A stretch of DNA of 45,406 nt, from positions 1 to 45,406 of the forward strand of contig CAJQQR010000007.1 in the NCBI GenBank assembly GCA_905480545.1, in the 5' to 3' direction. Below are positions 1 to 45,406 of the stretch, piece by piece. The translations under genes were made by a program, and so were the position numbers. Under the pieces are notes generated by a model, which searched no databases, was not told where the DNA came from, and worked only from the letters and a program-made list of their open reading frames with translations. Source of the stretch: an uncultured Pirellulaceae bacterium (GTDB lineage: Bacteria > Planctomycetota > Planctomycetia > Pirellulales > Pirellulaceae). Positions within the stretch are counted from its first letter, which is position 1. Each line of letters opens with the position of its first letter.

Positions 1-385
1 TCACAACGATCGGCACCACGGGCTCACCAATTTGGGCAATCGCCGTAGCGGCTAACTGTCCGTACTTTCTGGAATCACGCGTGACGCCAGGGACTCTCAC
101 TGATTCAAACATCAACTCAATGACTTCATTCGTTGGCGTTCCGAGGTATGGGATCGCATCGACGCAAGCGACACGCACATCAATTGACTCGGAAGTCAGC
201 AACTTCGCAAATTGCAATTGGATCTTTTTGGATTTGATGCCGTTCGCTGATGCTTGGTTGGCGATCGACACAATTTGGTCGTTTGTTGCCCCGTCCGGAA
301 TCTGGAAAGCTTCGGATTGGCCATTGGAAGCTTGTGATCCGAAAAACAAGAAAGTGATGGCGGCGAACAGTGCAAATGATTTCAT
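1..385 (-). CDS. Secreted HEAT-like repeat protein (N-terminal part, cut by window edge)
   Basis: Reading the minus strand from an ATG at 385 gives an open frame to the window edge, about 128 codons with no stop. The first about 22 residues (MKSFALFAAITFLFFGSQAS) look like a signal peptide. The following part has the alternating helical pattern of HEAT/ARM-type repeats, including 'SIDVRVACVDAIPYLG' and 'YGQLAATAIAQIGEPVVPIV', the latter being close to the HEAT consensus A..ALG.IG..A...L. It probably serves as a periplasmic or surface scaffold, but no enzymatic role can be seen. The C terminus lies outside the window. The call rests on pattern and signal peptide only. Confidence 0.6.
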   Translation of the reverse strand, partial: MKSFALFAAITFLFFGSQASNGQSEAFQIPDGATNDQIVSIANQASANGIKSKKIQLQFAKLLTSESIDVRVACVDAIPYLGTPTNEVIELMFESVRVPGVTRDSRKYGQLAATAIAQIGEPVVPIVV

Positions 386-522
386 AGTTGATATTCCAGA
401 TTAAGTTGGTCCCGCAATTATAGCAGCGTTTTCCGACAAGTAAGTCGAATGAAATTCGCGTAGAAGCAATGGCTAAAACACTCGGAACTTCACTTCCGTC
501 GACACTATGGCCAATAACAGTG

Positions 523-903
523 CTACGAAAACAATGCAAAAAACCGTGGCACAAGAATCCAGAGGCCAATCGTAATCGAGCCTAAAACGGTCGCGAGTAC
601 AGACGCACTGGCAATGTCGAGAGAATCCTTGACCAGTTTGGACTCTTGGTCGGTCACTTCTTTGGCAAGTAACTCGACGGAGGTATTGATCAGCTCCATT
701 GCCATCACCATGGAAATGCATAGCACCAAGATCATAAACTCAATGCTAGAGACCTTGAGTAAATAACTGGCAACAAAAACCGCAATCGCCACGGCGATAT
801 GGGCCCAGAAACTGTTTTGGGTGGCGACAGCGTAACCGAATCCACGAAACGAATCGCCGAATTTTTGAAACCAAGAGCGTTTTGGAGGTTCGTATTTTGG
901 CAC
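523..903 (-). CDS. dgkA: Diacylglycerol kinase-like integral membrane protein (DgkA family)
   Basis: A 126-residue protein of the usual DgkA length (about 120) with three hydrophobic segments. It carries the family core: 'MELINTSVELLAKEV' corresponds to the E..N(T/S)AIE motif, and 'KDSLDIASASVL' to the K..D.(A/G)SAAV motif of the active site. DgkA phosphorylates diacylglycerol, or undecaprenol in Gram-positives, using ATP at the inner membrane. It starts 35 bases downstream of the ABC ATPase stop on the same strand, so it is probably the last gene of the export operon. That context hints that the operon handles lipids or lipid by-products; this is inference. Substrate cannot be decided from sequence. 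The N-terminal 'RSWFQKFGDSFRGFGYA' fits the normal amphipathic entry helix. Confidence 0.88.
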   Translation of the reverse strand: MPKYEPPKRSWFQKFGDSFRGFGYAVATQNSFWAHIAVAIAVFVASYLLKVSSIEFMILVLCISMVMAMELINTSVELLAKEVTDQESKLVKDSLDIASASVLATVLGSITIGLWILVPRFFALFS

Positions 904-938
904 GAAAATTTATTCAAATAAAAAATTGAAAGCAAAAG

Positions 939-2072
939 CTATTGGCGATCGAAAATCGCTTGTCGCACTTCGTCTTCAAACGTCGCGCTCGCATCGATAA
1001 TGCTGCGGAATTCGTCTTTGTCCAATACAAAACAGGATGTAGGCTCTTTCGCCAGCACTGTAGCGTTTCGCGGTTGGTCCTTGATCAATGCAACTTCGCC
1101 AAAATAATCCCCTGATTTGAGCGAATTGACGCGGTTTCCGTCAATCACAATATCGACATCTCCTTTTGCAATGACAAAAAATTCGGTACCGACGTCGCCT
1201 TGTTGAATGATCGGTTGTCCGGCATCGAAACGGCGAAGTTCCATGCTATCGGCCACTGCGGTCAAGTTACTGGCCGTCAATTCAGAGAACGCCGGGAATT
1301 CTCGGATGATCGAGCAAATGGTGGCGGATCGCTGGACCATCACGTTGGAACTTATGTGCCCGTCGACCATATTCACGATCCGATCGGCAACATCCAAGAT
1401 TCGGTTGTCATGCGTGACGATCAAAATAGTGCAGCCCGTTTGAGATGCCAATTCTTGAAACATGGTGACGACTTCCCGTCCCGATTCGGCATCCAATGCG
1501 GCCGTCGGTTCATCTGCAAGAATGAGTTTCGGTTTATTGATGACGCCGCGGGCGATTGCGACACGTTGTTTTTGACCGCCGGAAAGGCTCTTTGGTTTGT
1601 AATGAATCCGTTCGCCTAAACCGAGTCGGGTTAAGACTTGTTCGATTTTCGGTTTGGCTTCGCTTTCTTTTCGATTGACTAGCTCGCACGCCATTCGCAC
1701 ATTTTGGTATGCGGAAAGGGACTCGAAAAGATTATGGGCCTGAAAGAAAAAACCGATGTTCTTTCGAAGCTCGACGATATCCTTGGACGGCAGCCCCAAG
1801 AGCTCAGTGTCCATGATTTTCAAACTGCCTTCTTGAACGCTCCGCAACGTTCCGATCAGCGTTAGCAAGGTTGTTTTGCCGGAACCCGACGGCCCTGTCA
1901 TGATCACGATTTCACCGGGGCTGATATTCAAGGTGTTGTTGAAAAGAACTTGTTTACGAGCATCACCAGTCCCGTAGTAATGCCCCAAACCATTCACGCG
2001 AACGCGAAGCGAATTAGGATCCGGGTCCCAATTTTTTAAAAGTTCATCGATCGTCTTCGAGTCGGTTTTCAT
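939..2072 (-). CDS. DevA-like ABC transporter ATPase fused to a cyclic-nucleotide-binding domain
   Basis: A 377-residue cytoplasmic protein. Residues 22-245 form an ABC ATPase of the DevA/LolD/MacB kind: Walker A GPSGSGKTT (60-68), Q-loop Q111, signature LSGGQKQR (163-170), Walker B LILADEP (183-189) and switch His221. Residues about 255-360 form a CAP_ED/cNMP-binding domain with the phosphate-binding cassette GDYFGEVALI...PRNATV (321-339). The usual ligand-contacting Glu326 and Arg335 are present. Ordinary DevA proteins end after the ATPase, so this is a fusion. It starts 3 bases after the upstream permease stop, which indicates translational coupling. Inferred role: energises the exporter made by the two neighbouring permeases and the HlyD-type protein, possibly with ligand control through the C-terminal domain. 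Confidence 0.93.
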   Translation of the reverse strand: MKTDSKTIDELLKNWDPDPNSLRVRVNGLGHYYGTGDARKQVLFNNTLNISPGEIVIMTGPSGSGKTTLLTLIGTLRSVQEGSLKIMDTELLGLPSKDIVELRKNIGFFFQAHNLFESLSAYQNVRMACELVNRKESEAKPKIEQVLTRLGLGERIHYKPKSLSGGQKQRVAIARGVINKPKLILADEPTAALDAESGREVVTMFQELASQTGCTILIVTHDNRILDVADRIVNMVDGHISSNVMVQRSATICSIIREFPAFSELTASNLTAVADSMELRRFDAGQPIIQQGDVGTEFFVIAKGDVDIVIDGNRVNSLKSGDYFGEVALIKDQPRNATVLAKEPTSCFVLDKDEFRSIIDASATFEDEVRQAIFDRQ

Positions 2073-2075
2073 GTT

Positions 2076-3251
2076 CTAAAATAGGCTCGCTGGGTCGGCG
2101 GCAATCAACTTTCGCATCGCGATAAATCCTGAAATTAAGCACATGATTACGGTCAAACCAAAGATCAATGCGGCTCGCGGGATTGTCATTAACATAATCA
2201 ATCCAGTCATTTCCGCACTGAATTGAAATATGAGAAGACTAAAAATGAGTCCGGGGATGAAGCCAAGGATCGACAGAATCAGCGATTCGGAAATGACCAA
2301 TGACCGAAAGTAATTATCACTGTACCCCATCGCTTTTAATGTCGCGAGTTCACTGAGGTGATCCGCAATATCTGTCGCGAGGATTTGATAGCAAATAATG
2401 ATCCCAACGGCAAATCCCATCGCGGTTCCGATCTTGAATATGATGCCAATCGGCGTGCTTGCGGACCAGAACGCAACTTCTCGATCAACGAATTCACTTT
2501 TGGTCACGACCGCTACGGCAGGGGGCAACGCCGCACGGATTCGATTGCGTAACTTCTCGGGAGATATTCCTTGCCCCTTGATTAAGCCGAGGTCTACAAC
2601 TGACAGCGGGTCAATTCCCCGGTAGCCAAAGTACTTGGCGAAGTTCCGAGCACTCATGATTAAGTTGCCTTCATGGGCAAAGTCGCGTCCCATCTTAAAA
2701 GTGCCGACTAACTCGACGTCGCTTTTCAGTAATTCTCCCGTCCTTGTGCCGATAAGCGACTGGTCGTCAAACTGGAATCCAAATTCTGGTTTGCTTAAAC
2801 GATCGATCAACGCCGAATCCGGGCTTCGTAATCTTTGAATCTGAGAATTGATTTCCTCAGATGCCCACACCGTTTGTTCGAGGTCGAAGCCCATAACACG
2901 GATGGGACGCGGTTTGGGCTCCATGCTTGTTGCCGTTTGGGTGGCGTGGAAAAGTGCGATCGTATTGTCAATAAATAATGGCGAGGCCGATTTGACGCCC
3001 TTGATACCAGCTGCCATGTTCATGTAGTCGCGTTTGAATCGTAGTTCGCTGGATAACGCGAATCTTGCACGGTTAAAGATGATGACGTCGCAGTCTGTTT
3101 GTTTGACGATTTCAACTGTGCTGTCAAACAGGGCGTTTTCGAATCCTGTTTGCTGGAACATTAACACAACCGCAAACGCAACGCCTGATACCGCGACCAG
3201 AAGCTTTCGTTTGTTGTGCGTTAGGTTTCTCCAAGCAATAGGAGTTTTCAT
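2076..3251 (-). CDS. DevC/FtsX-type ABC transporter permease (second copy in operon)
   Basis: A 391-residue inner-membrane permease starting at the ATG at 3251 (MKTPIAWRNLTHNKRK). The frame stays open further upstream to a GTG, but that would overlap the preceding gene and add a non-homologous stretch, so 3251 is preferred. An N-terminal membrane segment (KLLVAVSGVAFAVVLMFQQ) is followed by a large extracytoplasmic domain of about 230 residues. Three C-terminal membrane segments then contain the FtsX-like motif 'ELATLKAMGYSDNYF'. This is the DevC architecture, which pairs with a DevA ATPase and a DevB fusion protein. It is a diverged paralogue of the gene at 3290-4456, so the exporter is likely a permease heterodimer. 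In cyanobacteria DevBCA exports glycolipid; the substrate here is unknown. Confidence 0.9.
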   Translation of the reverse strand: MKTPIAWRNLTHNKRKLLVAVSGVAFAVVLMFQQTGFENALFDSTVEIVKQTDCDVIIFNRARFALSSELRFKRDYMNMAAGIKGVKSASPLFIDNTIALFHATQTATSMEPKPRPIRVMGFDLEQTVWASEEINSQIQRLRSPDSALIDRLSKPEFGFQFDDQSLIGTRTGELLKSDVELVGTFKMGRDFAHEGNLIMSARNFAKYFGYRGIDPLSVVDLGLIKGQGISPEKLRNRIRAALPPAVAVVTKSEFVDREVAFWSASTPIGIIFKIGTAMGFAVGIIICYQILATDIADHLSELATLKAMGYSDNYFRSLVISESLILSILGFIPGLIFSLLIFQFSAEMTGLIMLMTIPRAALIFGLTVIMCLISGFIAMRKLIAADPASLF

Positions 3252-3289
3252 CTTTATCGATCTGAGAGTTGTTGGAAAAAAAAGACCAA

Positions 3290-4456
3290 TCAAAATAGTG
3301 ACGCCGGTTCGGCTTGCCAAAGCTTTTTTAAAGCACCAACACCTGAAAGCCAGCACATCATTACAGAAAGAAGTAAAACGGCCAGCATACGTACCAAGGT
3401 CATTTGAATTAAAATGTTCGCAAGAAAGCTGGTGACTTGGTAAAGGACAAGCGACGTTGCAAGTGCAGGAACGAAGGCGAAGAAGGCCAGATAGGTCGCC
3501 TGCCGTAACACAATCGTTGACAAATAGTAGTTGGTGTAGCCCATCGCTTTGAGGGTTGCGTATTCGGGCAGTCGGTTGGTGACGTCATTGGATAGCACCA
3601 TGAAAACGATAGCGGAGCCGACGATAAAGGAGACGATGACACCGAGGGTAAATACGAAACCCAATGGGGTCTGATCGATCCAACGCGTTAATTCAGCTTG
3701 CATCACCTCTTCTCGAGTGAGTGCAACGGCATTATGCGTATTGGGCAAGCGATTATTAATTTGAGATGCTACTAAAGTCGCGTTGTCGGGGTTGTCGAGT
3801 TTGACCAAAAACATCGAGGTGTTTTTTTGAACGTTAAACGCACCGCCCAACAGTTCTTCAAAACCGCGATCGCTGGTGATGATCGATCCATTGGCGGTCA
3901 GTCCCGCCCCAATTTCGAAGTGTCCTACGATCTTAACCGCCGAATTTGTAACGTTGGTGATGACGCCGATATCTTCATCACCGAATTTTCGTTTGTTGAC
4001 CGGGCCAAATTCGAAATGAGTCTTCTGATCGATGAGCACAAAGGGTTTCGCGGTAAGGCGACGAATCTTCCGAGTCAGGTCGGTGTCAGCAAATGGCGAT
4101 GAACCAAATGGAGTCCCCATAATAATCACGCCGCGAATCAATTCGCCTTTCGGGTGACGCCAGTTTCCCATCGAGACATAAAAGGGTGTGGGTTTTTGAG
4201 TGCCTGGAACGGATTTAATTACAGCCGAAAGGCTCATTGAGATCTGGCGACTGTCGACAAAATGCAAATAGTCTTTCGAACGGACGATGACGTCGAAGTC
4301 CATCTTTCCGTATATGGTTGTAGCCGTACTTTCAACGGCACCTCGAAATCCCAGCTGCATAAAAATCAATACAACCGCGATCCCAATTCCGGCCACGGAA
4401 ATAAGAGTCCGAGTGAGGCTGCTACGGATGTTGGCGAAAGCGAGATTGGTTCGCAT
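3290..4456 (-). CDS. DevC/FtsX-type ABC transporter permease (first copy in operon)
   Basis: A 388-residue membrane protein starting at ATG 4456 (MRTNLAFANIRSSLTR). It has the same layout as its downstream paralogue. One N-terminal membrane helix (TLISVAGIGIAVVLIFMQLGF) is followed by a large periplasmic domain and three C-terminal helices around 'EYATLKAMGYTNYYL'. The shared 'TLKAMGY' motif sits just before the second helix and is typical of the DevC family. It lies 84 bases after the HlyD-like gene and 38 bases before the second permease, so the genes are very likely one transcript. The two permeases differ strongly in their periplasmic domains, as expected for a heterodimer rather than a recent duplication. 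Confidence 0.9.
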   Translation of the reverse strand: MRTNLAFANIRSSLTRTLISVAGIGIAVVLIFMQLGFRGAVESTATTIYGKMDFDVIVRSKDYLHFVDSRQISMSLSAVIKSVPGTQKPTPFYVSMGNWRHPKGELIRGVIIMGTPFGSSPFADTDLTRKIRRLTAKPFVLIDQKTHFEFGPVNKRKFGDEDIGVITNVTNSAVKIVGHFEIGAGLTANGSIITSDRGFEELLGGAFNVQKNTSMFLVKLDNPDNATLVASQINNRLPNTHNAVALTREEVMQAELTRWIDQTPLGFVFTLGVIVSFIVGSAIVFMVLSNDVTNRLPEYATLKAMGYTNYYLSTIVLRQATYLAFFAFVPALATSLVLYQVTSFLANILIQMTLVRMLAVLLLSVMMCWLSGVGALKKLWQAEPASLF

Positions 4457-4540
4457 TGCGTTGATTTGGAAACGGCGATTTGGTGACGATGCTCAGACAG
4501 CGGCGCCATAGGAACTGCGATCAGTGAAGTTCACGAAAAA

Positions 4541-5671
4541 TTAGTCGATTTGTATTTTTACGGTGACTTGCAAATTTAGAAAACGTTTCGCGACGTTATT
4601 GAACGCGGTGTCAATTTCGATTTTTACTTTGGCGGTTTCCTGATCGGTCATTGCCAACGGGTTTGGGCTCTGTAATAAACCGTCTCCAATGTAATTGCTT
4701 TTTGATACCACAACACCGTCAATGTCCTCGGACAAGGCAGGGCTCGAAATGATGACCCTTTGCCCTTCTTTGACGTCGGTGAGGTTTGCGAAATAAACCT
4801 CGGCTTCAACACACATCTTCGAAAGATTAGCGACCTCCATTAATGGCATGTTCGTAACCGCGTCACCTGCGTGAGTATGAATCTTGACCACTTCACCATC
4901 GATCGGTGCAAGGACTCTTGCATTCTCGTACTGCTGTTTTGCAATTTTTTCGGCGAGTACGAGTGACTGCATATTCGATTTCGCCTTTTCCGCTGAGGCA
5001 ATCAATTCATCCGCAAGCTTCAAACCTTTTTGCGCCGCATTGACTGCCAGATCGGCTGCCTCCTTGAGTCCCTTTTTTTCAGATTTGACTTTTTCGAGTT
5101 CCAGCTCTTGATCCAAAATATCTTGGGTCGACACAAAAGCGGCAGTGGTAGAGGAATCAGACAACCTTTTGATCTTTTCCAGTTTTTTTTTGGAAAGCTC
5201 GATCTTCTTATCAACGTAGCTTGATTCTGGAGTATTTGTGGACAGTCGGCGTCGACTGAGTTCCGCTTGTTGTAATGCCGTTTCGGCAGTGTTGCGATTC
5301 AGCCTGGCGTTCAGTAGTTTTTGTTCAATTTCAGAAAGTACATCTTGCTTGCGAGATACAGCTAATTCCCATTGCATTTTCAACAAGGGCTCGTCGGTCA
5401 TCACGCACAGTTCGGTCTTTTCAGCGGCAATGGGCGCCCCGATGTCGACATTCAGCAGCGATACTTTCCGACCGGGGGCAGTCATCACCATCCGAATCCC
5501 TTCAAACGGCGCGATTTTTCCTTCGGCCAATACGGTCGTAATGTTGACTTCGTTCTGCGTGCTAGTTGGAGATTGCGGATCAGTTGAGTTGAACGACTTC
5601 CCCAGTTGGAAACCGCCAAAGACGCCCAGCAGAATGAAAATGATTGTGGTAATTACGCGGCCGGATGTCAT
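4541..5671 (-). CDS. DevB/HlyD-family membrane fusion protein
   Basis: A 376-residue periplasmic adaptor. It opens with a single signal-anchor helix (TTIIFILLGVFGGFQLG). The first half of a lipoyl/barrel-sandwich domain follows (about residues 45-90), then a long charged coiled coil (about 95-245, rich in E, K, L and A). The second lipoyl half is 'VLAPIDGEVVKIHTHAGDAV', followed by a beta-barrel/membrane-proximal domain. This is the standard HlyD/DevB order and length. The protein would link the inner-membrane ABC permeases to an outer-membrane TolC-like channel; no TolC homologue is in the window. It is the first gene of the minus-strand operon, and its upstream region holds a direct repeat around a TATAAA element. 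Confidence 0.9.
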   Translation of the reverse strand: MTSGRVITTIIFILLGVFGGFQLGKSFNSTDPQSPTSTQNEVNITTVLAEGKIAPFEGIRMVMTAPGRKVSLLNVDIGAPIAAEKTELCVMTDEPLLKMQWELAVSRKQDVLSEIEQKLLNARLNRNTAETALQQAELSRRRLSTNTPESSYVDKKIELSKKKLEKIKRLSDSSTTAAFVSTQDILDQELELEKVKSEKKGLKEAADLAVNAAQKGLKLADELIASAEKAKSNMQSLVLAEKIAKQQYENARVLAPIDGEVVKIHTHAGDAVTNMPLMEVANLSKMCVEAEVYFANLTDVKEGQRVIISSPALSEDIDGVVVSKSNYIGDGLLQSPNPLAMTDQETAKVKIEIDTAFNNVAKRFLNLQVTVKIQID

Positions 5672-5701
5672 AGGTCGATCGTGATTTGTGCCGGATTTAG
5701 A

Positions 5702-5740
5702 AGCTTCCCAGTTAACCTAACTCTTTATAGCTTCCCAGTT
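5702..5740 (-). promoter_or_regulatory. Direct repeat flanking a -10-like element upstream of the export operon
   Basis: The 12-base word AGCTTCCCAGTT occurs exactly twice, at 5702-5713 and 5729-5740, 27 bases apart. Read on the minus strand, TATAAA (5724-5729) lies between the copies, about 55 bases before the ATG of the membrane-fusion gene. A related GGAAGCTGGGAA occurs at 5793-5804. The layout resembles an operator around a promoter. Identity of the regulator is unknown; no clear -35 was found. Confidence 0.4.
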
Positions 5741-5819
5741 TAAGGCAGGTTGAGTGAAAGATAAAGTCACCATCTGCATATTAGGGGTTATCGGAAGCTG
5801 GGAAAATTTAGTTCAGCGT

Positions 5820-5849
5820 TTGGTGACATGCTTTAAATTCGGATAAAAT
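5820..5849 (+). promoter_or_regulatory. Possible sigma-70 promoter of the receiver/HATPase/FHA gene
   Basis: TTGGTG (5820-5825) and TAAAAT (5844-5849) are separated by 18 bases, and the second lies 50 bases before the ATG at 5900. Both boxes are imperfect, so this is a weak call from consensus matching only. Confidence 0.35.
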
Positions 5850-5899
5850 GGGGAACTAAAACATGGATTTATCGTTAGGACTCACACCCAGGAAATTGT

Positions 5900-7162
5900 A
5901 TGGTTTCAATTCTGATCGTCGATGATTCGGCAATTGACCGTCAGCTTATGGACGGTTTGTTATCAAAAGAGTCTGATTTTGATGTTTGGACGTCAACAAG
6001 CGCTGCGGATGCTCTCGAACAGATGCGGCAGGGCATGATCGACATCGTGGTTACCGATTTGCAAATGCCCGATGCTGACGGGCTTAGTTTGGTCCGCTCA
6101 ATCAATGAGGGCTTCTCAGAAGTGCCCTCGATTTTGGTTACGGCGCATGGAAGCGAGCAAATCGCTTCGCAGGCTCTGGATGAGGGTGCCGCAGGTTATG
6201 TCCCTAAAACTCAGATTGCACAAAAATTGGTGGAAACCATTCGTAACGTCTGGCTTCTGATGCAATCGGAACGTTCGTATGAAAAACTCGCACAACATAC
6301 GACCAAAACCGAATTTAAATTCGAGTTGGATAATGATGCTTCGCTGATTCCGTCGCTTGTCGATATGGCCCAGCAAACGATGAAGGGGGTTGCCGATTGC
6401 GAGTCAATGGAACGATTGCGATTGTCCGTCTGCCTAGAGCAAGCACTTCTTAATGCCCTTTACCACGGGAATTTTGAGGTTGGTGCGTCATTCTCGATAC
6501 CTGCCGGTGACGAACTGCCCGAGGAGGGATTACGCACGTTGATCCATGAACGCTTGAATGATCCAAAATATAACAATCGTAAGATTCGAGTCCTTGTACA
6601 GATCAAACGAAGAAGAGTCAGTTTTGTCGTTCGCGACGACGGAAATGGATTCGATTATGAAGCCGAAAAGGACTTGTCGGACGACGGCCGTGGTTTGGTT
6701 TTGATCAATCACTTTATGGATGAAGTGAAATTTAATGAAAGAGGCAACGAGATAACGATGATCAAACATCTGGGATTAAAGCGAGAGAATGATTCGAAAG
6801 ATCCCGTTTTGAAAGTTGACGAAAGCAAGCGGTCGGGTTACGGAATTTTAATCTCGGAACAAAGTGGGCGCGAGATCGAGTTAGCGACCAAGCGAGTCTT
6901 AGTTGGAAGACGGAAATCATGTCATGTTGTGATCCCGCATTCGGACGTCTCGTCACACCATTGTCAGTTATTTATTCAAGAAGGCTGGTGGTGTGTTAAG
7001 GACTTGGAAAGCTCAAACGGAATCAAGATCAATGGAACCAAAGTTCCACACGGTGTACTTGGCCCAGAGGATCTCGTCAGTTTTGGACGACATGAATATC
7101 GTATTAAGTATTCACCTGGTGAGCTTGGTGCGATTGGCGTAACCCGTCCAACGTTAGGTTGA
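5900..7162 (+). CDS. Receiver - HATPase (RsbW-like) - FHA three-domain regulator
   Basis: A 420-residue cytoplasmic protein. The start ATG at 5900 has AGGA six bases upstream. Residues 1-115 are a response-regulator receiver with acidic Asp8/Asp9, phosphoacceptor Asp53 (VVTDLQMPD), Thr81 and Lys103. Residues about 138-292 are a GHKL ATPase of the anti-sigma/RsbW kind: N-box EQALLNALYHGN with Glu180 and Asn185, then DDGNGF (246-251) and DDGRGL (261-266) glycine boxes. Residues about 315-405 are an FHA domain with GRR (336-338), SSHH (351-354) and SSNG (371-374), the phosphothreonine-binding residues. No histidine phosphoacceptor is seen, so it is probably not a classical kinase. It may join two-component input, partner switching and Ser/Thr phosphorylation. 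It is divergent from the export operon. Confidence 0.92.
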   Translation: MVSILIVDDSAIDRQLMDGLLSKESDFDVWTSTSAADALEQMRQGMIDIVVTDLQMPDADGLSLVRSINEGFSEVPSILVTAHGSEQIASQALDEGAAGYVPKTQIAQKLVETIRNVWLLMQSERSYEKLAQHTTKTEFKFELDNDASLIPSLVDMAQQTMKGVADCESMERLRLSVCLEQALLNALYHGNFEVGASFSIPAGDELPEEGLRTLIHERLNDPKYNNRKIRVLVQIKRRRVSFVVRDDGNGFDYEAEKDLSDDGRGLVLINHFMDEVKFNERGNEITMIKHLGLKRENDSKDPVLKVDESKRSGYGILISEQSGREIELATKRVLVGRRKSCHVVIPHSDVSSHHCQLFIQEGWWCVKDLESSNGIKINGTKVPHGVLGPEDLVSFGRHEYRIKYSPGELGAIGVTRPTLG

Positions 7163-7892
7163 TTTCTGAATGATAATCACCAACTACATTGTCTGAACTC
7201 TTCGAGGATGATTTGGGCTTTTAGAGTTTTCCAAAAGAATGATTCCTGTTGTGCCTTTGGTGTTGTGTGCAGGCGACTAAACAGCTGATGAATGTCGAGA
7301 CATTATTTGGGGAGTTTCTGATGATCAAGTGCACAGACTCTTTTGCGTGTGCATTGTGAACACGTTTGAATCGCCATAAGTCTTAATCTGGCCAATCAGG
7401 GAATTGGTTTCCTGTTTTTTAGGCGGTGGATTGGATAACACGCTCTTGCGTACGCCTCTGCTTCCAGGTTTCTATCGAGAATGCGTTGGAGATTCTCCGG
7501 TTCTGTTTTTCACGCCACCAAAAATCAAATGTCAAACCGCAAAGGAGTATCTCTTACGATGATTTTGATCCGTCGATTGTAATGGATGACGCAATCGAAT
7601 CCCCAAGTAATTTCGCAACGCTTGATTAGCTTCGAAAGCATTCAATTTGCGGCGTCGCTCTCCGTGCGACTGCCGTTTTCTCGTTTGATGGTTTATTCTC
7701 GGTAAGCGCTCCGCGTATTTGTCATTGCTACTTGCGAGGGACAGGGTGGTAATCACCCGATATTCGTATCGAATTTTATTCAAAATCAGCAGATTTGTTT
7801 GCGAACCCAGCACCGAAAAACTACCCTAATTATTCGAAAACATTGTGGATTGAACACGATAGAAACTGCTTTTGTTTTACAAGGGTAAAGAC
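7163..7892. other. Long region without a convincing gene
   Basis: About 730 bases follow the three-domain regulator. The only structured element I can support is the terminator hairpin at 7397-7420. Short open frames here have no recognisable motif and no good ribosome-binding site. One seven-codon frame at 7560 follows AAAGGAG by about 11 bases and could be a tiny leader, but nothing supports it. No tRNA-like cloverleaf was seen. Confidence 0.5.
7397..7420 (+). terminator. Rho-independent terminator downstream of the three-domain regulator
   Basis: CAGGGAA (7397-7403), loop TTGG, then TTTCCTG (7408-7414) make a seven-pair stem with one G-T wobble. Six T residues follow at 7415-7420. It lies 235 bases after the stop at 7162, which would give the transcript a long 3' untranslated region. 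Confidence 0.65.
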
Positions 7893-8159
7893 ATGGGTAA
7901 TGCAAATGCGTTCTGCAAAATTTGCGAAAAGCCGACTTGGCATCGGCGACGAAAATCGGGTGTCCCTTTGTACGTCAGTATTCTCAGTTTAGGAATGCTT
8001 CGGACGAAGTATTACAAATGCGAAGTCTGTGAAAATCGGAGCCGGAATCCGCGTTTGATCTTGGAGGATGAACCGAAATTCGGTTCGGGAAAGAATTTGG
8101 AAATTGCGTCGGTTGAAAGTGATCCCGAAGAGCCGTCGTTGACTGCAACCGAAATTTGA
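7893..8159 (+). CDS. Small protein with two CxxC pairs (zinc-ribbon-like), function unknown
   Basis: An 88-residue protein starting at the ATG at 7893 (MGNANAFCKICEKPTWH). The purine-rich AAGGGTAAAG just upstream (7881-7890) supports this start over an in-frame one at 7872. Two Cys pairs, CKIC near residue 8 and CEVC near residue 42, together with basic residues, suggest a treble-clef or zinc-ribbon fold. The C-terminal half is acidic and probably disordered. It stands alone on the plus strand, 56 bases from the end of the convergent metal operon. I do not recognise the family; function is unknown. Confidence 0.6.
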   Translation: MGNANAFCKICEKPTWHRRRKSGVPLYVSILSLGMLRTKYYKCEVCENRSRNPRLILEDEPKFGSGKNLEIASVESDPEEPSLTATEI

Positions 8160-8215
8160 CTGCATTCGTCTTGGAATCATGATTAGAAGAGAACGACTGC
8201 ATTTCAAGTGGGTGG

Positions 8216-9727
8216 CTACTTTTTGATCACCCAAATATGATCTGCGGCATCATGGTCAATAGAAAGCTCCTCGCCAGTCACCGAATTAACGGCCGTCCAT
8301 TTATTGTCTGAATCACGTGGACCGATTTGGATTTTCGCACCGTTTTCTATTCCAAGGGTTTCGCTAGCCGGTCCAGCGTCTTCAACGACCGCTGAATCGC
8401 CCTCTCGTAAAAGACTTAACCGTATCAGCCCGCCTGCCTCGATGTGGACAAAATCTTCCGGGATTTCCGCGCCATGAGGATCGGTCAACGGATGCCCCAA
8501 TTTGTGGTCTAGGTAATCGACTGCTTCTTCGTCGTTAACATGTTCCAGTACATGAGCGGCTGCGTGAACTTGGTCGGGTGACATTCCTGTCGATTCCAGA
8601 TAGGTTTCCCAAAGGCGATGTGCACGCTGAAGTTTCCGCGCCGTTCTTCTGCCCTGTTTAGTCAATCGAATAAATTCGTTTTCTGATTCGATTTCATCGG
8701 TCTTTTCTAATCGACTCAACGCTTGTTTGGTTGAATAGTTTGCCAGCGAAACAGAATCGATGATTCGCTGCGGCGATGCTTCACCGCCGTTCTTCAAGAT
8801 GAACGCCATGATATCCTCGACCAGCTCCTGCGGAACCTGATTTCGTTTCCGCAGCCAGTCGGCAATCATTCCGTACTTTGGAGCGCATGCCAGCGTTAGA
8901 AGAAAAATGAAAGTACTCATTACGACCACAGATGGGCCAGGGGCATTACCTGTCCACATCGAAACAAAGTAACCCGACCAAAATCCCAGTAAGCCGAAAA
9001 ACGCGGAGGCGATAAGCATTCGGTTCAATCGATCAAACAACAGATATGCCGTTGCGGCTGGAGTTATCAGGAGTGCTACGACCAAGATAACGCCAACAAT
9101 ATTGACACCACAAACAACAACCAAAGAAGTACATGCCGTCAACAAATAATCGATCGCAAGAACCGGAACGCCGATTGATGCTGCCATCACCGGATCGAAA
9201 CAGGTCAGCAAAAGCTGACGGTAAAATAGGATCACGGCACCGAAAACGATGCAACAGACAATGGCCAACATCCACAGATCACCGATGGTTGTGGCGACAA
9301 CGCTTCCAGCAATGAAGCCAACCAAATCCACGTCGATGTATTTGGAAAAAGCCTTGATTGACGCGAAGAAACCGCCCAATGCAAAGATGCCCGTGTACAT
9401 GATTCCAATCGCAGCATCTTCTTTGACACGAGAAACTTTTGTCACAATTCCGATTAAAACAACCGTCAGCAATCCCGCAAATAGAGCACCGATGAGAATG
9501 ATAATTGAGTTCGCTTGAAATCCGAATACGGCTCGCAGGATCAAGTAGGATCCGACCACACCCGCCAGCATCGAATGGGCAACGGCGTCCGCCAAAAATG
9601 ACATCCGTCGCAGAATGATAAAGCAACCTATCACTCCACAGGCAACCGAAATCAATGACCCAGCAATTAACGCCTTGATCATGCCAGCATTGTTGACGTG
9701 CCATTCGATTAGGTCAGCGTGATTCAC
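8216..9727 (-). CDS. Mn/Zn ABC transporter permease fused to a DtxR/MntR-like metalloregulator
   Basis: A 503-residue protein. Residues 1-280 are an ABC-3 family permease (MntB/ZnuB/TroC type) with about eight membrane helices and the typical start 'ISVACGVIGCFIILRRMSFL'. Residues about 291-355 form a winged helix, 356-420 the DtxR metal-binding/dimerisation domain, and 430-503 an SH3/FeoA-like domain. Metal residues are retained: His360, Glu364 and His378 match DtxR His79, Glu83 and His98. Glu385 and His386 match Glu105 and His106. The DtxR Cys102 position is His382. 'GHPLTDPHGAEIP' is the DtxR-family hinge. The ATG overlaps the ATPase stop by four bases. It imports metal, and the regulator part may sense cytoplasmic metal at the membrane or bind DNA; this is inference. 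Confidence 0.93.
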   Translation of the reverse strand: MNHADLIEWHVNNAGMIKALIAGSLISVACGVIGCFIILRRMSFLADAVAHSMLAGVVGSYLILRAVFGFQANSIIILIGALFAGLLTVVLIGIVTKVSRVKEDAAIGIMYTGIFALGGFFASIKAFSKYIDVDLVGFIAGSVVATTIGDLWMLAIVCCIVFGAVILFYRQLLLTCFDPVMAASIGVPVLAIDYLLTACTSLVVVCGVNIVGVILVVALLITPAATAYLLFDRLNRMLIASAFFGLLGFWSGYFVSMWTGNAPGPSVVVMSTFIFLLTLACAPKYGMIADWLRKRNQVPQELVEDIMAFILKNGGEASPQRIIDSVSLANYSTKQALSRLEKTDEIESENEFIRLTKQGRRTARKLQRAHRLWETYLESTGMSPDQVHAAAHVLEHVNDEEAVDYLDHKLGHPLTDPHGAEIPEDFVHIEAGGLIRLSLLREGDSAVVEDAGPASETLGIENGAKIQIGPRDSDNKWTAVNSVTGEELSIDHDAADHIWVIKK

Positions 9728-10560
9728 TTCGACGCCTCCGATGATTTCGATTGATCCGAAATGCCGGTGTGTGATTCCCGGTGACGCGCCGCAGATGCGA
9801 TCGAGTCTTTTTTGGGTGACAAGTTCGCGAAAACTCGGAGGGTACCCTCGTAAACCTCGGAAAGCAATTCGGGTTGCAGGATATTCTCGGGCGGACCGTA
9901 TCCGAACAGCCGTTGTTTCAGCAAAACCAACTTGTCAAAGTATTCCGCAGCAGTCGCAAGATCGTGATGCACAACCAGCGTCGTTTTTCCTGCCTCGCGA
10001 GTTTTTCGTAGCACATCAAGAATCGCCCGTTCGGTCGCGGCATCCACTCCAGCAAACGGTTCGTCGAGTAAAAGAAGTTCGCTATCCTGGGCAATTGCAC
10101 GCGCCATAAAAACACGTTGCTGTTGACCACCCGAAAGCTGCCCGATTTGCCGGTCTGCGAATTCGGTCATTCGAACCATGTCGAGCGCCTCATCGGCAAG
10201 TCTGTGATCCTCATGCGAGAGGTCTCTCCACCATGGCGTTTTCGAAAATCGCCCCATTAACGCTACGTCGCGTACGGTCACTGGGAAGTCCCAATCCACT
10301 GCCCCACGCTGCGGAACGTAGGCAACGGCGCCTTTGGCATGCTCTGCCGATTTTCCAAATAATTTGACATTCCCAAAGTCTGCTTTTACAAATCCCAAGA
10401 CGGCTTTGATTAAGGTCGATTTACCGGAACCATTGGGGCCAATAATGCCGACAAGTTGTCCTGGTTCGACGGAGAAAGAAATATCCAGCAATGCGGGAAC
10501 AGGACCATAGCTGACGGTCAAGTGCTCGACGGAAACAGCTGAGTCGTTTTCAGTTTTCAT
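9724..10560 (-). CDS. Mn/Zn ABC transporter ATP-binding protein
   Basis: A 278-residue ABC ATPase of the ZnuC/MntA/TroB type. It has Walker A GPNGSGKST, signature LSGGQQQR, Walker B LLLLDEPFAGVD and a switch His in 'LVVHHDL'. The 'VPQRGAVDWDFPVTVRDV' Q-loop region is typical of manganese/iron/zinc cluster-9 importers. The ATG at 10560 is chosen; an in-frame TTG at 10569 would add three residues, and neither has a strong ribosome-binding site. Its last bases overlap the permease start by four, so translation is coupled. The tail beyond about residue 245 is polar and low in complexity. It energises uptake together with the binding protein at 11216 and the permease at 8216. Confidence 0.93.
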   Translation of the reverse strand: MKTENDSAVSVEHLTVSYGPVPALLDISFSVEPGQLVGIIGPNGSGKSTLIKAVLGFVKADFGNVKLFGKSAEHAKGAVAYVPQRGAVDWDFPVTVRDVALMGRFSKTPWWRDLSHEDHRLADEALDMVRMTEFADRQIGQLSGGQQQRVFMARAIAQDSELLLLDEPFAGVDAATERAILDVLRKTREAGKTTLVVHHDLATAAEYFDKLVLLKQRLFGYGPPENILQPELLSEVYEGTLRVFANLSPKKDSIASAARHRESHTGISDQSKSSEASK

Positions 10561-10630
10561 TGGCAACAATTAACAGTAATGATTGGTTTTTGACGGTCGA
10601 ACCCTCGAAGCGAAACCCGCTGATGCTTCC

Positions 10631-11209
10631 CTAATGATCCGTAGGGATTTTGTCTGTTTTAAAAGCAAAGAAGAAAATTTCGGAAATCGCCACATCACGC
10701 GAATCCAAATGAGTGGTTAAATCGCCTCCGAATACCGGGATGCCATCACGGAAGATCTGCACGCGAACGAATCGAAAAACCTTTTTTTGAGAATTGGACT
10801 TGGGATTCGTTTCGGTTTTTGATGCTGACGAATCATTCTTTTCGTCGCTCAGTAAAAATGCCGCCGCTCTATCAATTTGTTTTTGAGCGTCCTGTTGGGA
10901 AGCTGGAACTTCAACGAACAAGTGATTTTCGCCTGCTCGTACGGGCAATCCTCGGATCGTCACCGGGACACCAGCAACGACGCCTTCCGGTGAACCGTAA
11001 ACTTCTTCTCCATTCAGTCGTGCGATCAATTGGTTTTCGCCGCTGCTCGCAAGATCGTAATTGGTGGTTATTTGAATTGAGTAATCACCGGTTGCGACTT
11101 CGAATTGATAATCGGGCTGTGTCGGCGTAAGCCAATCTGATAATCGCGCATAGGACCAAACGGTGCCTAGAAAAAAGATGCAAAGTAAACCGACAAGGAT
11201 GGGACGCAT
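10631..11209 (-). CDS. Membrane-anchored accessory protein of the metal-uptake operon, unknown
   Basis: A 192-residue protein with an N-terminal signal anchor (PILVGLLCIFFLGTVWSYA). A beta-rich extracytoplasmic part follows, with strands such as 'DYSIQITTNYDL' and 'VTIRGLPVRAGENHLFVEVP' that resemble an Ig-like or carrier fold. A charged Ser/Lys/Asn linker precedes the C-terminal strands. I do not recognise a family and there are no His/Cys clusters. It starts 6 bases after the substrate-binding protein gene and 70 bases before the ATPase, so it is embedded in the operon. A role as periplasmic partner of the transporter is possible but is inferred from position only. Confidence 0.75.
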   Translation of the reverse strand: MRPILVGLLCIFFLGTVWSYARLSDWLTPTQPDYQFEVATGDYSIQITTNYDLASSGENQLIARLNGEEVYGSPEGVVAGVPVTIRGLPVRAGENHLFVEVPASQQDAQKQIDRAAAFLLSDEKNDSSASKTETNPKSNSQKKVFRFVRVQIFRDGIPVFGGDLTTHLDSRDVAISEIFFFAFKTDKIPTDH

Positions 11210-11215
11210 TTGGAA

Positions 11216-12133
11216 TTACTTCAGGGCTTCAACGATGATCTTGACGTTCTGTTTCATCATACCAATGTAGGTTTCACCAGGACTTCCTTTTCCGCCCATC
11301 GCATCTGAATAAAGCTTGCCACCCAGTTTCGCACCCGTTTCCTTGCAGATGACTTTCATGATTTCAGGATCGATCGACGTTTCGGCGAAAAGAGCTTTGA
11401 CCCCTTTTTCTCGGATAGTTGAAATGAGTTCTTTGCGGCGGTCCAGCGTGCTGCCGCCACCGATTTCATCTGTCGACCATTTAGCAAGTGAAACGATTTG
11501 AAAGTTATACTCCTCGGCGAAATACCCGAATGCATCGTGATGGGTGGCAAGGATTCGTGGCGGTGGGATTTTAGCCAGGTCTCGTTTGATTTCCGACTTC
11601 AAGGTGTCCAGTTGAACAATGTACTTCGCGGCATTGTTTAAGTAGAAGGCTTTGTGATCAGGATCGGCCGCCGCTACTGCCTTGAAAATATTTCGTACAT
11701 AGACCTTGGCTCGGTCGACCGAAAACCAAGCGTGTGGATCGTTGATGATTTCTCCGTCTTCGGAAATTTTTCTGGGCGTCACTCCATCAACACAGGTCAC
11801 ACATGCTTTGCCGGACTCTTTGCAGATTTTTTCCATCCAAGCGTGCCCCTCCAAATTCCATCCGTTTTGGAAGCACAAATCCGCTTGGGACACGAGTTTG
11901 GCACTTGCTGCCGAGACCTCGTGCGTATGTGGGTCTTGCCCCGGTCCTAAAATCGACTGAACATCCCAACGATTGCCGACGATATTTTTTGCAAAATCCG
12001 CAATTTGGGTGGTAGAGCAAACAATTTTCTTTTTGAGATTCTGCTCGCCAATCGCTTGACCGTGGACAGCGACGCAAAGAAGATTAAAGGCTATTAATAA
12101 AAACAGAAGTTGAAACGCGAAGTTGTTTTTCAT
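11216..12133 (-). CDS. Mn/Zn ABC transporter substrate-binding protein (cluster 9, ZnuA/TroA/MntC type)
   Basis: A 305-residue periplasmic protein from ATG 12133. A TTG four codons earlier is possible. The signal peptide 'FAFQLLFLLIAFNLLCVAVHG' precedes the mature domain. The four usual metal ligands are recognisable: His in 'DPHTHEVS', His in 'NDPHAWFS', Glu in 'LFAETSID' and Asp in 'KLYSDAMG'. The 'ILATHHDAFGYFAEEY' signature belongs to the family. It lacks the His-rich loop of many zinc-specific ZnuA proteins, and the operon includes a MntR-like domain, so manganese is somewhat more likely than zinc; this is inference. It captures the metal and passes it to the permease encoded downstream in the same operon. 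Confidence 0.93.
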   Translation of the reverse strand: MKNNFAFQLLFLLIAFNLLCVAVHGQAIGEQNLKKKIVCSTTQIADFAKNIVGNRWDVQSILGPGQDPHTHEVSAASAKLVSQADLCFQNGWNLEGHAWMEKICKESGKACVTCVDGVTPRKISEDGEIINDPHAWFSVDRAKVYVRNIFKAVAAADPDHKAFYLNNAAKYIVQLDTLKSEIKRDLAKIPPPRILATHHDAFGYFAEEYNFQIVSLAKWSTDEIGGGSTLDRRKELISTIREKGVKALFAETSIDPEIMKVICKETGAKLGGKLYSDAMGGKGSPGETYIGMMKQNVKIIVEALK

Positions 12134-12157
12134 TTTTTTGAACAACCGTAAAAAAAT

Positions 12158-12206
12158 GTACCACTGGCTAAGTTTTTATGGTACCGCGATTCAGCTGCAT
12201 CGTCAA
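12158..12206 (-). promoter_or_regulatory. Promoter of the metal-uptake operon with an inverted repeat over the -10
   Basis: On the minus strand TTGACG (12201-12206) and TACCAT (12178-12183) are 17 bases apart, a good sigma-70 match. The -10 lies about 45 bases before the ATG at 12133. The half-sites GTACCA (12158-12163) and TGGTAC (12179-12184) form an inverted repeat covering the -10 and the predicted start of transcription. That is where a repressor would bind. The site lies in the 72 bases between this operon and a divergent gene. Confidence 0.55.
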
Positions 12207-13165
12207 TGATGATTGGAATGGAATTGAGTAAAGGATTAAGGATCGCTTGCGAACGGATGCTCTGCATTTGTGTTATCACAACTCCACTGTTTTTCTTTTG
12301 TACGGACTCTCTGGCGTATGACGATGTCAAACCAGAGCCTAGCCCTGTGTTGGCTATTGCGAGCAAGGTCTTAGACGAAAACGTCAGTGACCGTGAGCGG
12401 CTGAAGCTGATTCGATCGAACCCGCAGTATGCTGCCGATTTATTGCAATCATTGGTTGACGATATTGAGCCCGGTACAGAGCAAGAGCTTTCGCGAATTC
12501 CATGGCTTTGGGAAATTGCGGTGCTTGCAGCGGAGAAAAATAACAACGAGGTGTTGGCGAGAATTCTTGAGGTTTCTCTTCCCAAGAAGGATCTGCCTGT
12601 TTCGGATTGGCAGATTGCGGTGATCGGCGGCGGATTGATTTTTGAACTCAGTAAAAACGGCGCGGATCCCAAAACACGGATCCATGAAATCGTCGCCCGA
12701 GATGATCTGTTAAATCGCCGTTGGAATGCGTTTTTGGAAATCTCGCAACAAGTCGTATTGGATCCAAAGACGTCCAAGGGGATTCGCTATGACGCGTTGC
12801 GTGTTTTTGCCCTATCCGACTGGAAAAAAGTTCGAGTGTTTTTGGAAGAGTTATTTCAATCGACCGTGGCAATTGATCCATCGAAACAGGAGTTGCGTTT
12901 GGCGGCTTTGAGCGCAATCGTTGACGTAAAGAACGATGAGGTGTCGTCGTTCCTGGTGAATCACTATTCGCTATTCAATTCAAAAGAGCGAGAGAAGGCT
13001 TGTCTGGTTTTGCTAGGGAGCAAGAAGAGCGTGCTTACGCTTTTAAGTTCAATTCAGAGCGGCGTGATTACTTCAAGTCGAATTCCGAAACGGATTTCTG
13101 AAAAGCTATTGTCTCATGAAAATTTGAATGTTCGGAGATTGGCCAAAAAGTTATTTGTGGGTTGA
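12206..13165 (+). CDS. Secreted HEAT-like repeat protein
   Basis: A 319-residue protein with an N-terminal hydrophobic stretch (MLCICVITTPLFFFCTDSLA) typical of a signal peptide. An all-helical body follows. Segments such as 'DALRVFALSDWKKVRVFLEEL', 'RLAALSAIVDVKNDEVSSFLV' and 'LSHENLNVRRLAKKLF' have the spacing of HEAT repeats. It resembles the repeat portion found at the end of planctomycete membrane-bound dehydrogenase/cytochrome proteins, but no haem (CxxCH) motif is present here. In-frame ATGs at 12206, 12209 and 12218 are all possible starts. It diverges from the metal operon, and its start overlaps that operon's -35 region. Function is unknown; probably a periplasmic scaffold. Confidence 0.7.
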   Translation: MMIGMELSKGLRIACERMLCICVITTPLFFFCTDSLAYDDVKPEPSPVLAIASKVLDENVSDRERLKLIRSNPQYAADLLQSLVDDIEPGTEQELSRIPWLWEIAVLAAEKNNNEVLARILEVSLPKKDLPVSDWQIAVIGGGLIFELSKNGADPKTRIHEIVARDDLLNRRWNAFLEISQQVVLDPKTSKGIRYDALRVFALSDWKKVRVFLEELFQSTVAIDPSKQELRLAALSAIVDVKNDEVSSFLVNHYSLFNSKEREKACLVLLGSKKSVLTLLSSIQSGVITSSRIPKRISEKLLSHENLNVRRLAKKLFVG

Positions 13166-13173
13166 GCGGCGTT

Positions 13174-13207
13174 GCATGTCAGTCGCTATTGCATGTCAGT
13201 CGCTATT
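13174..13207. repeat. Tandem duplication, 17 bases x 2
   Basis: The word GCATGTCAGTCGCTATT occurs twice in perfect head-to-tail order (13174-13190, 13191-13207), just after the stop of the HEAT-like gene. Confidence 0.95.
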
Positions 13208-13333
13208 GTTTGTAGCTTTGAACGCGTCTCGTAACTTTCCATGCCGGCAGCAAGCAATAACAGCAACAACCGCTTCCAAACGAAATGGGTCCCAAACGAA
13301 ATCGTTTCGGAAGTTTAAATCCACCAAACGACG

Positions 13334-13401
13334 GAGCTCGCTTCAATTTTGAGCTCGCTTCAATCTTGAGCTCGCTGAAATCTTGAGCTCGCTGAAATTT
13401 T
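13334..13401. repeat. Tandem repeat, 17 bases x 4
   Basis: Four units beginning GAGCTCGCT follow each other at 13334, 13351, 13368 and 13385. Units differ at two or three positions (TTCAAT versus GAAAT, and TTT versus CTT), so the array has aged or grown in two steps. It abuts the palindromic terminator at 13405. Confidence 0.95.
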
Positions 13402-13404
13402 CAA

Positions 13405-13432
13405 AAAAACATCGCCCGCGGGCGATGTTTTT
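13405..13432. terminator. Palindromic bidirectional terminator
   Basis: A perfect 28-base palindrome with a core of ACATCGCCCG followed directly by its complement, flanked by A and T tracts. Either strand gives a GC-rich hairpin followed by a T run. It lies between the convergent HEAT-like gene (ending at 13165) and the sulfatase (ending at 13688), so it can end both transcripts. Confidence 0.8.
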
Positions 13433-13460
13433 AATGGCTGGCATCCGGGTGATCTCTTCC

Positions 13461-13506
13461 CTTTCTAACCCCAAAGTAAAGCTCTTTCTAACCCCAAAGT
13501 AAAGCT
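13461..13506. repeat. Tandem duplication, 23 bases x 2
   Basis: Two identical 23-base units (13461-13483 and 13484-13506), each beginning CTTTCTAACCCC. The sequence is unrelated to the other arrays in the same spacer. Confidence 0.95.
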
Positions 13507-13521
13507 CTTGCCCAATCATGC

Positions 13522-13571
13522 GTAGCACTTCGAATTCAGCAACTGAGTAGCACTTCGGGTTCAGCAACTGG
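13522..13571. repeat. Tandem duplication, 25 bases x 2
   Basis: Two units beginning GTAGCACTTCG (13522-13546 and 13547-13571) differ at three positions. With the other arrays it fills most of the 522-base spacer before the sulfatase gene. Confidence 0.93.
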
Positions 13572-13687
13572 TTAATAATTCGAGTCCACCGACAATACCA
13601 TTTCCGCTTATCCGTAATGGCTATTTTCAACAATGCGTTTAATTGTCATGCCGGAGTCTCGTATCGCTAAGGATGACCAAAAAGCAG

Positions 13688-15301
13688 CTACAGCCCAATA
13701 TTCTTGGGCGGGAACTTTTTAAATGTCGCACCATGGGTTTTTAGTTTACCAGCGACGATTGCCAGCCAGGCATTTCGGCGATGCCCGACCGGCATTTGTT
13801 CTTTTGGATCGATGTATAAATTGAACAGCCAAGGCGCCAGACCGACGTTTTGAACGGTCGACATATCAATGTGTAGATGGGTTGTCTGCGGCAAGATAAC
13901 TTTGACATGCGCTTTGTATTCCTTCATTCTGCATGCCATTAACTCGCTGCCCCACCAAAAATAGACGGCTTCTCTTTTCGATTTTCCGTTGTCATCAATT
14001 AAGAATGAAGCCTGATCGATGAAGTCGTAGTATCGATCGTCCAGAAGTTTATCGGTCGACACGCCCGCCAGCTGCAGGGAGGTTCCGAACAGGTCCATCA
14101 GGTCGAAAAGCCCATCACTTTCTCGACCCGGCTGGATCATGCCTTTCCAATGTGCAATTCCGGGGACTCGCACACCTCCTTCAAAGGTGGTTCCTTTGGC
14201 GCCTCGAAACGGAGTGTGTCCCGCGTCAGGCCACCCATCCATTTGCGGACCATTATCAGATGTGAAAAAGATGAAAGTGTTTTCTAGAACACCGGCACTC
14301 TCGAGTGACTTAACAATTTCACCAACGTGCCGATCCACCTCTGCGACTGCTTCTTTATAGTAGTATTTCGCTGCACTCAATGATCCGAGATCCGGATTTG
14401 GGAAGTTGTCACAGTGAACCTTCATGAAGCAATGTTCGATAAAGAATGGCTTGTCGCCATCAGCCAATTCTTTGATTTTTTTGACGGTGAAATCGGTGAG
14501 TTCTTTGTCGGCTCTTCCCATATCTTCGATGGATTTTATCTGGCTAACTTTATTTGTTTGACCTCCCTTGAACCCATGAATCAGGTGGTCATCTGGTTTG
14601 ATCGCCTCGAAGGCTCGAAGACGGGCCGGATTGTTTACCAAGTCGGGAAAGCGTCGTGGGTCCTTGGACTGGGTGATTTCCTTTTGAGCAGAGTAGAAGC
14701 CATAGTATTCATCGAAACCGACATCATGAGGACGCATTCCTTCGGCTTCTCCGACGTGCCACTTGCCCGTTAGCAGGGTGTAATACCCTGCTCCACTGAG
14801 CAATTTTGCCAAGCTGATTTCGTCATTCCAAGGGTTCTTGGTGATCTTGTCTCCAGCAAGAATTGGACGGGTCAAGCCGGTTCGAATTGGGAGTCTGCCG
14901 GTCAGGATTGCCGAACGGGTGGGCGTGCAGGTTTGCTGCGCGTAGCAGGACGTCAGTCTTAGGCCTCCTCGGGCCAGTCGATCAATGTTTGGCGTGGCCG
15001 CTCCAATAGCCGCGCCACCGCCATAACATCCTGGATCGCCGTATCCCATATCATCAACGATAAGCCATAAAATGTTAGGTCTTTTGCCCGTCTTTGCTTT
15101 GAGGGCAGCGAGTTTTTGTTGGACAGCTCGGTCTTGATCAGGTCGCGGAATTGTTGGCTCACGATTTTCCGCCGCTCGAATCGAACGATCAAATGTCTGG
15201 GCGACCGCATTGTTGACCGACATGGACATTAGCAGCGTCAGGGTGGCAACGCCGAGTAGTTGGGTATGCGGAGCTAGAGTGCCTAAATTCCTAATATTCA
15301 T
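13688..15301 (-). CDS. Secreted sulfatase (formylglycine-dependent, arylsulfatase family)
   Basis: A 537-residue S1-type sulfatase from ATG 15301; an in-frame TTG four codons earlier is less likely. The signal peptide runs to about residue 34 (...NAVAQ). The catalytic domain shows metal-binding Asp83/Asp84 (WLIVDDMGYGD) and the C-T-P-T-R motif (125-129), whose Cys125 would be converted to formylglycine. It also shows 'LTGKWHVG' and the Ca-binding 'FTSDNGPQ'. It hydrolyses sulfate esters, probably on algal or other sulfated polysaccharides in the periplasm or outside; the substrate is not predictable here. It lies 81 bases downstream of a larger sulfatase on the same strand. No formylglycine-generating enzyme is in the window. 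Confidence 0.93.
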   Translation of the reverse strand: MNIRNLGTLAPHTQLLGVATLTLLMSMSVNNAVAQTFDRSIRAAENREPTIPRPDQDRAVQQKLAALKAKTGKRPNILWLIVDDMGYGDPGCYGGGAAIGAATPNIDRLARGGLRLTSCYAQQTCTPTRSAILTGRLPIRTGLTRPILAGDKITKNPWNDEISLAKLLSGAGYYTLLTGKWHVGEAEGMRPHDVGFDEYYGFYSAQKEITQSKDPRRFPDLVNNPARLRAFEAIKPDDHLIHGFKGGQTNKVSQIKSIEDMGRADKELTDFTVKKIKELADGDKPFFIEHCFMKVHCDNFPNPDLGSLSAAKYYYKEAVAEVDRHVGEIVKSLESAGVLENTFIFFTSDNGPQMDGWPDAGHTPFRGAKGTTFEGGVRVPGIAHWKGMIQPGRESDGLFDLMDLFGTSLQLAGVSTDKLLDDRYYDFIDQASFLIDDNGKSKREAVYFWWGSELMACRMKEYKAHVKVILPQTTHLHIDMSTVQNVGLAPWLFNLYIDPKEQMPVGHRRNAWLAIVAGKLKTHGATFKKFPPKNIGL

Positions 15302-15382
15302 TGAGCGAATCAACTTTCAAATGGACTTGAGAAGAGTGTTACTTTTATTGACGCAGATGTCGGCTCAAACCGAACTGGCTGT

Positions 15383-17758
15383 CTAGCGTGGCTTCAATTT
15401 GACGTTCAGTCGATGAATCGTCCCGTCAAACTCAAACGGTCGCCGCTCTGCATACTTGGATGAAACGGGTGACCCCAAATCGATTCCGACGTCAAACGTT
15501 TCAGTTGCGGTAAACGCCGCAGGGACAGTCCGTTTCAATTTCGCTTCGCCAACGTTCTCGCCGTCAACGAAAAGTTTGGCCGTTCCTGATTTTCCGGGTC
15601 CATTGATTGTAGTTTGGATTTCAATCTTACGCTTTCCAGCAGCCAGCGGTTTGTCGCTTCGTGCCTTATATTTCTCAATGATCATCATGTTGTATTCGTA
15701 CATGAGATGTCCTTGCTCTAGGTAAACCGTCAGTCCACCACTCGCTCCGCCCACCGCATAAAGAACACCATTGGCTTGGTCTTTTAGATCAACCTCAATT
15801 GTCACGTTGGTGCTCTGTCGGCCTACGCCTGGCGCGGCAAATTCAGGCATTCGTCGTGTGTTTTGACTGAAGTTCCAATTGGAGTAGGGAGTGGTGACTC
15901 GATCTTGAGGATAAAGCCGCAGCCAATTGCCCGCACCAATTGGGAAATCCTGGTTTTTTTTCGCCAACTCCAGAAACTCGTTTTTCAACTGGTTGAGTTT
16001 ATCCGGATGTGTCTTCGATAAATCATCGGCTTGAGAGAAATCGTCATTTAGGTTGTACAGTTCCCATTGGTCCGTCGCGGAATCCCAATTCTGAATACGA
16101 GAAATAGAGGCCGGCGTATTCCATGGGATAAATGGCCCAAACGCACATGCCATCCAGCCATCTTTGTAGATGGCGCGGCTTCCGTTGTTATCGAAAAATT
16201 GAATTTTCTTTTTAGTGGGAGTGGACGCATCATCGAAAGTGTACGCCAGACTCACGCCATCGATTGGTATCTGCTTGTTGCCGTGAACCACCGCCGGGTG
16301 GGGGATCTTTAGCAACTCATAGATAGTGGGTGCGATATCGATGACATGATGGAATTGATTCCGCATGCTCTTATCCGGCTTGATTTTCTTGGGCCACGAA
16401 ATAACCATCGGATTGCGTGTTCCACCGAAATAAGATCCCAGTAATTTTGTACCTTTAAATGGGGTGCTGCCTGCCCACGCCCAACCTGCATGATACATGT
16501 TGTCAGTCTTTGGAGACCCGAGCACCTGCAGGCCACCCATTTCATTCAGGGCTTTTAGTTGTTGGTCCACGGTGTTGGGAATGTTGTTTTGGGCTAACAA
16601 TTCGCTGATTGAGCCACGCTGTCCCTCTGAACTGGAACCATTATCACCAAATATATAGAGGACGATTGTGTTTTCTCGTAGGCCTCGTTTCTCAAGATGG
16701 TTGATAAGCCGACCTACCTGTGCATCGGTGTGTTCAACGAAACCAGCGTAGATTTCCATAAGTCTCGTCTGGAAAGCACGTTGGGTTTCCGGGATATTGT
16801 CCCATCCCTCAAGGGTTGTGTCGCGTTTGGTCAACTTGGTGCCCTTTGGGATGATTCCCATTTCAATTTGCCTCTTGTGAACGCGTTCCCGGTAGGCATC
16901 CCACCCCGTGTCAAACTTGCCCTTATATTTGTCGGCCCATTCAGGAAACACATGATGAGGACCATGAACCCCGCCGGGAGCCCAGTACATGAAAAATGGC
17001 TTGTCCGGCGAGAACGCCTGATGATCATCAAGCCATTTGCTGGCTTTGTCTGCCATGTCTACTGTAAAGTGGTACGTTGGGTCGTCTTCGGGAGGTTCGA
17101 TGTGATTGTAGTTCTCTGTCAACCTGGGTTCCCATTGAGAAGTTTCTCCCCCCAGAAAACCGTAAAAATATTCAAAACCATATCCATTAGGCCAGCGGTC
17201 TTTCGGGCCAATTGAGGTCGTCTCCGTCGCGGGAGTGTTGTGCCACTTTCCAAAAGCGGCTGTGTGATATCCGTACTCCTTGAGAACTGCGGGAATCGTA
17301 GCCGCGGTTTTTGGTATCACTCCCGTGTAGCCATCAAACGCGACAGCACGCTCAGCAATCGTGCCGGAGCCAACTCGAGTGTGATTCCGACCGGTCAAAA
17401 GTGCGGCTCGAGTAGGCGAGCAGATCGAGGTTGTGTGAAATGCATTGTATTTGATGCCTTGCCTGGCCAGCTTGCTTAGCGTAGGCGTGTGTACCTCACC
17501 GCCAAACGTGTCAGCGACACCGAAACCAACGTCATCGAGCAGAACGACCAGAACATTAGGAGCGTCTTTCGGGAGTCTCTCCGGGGGTTGGGGCCATTTC
17601 ATCGTCGAGTCTTGCAACCTCGGTCTGGCAATTCCCGCCATTTTCGTAGGTGGAAACGGCAATATGGAACCGTCCGCAGGAATGGACTGGGCCGCCAACA
17701 CCAAATAGGAGCCAAAATAGGTTGCTAAAAAGCAAGTCGCAAACGCACATCGGATCAT
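15383..17758 (-). CDS. Secreted large arylsulfatase with C-terminal beta-rich domain
   Basis: A 791-residue sulfatase. ATG 17758 opens directly into a signal peptide (CAFATCFLATYFGSYLVLAA), so it is preferred over an in-frame GTG 22 codons upstream. Metal ligands Asp75/Asp76 (VLLDDVGFG), the C-S-P-T-R formylglycine motif at Cys113, 'FGKWHNTP' and 'IFGDNGSS' are all present. The last about 160 residues are beta-rich ('GLTVYLEQGHLMYEYN', 'GKRKIEIQTTINGPG'), like the C-terminal domain of large planctomycete arylsulfatases. It is probably co-transcribed with the smaller sulfatase that follows. The two enzymes share only the family core, so they are not a recent duplication. Confidence 0.93.
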   Translation of the reverse strand: MIRCAFATCFLATYFGSYLVLAAQSIPADGSILPFPPTKMAGIARPRLQDSTMKWPQPPERLPKDAPNVLVVLLDDVGFGVADTFGGEVHTPTLSKLARQGIKYNAFHTTSICSPTRAALLTGRNHTRVGSGTIAERAVAFDGYTGVIPKTAATIPAVLKEYGYHTAAFGKWHNTPATETTSIGPKDRWPNGYGFEYFYGFLGGETSQWEPRLTENYNHIEPPEDDPTYHFTVDMADKASKWLDDHQAFSPDKPFFMYWAPGGVHGPHHVFPEWADKYKGKFDTGWDAYRERVHKRQIEMGIIPKGTKLTKRDTTLEGWDNIPETQRAFQTRLMEIYAGFVEHTDAQVGRLINHLEKRGLRENTIVLYIFGDNGSSSEGQRGSISELLAQNNIPNTVDQQLKALNEMGGLQVLGSPKTDNMYHAGWAWAGSTPFKGTKLLGSYFGGTRNPMVISWPKKIKPDKSMRNQFHHVIDIAPTIYELLKIPHPAVVHGNKQIPIDGVSLAYTFDDASTPTKKKIQFFDNNGSRAIYKDGWMACAFGPFIPWNTPASISRIQNWDSATDQWELYNLNDDFSQADDLSKTHPDKLNQLKNEFLELAKKNQDFPIGAGNWLRLYPQDRVTTPYSNWNFSQNTRRMPEFAAPGVGRQSTNVTIEVDLKDQANGVLYAVGGASGGLTVYLEQGHLMYEYNMMIIEKYKARSDKPLAAGKRKIEIQTTINGPGKSGTAKLFVDGENVGEAKLKRTVPAAFTATETFDVGIDLGSPVSSKYAERRPFEFDGTIHRLNVKLKPR

Positions 17759-18543
17759 AGAGCTAAAACCTTGAATAACAGATAAAGAATATCGCCGTCT
17801 GTGCGTGCGGGGAAACAGTCGCACCCTTCAAATTCTTCGCGACCATCAAGTGGCGTTTTGAAAAAACGCAACGCCTTTTCTCAACGTGGCAGGCCGGTAA
17901 ATCAACATGACGAAAGCACTTTTAGACTAACCGAGAGACTGATCTCAGGAAAGAGTTTACGCGAAATAGGTAGAAATTCAGCCTCCAAGGATTTGGTTGA
18001 CGCGCGAATCGAGCGTGAAAGGTTCACGTGAGACAAGTCGACTTCTTTGTCTTTCATTCTCGAATTGACGATAGGCTGATCGTTGTGCTTGACCGCTATA
18101 ACGTCATTCAAACCTGCTAACGCTTTCTTTTTTTCTCGCAGGATTCATTCAATTCAACCCGTTTCCGAATCAATGATCATGGATGGAAAGACAGGTTGGG
18201 ATTGTCTTGAAAGTCTTATGTCTCCATGGATTTGCAGCTGGTTTGCCGCGGCCATAGATTCAGGTTTTGGTTTTTCCGAGTCTTTTCCATAGTGTTCAAA
18301 CATTTACATTCCGGTGTTGGCGATTCTCTAGTTGGAAAAATCTGCACATGGAGTCATTGAATTGGCCAGAAATTCGGGTATTCATTTTTTTTTATATGGG
18401 ATAAAACAAGCTTGTTGACCAGCAGATCGGAACATGACGGATCGAATTTGTGCTTGATCAACCAGCTTTTTAGTGGCGGAAAGACGCTTCGCAAAAAGCA
18501 ACCATTTCGTAAAATCACGATTTCACAATCCAGGAGGGAAGAA
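17759..18543. other. Long divergent intergenic region, nothing recognised
   Basis: About 785 bases between the divergent sulfatase and the SMC-like gene. I see no gene with recognisable motifs, no RNA cloverleaf and no strong hairpin-T tract. Short open frames (for example 17801-18031) have biased, low-information composition. The last bases hold the AGGAGG ribosome-binding site at 18532-18537 that fixes the start of the next gene. Confidence 0.5.
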
Positions 18544-21339
18544 GTGAAAATTCGTCGCCTTTCCAATAACCTAGTTAGTGCCAACGATTCGCTCGAATCA
18601 ATTTCTCTGTCGCCGAAAATGCAGCTGATTTTTGGCCCGATTGATGCCGACACCACAAACGTTCGTGATTCAATCCGATGGCTGTTTTACGGAGACGACG
18701 CATCGGGAATTTCGTCCAAGTTCTTGACCACCGACATGGAGGTGGAATTTCCGAAGGGGCCTGCCATGGTCTCTCGAACGACCGAGCATTTAGAAGACTT
18801 TGATTCGGAGATGCGACGTGTTTTTGACCGAACGCTGCTGGAAATAGATCCATTTACCTACGAGAGTTTCTACGACGTAAATTTTGGTCAAGGTTCGGTT
18901 GGTGGTTATGAGCTTTGCCAGTTGCTGCGCAAACGATTTAATGTCCCGTTCGGTGATCATAGCGGTAGCGAATCAGATTTATTTGATGAACACCGAGTTC
19001 AAACGTTGCGACATGAATTGTCCGGAGTTGATTTTCAGGTACACGACCTATCAAACGATCGCAACCTGTTGCGTCGTGAAGTTGAGACGCTTGAAAAGAA
19101 AAATGCTCAGCCTCGGGAATTCTTGCTTTCACAGAAGCACTCGCTTGAGAAGCGTATTGAAGGATTGCGAATTAAGTTGGAGCGTTTGCGGGTTCGCGCA
19201 TTTGATGTCGAAAAGGAGATTGATCAGCTCATAGCGTCTCGTAGTTCGGCAAACCAAGTTGCGCCCATCGCCGTCCAGAAAAATAATTCGGTTACCGCGA
19301 GTGATTTAGAATCCCTGGACCTTCAGATCAATCGTTGGAAAACCGTCCAGGCCGACATTAATACTCGGATTACCGATCTCAAGAGCGACCTTTCATCGAC
19401 ACGAATCAGTGAATTTGACGGGGCGTTTGATGAAGTTAGGGCATTATTACGATGTAGTGAAGAAAAAATTTCGGACCTCGATACAAATGTTGATGCGAGT
19501 AGCCGACAACACGACGAATTTCATTCATTGCAGGTTGTGCATCATCAGATTTGCGATGCATTGTCGGAAATCCAATCGCAATGGCGCCAGCGATTGATTT
19601 CCACCGAATTGCGTGATTTACATCGCTGCACTGAAGAGCTGAACGGATATCTGCAGAGGTTGAATGAGAAACGATTTCACTCCAACCGTTCGACGTTGGC
19701 GACGGAAGATTCCGCTTCGACTAAGTATTGCGAATGCAGCAGTCATGATATTTCATTTCTTCCAGGTAATTCGCACCTTATTGAGCAAATGAACGCACAA
19801 TTGGATGAATTGATCAATGAAATTGAAATGACTCAGCGTTTGTTGAATTCTGCGCTTTCAGAGTATCATTCGATCGATGAAAAGGCTGATCAAAATTTGC
19901 TCGTGCAGATTACGGAATCAAAATCGTTGTTGGAGGCGAAGAATGTTGAGCTCCGACGATTGCAAACCGAAAAGCAACAGTTAGAGCAGTCTTTGGCCTT
20001 GGAATTGGCTAAGCCTCGGCAGCGTGTGAGTCGCTGTTTGCAATTCGCGTCCAATTTCGTGAGCGAGTTGACCAACGGCGTTTTGTCGAGCCTGTATTTG
20101 TCGGATGAAGGCACAGACATTGTGTTGGTAGACGAGAACCGCCAAAAGATCCATTACAATGATTCGGACTTAACCACTCGAAACAAGGTTCGAATCGCGA
20201 TTTCATTGGCTGCCTGTTCTTTGCTTACGGAAAGCGATTATCGAATGCCACTGGTTTTAGAGGATGCGTTTGTCGGATTTGGTGAAACCGAAGTTGATTT
20301 GGTCATGCGTCTGTTTAAGCGATTCACCAAAACCACAAGCCAGATTGTTCTGTTGACCAACAATCGGTTTATTCGCGATTACTCGGTGGAACAAGATATC
20401 CCGTGTTTGGATTTGCCGGATAAGTATTCGGGTGATGCGGTGCCGACCAGGCCCCGTGGAAATGAGCTATTGCCTAACACTCGCTACTCCGTTGAATCCA
20501 GGTTAGAAGATGTGAATCGAAGTCTCGACTTTGCGGCAATGGACCAAAATGGAACGGAGCTTGTGTGGCAGGAGGATGTTACTGGAAAGATCCGTGTCGC
20601 AGCGGAATTGGATCATCGAGCGAATCGAATCGGATCAGAATCCAGCGATGCAGAGACAGAGAGTTATCGAGCGAATATTTTAAAGGCGACTCGAAATAGT
20701 TCTCGCTCCAACAAAAAACGTAATTACCAACCGCTTTCACAAAGTGGGACCCCCAAGGACACCGCAAGGGAGTTTGACTCGGAAAATGAAAATATAATGC
20801 ATCAGGCTAGCGATTCCGGTCGGAACGAACGGTCAAATGAGATGAGTCGTGAACCATCACCTGTTCGAAGTCGCCGAAGTTCAGCGGTAACCCAAACTTC
20901 ACGGTTTTATTTGGAGCTGAACGACAATGTGGAAGCTGCCCCAACGATTGGTCCCAAAACAGCTGAACATCTTGAGGAAATAGGAATCATCACGGTTTCA
21001 GAACTGGTTGAAACGGATCCGGGATGGATCGCCAACGAACTCTCAAACAAGCGGATCAAGGAAGCAAACGTTGAGCAGTGGCAGTATCAAGCGATGCTTG
21101 TTTGCCAAGTGCCGAATTTGCGAGGCCACGATTCCCAGATTCTGGTCGCGTGTGGGATCCTTGATGCTGAGCAATTGGCGGACATGGATCCGGCCGTTCT
21201 TTTTGGAATTGTTGGTCCGTTTTCCAAGACGAAGGAAGGCCAAAAGTGGTTGCGCGGCGCAAAGGTTCCTGATCTCGCAGAAGTGATGGACTGGGTCAGT
21301 TGGGCTCAAGAGATGCGTCCATTGGATCAGGCCGCATAA
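18544..21339 (+). CDS. YhaN/SMC-like coiled-coil protein with degenerate P-loop and C-terminal DUF4332-like domain
   Basis: A 931-residue protein starting at GTG 18544. AGGAGG sits 6 bases upstream, and the protein then opens like YhaN/RecN ATPases (VKIRRL). The expected Walker A (GPNEAGKTT) appears as GPIDADTT (31-38): the Gly and the catalytic Lys are lost. Residues about 150-490 are coiled coil. The C-terminal half of the ATPase head keeps a Walker-B-like PLVLEDAF (569-576), but the ABC signature region reads DLTTRNK (542-548). 'IVLLTNNRF' follows. After a polar linker (about 680-815), residues about 820-931 form a helix-hairpin-helix-like DUF4332-type domain ('AAPTIGPKTAEHLEEIGI'). It likely binds DNA or another partner without normal ATP hydrolysis. 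No nuclease partner is adjacent. Function is unknown. Confidence 0.88.
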   Translation: MKIRRLSNNLVSANDSLESISLSPKMQLIFGPIDADTTNVRDSIRWLFYGDDASGISSKFLTTDMEVEFPKGPAMVSRTTEHLEDFDSEMRRVFDRTLLEIDPFTYESFYDVNFGQGSVGGYELCQLLRKRFNVPFGDHSGSESDLFDEHRVQTLRHELSGVDFQVHDLSNDRNLLRREVETLEKKNAQPREFLLSQKHSLEKRIEGLRIKLERLRVRAFDVEKEIDQLIASRSSANQVAPIAVQKNNSVTASDLESLDLQINRWKTVQADINTRITDLKSDLSSTRISEFDGAFDEVRALLRCSEEKISDLDTNVDASSRQHDEFHSLQVVHHQICDALSEIQSQWRQRLISTELRDLHRCTEELNGYLQRLNEKRFHSNRSTLATEDSASTKYCECSSHDISFLPGNSHLIEQMNAQLDELINEIEMTQRLLNSALSEYHSIDEKADQNLLVQITESKSLLEAKNVELRRLQTEKQQLEQSLALELAKPRQRVSRCLQFASNFVSELTNGVLSSLYLSDEGTDIVLVDENRQKIHYNDSDLTTRNKVRIAISLAACSLLTESDYRMPLVLEDAFVGFGETEVDLVMRLFKRFTKTTSQIVLLTNNRFIRDYSVEQDIPCLDLPDKYSGDAVPTRPRGNELLPNTRYSVESRLEDVNRSLDFAAMDQNGTELVWQEDVTGKIRVAAELDHRANRIGSESSDAETESYRANILKATRNSSRSNKKRNYQPLSQSGTPKDTAREFDSENENIMHQASDSGRNERSNEMSREPSPVRSRRSSAVTQTSRFYLELNDNVEAAPTIGPKTAEHLEEIGIITVSELVETDPGWIANELSNKRIKEANVEQWQYQAMLVCQVPNLRGHDSQILVACGILDAEQLADMDPAVLFGIVGPFSKTKEGQKWLRGAKVPDLAEVMDWVSWAQEMRPLDQAA

Positions 21340-21409
21340 GCGATGTGTTTTGCTGTTGATGGCCAGTGCTGACATCATGGAAGTCGGATTGGTATTTGGT
21401 TTGCCGCTC

Positions 21410-21442
<33 letters not shown>

Positions 21443-21512
21443 GTCTTTTGCATTAAAGGAGTAGACGCGGGTGGAAACCTATGCCGTTGCTGCCGCGTCT
21501 TAGCTGTTGCAT

Positions 21513-22082
21513 CTATACAAGTGAAACTTCAACCGCTTTGAAGACTGTTCTTGTTACGCGAAACCCAAGCCTTTCGTAGAGTCGAAGTGCTTTGGTATTT
21601 TGAGCGGTTACTTCGAGGGTTCCGGCCTGAAGACCTTCCGAAAGAAAACCTTGCATCGCACGGTAGATTAAAAATGTGCCCAGTTGCATTCCACGATGTT
21701 CGGGTGTCACCCCGATGTTCTGGATGCTTCCCCGGTTCATGTTGTCACGTATTGCCTGAATGGTTCCACAATAATCGACCTGTCCAGAATCGGGATCTCG
21801 ATGCCCTATCAGAATTGTCGAGTTGGGAAGGAAATTACTTCTTCGAGAGATATCGCCCATTAACCGCCGGCAGCCGTCACGATTTCCGAGGCATTGAAAG
21901 ACATTAGCATCTATCTCAAACCTAAAACTACGGAATTTGGTTTCAGAATGCTGTTCGATTAAATTCTCGTCCCAGAGTAACGTGAAATATTCGCTCGGAA
22001 CCATCGGTTGAGGAAACAAGCCGTCTCGAAGATCAAGCTCCATCCTGAATCGTTTGAAGTAGGTTACGCCCATCAATGGCAT
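21513..22082 (-). CDS. GNAT-family N-acetyltransferase
   Basis: A 189-residue protein. The C-terminal half carries the GNAT acetyl-CoA site: 'NIGVTPEHRGMQLGTFLI' (motif A, with the R-G-x-x-L-G turn) and 'LEVTAQNTKALRLYERLGF' (motif B). The N-terminal about 90 residues are family-variable and may form a recognition domain. GNAT enzymes transfer acetyl from acetyl-CoA to an amine; the acceptor cannot be told from the sequence. ATG 22082 is taken as start, with an in-frame ATG three codons later as an alternative. It lies 89 bases downstream of ppc on the same strand, so it could be co-transcribed with it. Confidence 0.88.
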   Translation of the reverse strand: MPLMGVTYFKRFRMELDLRDGLFPQPMVPSEYFTLLWDENLIEQHSETKFRSFRFEIDANVFQCLGNRDGCRRLMGDISRRSNFLPNSTILIGHRDPDSGQVDYCGTIQAIRDNMNRGSIQNIGVTPEHRGMQLGTFLIYRAMQGFLSEGLQAGTLEVTAQNTKALRLYERLGFRVTRTVFKAVEVSLV

Positions 22083-22171
22083 CCCGCGAGTATCATACTA
22101 CTTTTTGTTGGGTCAAAGACCTTACGCATGTTATCTCCGTTTGATCCATCGGTCAACTTTCTGAGGTTTCT

Positions 22172-24952
22172 CTATCCGCTGGTGCGCATGCCTGCCGCGA
22201 CGCCATTGATCGATAACCGAGTCAGGTGCCTTAATTCTTCCGTTTCATTTTCGGACAACCCCTCTTTTCGACTTCGACGGATTAAATCAACCTGAATTAA
22301 ATTCAAGGGATCGATGAAGCGATTTCGCACGCGAATCGACTCTTTCAACCAAGGTGTACCGTCCAAAAGTTCTTGTTGTCCCGTCAAATGTAAGACCACA
22401 CGTTTGGCCGCAATGAATTCCTGCTTAATCATCTCGGCAATGGGTTGAAGTGCTGGTTGATCATCGGCAAGCGAAGAATAGAACTCGGCGATGTTCATAT
22501 CCGATTTTGCCAAAGCCAGTTCCGCATTGTCCACCAAGGCGCGGAAGAACGGCCAGTCTTTGTACATGGTGATCAATTCGCTACCGACATTGGGTTGACC
22601 GATCAAATTCGTCATTGCCGCACCGATTCCATACCACGCTGGAAGTAAACACCGTGATTGTGTCCAAGAAAAAACCCAAGGTATGGCACGTAAATCGCTC
22701 AAGTCGCCGCCTGGCTTTCGGCGTGACGGTCGCGACCCGATCGGCAGTTGCTCAATGTCAGAAATTGGTGTCACACAGCGAAAGAACTGAACGAATCCTG
22801 GTTGCTCTAAAAGTAGCCGGTAATTTCTAAACGATTCACCGGAAACTTTATGCATCATTTCGCACCAGGAACTTGGGGTCGGTTCGGCTGGCTTTCCAGC
22901 AGCTAAAAGCGATGACCAAACGACTTGTTCCAAATGACGATGCGCGATTGCTGGATCATCGTATCGATCGGCAAGGACTTCACCTTGTTCAGTCAATCGC
23001 AGAGAACCATTAAATGTTCCTTGCGGCAAGGAGAGAATACTGCGTGCCGCCGGCCCACCCCCTCGACCAAGTGATCCACCACGACCGTGAAAAAAAGTAA
23101 GTTCAACTCCATGCTCTGAAGCAACCTCAACCAATTTTTGCTGTGCTTGAAATAGTGACCAACATGCCGAAAGGTATCCGCCGTCTTTTGTGCTGTCCGA
23201 ATAACCAAGCATAATCGTTTGTTGATCTGATTGGTTACGCAAGTATTCGCGGTAGGCGGGAATGGCCAACATGCCTGCGAGAATCGAGGGTCCAGCCTCA
23301 AGGTCCTCGATCGTTTCCAACAACGGTACGATTGGCGGATGTGCCAAAGCCTGATTCTCTTCGGGATTTGGCTCGGTTTGTTTCCCCAGCCAAAGAACGG
23401 CAAAGACGTCGCTGGGAGCTGCTGTCATGCTGATCACGTGAGCGCCTATTGCCGAGCTGGAAAACCTCGCCGCGACTTGATGTAGCGTCCGAAAGGTGCT
23501 TAGGGATTCGACGGTCATCTCCGAGAGCGAGTTTAGATCGATCGATAGTTTCGAATCAATTGATTTTGCCAACGATATAATTCGATCGGATTCGTCCAGC
23601 GATTCGTAGTCATCACACAATCCGGCCTGACGAAGACACTCAGAGATGACTTGGGAATAAACCTTTGCATTTTGGCGAACGTCCATACGTGCCAAATGGA
23701 AACCGAATGCGGAGATTTGCCACAGCCATGAACGGACCTCCCCGGCAACAAATTGGCCGCCGGGAATCTCGTTGATAGCGGTGAGTAAGATTTTCACATC
23801 CGTTGCCAAGTGATCCGCGTTTTCATAACCGGCGAAACCGTCGACGTTTTGATTGTCGTGGCTTCCGTCGTTTGACGGATCGTTCTCGGCAACGAGACCA
23901 ACTTGAGCCGTTTGCTCAAGTCGCCAACTAATTATCGACAACCAGCGACGACAAAGCTCTCCTGGAGGAAGGTCTGAAAGCCGATTTAGCAATTCCGGAT
24001 GCTTGTTTGTTACCGCTTGTATCTCGGCCATCAAAACCGATTCTGCATCGGACCAGTTGTGGGACAAGCTAAGTGAGTGAAATAGTTTGTCGCATGATTT
24101 TTGGTGAAAGGCGATAGCTTCTCGTCGTAACCATTCGACCGATTCCTTGGTGATATCGGAAGTCACGCCGGGGTGGCCGTCACGATCACCCCCGATCCAT
24201 GAACCAAATGTTATGCACGGCGTTCGAAGCTTTACTTCGAGGTCAAAGTCTTCGGCCAAAGCTCTATCCAACTCTTCGGCTATACGCGGGATTTCCTCCC
24301 ACAAAACCGGTTTGATCGATAGGCCGCGACCAACTTCTTGCATCACCGTCGGTCGCCAAGGTCGAATAAAATCGGTTTGCCAGAGTTTGGTCACTTCGCC
24401 CCGAATTTCGTTTTCAATTCGATCGCGTTCAAACGGAACGGGTTCGGAATCTGCAGCCGCCATCAATTTGCGGATCGCGGTAAGTTTGCTTCTTACTGAG
24501 CGGCGTTTTGCCTCAGTTGGATGTGCCGTGAAAACCAATTCAATGTGTAGTCGGTCAATTAAGGTTTGTAGATCGTCAGCCGAGGTTCCGGCCTGTTTCA
24601 ATTGGGAGACCGCTTCGCGAATAGACTCACCGTACGGTTCTGGATAGCGATCTATTGCTCTATTTGCCAAAACTTTTACACGTTGCCGATCTTCGACTAC
24701 ATTCATCAAATCCAGAAAGACTGAAAAAGCGCAGATGACGATTCGAAGTTGTTCCGGATTGAATTTTGCAATTCGGTCGGTCATCCGCTGTTCTGCTTGA
24801 TCACGGCCCTCTCGACGGTCCCATGCCAATCGCCTCAGTTCTTCGACCATCTCAAACGCGTCATCCCCCGCCATTTGACGAATCGAATCCCCTAAAATCG
24901 CTCCCAGGTACCCGATTTCGTTGCGAAGCTCCCCGTCTTTAATTAATTCCAT
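22172..24952 (-). CDS. ppc: Phosphoenolpyruvate carboxylase
   Basis: A 926-residue protein, full length for the family. It catalyses PEP + bicarbonate to oxaloacetate + phosphate, replenishing the TCA cycle and feeding aspartate-family amino acids. Visible landmarks are 'VFTAHPTEAKRRS' with the catalytic His, 'LGYSDSTKDGGYLSA', 'FFHGRGGSLGRGGGP', the glycine-rich catalytic loop, and the canonical C terminus '...VAAGMRTSG' (E. coli ends AAGMRNTG). ATG 24952 (MELIKDGELRNEIGYLG) aligns with the start of E. coli Ppc. An in-frame TTG 14 codons upstream would add an extension without homology. A segment 'VAENDPSNDGSHDNQNVDG' looks like an insert loop. Confidence 0.97.
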   Translation of the reverse strand: MELIKDGELRNEIGYLGAILGDSIRQMAGDDAFEMVEELRRLAWDRREGRDQAEQRMTDRIAKFNPEQLRIVICAFSVFLDLMNVVEDRQRVKVLANRAIDRYPEPYGESIREAVSQLKQAGTSADDLQTLIDRLHIELVFTAHPTEAKRRSVRSKLTAIRKLMAAADSEPVPFERDRIENEIRGEVTKLWQTDFIRPWRPTVMQEVGRGLSIKPVLWEEIPRIAEELDRALAEDFDLEVKLRTPCITFGSWIGGDRDGHPGVTSDITKESVEWLRREAIAFHQKSCDKLFHSLSLSHNWSDAESVLMAEIQAVTNKHPELLNRLSDLPPGELCRRWLSIISWRLEQTAQVGLVAENDPSNDGSHDNQNVDGFAGYENADHLATDVKILLTAINEIPGGQFVAGEVRSWLWQISAFGFHLARMDVRQNAKVYSQVISECLRQAGLCDDYESLDESDRIISLAKSIDSKLSIDLNSLSEMTVESLSTFRTLHQVAARFSSSAIGAHVISMTAAPSDVFAVLWLGKQTEPNPEENQALAHPPIVPLLETIEDLEAGPSILAGMLAIPAYREYLRNQSDQQTIMLGYSDSTKDGGYLSACWSLFQAQQKLVEVASEHGVELTFFHGRGGSLGRGGGPAARSILSLPQGTFNGSLRLTEQGEVLADRYDDPAIAHRHLEQVVWSSLLAAGKPAEPTPSSWCEMMHKVSGESFRNYRLLLEQPGFVQFFRCVTPISDIEQLPIGSRPSRRKPGGDLSDLRAIPWVFSWTQSRCLLPAWYGIGAAMTNLIGQPNVGSELITMYKDWPFFRALVDNAELALAKSDMNIAEFYSSLADDQPALQPIAEMIKQEFIAAKRVVLHLTGQQELLDGTPWLKESIRVRNRFIDPLNLIQVDLIRRSRKEGLSENETEELRHLTRLSINGVAAGMRTSG

Positions 24953-25211
24953 AGTTTCAAGATGCGATCGATAAAGTTTCGAAATAAATGGCAAGTGATT
25001 GTCGCAGTTTTTGCGGACGAATGATTTTAAATGATCAATGCGGATTTCCCAATCGGCGGCAAAGATAATCTCCCAAATCAGCGAACCGCAACTTTATTGC
25101 ATCTCACGAAAGTGAAAGACTGTCGCTGGTCCATCGAGATCCATTTTCGAACGCGAACGGTTTTGGAATCCAGGTGCTTTCAGCGTCGAAGAATTTTTTT
25201 CGATAAGATGC

Positions 25212-26738
25212 TCAGACTCGGACAACCAGAACGCGATTGCCGCTAATCTCAACCACCTTCACTTGTTTGTCCGCCTCGATGTACGAACCATCTGCGACGA
25301 CATCAACCGTGCGTTCGCCAAATCGAGCCTTTCCAGCCGGGCGAAGGATAGATTCGGCAACGCCCCAATCTCCCACGGCAACAATGGGATGTGCGGCGGT
25401 CACTCCTTTTTCGGGGGCCTTGGATGCCTCAACGGTTGAGGATGAAGGTGGTGCCAACATTAGGCTGCTCACGACCGGCAAATAACCCATGTATTTGCCC
25501 AGAAAGAATGCGCCCGCGAGGAACGCGATTCCGGATCCCGCCATTACTAATAGGTTGGTTTGGAGCTCTGCAGTTTGAAATGGATTTTGCGGAATGATAA
25601 AGTTCTGGCTTGCCATCAAAACACTGACTCCCATCAGAACGATACCGGCTATTCCGGCGACGCCGAAACCGGGAATCACAAACAATTCCATCGCGAGAAA
25701 TGCGATTCCGCAGATAAACAAAATCACCTCCAACCAGCCGGCCGTCCCTCCTAGGAAATGACTCCAGAAGAATAAGGCAAAACAAAGTCCAGCAATCAGG
25801 GCACCAACGCCAATTCCTGGTGCGGTGAATTCCAGATAAATAGCAATTCCGCCAATAATGAAAAGGAGTGCGGTAACGAGAGGGTGATTCAGCCAGTGTA
25901 TCGCGACATCGGTTGCTGTTTCTTTATAGATTTTGAACTCGTTATTCAGTCCGAAAAGCTCTTTTAATTCTGCGCGGTCTGATGCAATTCGTTCGGCGAG
26001 CCCAAGCTCAACGGCACGAGGTCCGTTGACTTCAAGGAACCGACCCTCGTCCGACTCTGAAACCAATTCCCATTCTTTTTCATCAAGCTTCTTTTTGATG
26101 GCAATTCTTTCATCAACGCGAGCTTGCGTTTGTCGGTTTGGGTAACCACTATTGACGGCGCGACGCGTTTCAAATTTCGTTCGGTCATTCCGGTTTTGAA
26201 ATACGATGGTGTCCATATCGATCATCGCCTCAGCGATCGCAGGCGGCCGACCATAAAGTTCAGAGAGGTCACGCGCTCGGCGAACCAAATCCGACATGTA
26301 TTTTTCGGGCGCGTATCGAAACGAAAACCTCTCATCTAAAAAAATGATTCCAGCGTCACCAATTCTGCCATTCTGTCCCATCACAATTTCGTCGCAACCA
26401 AGGGACCCAAGCGCTGCGCCGCTCAACGCTCGATTCGGAATGAACGCAATCGTACGTGCCCATTTCACATCACGAAGCATCTCAGCGATTTGTAGGCTCT
26501 CGTCTAGCAATCCACCCGGACTGTTAAACTCAACGACGATCAAATCGGCACCAAGCTTTTTGGCTGCGGCAAGTTTCCGTTTAAAATATTCAAAACTGCG
26601 AAGTGAAATATCGCTCTTGAATTCAATCAACGCCGGTTTTGTAAATTTTTCATTTTCTTTGCCCAAAGATTCATTAACCAGCAAAAAAACAACGCTGACG
26701 AAAACAAAGAATCGCAAAATATTGCTAGCAGATCGCAT
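25212..26738 (-). CDS. NfeD-family membrane serine protease (ClpP-class)
   Basis: A 508-residue protein. The signal peptide (FFVFVSVVFLLVNESLG) is followed by a ClpP-class protease domain (about 35-240) containing 'VVEFNSPGG' and 'PNRALSGAALGS'. Ser106 is the likely nucleophile, and Lys146 ('APEKYMSD') is placed as the general base, about 40 residues later as in the archaeal homologue 1510-N. Four or five membrane helices follow (about 280-410). The C-terminal OB-fold NfeD domain (about 435-508) ends with 'VKVVEISGNRVLVVRV'. This is the long NfeD form, associated in other bacteria with SPFH/stomatin proteins and membrane quality control. No stomatin gene is adjacent here. Confidence 0.9.
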   Translation of the reverse strand: MRSASNILRFFVFVSVVFLLVNESLGKENEKFTKPALIEFKSDISLRSFEYFKRKLAAAKKLGADLIVVEFNSPGGLLDESLQIAEMLRDVKWARTIAFIPNRALSGAALGSLGCDEIVMGQNGRIGDAGIIFLDERFSFRYAPEKYMSDLVRRARDLSELYGRPPAIAEAMIDMDTIVFQNRNDRTKFETRRAVNSGYPNRQTQARVDERIAIKKKLDEKEWELVSESDEGRFLEVNGPRAVELGLAERIASDRAELKELFGLNNEFKIYKETATDVAIHWLNHPLVTALLFIIGGIAIYLEFTAPGIGVGALIAGLCFALFFWSHFLGGTAGWLEVILFICGIAFLAMELFVIPGFGVAGIAGIVLMGVSVLMASQNFIIPQNPFQTAELQTNLLVMAGSGIAFLAGAFFLGKYMGYLPVVSSLMLAPPSSSTVEASKAPEKGVTAAHPIVAVGDWGVAESILRPAGKARFGERTVDVVADGSYIEADKQVKVVEISGNRVLVVRV

Positions 26739-27027
26739 CTGGCAAACCGGAAAAGGAGTGAAATAGTCTTTATATCATAGCATTTTTTGACTTTTAGGAA
26801 AAACAAAATCAGCTGTCGGATATCGGCGTTGAAAACTTTAGGCAAATCGGCACAATCTGTGCATTGGTGGTTGACAGTTGACTCACGGACGAGTCGAAAT
26901 TTCAACCATTACGATTTTGCAAGAGTCGAAGCGGATTGGACTCTTGTGAGGACACGGCGTGATTCTCAATGGCTTGAGCGTTTGCTGTCGGTTTTAATAT
27001 CGAACCTTATTTCCAAGGAAGGAAAAT

Positions 27028-28803
27028 ATGTTCGTCTCTCATTCTTCGGAATTTAGAACTTCCGAACGTAATTTATCACATCGCTTTACGGCGTTTCGTC
27101 TAATTGGGTGCCTTGCCCTTGCGGTGATTTTCGGCCTGACGCAATTTGACGTCGCCAAGTTGTTTTCGCAAGAGGCAACACGATCTGGCCCAACGACCGA
27201 AGATGTTGATTCTCCCGAGTTGTTATTCTTTTATGATGAAACGACGCAAATTGATCCGACGTCGGCTGCCGCAATTAAGACTGCGGTTGAAAGTGGATTT
27301 CGAATTCGCGAAATTGCGGCTCGTCGATTTCCAAGACTTGCTGAGCGATTTAAGGTCCGATCGTTTCCTTCGTTAATCATGTTGCGACGCGATCGAACCC
27401 ATGCTCGCCATGATGGACGTTTTACGTTCGGTCGAATCCGTGAAATGTTTGCAAGAGCCCGCGAGCGACGATTAGAGCGACGCGAAGATTTTCGCGAGGA
27501 TTTTCGCGAGATGTTGGCTGGAAGTTTTCGTCGACCATCGCGTTCTGATGCTCCGCCAACAGCACCTGGCAATAATCCAGCTTACGTACAAACATCAACC
27601 AATTCAGCTACCGCAAATCCGACGAGTCTGGCAAGTTCTTCAAGTCCCATTCCAAAACCGCTGGATCGAAATGGTCGATTTCCGGTTGCTCATGCTCCAA
27701 CACTTGCCGAGCAAATCGCTTTCAACGCGACGGTTAGGCTGAGAGTGGTCGACCCGGGCGGAACGTCACACGGAACAGGGACGATCATTCACTCAAACGG
27801 CAACGACGCACTGATTTTAACCTGTGGCCATATCTTCCGCGAATCAAAGGGGCGTGGGAAGATCGAAGCTGATGTAAATTTTGCGTCAGGGATGCAACGT
27901 ATTTCGGGGCAGTTAATCAGTTTCGACGCAAAGGCGCATGATGTCGCGTTGATCGCAATCAGGACATCCCAACCGATTCAAGCGGCCCCGCTTGCTCCTC
28001 CAACCCGTCGGCTTCAACTCAATCAACCAGTTTTTACCGTTGGATGTGACAAAGCTAACGCACCGACGATTCGAAGAAGTCACTACAAACGGGTTGCAAT
28101 TTACGATTCCGTCGAAAAGTACGATGTCTATGGGCGTCCGATTGACGGGCGTAGCGGTGGTGGACTGTTTGACGAGCAAGGGCGATTGATTGGTGTTTGC
28201 AATGCGGCGGCTGTTCATGTCGACGAGGGGATCTATTCCGGGCTGCGGACTATTTATGGGCAACTCGCGTCATCGCATCTCGTGCAACTTTTTTCTCCCT
28301 CAGCTGGGCAACCTAACCAAACTGTCGCAGCGCCGCGAAATCAAATGGCATCCGATGGATTTGCATTGTCTAACCGAAATGATGCCGATCGAGACGAGTT
28401 CACCAAGGCGAATTCGTCGGCAGGTCTTAATCAAGCTGAGGTTCGTATCCCGCCATCAAACATGGTAATGACCACTGGATGGACGTCGGCTGGCAGATCG
28501 CTATCGCCGACGGCAAGGCTTCGCGATTTGCCGAATTCGCAAAACGAGTTTGCAAATGATGTCACTCGCCCGTTGCCTGTGAATGATACTGCCTCAAGCT
28601 TGCATGCATCGAATTCGCAAGCGATGGTTCCTGTGCTTCGAGTGCCAGTTCGCGATCCGCAAAGCGGTATACAATCGAACGCCGTCATATCGCTTAATGA
28701 CTTGCCAGCTGATTTGGCAGCCAAAGTAAAAGCAGTCGCAGCGACAAAACTTGCCAATGAAGCCTCTCGTATTCGTGCGTTGAGTCCTGAGCTGAAACGA
28801 TGA
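27028..28803 (+). CDS. Secreted trypsin-like serine protease with thioredoxin-like N-terminal domain
   Basis: A 591-residue protein from ATG 27028, with GGAAGGA just upstream. An N-terminal signal anchor (residues about 23-40) is followed by a thioredoxin-like segment. 'ERFKVRSFPSLIML' (107-119) resembles the cis-Pro strand of thioredoxins, but no CxxC is present. A very basic stretch carries a 4-residue repeat REDF (152-160). After a Pro/Ser linker, residues about 225-420 are a trypsin-like domain with His268 (TCGHIF), Asp305 (HDVALIAI) and Ser376 (GRSGGGLFD). The C-terminal about 170 residues are low-complexity. It is likely a periplasmic protease of the HtrA/S1 kind lacking a recognisable PDZ; the substrate is unknown. 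Confidence 0.85.
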   Translation: MFVSHSSEFRTSERNLSHRFTAFRLIGCLALAVIFGLTQFDVAKLFSQEATRSGPTTEDVDSPELLFFYDETTQIDPTSAAAIKTAVESGFRIREIAARRFPRLAERFKVRSFPSLIMLRRDRTHARHDGRFTFGRIREMFARARERRLERREDFREDFREMLAGSFRRPSRSDAPPTAPGNNPAYVQTSTNSATANPTSLASSSSPIPKPLDRNGRFPVAHAPTLAEQIAFNATVRLRVVDPGGTSHGTGTIIHSNGNDALILTCGHIFRESKGRGKIEADVNFASGMQRISGQLISFDAKAHDVALIAIRTSQPIQAAPLAPPTRRLQLNQPVFTVGCDKANAPTIRRSHYKRVAIYDSVEKYDVYGRPIDGRSGGGLFDEQGRLIGVCNAAAVHVDEGIYSGLRTIYGQLASSHLVQLFSPSAGQPNQTVAAPRNQMASDGFALSNRNDADRDEFTKANSSAGLNQAEVRIPPSNMVMTTGWTSAGRSLSPTARLRDLPNSQNEFANDVTRPLPVNDTASSLHASNSQAMVPVLRVPVRDPQSGIQSNAVISLNDLPADLAAKVKAVAATKLANEASRIRALSPELKR

Positions 28804-28892
28804 GCATAAATCGACGGCGGATTTGCTCAAGTGTTGGCCCAAACAGTGTGAAATTACTCTTCGAAACCAGGTAAGCGATTCCACGAACGAAT

Positions 28893-29705
28893 ATGCATTT
28901 AAAAATTAACGATCCAATTTTGGATGTCGTCATCAAAGCTGCAATGGCCGGCGGCGATGTTTGTAAAAAGTTCTTTGCACAAGATCTGAAATTTGAAAAC
29001 AAAGATGTTTCTAATTTGGTGACCGAAGCCGATATCCAGGCAGAACAGGCGATTGTGGAAGTCATCCGTCGTGAGTTCCCGACGCACGATATTTTAGCGG
29101 AAGAGAGTCATACCGCGAGCACTTCATCAAAGCATCTTTGGGTGGTCGATCCGCTTGATGGGACGAACAACTTTGCGCATCAGATTCCGCATTTTGCGGT
29201 CTCTATTGGATATTGGCGGGATGGGATTCCACAGGCAGGAGTGATTCTTAATCCCATTCGTGATGAATTGTATTACGCGAAGTCTGGAGCCGGTGCGTTT
29301 GGTCAAGGTGCCTATTTGTCCGGTGAAAGACTGGTGACCAATTCGGAGACGGCATTGGATCAGTCGCTGGTAGGATGCGGATTCTATTACGATCGGGGCG
29401 AGATGATGCGAGCAACTTTGCGGGCTGTGGAATCCTGTTTCGAAAGAAATATCCATGGAATTCGGCGATTTGGAACCGCGTCGCTTGATTTGATTCACGT
29501 CGCATCAGGCAAATACGGCGCATTTTTCGAATACCGCTTGGCGCCGTGGGATTTCGCCGCTGGTCGATTGTTCATCGAAGAAGCGGGTGGGAAGATTACG
29601 ACGTGTCGCGGGGAAGTCCTTGGTCTTAATCAATCGACGATTCTGGCTTCCAATGGACATTTGCATGAAGAATTGTTGGAGCTGGTGCAAAAGTTTCATC
29701 CGTGA
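28893..29705 (+). CDS. Inositol monophosphatase family protein
   Basis: A 270-residue enzyme with all metal-site signatures: 'ILAEESHT' (first Glu), 'WVVDPLDGTNNFAHQIP' (motif DPLDGTxNF) and 'APWDFAAGRLFIEEAGG' (motif WDxAAG). Family members hydrolyse inositol-1-phosphate or related sugar and nucleotide phosphates (SuhB, CysQ and others) with Mg. The sequence alone does not decide between IMPase and histidinol-phosphate or PAP phosphatase, so no symbol is given. It starts 89 bases after the protease gene on the same strand. ATG 28893 begins directly at the first helix (MHLKINDPILDVVIKAAMAGG), and length is normal for the family. Confidence 0.93.
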   Translation: MHLKINDPILDVVIKAAMAGGDVCKKFFAQDLKFENKDVSNLVTEADIQAEQAIVEVIRREFPTHDILAEESHTASTSSKHLWVVDPLDGTNNFAHQIPHFAVSIGYWRDGIPQAGVILNPIRDELYYAKSGAGAFGQGAYLSGERLVTNSETALDQSLVGCGFYYDRGEMMRATLRAVESCFERNIHGIRRFGTASLDLIHVASGKYGAFFEYRLAPWDFAAGRLFIEEAGGKITTCRGEVLGLNQSTILASNGHLHEELLELVQKFHP

Positions 29706-29842
29706 GCAATGGCGCGCAAGAGTGGCGTGATTTTTCCAAGTTGAATCCTGATGCTTGAACCTTGGGTAAGTATTTGATTGCTGGTGGTCTGATCCTGATC
29801 TAGGTAGCAGGGGTTAACGCCACGTCGATGCGTCTATTAGCC

Positions 29843-29871
29843 GCCGCTTTTACGAATCTGCGGCCGTTTTT
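29843..29871 (+). terminator. Possible weak terminator after the inositol-phosphatase gene
   Basis: GCCGC (29843-29847) and GCGGC (29860-29864) can pair across a 12-base loop, and five T residues follow at 29867-29871. The stem is short, so this is only a candidate. Confidence 0.3.
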
Positions 29872-29982
29872 ATAGTGAGTTGGTTGAGACGATTTCTGAT
29901 CAAGCATTGAATTTGACTTGCTGTCAAAAAGATTCAAAAAATGGTAGTCTGGTGAATCAAACTTTTTCTTTAAAAGTGCCCC

Positions 29983-30774
29983 ATGATTACAAATTCATCT
30001 GTGGTCGACGTTCGTGTCGACGTACCAAGTGCGACCATCATTCTAAATCGTCCGCAATCCAAGAATGCGCTAAACTTGGATACGATTAAAAAGCTTTCTT
30101 TGGCGTTCAGCGATATTCACCAAGAGAAAAATGTTGCGGCCGTTATTCTTACTGGATCCTCAGATTCATTTTGTTCCGGAACGGACCTGAAGGAAATGTC
30201 AGCATCGTTAGAAGATGAAAATTCTCGTGAAAAATGGCACGATGAAACGATGGCGATGAACGATTTGGTCGAGTCAATGTTGCGATTTCCCAAACCCATC
30301 ATCGCTGCTGTGAATGGACCTGCGGTAGGTGTCGGTTTGGCGTTGGTGCTGGCGTCGGACTTGGTAGTAGCCAGTCCCAACGCGAAGTTCGGTTCGCCAG
30401 AAACGAAACGTGGATTGGTTGCCGGATTGGTAGCCCCTTTGCTTGCGTTTCGGCTCGGTGCGTCGACGGCAATGAAGTTAACATTGACTGGCAGGCATCT
30501 GGATGCCGACGAAGCTCTTTCGATTGGTCTTTCCCATGAAACCGTCAAAGACGATTTGTTATGGGCTCGTGCAAATGAAATGGCAAAAGAGCTTTCGGGG
30601 AACTCTCCGCTGGCGATGAAGATGACTAAAACGCTAATCAATGAGACGATTGGTGAGCATTTTTTAACCAGCTTGAATCTTGGCACGGCGAACAGCGCGG
30701 CGGCGAGAACGACTGAATCGGCCAAAGAAGGTGTCGATGCGTTTGTCGAAAAGCGACCACCCAACTGGCCTTAG
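29983..30774 (+). CDS. Enoyl-CoA hydratase/isomerase (crotonase) family protein
   Basis: A 263-residue crotonase-fold protein. The first oxyanion-hole region is 'SSDSFCSGTDLKEM' and the second is 'VNGPAVGVGLALVLASDLVVA'. In classical hydratases two Glu act. The one in 'FGSPETKRGLVAG' is present, but the other (GGGCELA in hydratases) is replaced by 'GVGLALV'. That suggests an isomerase or another crotonase reaction rather than standard beta-oxidation hydration. It acts on an acyl-CoA thioester; the exact substrate is unknown. It is preceded by 277 non-coding bases and followed 98 bases later by holB. ATG 29983 lies immediately before the conserved first strand. Confidence 0.9.
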   Translation: MITNSSVVDVRVDVPSATIILNRPQSKNALNLDTIKKLSLAFSDIHQEKNVAAVILTGSSDSFCSGTDLKEMSASLEDENSREKWHDETMAMNDLVESMLRFPKPIIAAVNGPAVGVGLALVLASDLVVASPNAKFGSPETKRGLVAGLVAPLLAFRLGASTAMKLTLTGRHLDADEALSIGLSHETVKDDLLWARANEMAKELSGNSPLAMKMTKTLINETIGEHFLTSLNLGTANSAAARTTESAKEGVDAFVEKRPPNWP

Positions 30775-30872
30775 CGTTAACTGTTGATTGGGACGAAATC
30801 CACCAGCCATCCGTTTGTGTTTCGATAAGACAGATTCCGGATCCATCACAAAAGCCTACGAATGCCATCCTC

Positions 30873-31991
30873 ATGAACCTGATCTCTGAAGAAATCATGC
30901 AGAATATTGTTGGGCACATGCATGTGAAACAACGGTTTGCCAGGGCCGTCTCTCGAGATCGGCTTCCTAGTACATTTTTGTTTGTTGGGCCTACCGGTAT
31001 TGGTAAACGAACGTTCGCAATTGAATTGGCTAAATCTTTGTTGTGCGAAACATTTGATGAATCGGAGCTAAAACATTGCGGTGCCTGCGAGTCATGTAAG
31101 TTAATGGCCGCAGGGAATCATCCTGATTTCGAGTTTGTTCAAAAGAATAAGGATAAAGCGTTTTTGCAGATTGAGCAGTTTATTGGCGATCGAGACCATC
31201 GAAATCGAGCTGGGCTTTGTCATAATATCTCGATGACTCCATTTCGTGGAGGAAGAAAGATCGCAATCATTGACGATGCAGACTTCTTTAATCAGGAAAG
31301 TGCAAATTGCTTGTTAAAGACGTTGGAAGAGCCCCCACCACGTTCGATCATGATCATAATCGGCACAAGTGAACAAAAACAGCTTTCAACCATTCGTTCC
31401 CGTTCACAGATTGTTCATTTTCAGCCGTTGAAAATCGACGAAGTCGTTTCGATCATGTCACGACTCGATTTTGGTGATCAAGCGATCGATATTAATTCGA
31501 TGGCGGCGAAATCTGGCGGCAGTCTGGAAGTATTGAAACTTGCAGAAGAAGAAGGTCTGTTTGATTTCCGCGAAATGCTGTTACGAAAGTTAGCATCATT
31601 TGAACCCATGACCAATGGATTCCCAAAAGAGCTTTCAGGGTTTGTCGATCGAGCGGGGTCCGAGCCAGCTAGGCGTCGCGATAGGATTCGCCAATTGGCA
31701 AACTTTGCCATCGAGTTTTATCATGCGTTGGCGCGCGTCATGGTCGACCCGTCGGCGTTAAATGCGGTACCCGATCCAGTTTTAAAGAACGCTGTGCGCT
31801 CAGCGACTGAGCATCTGCGTGCGGATGTCGACCACATTTCTGATTGCGTGGATCGTTGTTTAGACGCGCATTTACAAGTTGCGGCAAATGCAAACCAAAC
31901 GACTTTGTTGGAAGCATGGCTCAGTGATTTAGGCAAGCTCTCTAGGGGAGATGAAATGTATTTGCAAATTCGAGCAGCCTTCAGCTACTAA
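30873..31991 (+). CDS. holB: DNA polymerase III subunit delta-prime
   Basis: A 372-residue AAA+ clamp-loader subunit. It has P-loop GPTGIGKRT (39-47), zinc-module cysteines at 58, 69, 72 and 75 (HCGACESCK), and 'IAIIDDADFFNQESANCLLKTLEEPP', the conserved Walker-B/sensor region. 'LSTIRSRSQIVHF' corresponds to the SRC motif but with Ser replacing Cys. A delta-prime with an apparently intact P-loop is common outside the gamma-proteobacteria. It helps open and load the beta sliding clamp at replication forks. The C-terminal about 120 residues form the collar domain. Start ATG 30873; an ATG at codon 9 is an alternative. Confidence 0.93.
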   Translation: MNLISEEIMQNIVGHMHVKQRFARAVSRDRLPSTFLFVGPTGIGKRTFAIELAKSLLCETFDESELKHCGACESCKLMAAGNHPDFEFVQKNKDKAFLQIEQFIGDRDHRNRAGLCHNISMTPFRGGRKIAIIDDADFFNQESANCLLKTLEEPPPRSIMIIIGTSEQKQLSTIRSRSQIVHFQPLKIDEVVSIMSRLDFGDQAIDINSMAAKSGGSLEVLKLAEEEGLFDFREMLLRKLASFEPMTNGFPKELSGFVDRAGSEPARRRDRIRQLANFAIEFYHALARVMVDPSALNAVPDPVLKNAVRSATEHLRADVDHISDCVDRCLDAHLQVAANANQTTLLEAWLSDLGKLSRGDEMYLQIRAAFSY

Positions 31992-32022
31992 CGGGCTGGA
32001 ATTCCGTTTGGCCAAAGACATT

Positions 32023-32070
32023 AGACGACGCAGACATCAGACGACGCAGGTATCAGACGACGCAGGAATC
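32023..32070. repeat. Tandem repeat, 16 bases x 3
   Basis: Three units beginning AGACGACGCAG at 32023, 32039 and 32055, differing in the last few bases. They lie in the spacer between holB and the next gene, 55 bases before its ATG. Confidence 0.93.
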
Positions 32071-32124
32071 CAAAGCAAGGCAATCAAGGTTCAGTGTTAT
32101 GTTCGTGACAAAGAGTACTTAAAC

Positions 32125-32619
32125 ATGAGCACCGAGGACAAACCGAAAAACCCTTACGTCGTAACACGTGATCCATTGGGCAAAACGATTGTGAAATCTG
32201 TTTTGTTCGGATTCCTTTTTATTCCTCTGGTAATCGCGTTGCTACTCATTTATCCAATCATGAGTTTTGGACGAGATTTTGGTAGTTTTCACGTCAATTG
32301 GGCGCTGAAACATGCTAGTTTGCCTTGCACCGGATTGTTTGCGATCATGTCTGCCAGTCTGTTTTTGACCAAAGCCACAAATTGCCATTTCGTAGCCGCC
32401 TTGGTGAAAACTGCGATTGGCACAATTTTCTGTCTCGCGGGTATTTCTTTTGCGTTTACTCACTACCCAAAAACGGCAGGTGTTCCGAACGGTCACTTTG
32501 TTGCTATTGCGACATTGTTGATTTCGCCGTGGGGAATCGCCTTCCTGCTATTTGGGATTCACAAACTCGCACGCCGCAAACCGGAGTATTTAGCCGATTT
32601 TGGCCCGGATGCGAATTAA
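32125..32619 (+). CDS. Small integral membrane protein, unknown
   Basis: A 164-residue protein starting at ATG 32125 (MSTEDKPKNPYVVTRDP). The frame remains open upstream into the tandem repeat, but that part is repeat-derived and basic, so this start is preferred. Four hydrophobic segments are visible: 'VLFGFLFIPLVIALLLIY', 'LPCTGLFAIMSASLFLT', 'FVAALVKTAIGTIFCLAGISFAF' and 'FVAIATLLISPWGIAFLLFGI'. A short polar tail ends it. No family is recognised. It follows holB by 133 bases and converges with the DNA glycosylase gene 25 bases later. Confidence 0.7.
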   Translation: MSTEDKPKNPYVVTRDPLGKTIVKSVLFGFLFIPLVIALLLIYPIMSFGRDFGSFHVNWALKHASLPCTGLFAIMSASLFLTKATNCHFVAALVKTAIGTIFCLAGISFAFTHYPKTAGVPNGHFVAIATLLISPWGIAFLLFGIHKLARRKPEYLADFGPDAN

Positions 32620-32644
32620 AGGGAACTTGGTATTGCGATTTGGA

Positions 32645-33232
32645 TTAACGCATATACTTTGGACCACTGGCGAACTCGGAATTAGCGAGGACAAATCGCA
32701 GTGGCAATTCTTCCGCCGACGTAACGCCAATTCGATTTGTGATCTTTATTCTAGAAGCATCGACTTTACTACCATTGTCTTCGATCCAGACTCCGTTTCG
32801 TTTCGTTAGATGCATGCCATTAAGCGAAATATCGATTTTCATTGCCTGGCATAATTTTCCAGGACCGCTCAATAGATTGTGGATCGAATCGGTTTTCCGA
32901 TTTAACTTCATCTCTTCGATGCCGAAAGTTGGCTCCGCTGCACGAATTAAGACAGCGCTGCCCAACCCCTCTGATTCACTCACAACATTAAAGCAATGCT
33001 TGGCATGGATCGCGTAAACGTATGCGACACCACCGGAAGAAAACATGACTTCGTTTCGCCGAGTTCGCTTTGCTGCGGCATGACATGCCGAATCGCCGCT
33101 CGGGAGATAAGCCTCCGTTTCGACGATCCGACCGCAGTATGTTGTTTCCTCGATTTTTCGAAAAAGGGATTTGCCGATCAGAAACTTTGCCAACTCGGTG
33201 GTTTCGAGTTGATTAAAAGTCGCCGGAAGCAC
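32645..33232 (-). CDS. 3-methyladenine DNA glycosylase (Mpg/AAG family)
   Basis: A 195-residue base-excision-repair enzyme. It removes alkylated purines from DNA, leaving an abasic site. The family signature is clear: 'GRIVETEAYLPSGDSACHA' with the catalytic Glu, 'RTRRNEVMFSSGGVAYVYAIHAKHCFNVV', 'AVLIRAAEP' and 'LLSGPGKLCQAM'. It starts with GTG at 33232, the only plausible start before the in-frame stops, with a GGGA-type ribosome site upstream. It lies 29 bases after the stop of the large peptidase gene on the same strand, so both may be on one transcript, though their functions are unrelated. Length is normal for the bacterial enzyme. Confidence 0.92.
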   Translation of the reverse strand: MLPATFNQLETTELAKFLIGKSLFRKIEETTYCGRIVETEAYLPSGDSACHAAAKRTRRNEVMFSSGGVAYVYAIHAKHCFNVVSESEGLGSAVLIRAAEPTFGIEEMKLNRKTDSIHNLLSGPGKLCQAMKIDISLNGMHLTKRNGVWIEDNGSKVDASRIKITNRIGVTSAEELPLRFVLANSEFASGPKYMR

Positions 33233-33261
33233 GGTATCTATTTCCCAATTTTTCGAACTGA

Positions 33262-36200
33262 TTAATTTCGTGAAGATGGTGTGATATCAAATTTCAAACG
33301 CTTGCCATTTCGCTCAACGATGATGGTCGTCTTGACATCAATTTTGAGCGCTTCGATGGCGTAAGTGTAATCGTAGATGTTCTCAATCTTTTTTCCGGCA
33401 AGTTCAACAATGACGTCGCCGGCCTTCAATCCGGCTTTTTCACCCGGTGCGCCTTTGGTTGCACCGGAAATCAGAACACCTTTTACGTCTTCACCGTAAT
33501 CAGGAACCGTACCAAGATAGGCTCGAAGCCCCGCACGAGGCCGGTCCTGCGCTTTTGCTTCGGCTTTGGTAAACGTCGGCGGTGAGGGAGATTTTGCAAA
33601 GCCTCGTACCAGCAATCCCATCAACTTCGCGATTTCTGCGGCTTTGTCATAGTTTAGCTTTTCGGGCGTATCCCGCGGCGTGTGATAGTCACTGTGTGAG
33701 CCGGTGAATGCGGACAGGATTGGTACACCAGCTTCATAGAAAGATGTGGCATCTGTGGGCAAGTTCGTATCGTCTAACAGGGACAGTGGCAAGCCAATTG
33801 GAGCGTTCCGCTGCTCGATGGCCGCCCGCCAATCAGACGATGATGCAATTCCCTGAAGAATGACCTTTTTATCGAAACGACCGATCATGTCCATGTTGAA
33901 GCACCCTGAGATCATCCCATAAATGGGAATGTTCTTCAGGTCCATCGAAACCGGTCCGACGCCCTGTGCCGGCTCCTTTTTCTCAGATTCCTTTCCGTCG
34001 TTTTCACCGCCGAGAATACCAGCATGTGCCTTCATCATTTCAGCCATGTAACCGTCGCGGCGCATTTGCACGTAAGCCTTTGAGCCGTGCAGTCCTAACT
34101 CTTCGCCCGACCAGCCAGCAAAAATAATGTCGCGATACGCGTTCAGTTTTCCTGCTTTTTTCTGCGCAGAAAGATACTCAGCTATTTCAAGCATCGCCGC
34201 TACGCCAGAGGCATTGTCATCAGCGCCAACGTGAATTCCGTTGCGTTCATCGTCGCGAGCTAGTGAGCTGGAACTAGATCCGGTTCCCAAGTGATCAATA
34301 TGAGCACAAACGATCAATGCATCGTCGGACGGTTTGTCGCCGACGACCAATCGGCCCAAGACGTTGCGGCCTTGCTTGCGGACTTGTTTCACATCGATTT
34401 CAGCCGCCATTTTCTCCTTGGTATCGAATCCGATCAATAAACCACCCGCATCAAGTTTCTTTTGAATGGTCTCCAGATCACGCCCTGATTTTTTCAAGAT
34501 CGTGGACGCAAAATTATCGGTGATCGAAATGACAGCAAGGCTTGTTCCAGACAACCTTGAGTCCTCTTGAAGTGGAATGAGCTGATTTCGGACTTTTGAT
34601 GTGGGGCCGCTGACGACGATCAAGCCGCGTGCGCCTTTTTCACGAGCTTCCATCGCTTTGCGTCGCACGCCGGAATAAGGCGCAAGAAATTGCCTTCTTT
34701 CTGGGGAAACGTCTTCAGGAAGAAATCGAAACACCATCACCCATTTGTCTTTGACGTCGAGATGAACGTACGAGTCGTACTCCTCCTGTTCCTCAGTTTT
34801 GGGAGCCACAATTCCGTAACCGCCAAAAACAACGGATGCCTCCTCGAACTTGCCGTTGCCAGAAAAGGTGACGGGCCGCCATTGTTTGTCGAGGATTGCA
34901 TTGGCTCCTGAAAGTGCCATGTTGTTCTTTTTCCCTAACGTAGCACCCGCCGGGAAGGTAAACGTCTGGAACCATTTGTCGTCTTTTCCGGCGGGAACGC
35001 AGCCAAGGCTGTCGAGGTAGGCAGCAACATACGCCGTGGCAAGTCGCTCGCCCTTCGTTCCCGTCATGCGCCCGCCGAGTTCTTTTCGGCAGAGGTAGTC
35101 AACATGCCGCAATACGTCTTCTGGTCGGAATTCGGAAGATGTTAACTTGGATGTCATCAATCCTTGCTTGTTCGCCGATTCGGTTTCCGGATCGATTTTT
35201 GCAACCGAATCGAGACCGAGGCGTTTCATCGCAAGCTCGTGATTCCATTTGGCAACAAAAATCTGAGATTGTTTTTTTGCTGTACGGTTGGTGGTCCACG
35301 AAATCCGTTTCCCATCGGGGAGGAATACCGGCAAACCGTCGAAGCCTTTCGTAAATGAAACACGAACGGGTTCCGATGGGCCGTCTGCTGCAACAATGTA
35401 GAGCTCAAAATTTCCAAACCCGTGCCGATTGGTCGTGAAGATCAAGTACTTTCCTGAGGGGTGGAAGTACGGAGCCCATGACATGTTATTAAGTTTGGTG
35501 ATCTGACGTTGTTCGGAGCCATCAATGTTCATGGTCATGATTTCCGCTGTCGCACCATTTTCTGAGAAACGTCGCCAGCAAATCTTTTTGCCGTCTGGCG
35601 AGAAGAAGGGACCTCCGTCGTAACCAGGAACATCCGTCAACTGCTTCACATTAGAGCCGTCTGCATTCATGACGTAGATGTCGTTCATAAATGCGGGGTC
35701 GATATCAAAGTTCTTCTTCTCAACCTCGGTCATCGAGCCATCGTATGCTCTTCGATTGGAAGCAAAAGCGATCATTGACCCATCGGGCGACCATGAACCT
35801 TCTGCGCAGTAGCCGACTTCCTTTGTCAACTGCTTGTACTTCTTCGACTCTCGGTCAAATTCCCAAAGGTCGAAGAATTCGTCGTAGTCCCATGAGTATC
35901 TTCGCTCTTTCCCTGAGGCGCGAAAATCAAGCTCGGCTTGCTGTTTCGTTTTGGAGTCTTTGTCCGCGTGCGTCGATGCGAATAAAACTTTGCTTCCAGA
36001 AGGGTGAATCCAGGCACATGTCGTCTTGCCATATCCCGGTGAGATTTTTTCTGTGTCGCCTGTTTCCAAATCCATCCAATAGATTTGATAGAACGGGTTG
36101 GCCGGATCTCTTTCACTTTGAAAAACGATCTGCTTGCCATCGCCACTGAAATACCCCTCTCCCGCACGTTTTCCTTCGAATGTCAGCTGACGAGCGTCGC

Positions 36201-36375
36201 CGATAAATCGAGCTTCCAGTGCGGCTGCCTTTTTTTGGTCGGTTTCCGTTACGTCAGTTGCAGGATCTTGCGCCCACAATCCAGCAGGTAAATTGAGGGA
36301 GATGAAAGCCGCAGCAGAAAGTAATGCGACACGAAGACGCATGAGGACAGCAGTTTTGTTTTTTTGGTAGTTCAT
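33262..36375 (-). CDS. Large secreted TolB-propeller / PA / M28 aminopeptidase / PDZ protein
   Basis: A 1037-residue protein with signal peptide (VALLSAAAFISLNLPAGLWAQ). Residues about 55-395 hold repeated PD40/TolB strands ('WSPDGSMIAFASNR', 'FHPSGKYLIFTTNR', 'FLPDGKRISWTTNR'). Residues about 500-650 form a protease-associated domain. Residues about 670-930 are a zinc aminopeptidase of family M28, with His692 and Asp694 (AHIDHLG), 'VGADDNASG', the Glu pair in 'WSGEELGLHG', and 'SHSDYHTPRDTPEKL' supplying the last His. The final about 90 residues are a PDZ domain ('YLGTVPDYGEDVKGVLISG', 'KAGLKAGDVIVELAGK'). Probably a periplasmic or extracellular peptidase. It is divergent from the M48 gene. 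Confidence 0.92.
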   Translation of the reverse strand: MNYQKNKTAVLMRLRVALLSAAAFISLNLPAGLWAQDPATDVTETDQKKAAALEARFIGDARQLTFEGKRAGEGYFSGDGKQIVFQSERDPANPFYQIYWMDLETGDTEKISPGYGKTTCAWIHPSGSKVLFASTHADKDSKTKQQAELDFRASGKERRYSWDYDEFFDLWEFDRESKKYKQLTKEVGYCAEGSWSPDGSMIAFASNRRAYDGSMTEVEKKNFDIDPAFMNDIYVMNADGSNVKQLTDVPGYDGGPFFSPDGKKICWRRFSENGATAEIMTMNIDGSEQRQITKLNNMSWAPYFHPSGKYLIFTTNRHGFGNFELYIVAADGPSEPVRVSFTKGFDGLPVFLPDGKRISWTTNRTAKKQSQIFVAKWNHELAMKRLGLDSVAKIDPETESANKQGLMTSKLTSSEFRPEDVLRHVDYLCRKELGGRMTGTKGERLATAYVAAYLDSLGCVPAGKDDKWFQTFTFPAGATLGKKNNMALSGANAILDKQWRPVTFSGNGKFEEASVVFGGYGIVAPKTEEQEEYDSYVHLDVKDKWVMVFRFLPEDVSPERRQFLAPYSGVRRKAMEAREKGARGLIVVSGPTSKVRNQLIPLQEDSRLSGTSLAVISITDNFASTILKKSGRDLETIQKKLDAGGLLIGFDTKEKMAAEIDVKQVRKQGRNVLGRLVVGDKPSDDALIVCAHIDHLGTGSSSSSLARDDERNGIHVGADDNASGVAAMLEIAEYLSAQKKAGKLNAYRDIIFAGWSGEELGLHGSKAYVQMRRDGYMAEMMKAHAGILGGENDGKESEKKEPAQGVGPVSMDLKNIPIYGMISGCFNMDMIGRFDKKVILQGIASSSDWRAAIEQRNAPIGLPLSLLDDTNLPTDATSFYEAGVPILSAFTGSHSDYHTPRDTPEKLNYDKAAEIAKLMGLLVRGFAKSPSPPTFTKAEAKAQDRPRAGLRAYLGTVPDYGEDVKGVLISGATKGAPGEKAGLKAGDVIVELAGKKIENIYDYTYAIEALKIDVKTTIIVERNGKRLKFDITPSSRN

Positions 36376-36606
36376 ATTTTAATAAGGTGGGAATTTGAGT
36401 TGCGGTTTGCGAAGGACGGAATTCGTGATCGACGCTCCTCCATTATGCAAGACGGAATAATCGTTAGGGAAGTCGTGATCGCTTCGAAATCACGGCTTCG
36501 GCAAAAAACATTTTCAAAACGTGCTTGAAATCAATTTGACTCGGATTTTTTGACTAGCTTGGGATGAAGTTTCTTTTCCAGATTTTGGTTTTCGCAGCCC
36601 AACGGT

Positions 36607-37845
36607 ATGCAGTTCTTTATTCTCACAGCTGTCTTGTGCGCGGTTTTCGCCTCGTCTGGCCCACCCAATGCATCTGCGTCATTTTCATCAAGTGCCGTGT
36701 TTTGGCTCACTATCGTATTGCCATTTTGTCTGCCCGGTCTCGTTTCTGCACTTTTATGTGCGAAAATTAACATCGGTAAATCGCAAAACGCCTCTGGTTT
36801 GAAGGACTTCTGTTTTGTCGAAAAAATTGGCATGATGATTTGGTTTGTTGTGACGGTTTCGATATGTTTCGGAACATCTTGGGCCAGTTTTACGGATCGG
36901 ATTTCATCAACAACAACGATTTCAACGTGTGTTTTTCTCTCACCTATTTTTCTCTCACTTATTTCGGTTTGGCTGATTCTTTCGATCGCATCTCAAACAA
37001 CACTTACCCTGCCCTCTTTTATCCGTGGGGTTCAGCAGGTTTGGTTTCAGATTAAGTTGCAGTTGCTTACCATTTTAATCCCGTTAGGAATTCTAATGGT
37101 CGCCCACGATGTGGCAAAATTCGAAGGTTTTTTAAATCAGTTGTTTGGTCCAAATTCAGCTGTTGCGATGGGCGATCTGAAATATATTCTTTTGCCCGCG
37201 GCGATGTTTTTGGTCGTTAGTCTGATGCCAAACGTTTTATGTTGGATATTGCCAACACGAACGATCTCCGAGACGCAACTGGGCCGGCAGCTTCTGGGTT
37301 TGGCGAAGCAAAGCGGAGTTTGGCTACATGATGTCAAGCTTTGGAACACAGGAAACAGAGTCATGAACGGATTGGTCGTTGGTTTACTGCCCATTGGTCG
37401 TCAAATATTGCTAACCGACCGACTCATTCATTCAATGGATGCCAATCAAATCGCTGCAGTCTTCTTGCATGAAATTGGCCATGCGAAACGAAATCACCTG
37501 CTCATTCGATTTTCAGCGGTAAGTGTTCCAATGGTTGGCAGTTACTGCCTATTAACATTAAACGGCGTTAGTGAAGGACTAGCTATTGTGTTTTCCATAC
37601 TGGTAACCGGTCTTATTTTCGGTTGGGTCGCGAAAGCACTCGAATTTGATGCCGATCAATTTGCGTCGACGCAATTAACCCGGTTTTGTGGCTCTAACCA
37701 AAGCTACATACAGTCTCTGGAAATCATTCGAGCGGACCAACCGAAATCGGATCGGTTTAGTTGGTTACATCCGACCCTTTCAAACCGAATCAAGCGCTTG
37801 GAGGCGATGGCGCCAACGCCAGTTCTGAATCCGAGCAAGCTTTAA
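36607..37845 (+). CDS. M48-family membrane metallopeptidase
   Basis: A 412-residue protein with several membrane segments, at the N terminus, around 75-90, 110-130, 150-165, 200-220, and two after the active site. The zinc motif HEIGH is at 288-292 ('FLHEIGHAKRNH'), with the third ligand Glu in 'KALEFDADQFA' (ExxxD). The layout matches the HtpX/Ste24 group of M48 peptidases, which degrade misfolded or damaged membrane proteins. A 15-base tandem duplication near 36937-36965 encodes the near-repeat 'FLSPI-FLSLI' within the second helix region. ATG 36607 is chosen; the frame has no earlier ATG with better support. Substrate is unknown. Confidence 0.88.
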   Translation: MQFFILTAVLCAVFASSGPPNASASFSSSAVFWLTIVLPFCLPGLVSALLCAKINIGKSQNASGLKDFCFVEKIGMMIWFVVTVSICFGTSWASFTDRISSTTTISTCVFLSPIFLSLISVWLILSIASQTTLTLPSFIRGVQQVWFQIKLQLLTILIPLGILMVAHDVAKFEGFLNQLFGPNSAVAMGDLKYILLPAAMFLVVSLMPNVLCWILPTRTISETQLGRQLLGLAKQSGVWLHDVKLWNTGNRVMNGLVVGLLPIGRQILLTDRLIHSMDANQIAAVFLHEIGHAKRNHLLIRFSAVSVPMVGSYCLLTLNGVSEGLAIVFSILVTGLIFGWVAKALEFDADQFASTQLTRFCGSNQSYIQSLEIIRADQPKSDRFSWLHPTLSNRIKRLEAMAPTPVLNPSKL

Positions 37846-38006
37846 CGAATTTTCACGGGAATTTCTATTCCGCAAAAACCGAATAACCGGCTAACTTGGA
37901 AGCGTATTCGATTGAATTTCAGGGTTAAGGCAACAGGCGTTTCAACTTTAGGTCCATACTTCCGTGCCTTACAAAGACTCCGCTAGCCTTCCTTTTGTCA
38001 AATCGC

Positions 38007-38240
38007 ATGCCTAACACCATTCTGAAAAACCTCAAGCAACTTGACGCGCAGATTTTCCGCAACATTTCATCGCACCCGAACCTCCAGTCGATGGACAACG
38101 TCGAGTTTCATACGTCGGATAATTTCATCCGCCTTCGGGGTCACGTTGGCTCTTATTTCGAAAAACAATTAGCTCAGGAAACGATTCGAACCCTGGATAA
38201 AGATCGAACGATTGAAAATGAGTTGGAAGTCACTTGGTAA
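38007..38240 (+). CDS. Small BON-domain-like protein
   Basis: A 77-residue protein starting at ATG 38007 (MPNTILKNLKQLD). An in-frame TTG four codons earlier is possible. 'NVEFHTSDNFIRLRGHVGSYFEKQLAQETIRTL' followed by 'RTIENELEV' matches the BON pattern: strand, glycine, strand, helix, then a valine- or asparagine-rich closing strand. No signal peptide is obvious, so it is likely cytoplasmic. BON domains bind phospholipid or partner proteins; the role here is unknown. It lies alone between the M48 gene and the LRAT-like gene. Confidence 0.7.
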   Translation: MPNTILKNLKQLDAQIFRNISSHPNLQSMDNVEFHTSDNFIRLRGHVGSYFEKQLAQETIRTLDKDRTIENELEVTW

Positions 38241-38465
38241 AAATCAAAATGCCTGTGCTGATTCCAGCTGTACGGTTGAAATTGATTTAAGTGCTTCTTG
38301 CCGTCGATTTCCGATCGGACGTGATGGCCATTTCATATGGTTTACTGCGTATTCTGTAGATTGACGTGAAAGTTTTTTAAAAGAAAGTTACCGAACCAAC
38401 GAATACAGCTTTAGCAAAAGGCTCTAGTATAGAGCGTTGTGATTTTCTCTTGTTGAAAGCGTTCG

Positions 38466-39017
38466 ATGTCTGAATTTCAAATTGCAGACCATCTATTTGT
38501 CGACTGCGGTGCTTATTCTCATCATGGGATTTACGTCGGTGACAACCGTGTGATTCATTTTGATTCGACCGCTGCACGCAAGCTACTTGGTACTGTTAAC
38601 GGAGCACCACCCAAAATCGTTGAGGTTTCGCTAGACGAATTCTCCGGTGGTTCAGAAATCCATATCCGAGTTTATGACGATCCATCTACAGTATTTGGTC
38701 CCGGTGAATCGATTGCCCGTGCGAGAAGCAAGCTTGGTGAGCGTGGCTACGATTTGGCGTTGAACAATTGTGAACATTTCGCCGTTTGGTGCAAAACGGG
38801 CGAACCAAGTTCCACGCAAGTTGACTCGGCTTGCAAGGTCGTTTCGGCCGGAGCAGCGGGCGTCGCCATGGGGACCGCAATTATCCGCTCTGCAAAGCTC
38901 CTTCCGGTGCCATATAAATTCGCGGCCTACACCGCAGGTGCGGCTGTAGCGGTTGGCTCAACGACGTACCAATATGTTGTGGAACGAAAAAAGAATCGAA
39001 ACGCGAAAAATTCGTAA
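38466..39017 (+). CDS. LRAT/NlpC-P60-superfamily protein with C-terminal membrane segments
   Basis: A 183-residue protein. The N-terminal about 112 residues match the LRAT domain: 'YSHHGIYVGDNRVIHF' supplies the catalytic His (His20) and second His31, and 'NNCEHFAVWCKTG' contains the nucleophile Cys102 in the NCEHF motif shared with mammalian LRAT/HRASLS acyltransferases. Two Ala/Gly-rich hydrophobic segments (about 125-142 and 150-168) and a basic tail suggest membrane anchoring. Animal members transfer acyl chains from phospholipid or cleave them. The bacterial role is not established, and I cannot tell acyltransferase from peptidase or phospholipase. It stands alone on the plus strand. Confidence 0.88.
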   Translation: MSEFQIADHLFVDCGAYSHHGIYVGDNRVIHFDSTAARKLLGTVNGAPPKIVEVSLDEFSGGSEIHIRVYDDPSTVFGPGESIARARSKLGERGYDLALNNCEHFAVWCKTGEPSSTQVDSACKVVSAGAAGVAMGTAIIRSAKLLPVPYKFAAYTAGAAVAVGSTTYQYVVERKKNRNAKNS

Positions 39018-39064
39018 GACGACGAATTCAGGCGCCGCTTGCATCGAAACGAACTCGACAAACA

Positions 39065-39421
39065 TCATGCGTATTTGCTGTGGAATTCGGGCAAAGGGTA
39101 CTCAGTGATCGGCAAGTCATTTTTTCGCAGTTCAAGCAATCGTTTGAAACCTCGAGTCAGTAACTCCGTTCGCTTTTCCACAAACCCTGAGTCCAGATTT
39201 TCTTTTTCAAAGCCCTCTTCGGCTGCTAAATTTCGAAATCCGTCTACATCAATGAATTGAGCAAGATTTGGGTTGCATTTGATATGGCGTTCCTGTTGCA
39301 GATGCAATGTCTCGGGGTCAACCAGGCCAATGACATATCGAAGATACAGATCACTTTGTGTGATGCCACTGACTTCTTCGCCGCATATTTGGCAAAGATA
39401 ACCCTCGTCGCACTTTGCCAT
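39065..39421 (-). CDS. Small CxxC protein downstream of dapB, unknown
   Basis: A 118-residue protein from ATG 39421 (MAKCDEGYLCQICGEEVSG). Cysteines at 4, 10 and 13 plus Cys49 could bind zinc, since CxxC sits in a typical knuckle 'CQICGEEV'. The rest is helical and charged. The gene follows dapB by 66 bases on the same strand, as the possible last member of the gyrA-thrC-dapB run. I do not recognise the family and give no function. Confidence 0.72.
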   Translation of the reverse strand: MAKCDEGYLCQICGEEVSGITQSDLYLRYVIGLVDPETLHLQQERHIKCNPNLAQFIDVDGFRNLAAEEGFEKENLDSGFVEKRTELLTRGFKRLLELRKNDLPITEYPLPEFHSKYA

Positions 39422-39487
39422 CTAAAACCCCATTGACCAAATTCGAGAGTTGCGATCGTTGTGAACCATCAATTTCCCTACTCCTTC

Positions 39488-40279
39488 TTACAAACCAAGT
39501 ACATCGTACATGTTGTATTTTCCGGCTGGTTTGCCAGCCAGCCAAATTGCGGCTTCGATCGCACCGAGGGCGTAGCAATCGCGATTGCTTGCTGCAACTC
39601 GTAGCTCAATCGTTTCACCGAGCATTCCGAAAATGATTGTGTGCTCTCCCGGATTGTCACCGACGCGGATTGCATGGTAACCCAGCTCAGAGGCTGGACG
39701 CGTTCCAACCATGCCTTCTCGGCCGTGAGCTTCACTTGTTTGCCCCATTGCCTCTTTCACAATGGCACCAAATTTTAATGCAGTTCCCGAGGGGGAGTCT
39801 TCCTTGTAGCGATGGTGTCGTTCAAGAATTTCGACATCGACTCCGGTGGCAACATTTTTTAATGACGTTGCCGCTGCTTCGACGAGCTTCATGGTCAAGT
39901 TAACCGCCATGCTCATGTTAGGTGCCCAGACGATTGGGATCGATTTCGTCGCGTCTTCAACCAGTTGAATCTGAGACTCGGTCAGTCCTGTTGTCGCAAC
40001 GACAAGTGGAATGCTCTTCTCAACGCATTGCTTGACAGCTGATTCGCAACCTGCAGGCGTGGAGAAATCGATGACCGCATCAAAATCAGGCTTATAGTCA
40101 TCGGTAAACGGAACGCCAATTTCGCCGATTCCGGCCGCAGTTCCTGAGTCTGTTCCCAAGGCTTCGCAGCCAGTGTATTCCAAGGCCGCCGCGAGATTCA
40201 TGCGTTCATCAGCGTGCCCAAGTGCTACTAACCGACGTCCCATTCTTCCGTTGGCGCCGTTGATTGCAATGTTCTTCAT
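39488..40279 (-). CDS. dapB: 4-hydroxy-tetrahydrodipicolinate reductase
   Basis: A 263-residue NAD(P)H-dependent enzyme. It reduces hydroxy-tetrahydrodipicolinate in the diaminopimelate/lysine pathway. Signatures: N-terminal dinucleotide loop 'NGANGRMGRRL', 'VIDFSTPAG', 'VVATTGLTESQ', the catalytic 'LERHHRYKEDSPSGTAL' (His-His...Lys...PSGTA), and the closing 'WLAGKPAGKYNMYDVLGL'. It lies 75 bases after thrC on the same strand, so two aspartate-family genes follow gyrA. DAP synthesis is relevant because planctomycetes have been shown to make peptidoglycan; that link is knowledge, not seen here. ATG 40279. Confidence 0.97.
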   Translation of the reverse strand: MKNIAINGANGRMGRRLVALGHADERMNLAAALEYTGCEALGTDSGTAAGIGEIGVPFTDDYKPDFDAVIDFSTPAGCESAVKQCVEKSIPLVVATTGLTESQIQLVEDATKSIPIVWAPNMSMAVNLTMKLVEAAATSLKNVATGVDVEILERHHRYKEDSPSGTALKFGAIVKEAMGQTSEAHGREGMVGTRPASELGYHAIRVGDNPGEHTIIFGMLGETIELRVAASNRDCYALGAIEAAIWLAGKPAGKYNMYDVLGL

Positions 40280-40354
40280 TGTGTTGTTGATCCGTATGAG
40301 GTTCGTACTTTGATTCGTTGGAATTCCTGCGGACGATGGGAACTCGGCGAGTTA

Positions 40355-41755
40355 TCAGCTGTATAACTTAATTGCCTTGATGATATCGTCCAAATCGTTG
40401 GGAACTCCGATTGCATGATTGGCAAACGATGCTCGCTGAACTCCGTAGCCGCCAAGGACTTTCTCGAATTCTTGTCGATCCGTCGAGTGGTAGGCCACTG
40501 TAATGTTGGGGTCTTTGAGTTGATGGCCGGTCAAAACACAAACTACACGGTCCGAGCTTCCGATGACTCCTTGGGCTTTTAAAAGCTTTGCCCCTGCAAC
40601 GCTTGTCGCACTCGCCGGTTCGCAGCCCATCCCGCCAGCAGCGATTTTGGCCTTGGCATCCAATGCATTCTGGTCCGAAACCTGACGGACAATTCCGTTA
40701 GCGGCATCCAGTGCTCGCAAGCATTTGTGTAGGTTAACGGGGCGATTGATCTCGATCGCACTTGCAAGGGTAGATGCCTTGGCGTTGTCTTGATCCATTT
40801 GGTCAAAATAGGATTTTTCGATCAATTGATCCGGTTGCCCTTGGTTCCACCGCAGGCCATTTTCTTCGTAAAGTTCGTAAAGAGTTCGCGCACCTCCGGC
40901 ATTGATCACGGCAATCCTTGGAATGCGGTCGATCAAGCCAAGCTTTTTTAGTTCGATAAATGCTTTGCCAAACGCGCTGCTATTCCCCAGGTTCCCACCG
41001 GGTACCACGATCCAGTCCGGAAGCTCCCAGTTCAAGGCCTCCAAAATCCGAAAGATAATGGATTTTTGGCCTTCTAATCGAAACGCGTTTACGCTGTTAA
41101 CCAAATAGATTCCCAGCTTTTTGGAAACTTCTTTGACTCGGTTCATGGCATCATCAAAGTCGCCAAGAATTTGGATCGTCAGAGCACCATAGTCAAGTGC
41201 CTGCGAAAGTTTGCCGTAGGAAATCTTGCCTGAACCGATGAAGATAATTCCCTTCATCAATCGTGTCACGGCGCAATACATTGCAAGTGACGCACTGGTG
41301 TTTCCAGTCGAAGCGCAGGCAGCCCGTTTTGCACCAATGGCGTTGGCATGCGTGAATGCAGCGCACATTCCGTTGTCTTTGAAGCTTCCGGATGGGTTCA
41401 TTCCTTCGTATTGAAGAAACAAATTGCCTTGATCGATGCCAACATAATCTGCGACGCTATCTGCTTGCTGCAACAATGTTTGGCCTTCGCCAACGGTGAC
41501 CAGTAGGTCTTGAGATGCAAATGGCATCAGTTCATGGAACCGCCATACACCGCTGAACCGAGTCCGATTGTTCCGTTGTGTCCAGAATTTCGAAAAATCT
41601 GAAAGCTTGTCCGGTATTGGCAAGCGATCCCATTCGTAATCTATATCGACCAAATCGCCGCATTTCGGGCAGGCAACGTATGCTTGCTCCAAACCATACG
41701 TTGCACCACATGCACCAGAAATACATTTTTGAAATGCGAAAGTTGAAAGTCCCAA
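40355..41755 (-). CDS. thrC: Threonine synthase
   Basis: A 466-residue PLP enzyme. It converts O-phosphohomoserine to threonine. The N terminus has a zinc-like Cys set (C-x4-C...CPKC). The PLP lysine lies in '[10 protein letters not shown]', with '[11 protein letters not shown]' and '[16 protein letters not shown]' as the phosphate-binding loops. The start is TTG at 41755 ([10 protein letters not shown]): AAAGGA lies 8 bases upstream and no ATG is available before the next stop. It begins 67 bases after the gyrA stop. Its leader sequence is almost the same as that of gyrA. The length of about 466 residues fits the N-terminally extended class of ThrC. Confidence 0.95.
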
Positions 41756-41780
41756 CGGATCAATCCTTTTCTGTTGAGTC
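41756..41780 (-). promoter_or_regulatory. Ribosome-binding leader of thrC, near copy of the gyrA leader
   Basis: Minus strand, reading toward the TTG: CTCAACA, then AAAAGGATT, then GATC and the start. The same words in the same order stand before gyrA at 44601-44623, with small insertions and deletions. AAAGGA at optimal spacing decides the TTG start. Confidence 0.8.
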
Positions 41781-41822
41781 GTTCATCAATATCGACCAAA
41801 CGAGTTTAAAACCGGCAGATTC

Positions 41823-44600
41823 TTAGTTTTCAATTTCGGAATCAGAATCGTCTTCCGAGTCTGCATCGTTATCCGAATTTGAGTCGCCAACGTCATCCGT
41901 TGCTTCGTTGTCGATTCTAGCATCATCGGCTTCTGGAACGTCCACCAATTCATCATCCGGGACAATTTCAGATGTAACAGGAGCGGTTGCACTCTCGTCC
42001 ACTGGATCATCCTCTTCTGGAGGAACTCTAACCACCGCAGACAGGGAATCACCATCATCCAGTTTCATAATGCGAACGCCTTTGGTGTTTCGGCCAACGA
42101 TTCCTATTTCGTTGACTGCAATCCGCTGCAGTTTTCCGCGCGATGTCATGATGAGGATTTCGTCATCTTGATCGACGCGTACAATTCCAATCGCTTTGCC
42201 GTTACGGCCACCCGCTTTGATATCTCGCAGACCCTTACCGCCACGACGCTGGCAACGATAACGGGCGGTCCCTGAGGTTGCTTCAACTGGTTCATCATCA
42301 CCTTCGGACGGTGAAGACAGGCCAAATCGGGTTCGCTTTCCGTAACCGTTTTCACACACGGTGAGCAGCGTTTGTTCTGGCTCGGCAACAACCATTCCGA
42401 CCAACTGGTCATCACCCGTCAAAGAAATACCTTTTACGCCACTGGAATTTCGTCCCATCGGCCGCGCGTCGGCTTGGCCAAATCGAATCGCCATGCCGTT
42501 TGCTGTTGAGAGAACAACATCATCGCCATCTTTCGTGACGACGACATCAACTAATTCGTCCCCATCGCGGAGTTTGATTGCTATGATTCCACCCTTTTTC
42601 GGGCGGCTGTAGGCCGACAGCATGGTCTTTTTGACCAATCCTTTTTTGGTAGCCATGAGCAGGTAAGAATTCTCTGCAGAGAAATCTCGGACAGCGCGAC
42701 AATCGGCAATTTCTTCACCTTCAGAGAGGTTTAGAACGTTAACAATGTTTCGCCCTTTGGCGTCACGCGGCAATTGCGGAAGCCCGTAGACCTTTTGCCA
42801 ATAAACGCGACCGTTCGTTGTAAAGAAGAGCAGATAATCGTGCGTGCTTGCGACAAAGAAGTGTTCGATTGGATCTTCTTCGTCGGTTTTCGCTCCCTTT
42901 AAGCCCTTTCCACCCCGTTTCTGGGCACGATACGTGCTCACTGGAGTTCGCTTGATGTAACCGCGGTGCGTGATCGTGACCACCATGTTTTCTTCGGTGA
43001 TCAGGTCCTCTAGATCGATACCACTGAGATCTTCATTTGAAATTTCAGTTAAACGATCATTCCCAAACTTTTTTCGAATTTCTTCCAGGTCATTGCGGAT
43101 AATTTCGCGAATGTTTTCTTCGTCACCGAGAATACGAAGGTACTCGTTGATTTCATCGAGCAATGAGTTGTGCTCGCCGCCGAGTTTTTCCTGTTCAAGA
43201 TTGACAAGCTGCCCCAGCGTCATTCGTAAAATGGCATCAGCCTGAATGGGCGTCAGGTTGTAATCGTTTGCAACTCCCCGCTCTGATTGAAAAGTCGCGA
43301 AACCGTCATCGCCAAGTGCTCTTTGCATCATAGCGGCTGGGCAACTAACGCCCATCAACCCAATTTTTGCTTCCGCCTGCGTTTTTGAAGCCCTGATCGT
43401 CCTGATGATTTCGTCGATGTTCGCAAGTGCGAGTAACAGTCCTTCGACGACATGTTTGCGTTTTCGAGCTTTCGCCAATAGGAACTGCGTTCGCCTGCGG
43501 ATCACAGTGACTCGGTGACGAATGAATTCCTCAAGCATCTGCTTAATGTTTAATTCACGCGGCTTTCCATCAACCAAAGCCAGGAAAATCATCGAGAACG
43601 AGGTCTGCAATGGCGTGAACTGATAAAGCTGATTCAGGATGACATCGGGATCTTCATTCCGTTTAATGTCGATCAGCAATCTGACCGGTTCTTTCAGGTC
43701 GCTGACGTCACTGATGCCGCTGATCCCTTTGATGCGATCTTGACGAATCACATTCGCAATTTTTTCAACGACATTATCTCGCGTCTGTTGAAACGGAATT
43801 TCGGAAATGATGATTTGGTTTCGGTTGCCCGGCTTTTCGACGATTTCACATCGGGCGCGAACGACAATCGTGCTACGCCCTGTTTTGTAGGCTCTTGCAA
43901 TTCCAGACCGCCCGCAAATGATGCCTCCGGTCGGAAAGTCAGGACCCGGGATGACTTCCATGATTTCCGCGATGGAACAATCTGGTTTATCCAGAACCAA
44001 ACGGAGTCCGTCACAGACCTCTCGTAAGTTGTGGGGAGGGATAGAAGTTGCCATGGATACGGCAATTCCGCTTGAACCATTCACCAAAAGATTAGGGAAT
44101 TTTGACGGGAGCACGGTTGGTTCGGTTCGTCGCTCGTCATACGTCGGGGTGAAGTCGACCGTATCGAGTTTAAGGTCCTCCAGCATCATCGCCGAAGCGC
44201 CCGAAAGTCGTGCTTCGGTATATCGCATAGCGGCCGGTGGTAAGCCGGCGATCGAACCGAAGTTCCCCTGCTTGTCGACCAGAATTTGCCGCATGTTCCA
44301 TTCTTGCGCCATTCGGACCAAGGTTGGATAGATTACGCTTTCGCCATGCGGATGATAGTTCCCGCTTGTATCACCCGAAATTTTGGCACACTTAACGCGA
44401 GCAGCGCCCGGCGTCAAATTAAGATCGCTCATCGCTACCAGGATTCGGCGCTGGGAAGGCTTCAGCCCATCACGGACATCAGGGAGTGCCCGACTTACAA
44501 TGACGCTCATGGCGTATGTAAGGTAGCTGCCCTTTAGCTCTTCTTCGATCGGTAGATTAGTAAACGTTTCGTCCTGGGGTATGATACCGTCAGTTGACAA
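41823..44600 (-). CDS. gyrA: DNA gyrase subunit A
   Basis: A 925-residue type II topoisomerase subunit. The N-terminal breakage-reunion domain has 'LKPSQRRIL', '[15 protein letters not shown]' and catalytic Tyr127 ('[10 protein letters not shown]'). The C-terminal beta-pinwheel starts with the GyrA-box variant QKRGGKG and has a second QRRGGKG in a later blade, so it is GyrA rather than ParC. The last about 60 residues are a highly acidic Asp/Glu/Ser tail. The start is TTG 44600 with AAAGGA 8 bases upstream. The quinolone region has Ser88 (E. coli Ser83), but Pro92 where E. coli has Asp87. It heads the gyrA-thrC-dapB run. No gyrB is in the window. Confidence 0.97.
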
Positions 44601-45016
44601 AGATCAAATCCTTTTGTTGAGACGCACCCTAAGGAGTGGTGCATTTGGGCTTTTCTTCAAAGCCAAAGCTAAACGCTGATTGTAGCGGTTTAGCCTGCAT
44701 TTTTCAACGCGGGACAGGCGGTCACGGGCACCAAAATCCGGATGTTTTTGGGCGTTCATCGCCGTTGGGTTGGGAGGTTTTCGATTTCCTTCAAAGATCG
44801 GAAGGGAATAGCTACCGGAATCAAAAAGATTGATAGAAAGCGGCCATCGCTCAAAGCTTCGGAACGGATGAGCCAAGCGGTGATCAGATTCACCAATTTC
44901 ACGCTACTTCGAACCTTCAATCCATAAATCCAATAGGATCATTCAAGCATCCTGAACCGGCGGAAATTGATGTCGTAAACATGGATTTCACGACTCCAAA
45001 TCTTACGATCAAAGTT
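44601..45016. other. gyrA 5' region
   Basis: The 416 bases upstream of gyrA hold its leader (44601-44623) and a strong promoter (44679-44707). The remaining stretch to 45016 shows no supported gene. A 90-codon frame here overlaps the promoter and has no recognisable motif. Confidence 0.6.
44679..44707 (-). promoter_or_regulatory. Sigma-70 promoter of gyrA
   Basis: On the minus strand TTGAAA (44702-44707) and TACAAT (44679-44684) are 17 bases apart, close to consensus in both boxes and spacing. Transcription would begin near 44672, giving an untranslated leader of about 70 bases before the gyrA TTG. Confidence 0.75.
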
Positions 45017-45334
45017 TTAGGCCCGAAACGTTTTCAGCGAATCGAAATCGTCATGACGTTCAATCACTTCAGCACGCCCACCGCTGGTTGGTGTTTTCCA
45101 CGAGTTACCGAATAGATCGTCACCGTAGCGTTGCTTTTCCCAGGCGAGCGCTAGGCTACCTATCAAGAGGAAAATTGCGGCGATAAACAGCATTGCCGTG
45201 TAAATGTCGACCAGCTTCTTCCCCGAAGCGGGCTGAGGAGCAGGAGTTGGTGCAGGTTGTGCTGACATTCCCATCGATTCGGCTGGAGCACCGGCTTCAA
45301 ATGATTGGTCCATTGCCATTGGATCTTGTGCCAT
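45017..45334 (-). CDS. Small single-pass membrane protein, unknown
   Basis: A 105-residue protein from ATG 45334. The N-terminal about 38 residues are rich in Met, Ala, Pro and Gln and look disordered. One membrane helix (YTAMLFIAAIFLLIGSLALAW) follows, then a charged C-terminal part. Orientation and function are unknown. GGGAT just upstream of the ATG may be the ribosome site. It lies 11 bases after the stop of the gene at the window edge, so it is probably co-transcribed with it. A 300-base untranslated gap separates it from the gyrA promoter. Confidence 0.75.
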   Translation of the reverse strand: MAQDPMAMDQSFEAGAPAESMGMSAQPAPTPAPQPASGKKLVDIYTAMLFIAAIFLLIGSLALAWEKQRYGDDLFGNSWKTPTSGGRAEVIERHDDFDSLKTFRA

Positions 45335-45345
45335 GATTTTATCCC

Positions 45346-45406
45346 TTATTTGTTAGCCGTAATGCTGTATTTGTCTCGCAACAACATCTTGGTCGTCACG
45401 ATATCA
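45346..45406 (-). CDS. C-terminal end of an upstream gene (cut by window edge)
   Basis: The minus strand from the window edge reads 'DIVTTKMLLRDKYSITANK' and stops at TAA (45346-45348), 11 bases before the next ATG. Only 19 codons are visible, so the family cannot be identified. The tight spacing to the following gene supports a real coding end. Confidence 0.5.
   Translation of the reverse strand, partial: DIVTTKMLLRDKYSITANK

Follow-up and report, generated by a model that had tools for sequence, protein, structure and literature searches.

We see about an even chance that the protein described here is a divorced Rad50/YhaN-type ATPase, which has lost all motifs of its ATP site and has been retained as an ATP-independent coiled-coil scaffold. 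It is encoded on a stretch of 45,406 nucleotides of DNA from an uncultured Pirellulaceae bacterium, the whole of which is referred to as the window. The protein was placed in a family of SMC-like proteins of planctomycetes with a DUF4332 tail, in which head, coil, head and tail lie in one chain and fall into one tree. According to a broader reading, which we put somewhat short of even, this whole Rad50/SMC-type family is turning into ATP-independent scaffolds via many separate losses, and the rod and the helix-hairpin-helix DUF4332 tail are what is selected, not the ATPase.

The strong AGGAGG/GTG start and the intact frame reported in the earlier note on this DNA were both found again; the open frame (18544–21339, + strand) begins with GTG and is free of stops over 931 amino acids. 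Upstream of the gene, two consecutive genes on the other strand (13688–17824) look sulfatase-like in translation, and just 3' of it six tandem copies of TGAT occur (21414–21437). The following features were assigned:

18532–18537, + strand: AGGAGG ribosome-binding site, 6 nt 5' of the GTG
18544–21339, + strand: gene of the 931-residue, putatively ATP-dead Rad50/YhaN-like protein; start residue common to the homologues P0003 and P0004
18544–18933, + strand: N-terminal Rad50-like head half, residues 1–130 (predicted model, blocks with pLDDT 75–96; fold match)
18634–18657, + strand: ruined Walker A GPIDADTT, residues 31–38; the strand-loop-helix persists in the predicted model
18988–20010, + strand: coiled-coil arms, residues 149–489 (predicted model)
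19729–19746, + strand: CxCxxH, residues 396–401, a possible metal site at a predicted arm break
20011–20433, + strand: C-terminal head half, residues 490–630 (blocks 501–620 with pLDDT 93–97; fold match)
20164–20187, + strand: ruined ABC signature SDLTTRNK, residues 541–548
20251–20271, + strand: altered Walker B LVLEDAF, residues 570–576, first Asp changed to Glu
20350–20367, + strand: switch-His position LLTNNR, residues 603–608, His changed to Asn
20434–20898, + strand: linker, residues 631–785, mostly of low confidence in the predicted model
20899–21336, + strand: DUF4332 tail, residues 786–931 (PF14229, E 9e-17; blocks 791–920 with pLDDT 95–98)
20938–20973, + strand: helix-hairpin-helix-like APTIGPKTAEHL inside the DUF4332 tail

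Walker A and B, the signature and the switch His are the textbook motifs of such an ATP site, and neither Walker A (G-x4-GK[ST]) nor LSxG, Walker B (hhhD[DE]) or the switch His is present in the window protein. At the Walker A position the first Gly and the last Thr are retained, and the second Gly is replaced by Asp36 and the Lys by Thr37. LSxG reads SDLT (residues 541–544), and Asn607 occupies the place of the switch His. The destroyed Walker A and the ruined signature region, which had been noticed before, are thereby confirmed. The claim that Walker B is kept stands in part: in LVLED, Asp574 stays, but the metal-binding Asp has become Glu573. Concerning the question raised in the earlier note, whether an intact P-loop lies elsewhere in the protein, a pattern search for GK[ST] or G-x4-GK gave no hit throughout the window protein, P0003, P0004 and L122, a relative from the same genus. 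Likewise, no Pfam AAA family matched the window protein at E up to 1, and the match to AAA_27 (PF13514), which is present in the tail-less YhaN-like protein of the same genome, is absent from it.

Two features of Rad50-type proteins are present, i.e. two head halves and a long coiled coil that splits them, as judged from the predicted model and the matches to Rad50/SbcC. In the fold search, which covered residues 1–631, the predicted head matched Rad50/SbcC at 3.2–3.6 Å over about 260 residues, with a model whose input alignment was rich in motif-complete ATPases and hence biased toward a Rad50-like head fold. In the prediction, the window protein consists of two halves of a Rad50-type head on either side of a coiled coil, followed by a DUF4332 domain at the C-terminus, in agreement with the YhaN-type architecture and the DUF4332-type C-terminus proposed beforehand. 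A single-sequence structure prediction was discarded (mean pLDDT 40).

The protein or its tail was found in 82 of 100 genomes of the window's family. The set used for all counts comprises 134 full-length members from family genomes, genome contigs and a protein search, after removal of 18 near-copies, 12 + 2 tail-only frames without a head match and 10 rows without the N-terminal part (nine cut off by a contig end, and L130, whose frame is broken). Counted column by column, 95/134 members keep the Gly-Lys of Walker A (90/134 if GK[ST] is required); 64 have Walker B, 36 the signature and 33 the switch His, and in 33 none of Walker A, signature and Walker B is left. The P-loop is present and the signature absent in 59/134, and all 39 members without Gly-Lys are also devoid of the signature. 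The signature was presumably the first to go, as no member without a P-loop has it; this snapshot of nested losses suggests an order in which hydrolysis is given up before nucleotide binding. Gly-Lys is also missing in many other genera and in the isolate Botrimarina hoheduenensis (L181), as well as at the P-loop position of the frame in L100. The heads of the dead members are poorly conserved (median identity 18–19%), and the DUF4332 tail is the best conserved part across the family. When the alignment was used to search for homologues, 11 further, remote proteins came in, 10 of which have AAA_27.

A quick tree with SH-aLRT support only was calculated from the C-terminal head half and the tail, with the motif columns removed. 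On this tree the P-loop state changes 13 times, and counting losses only likewise yields 13; the number is 15 under the stricter GK[ST] definition. Collapsing the forks below 80% support leaves 12, and the starred, i.e. best-supported, forks by themselves require 6. As several dead rows sit on long branches, six is the safe figure, and we infer that the P-loop was lost at least six separate times across the family, with the window gene as one case among these. One starred clade unites the window protein with P0003, P0004 and L122, and the ruined ATP sites vary from clade to clade.

The DUF4332 tail had been regarded in the earlier note as an addition to a dead protein, which does not hold. Motif-complete ATPases of the same family, including records from Gimesia, Fuerstiella and Planctomicrobium, already carry DUF4332, usually in two copies. 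Two copies occur in 122/134 rows and one in the window's clade; in most relatives the first copy lies ahead of the last one, in the region which is the linker in the window protein. Judged from these sequences, the tail is older than the loss of the P-loop.

Most motif-complete members have directly upstream a gene whose product is akin to the YhaO/SbcD-like protein encoded in the window's genome. The partner count covers 67 of 71 named loci, the other four having less than 1400 bases upstream and no partner; L031–L049 and L062–L110 are outside this set. The partner is present in 19/67 loci, 18 of which have Walker A, the signature and Walker B intact (L161 is without the signature), and was not found in 48/67, two of which keep the three core motifs (L164, L166). 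A second set of 17 loci, which overlaps the first (L248 equals L199, and L244 is the contig of P0020), gave a similar division: the three motifs are all intact in the 14 loci that belong to another family of the class, with the partner found in 12 (not in L249 and L251), and all three from another family of the window's order are without a P-loop and without a detected partner. The partner state changes only three times on the tree, and this correlation over few events suggests a link, though not a causal one, between the presence of the partner and retention of the ATPase.

That no nuclease partner is nearby had been stated before and was borne out, as a YhaO-like query had no match in the window; blastp with YhaO in 19 loci of the window's family (L031–L049) gave no match either. 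A likely explanation for the missing partner is offered by the relatives from another family, in which the YhaO-like gene lies directly upstream. Among the neighbours of the first 20 loci, none is common to more than six, apart from antisense frames of the gene itself, and in 19 + 80 loci and the window the genes shared other than YhaO-like ones occur in at most 11 loci. A plasmid search gave no match. Of the defence models, none recognised the window protein; many ATPase models recognised P0008 and the tail-less YhaN-like protein.

Phosphoesterases of this kind are described by the motifs DxH, GD, GNH and GHxH. In the YhaO-like partners (e.g. L124, L134, L168, L178), inspection by eye found the His of DxH in 0/18 rows with this region and the Asp of GD absent in 18/19, and Pfam Metallophos is absent in L124 and L168. 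These partners of DUF4332-tailed ATPases look nuclease-dead from their motifs. The YhaO-like genes beside tail-less YhaN (L202–L231) keep DxH in 16/29 and GD in 20/29 rows (by eye), and GNH and GHxH are absent from the later blocks of all rows; the phosphoesterase motifs appear to erode here as well.

The genome of the window also encodes a tail-less YhaN-like protein (L111, 1495–4965) with intact GRNEAGKT, LSRG, LVLDD and TCH, which adjoins a Metallophos gene (L111, 5070–6290). Matches to tail-less YhaN occur in 58/60 family genomes, some of them perhaps paralogues, and the P-loop is canonical in 27/30 of the tail-less YhaN loci of the family (of the other three, two are frames with a stop and one gave no clear reading). 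It follows that P-loop loss characterises the branch with the DUF4332 tail rather than the YhaN-like genes examined here. Among ABC-type ATPases, cases in which one site is dead do exist, and the window protein might pair with this intact four-motif YhaN or with another SMC-type ATPase as a non-hydrolysing half or brake. We consider this unlikely, as the two genes are located on different contigs, and co-occurrence with a protein as widespread in the family as YhaN would say little. Moreover, the ruined sites differ by clade, whereas a fixed dead half might have lost its site just once.

The closest homologues, P0003 (982 aa) and P0004 (1038 aa), are 80% and 74% identical to the window protein. 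GPIDADTT is identical in both, so that the change from Lys to Thr, whose conservation was to be checked, is unaltered in close relatives; just ahead of LTTRNK, P0004 has SAN where the window protein has DSD. Identity to P0003 and P0004, respectively, amounts to 97% and 93% in residues 1–60, 94% and 88% in the DUF4332 tail, 81% and 73% in the coiled coil and 70% and 51% in the linker. The dead head ranks among the best conserved parts of the protein, and by these identities the dead site is constrained in the window's clade. In the relative from the same genus (L031/L122, 27% identical), the ATP site is ruined in a different way.

It would be conceivable that the gene is on its way out after loss of the partner, with heads that have no remaining use. 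The low identity of the dead heads and the recurrence of the loss fit such relaxed selection, as does the dN/dS of 0.50 in the first 110 residues of the pair L132/L138, a clade which may be relaxing in this part. Pairs of members without the P-loop Gly-Lys, outside P0003 and P0004, nevertheless gave whole-gene values of 0.105–0.202 (5/7 unsaturated pairs; three of the five from two clades), which are like those of P-loop-bearing pairs (0.107–0.193 in 5/6, two of them without the signature). For the first 110 residues, the other four of the five dead pairs with a whole-gene value reached 0.08, 0.10, 0.13 and 0.17. Together with the well conserved dead head of the window protein and the absence of internal stops among the matches listed from 100 family genomes, these values make decay of the gene improbable.

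Even less probable, in our view, is that the window protein still binds ATP or another nucleotide via its changed site. Gly31 and Thr38 are retained and the strand-loop-helix is predicted to persist, but the Lys, the signature, the Walker B Asp and the switch His have each changed, and many other dead members do not even possess Gly31 and Thr38. An artefact of assembly or of the start site, for which the fragmented source genome (300 contigs) could be held responsible, is hardly credible and was refuted by the two homologues which carry GPIDADTT on other contigs, and Gly-Lys is absent from the many other genera and the isolate mentioned above.

For the preferred reading, retention as an ATP-independent scaffold, the helix-hairpin-helix tail is the likely working end of the protein. 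The sensor or cofactor-binding role considered in the earlier note received no support from the analysis. The DUF4332 match (PF14229, residues 801–923) reaches E 9e-17 and 61.8 bits against a curated cut-off of 23.2; Pfam HHH_5 remained below its cut-off (E 0.005), and among solved structures the tail showed a weak sequence match to DNA polymerase IV (E 0.38). The hairpin APTIGPKTAEHL resembles the helix-hairpin-helix hairpins that bind DNA. The median net charge of the tail is 0, that of the 100 residues ahead of it +8 across the family, and the net charge of the linker ranges from −19 (L122) through 0 (window protein) to +4 (P0003 and P0004); DNA binding by the tail may be assumed from the hairpin, and is not clearly supported by charge. 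In the arm, CxCxxH occurs in 39/134 members including the window protein, compared with 0.15% in shuffled arms, and in 11/25 motif-complete and 9/39 dead members. It is a possible metal-binding elbow at the predicted break of the coiled coil.

DUF4332 is patchy, with occurrences in 11/57 genomes of the order sample and 29/79 of the class sample. In the window's genome, a zinc-dependent phospholipase C-like protein of 533 aa (P0032; L050, 9315–10913, contig 207) also has a DUF4332 tail, 42% identical to that of the window protein. A third DUF4332 protein of this genome, a 208-aa frame (L232; G000 contig 24, 23451–23810), is the best Pfam DUF4332 match of the three. Eleven further tail-only frames without a head match were seen among the family genomes.

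The ancestor was probably half of a two-gene pair in which a DUF4332-tailed ATPase accompanied a YhaO/SbcD-like protein; relatives from another family retain this arrangement. Within the family of the window the partner would have gone from beside the gene, and afterwards the ATPase cycle would have been given up repeatedly. Head, in its predicted fold, coiled coil and DUF4332 tail would be the retained parts. Without any opening driven by ATP, the head halves and the coiled coil might make up a fixed rod or dimer; the tail, attached by its flexible linker, might grip DNA or a protein bound to DNA, and the scaffold would then tether its target instead of moving it.

SMC and Rad50 proteins are thought to act by ATP-driven opening and closing of their heads. 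Repeated loss of the ATPase, with gene, coil and tail under purifying selection, provides live and dead natural variants for comparison in at least one cultured isolate and in uncultured planctomycetes, and gives DUF4332 a setting in which its function can be tested. If the proposed reading is true, this family would, as an experiment of nature, allow the tasks that SMC proteins perform through ATP to be told apart from those they perform through their shape. In the open-access literature, no description of the DUF4332-tailed SMC-like family was found, nothing relevant on SMC pseudo-ATPases or a lost Walker A in SMC proteins, and DUF4332 as a gene label only, without a description of its function.

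YhaN and YhaO are a Rad50/Mre11-like pair of Firmicutes, and YhaN presumably corresponds to AAA_27. The window protein resembles YhaN in its head-coil-head organisation, and its relatives in another planctomycete family are located directly behind a YhaO-like gene; unlike YhaN, it has no ATP-site motif, no partner gene and no AAA_27 match, and carries the additional DUF4332 tail. With Rad50/SbcC of the Mre11-Rad50 system it shares the predicted head fold. Rad50 needs ATP and has its zinc hook as a CxxC at the apex, whereas the window protein has CxCxxH at the predicted arm break. The archaeal ClsN/Sph proteins are also lineage-specific relatives of SMC; a weak match of the coil to NF045487 (E 7.5e-4, 18 bits against a cut-off of 300) was noticed. 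These archaea-specific SMC-related proteins have Walker A and B, which the window protein does not, and 13 of 111 candidates were excluded for high divergence or absent motifs (PMC9389158). In the SMC-related DMS3 of Arabidopsis, binding of a peptide and not ATP hydrolysis drives the conformational change, and the ABC head is absent and the SMC hinge kept (PMC6718625). In contrast to DMS3, the window protein is predicted to keep the head fold with a dead site, and this retention, together with the loss of the ATP site many times within one family, is the new element.
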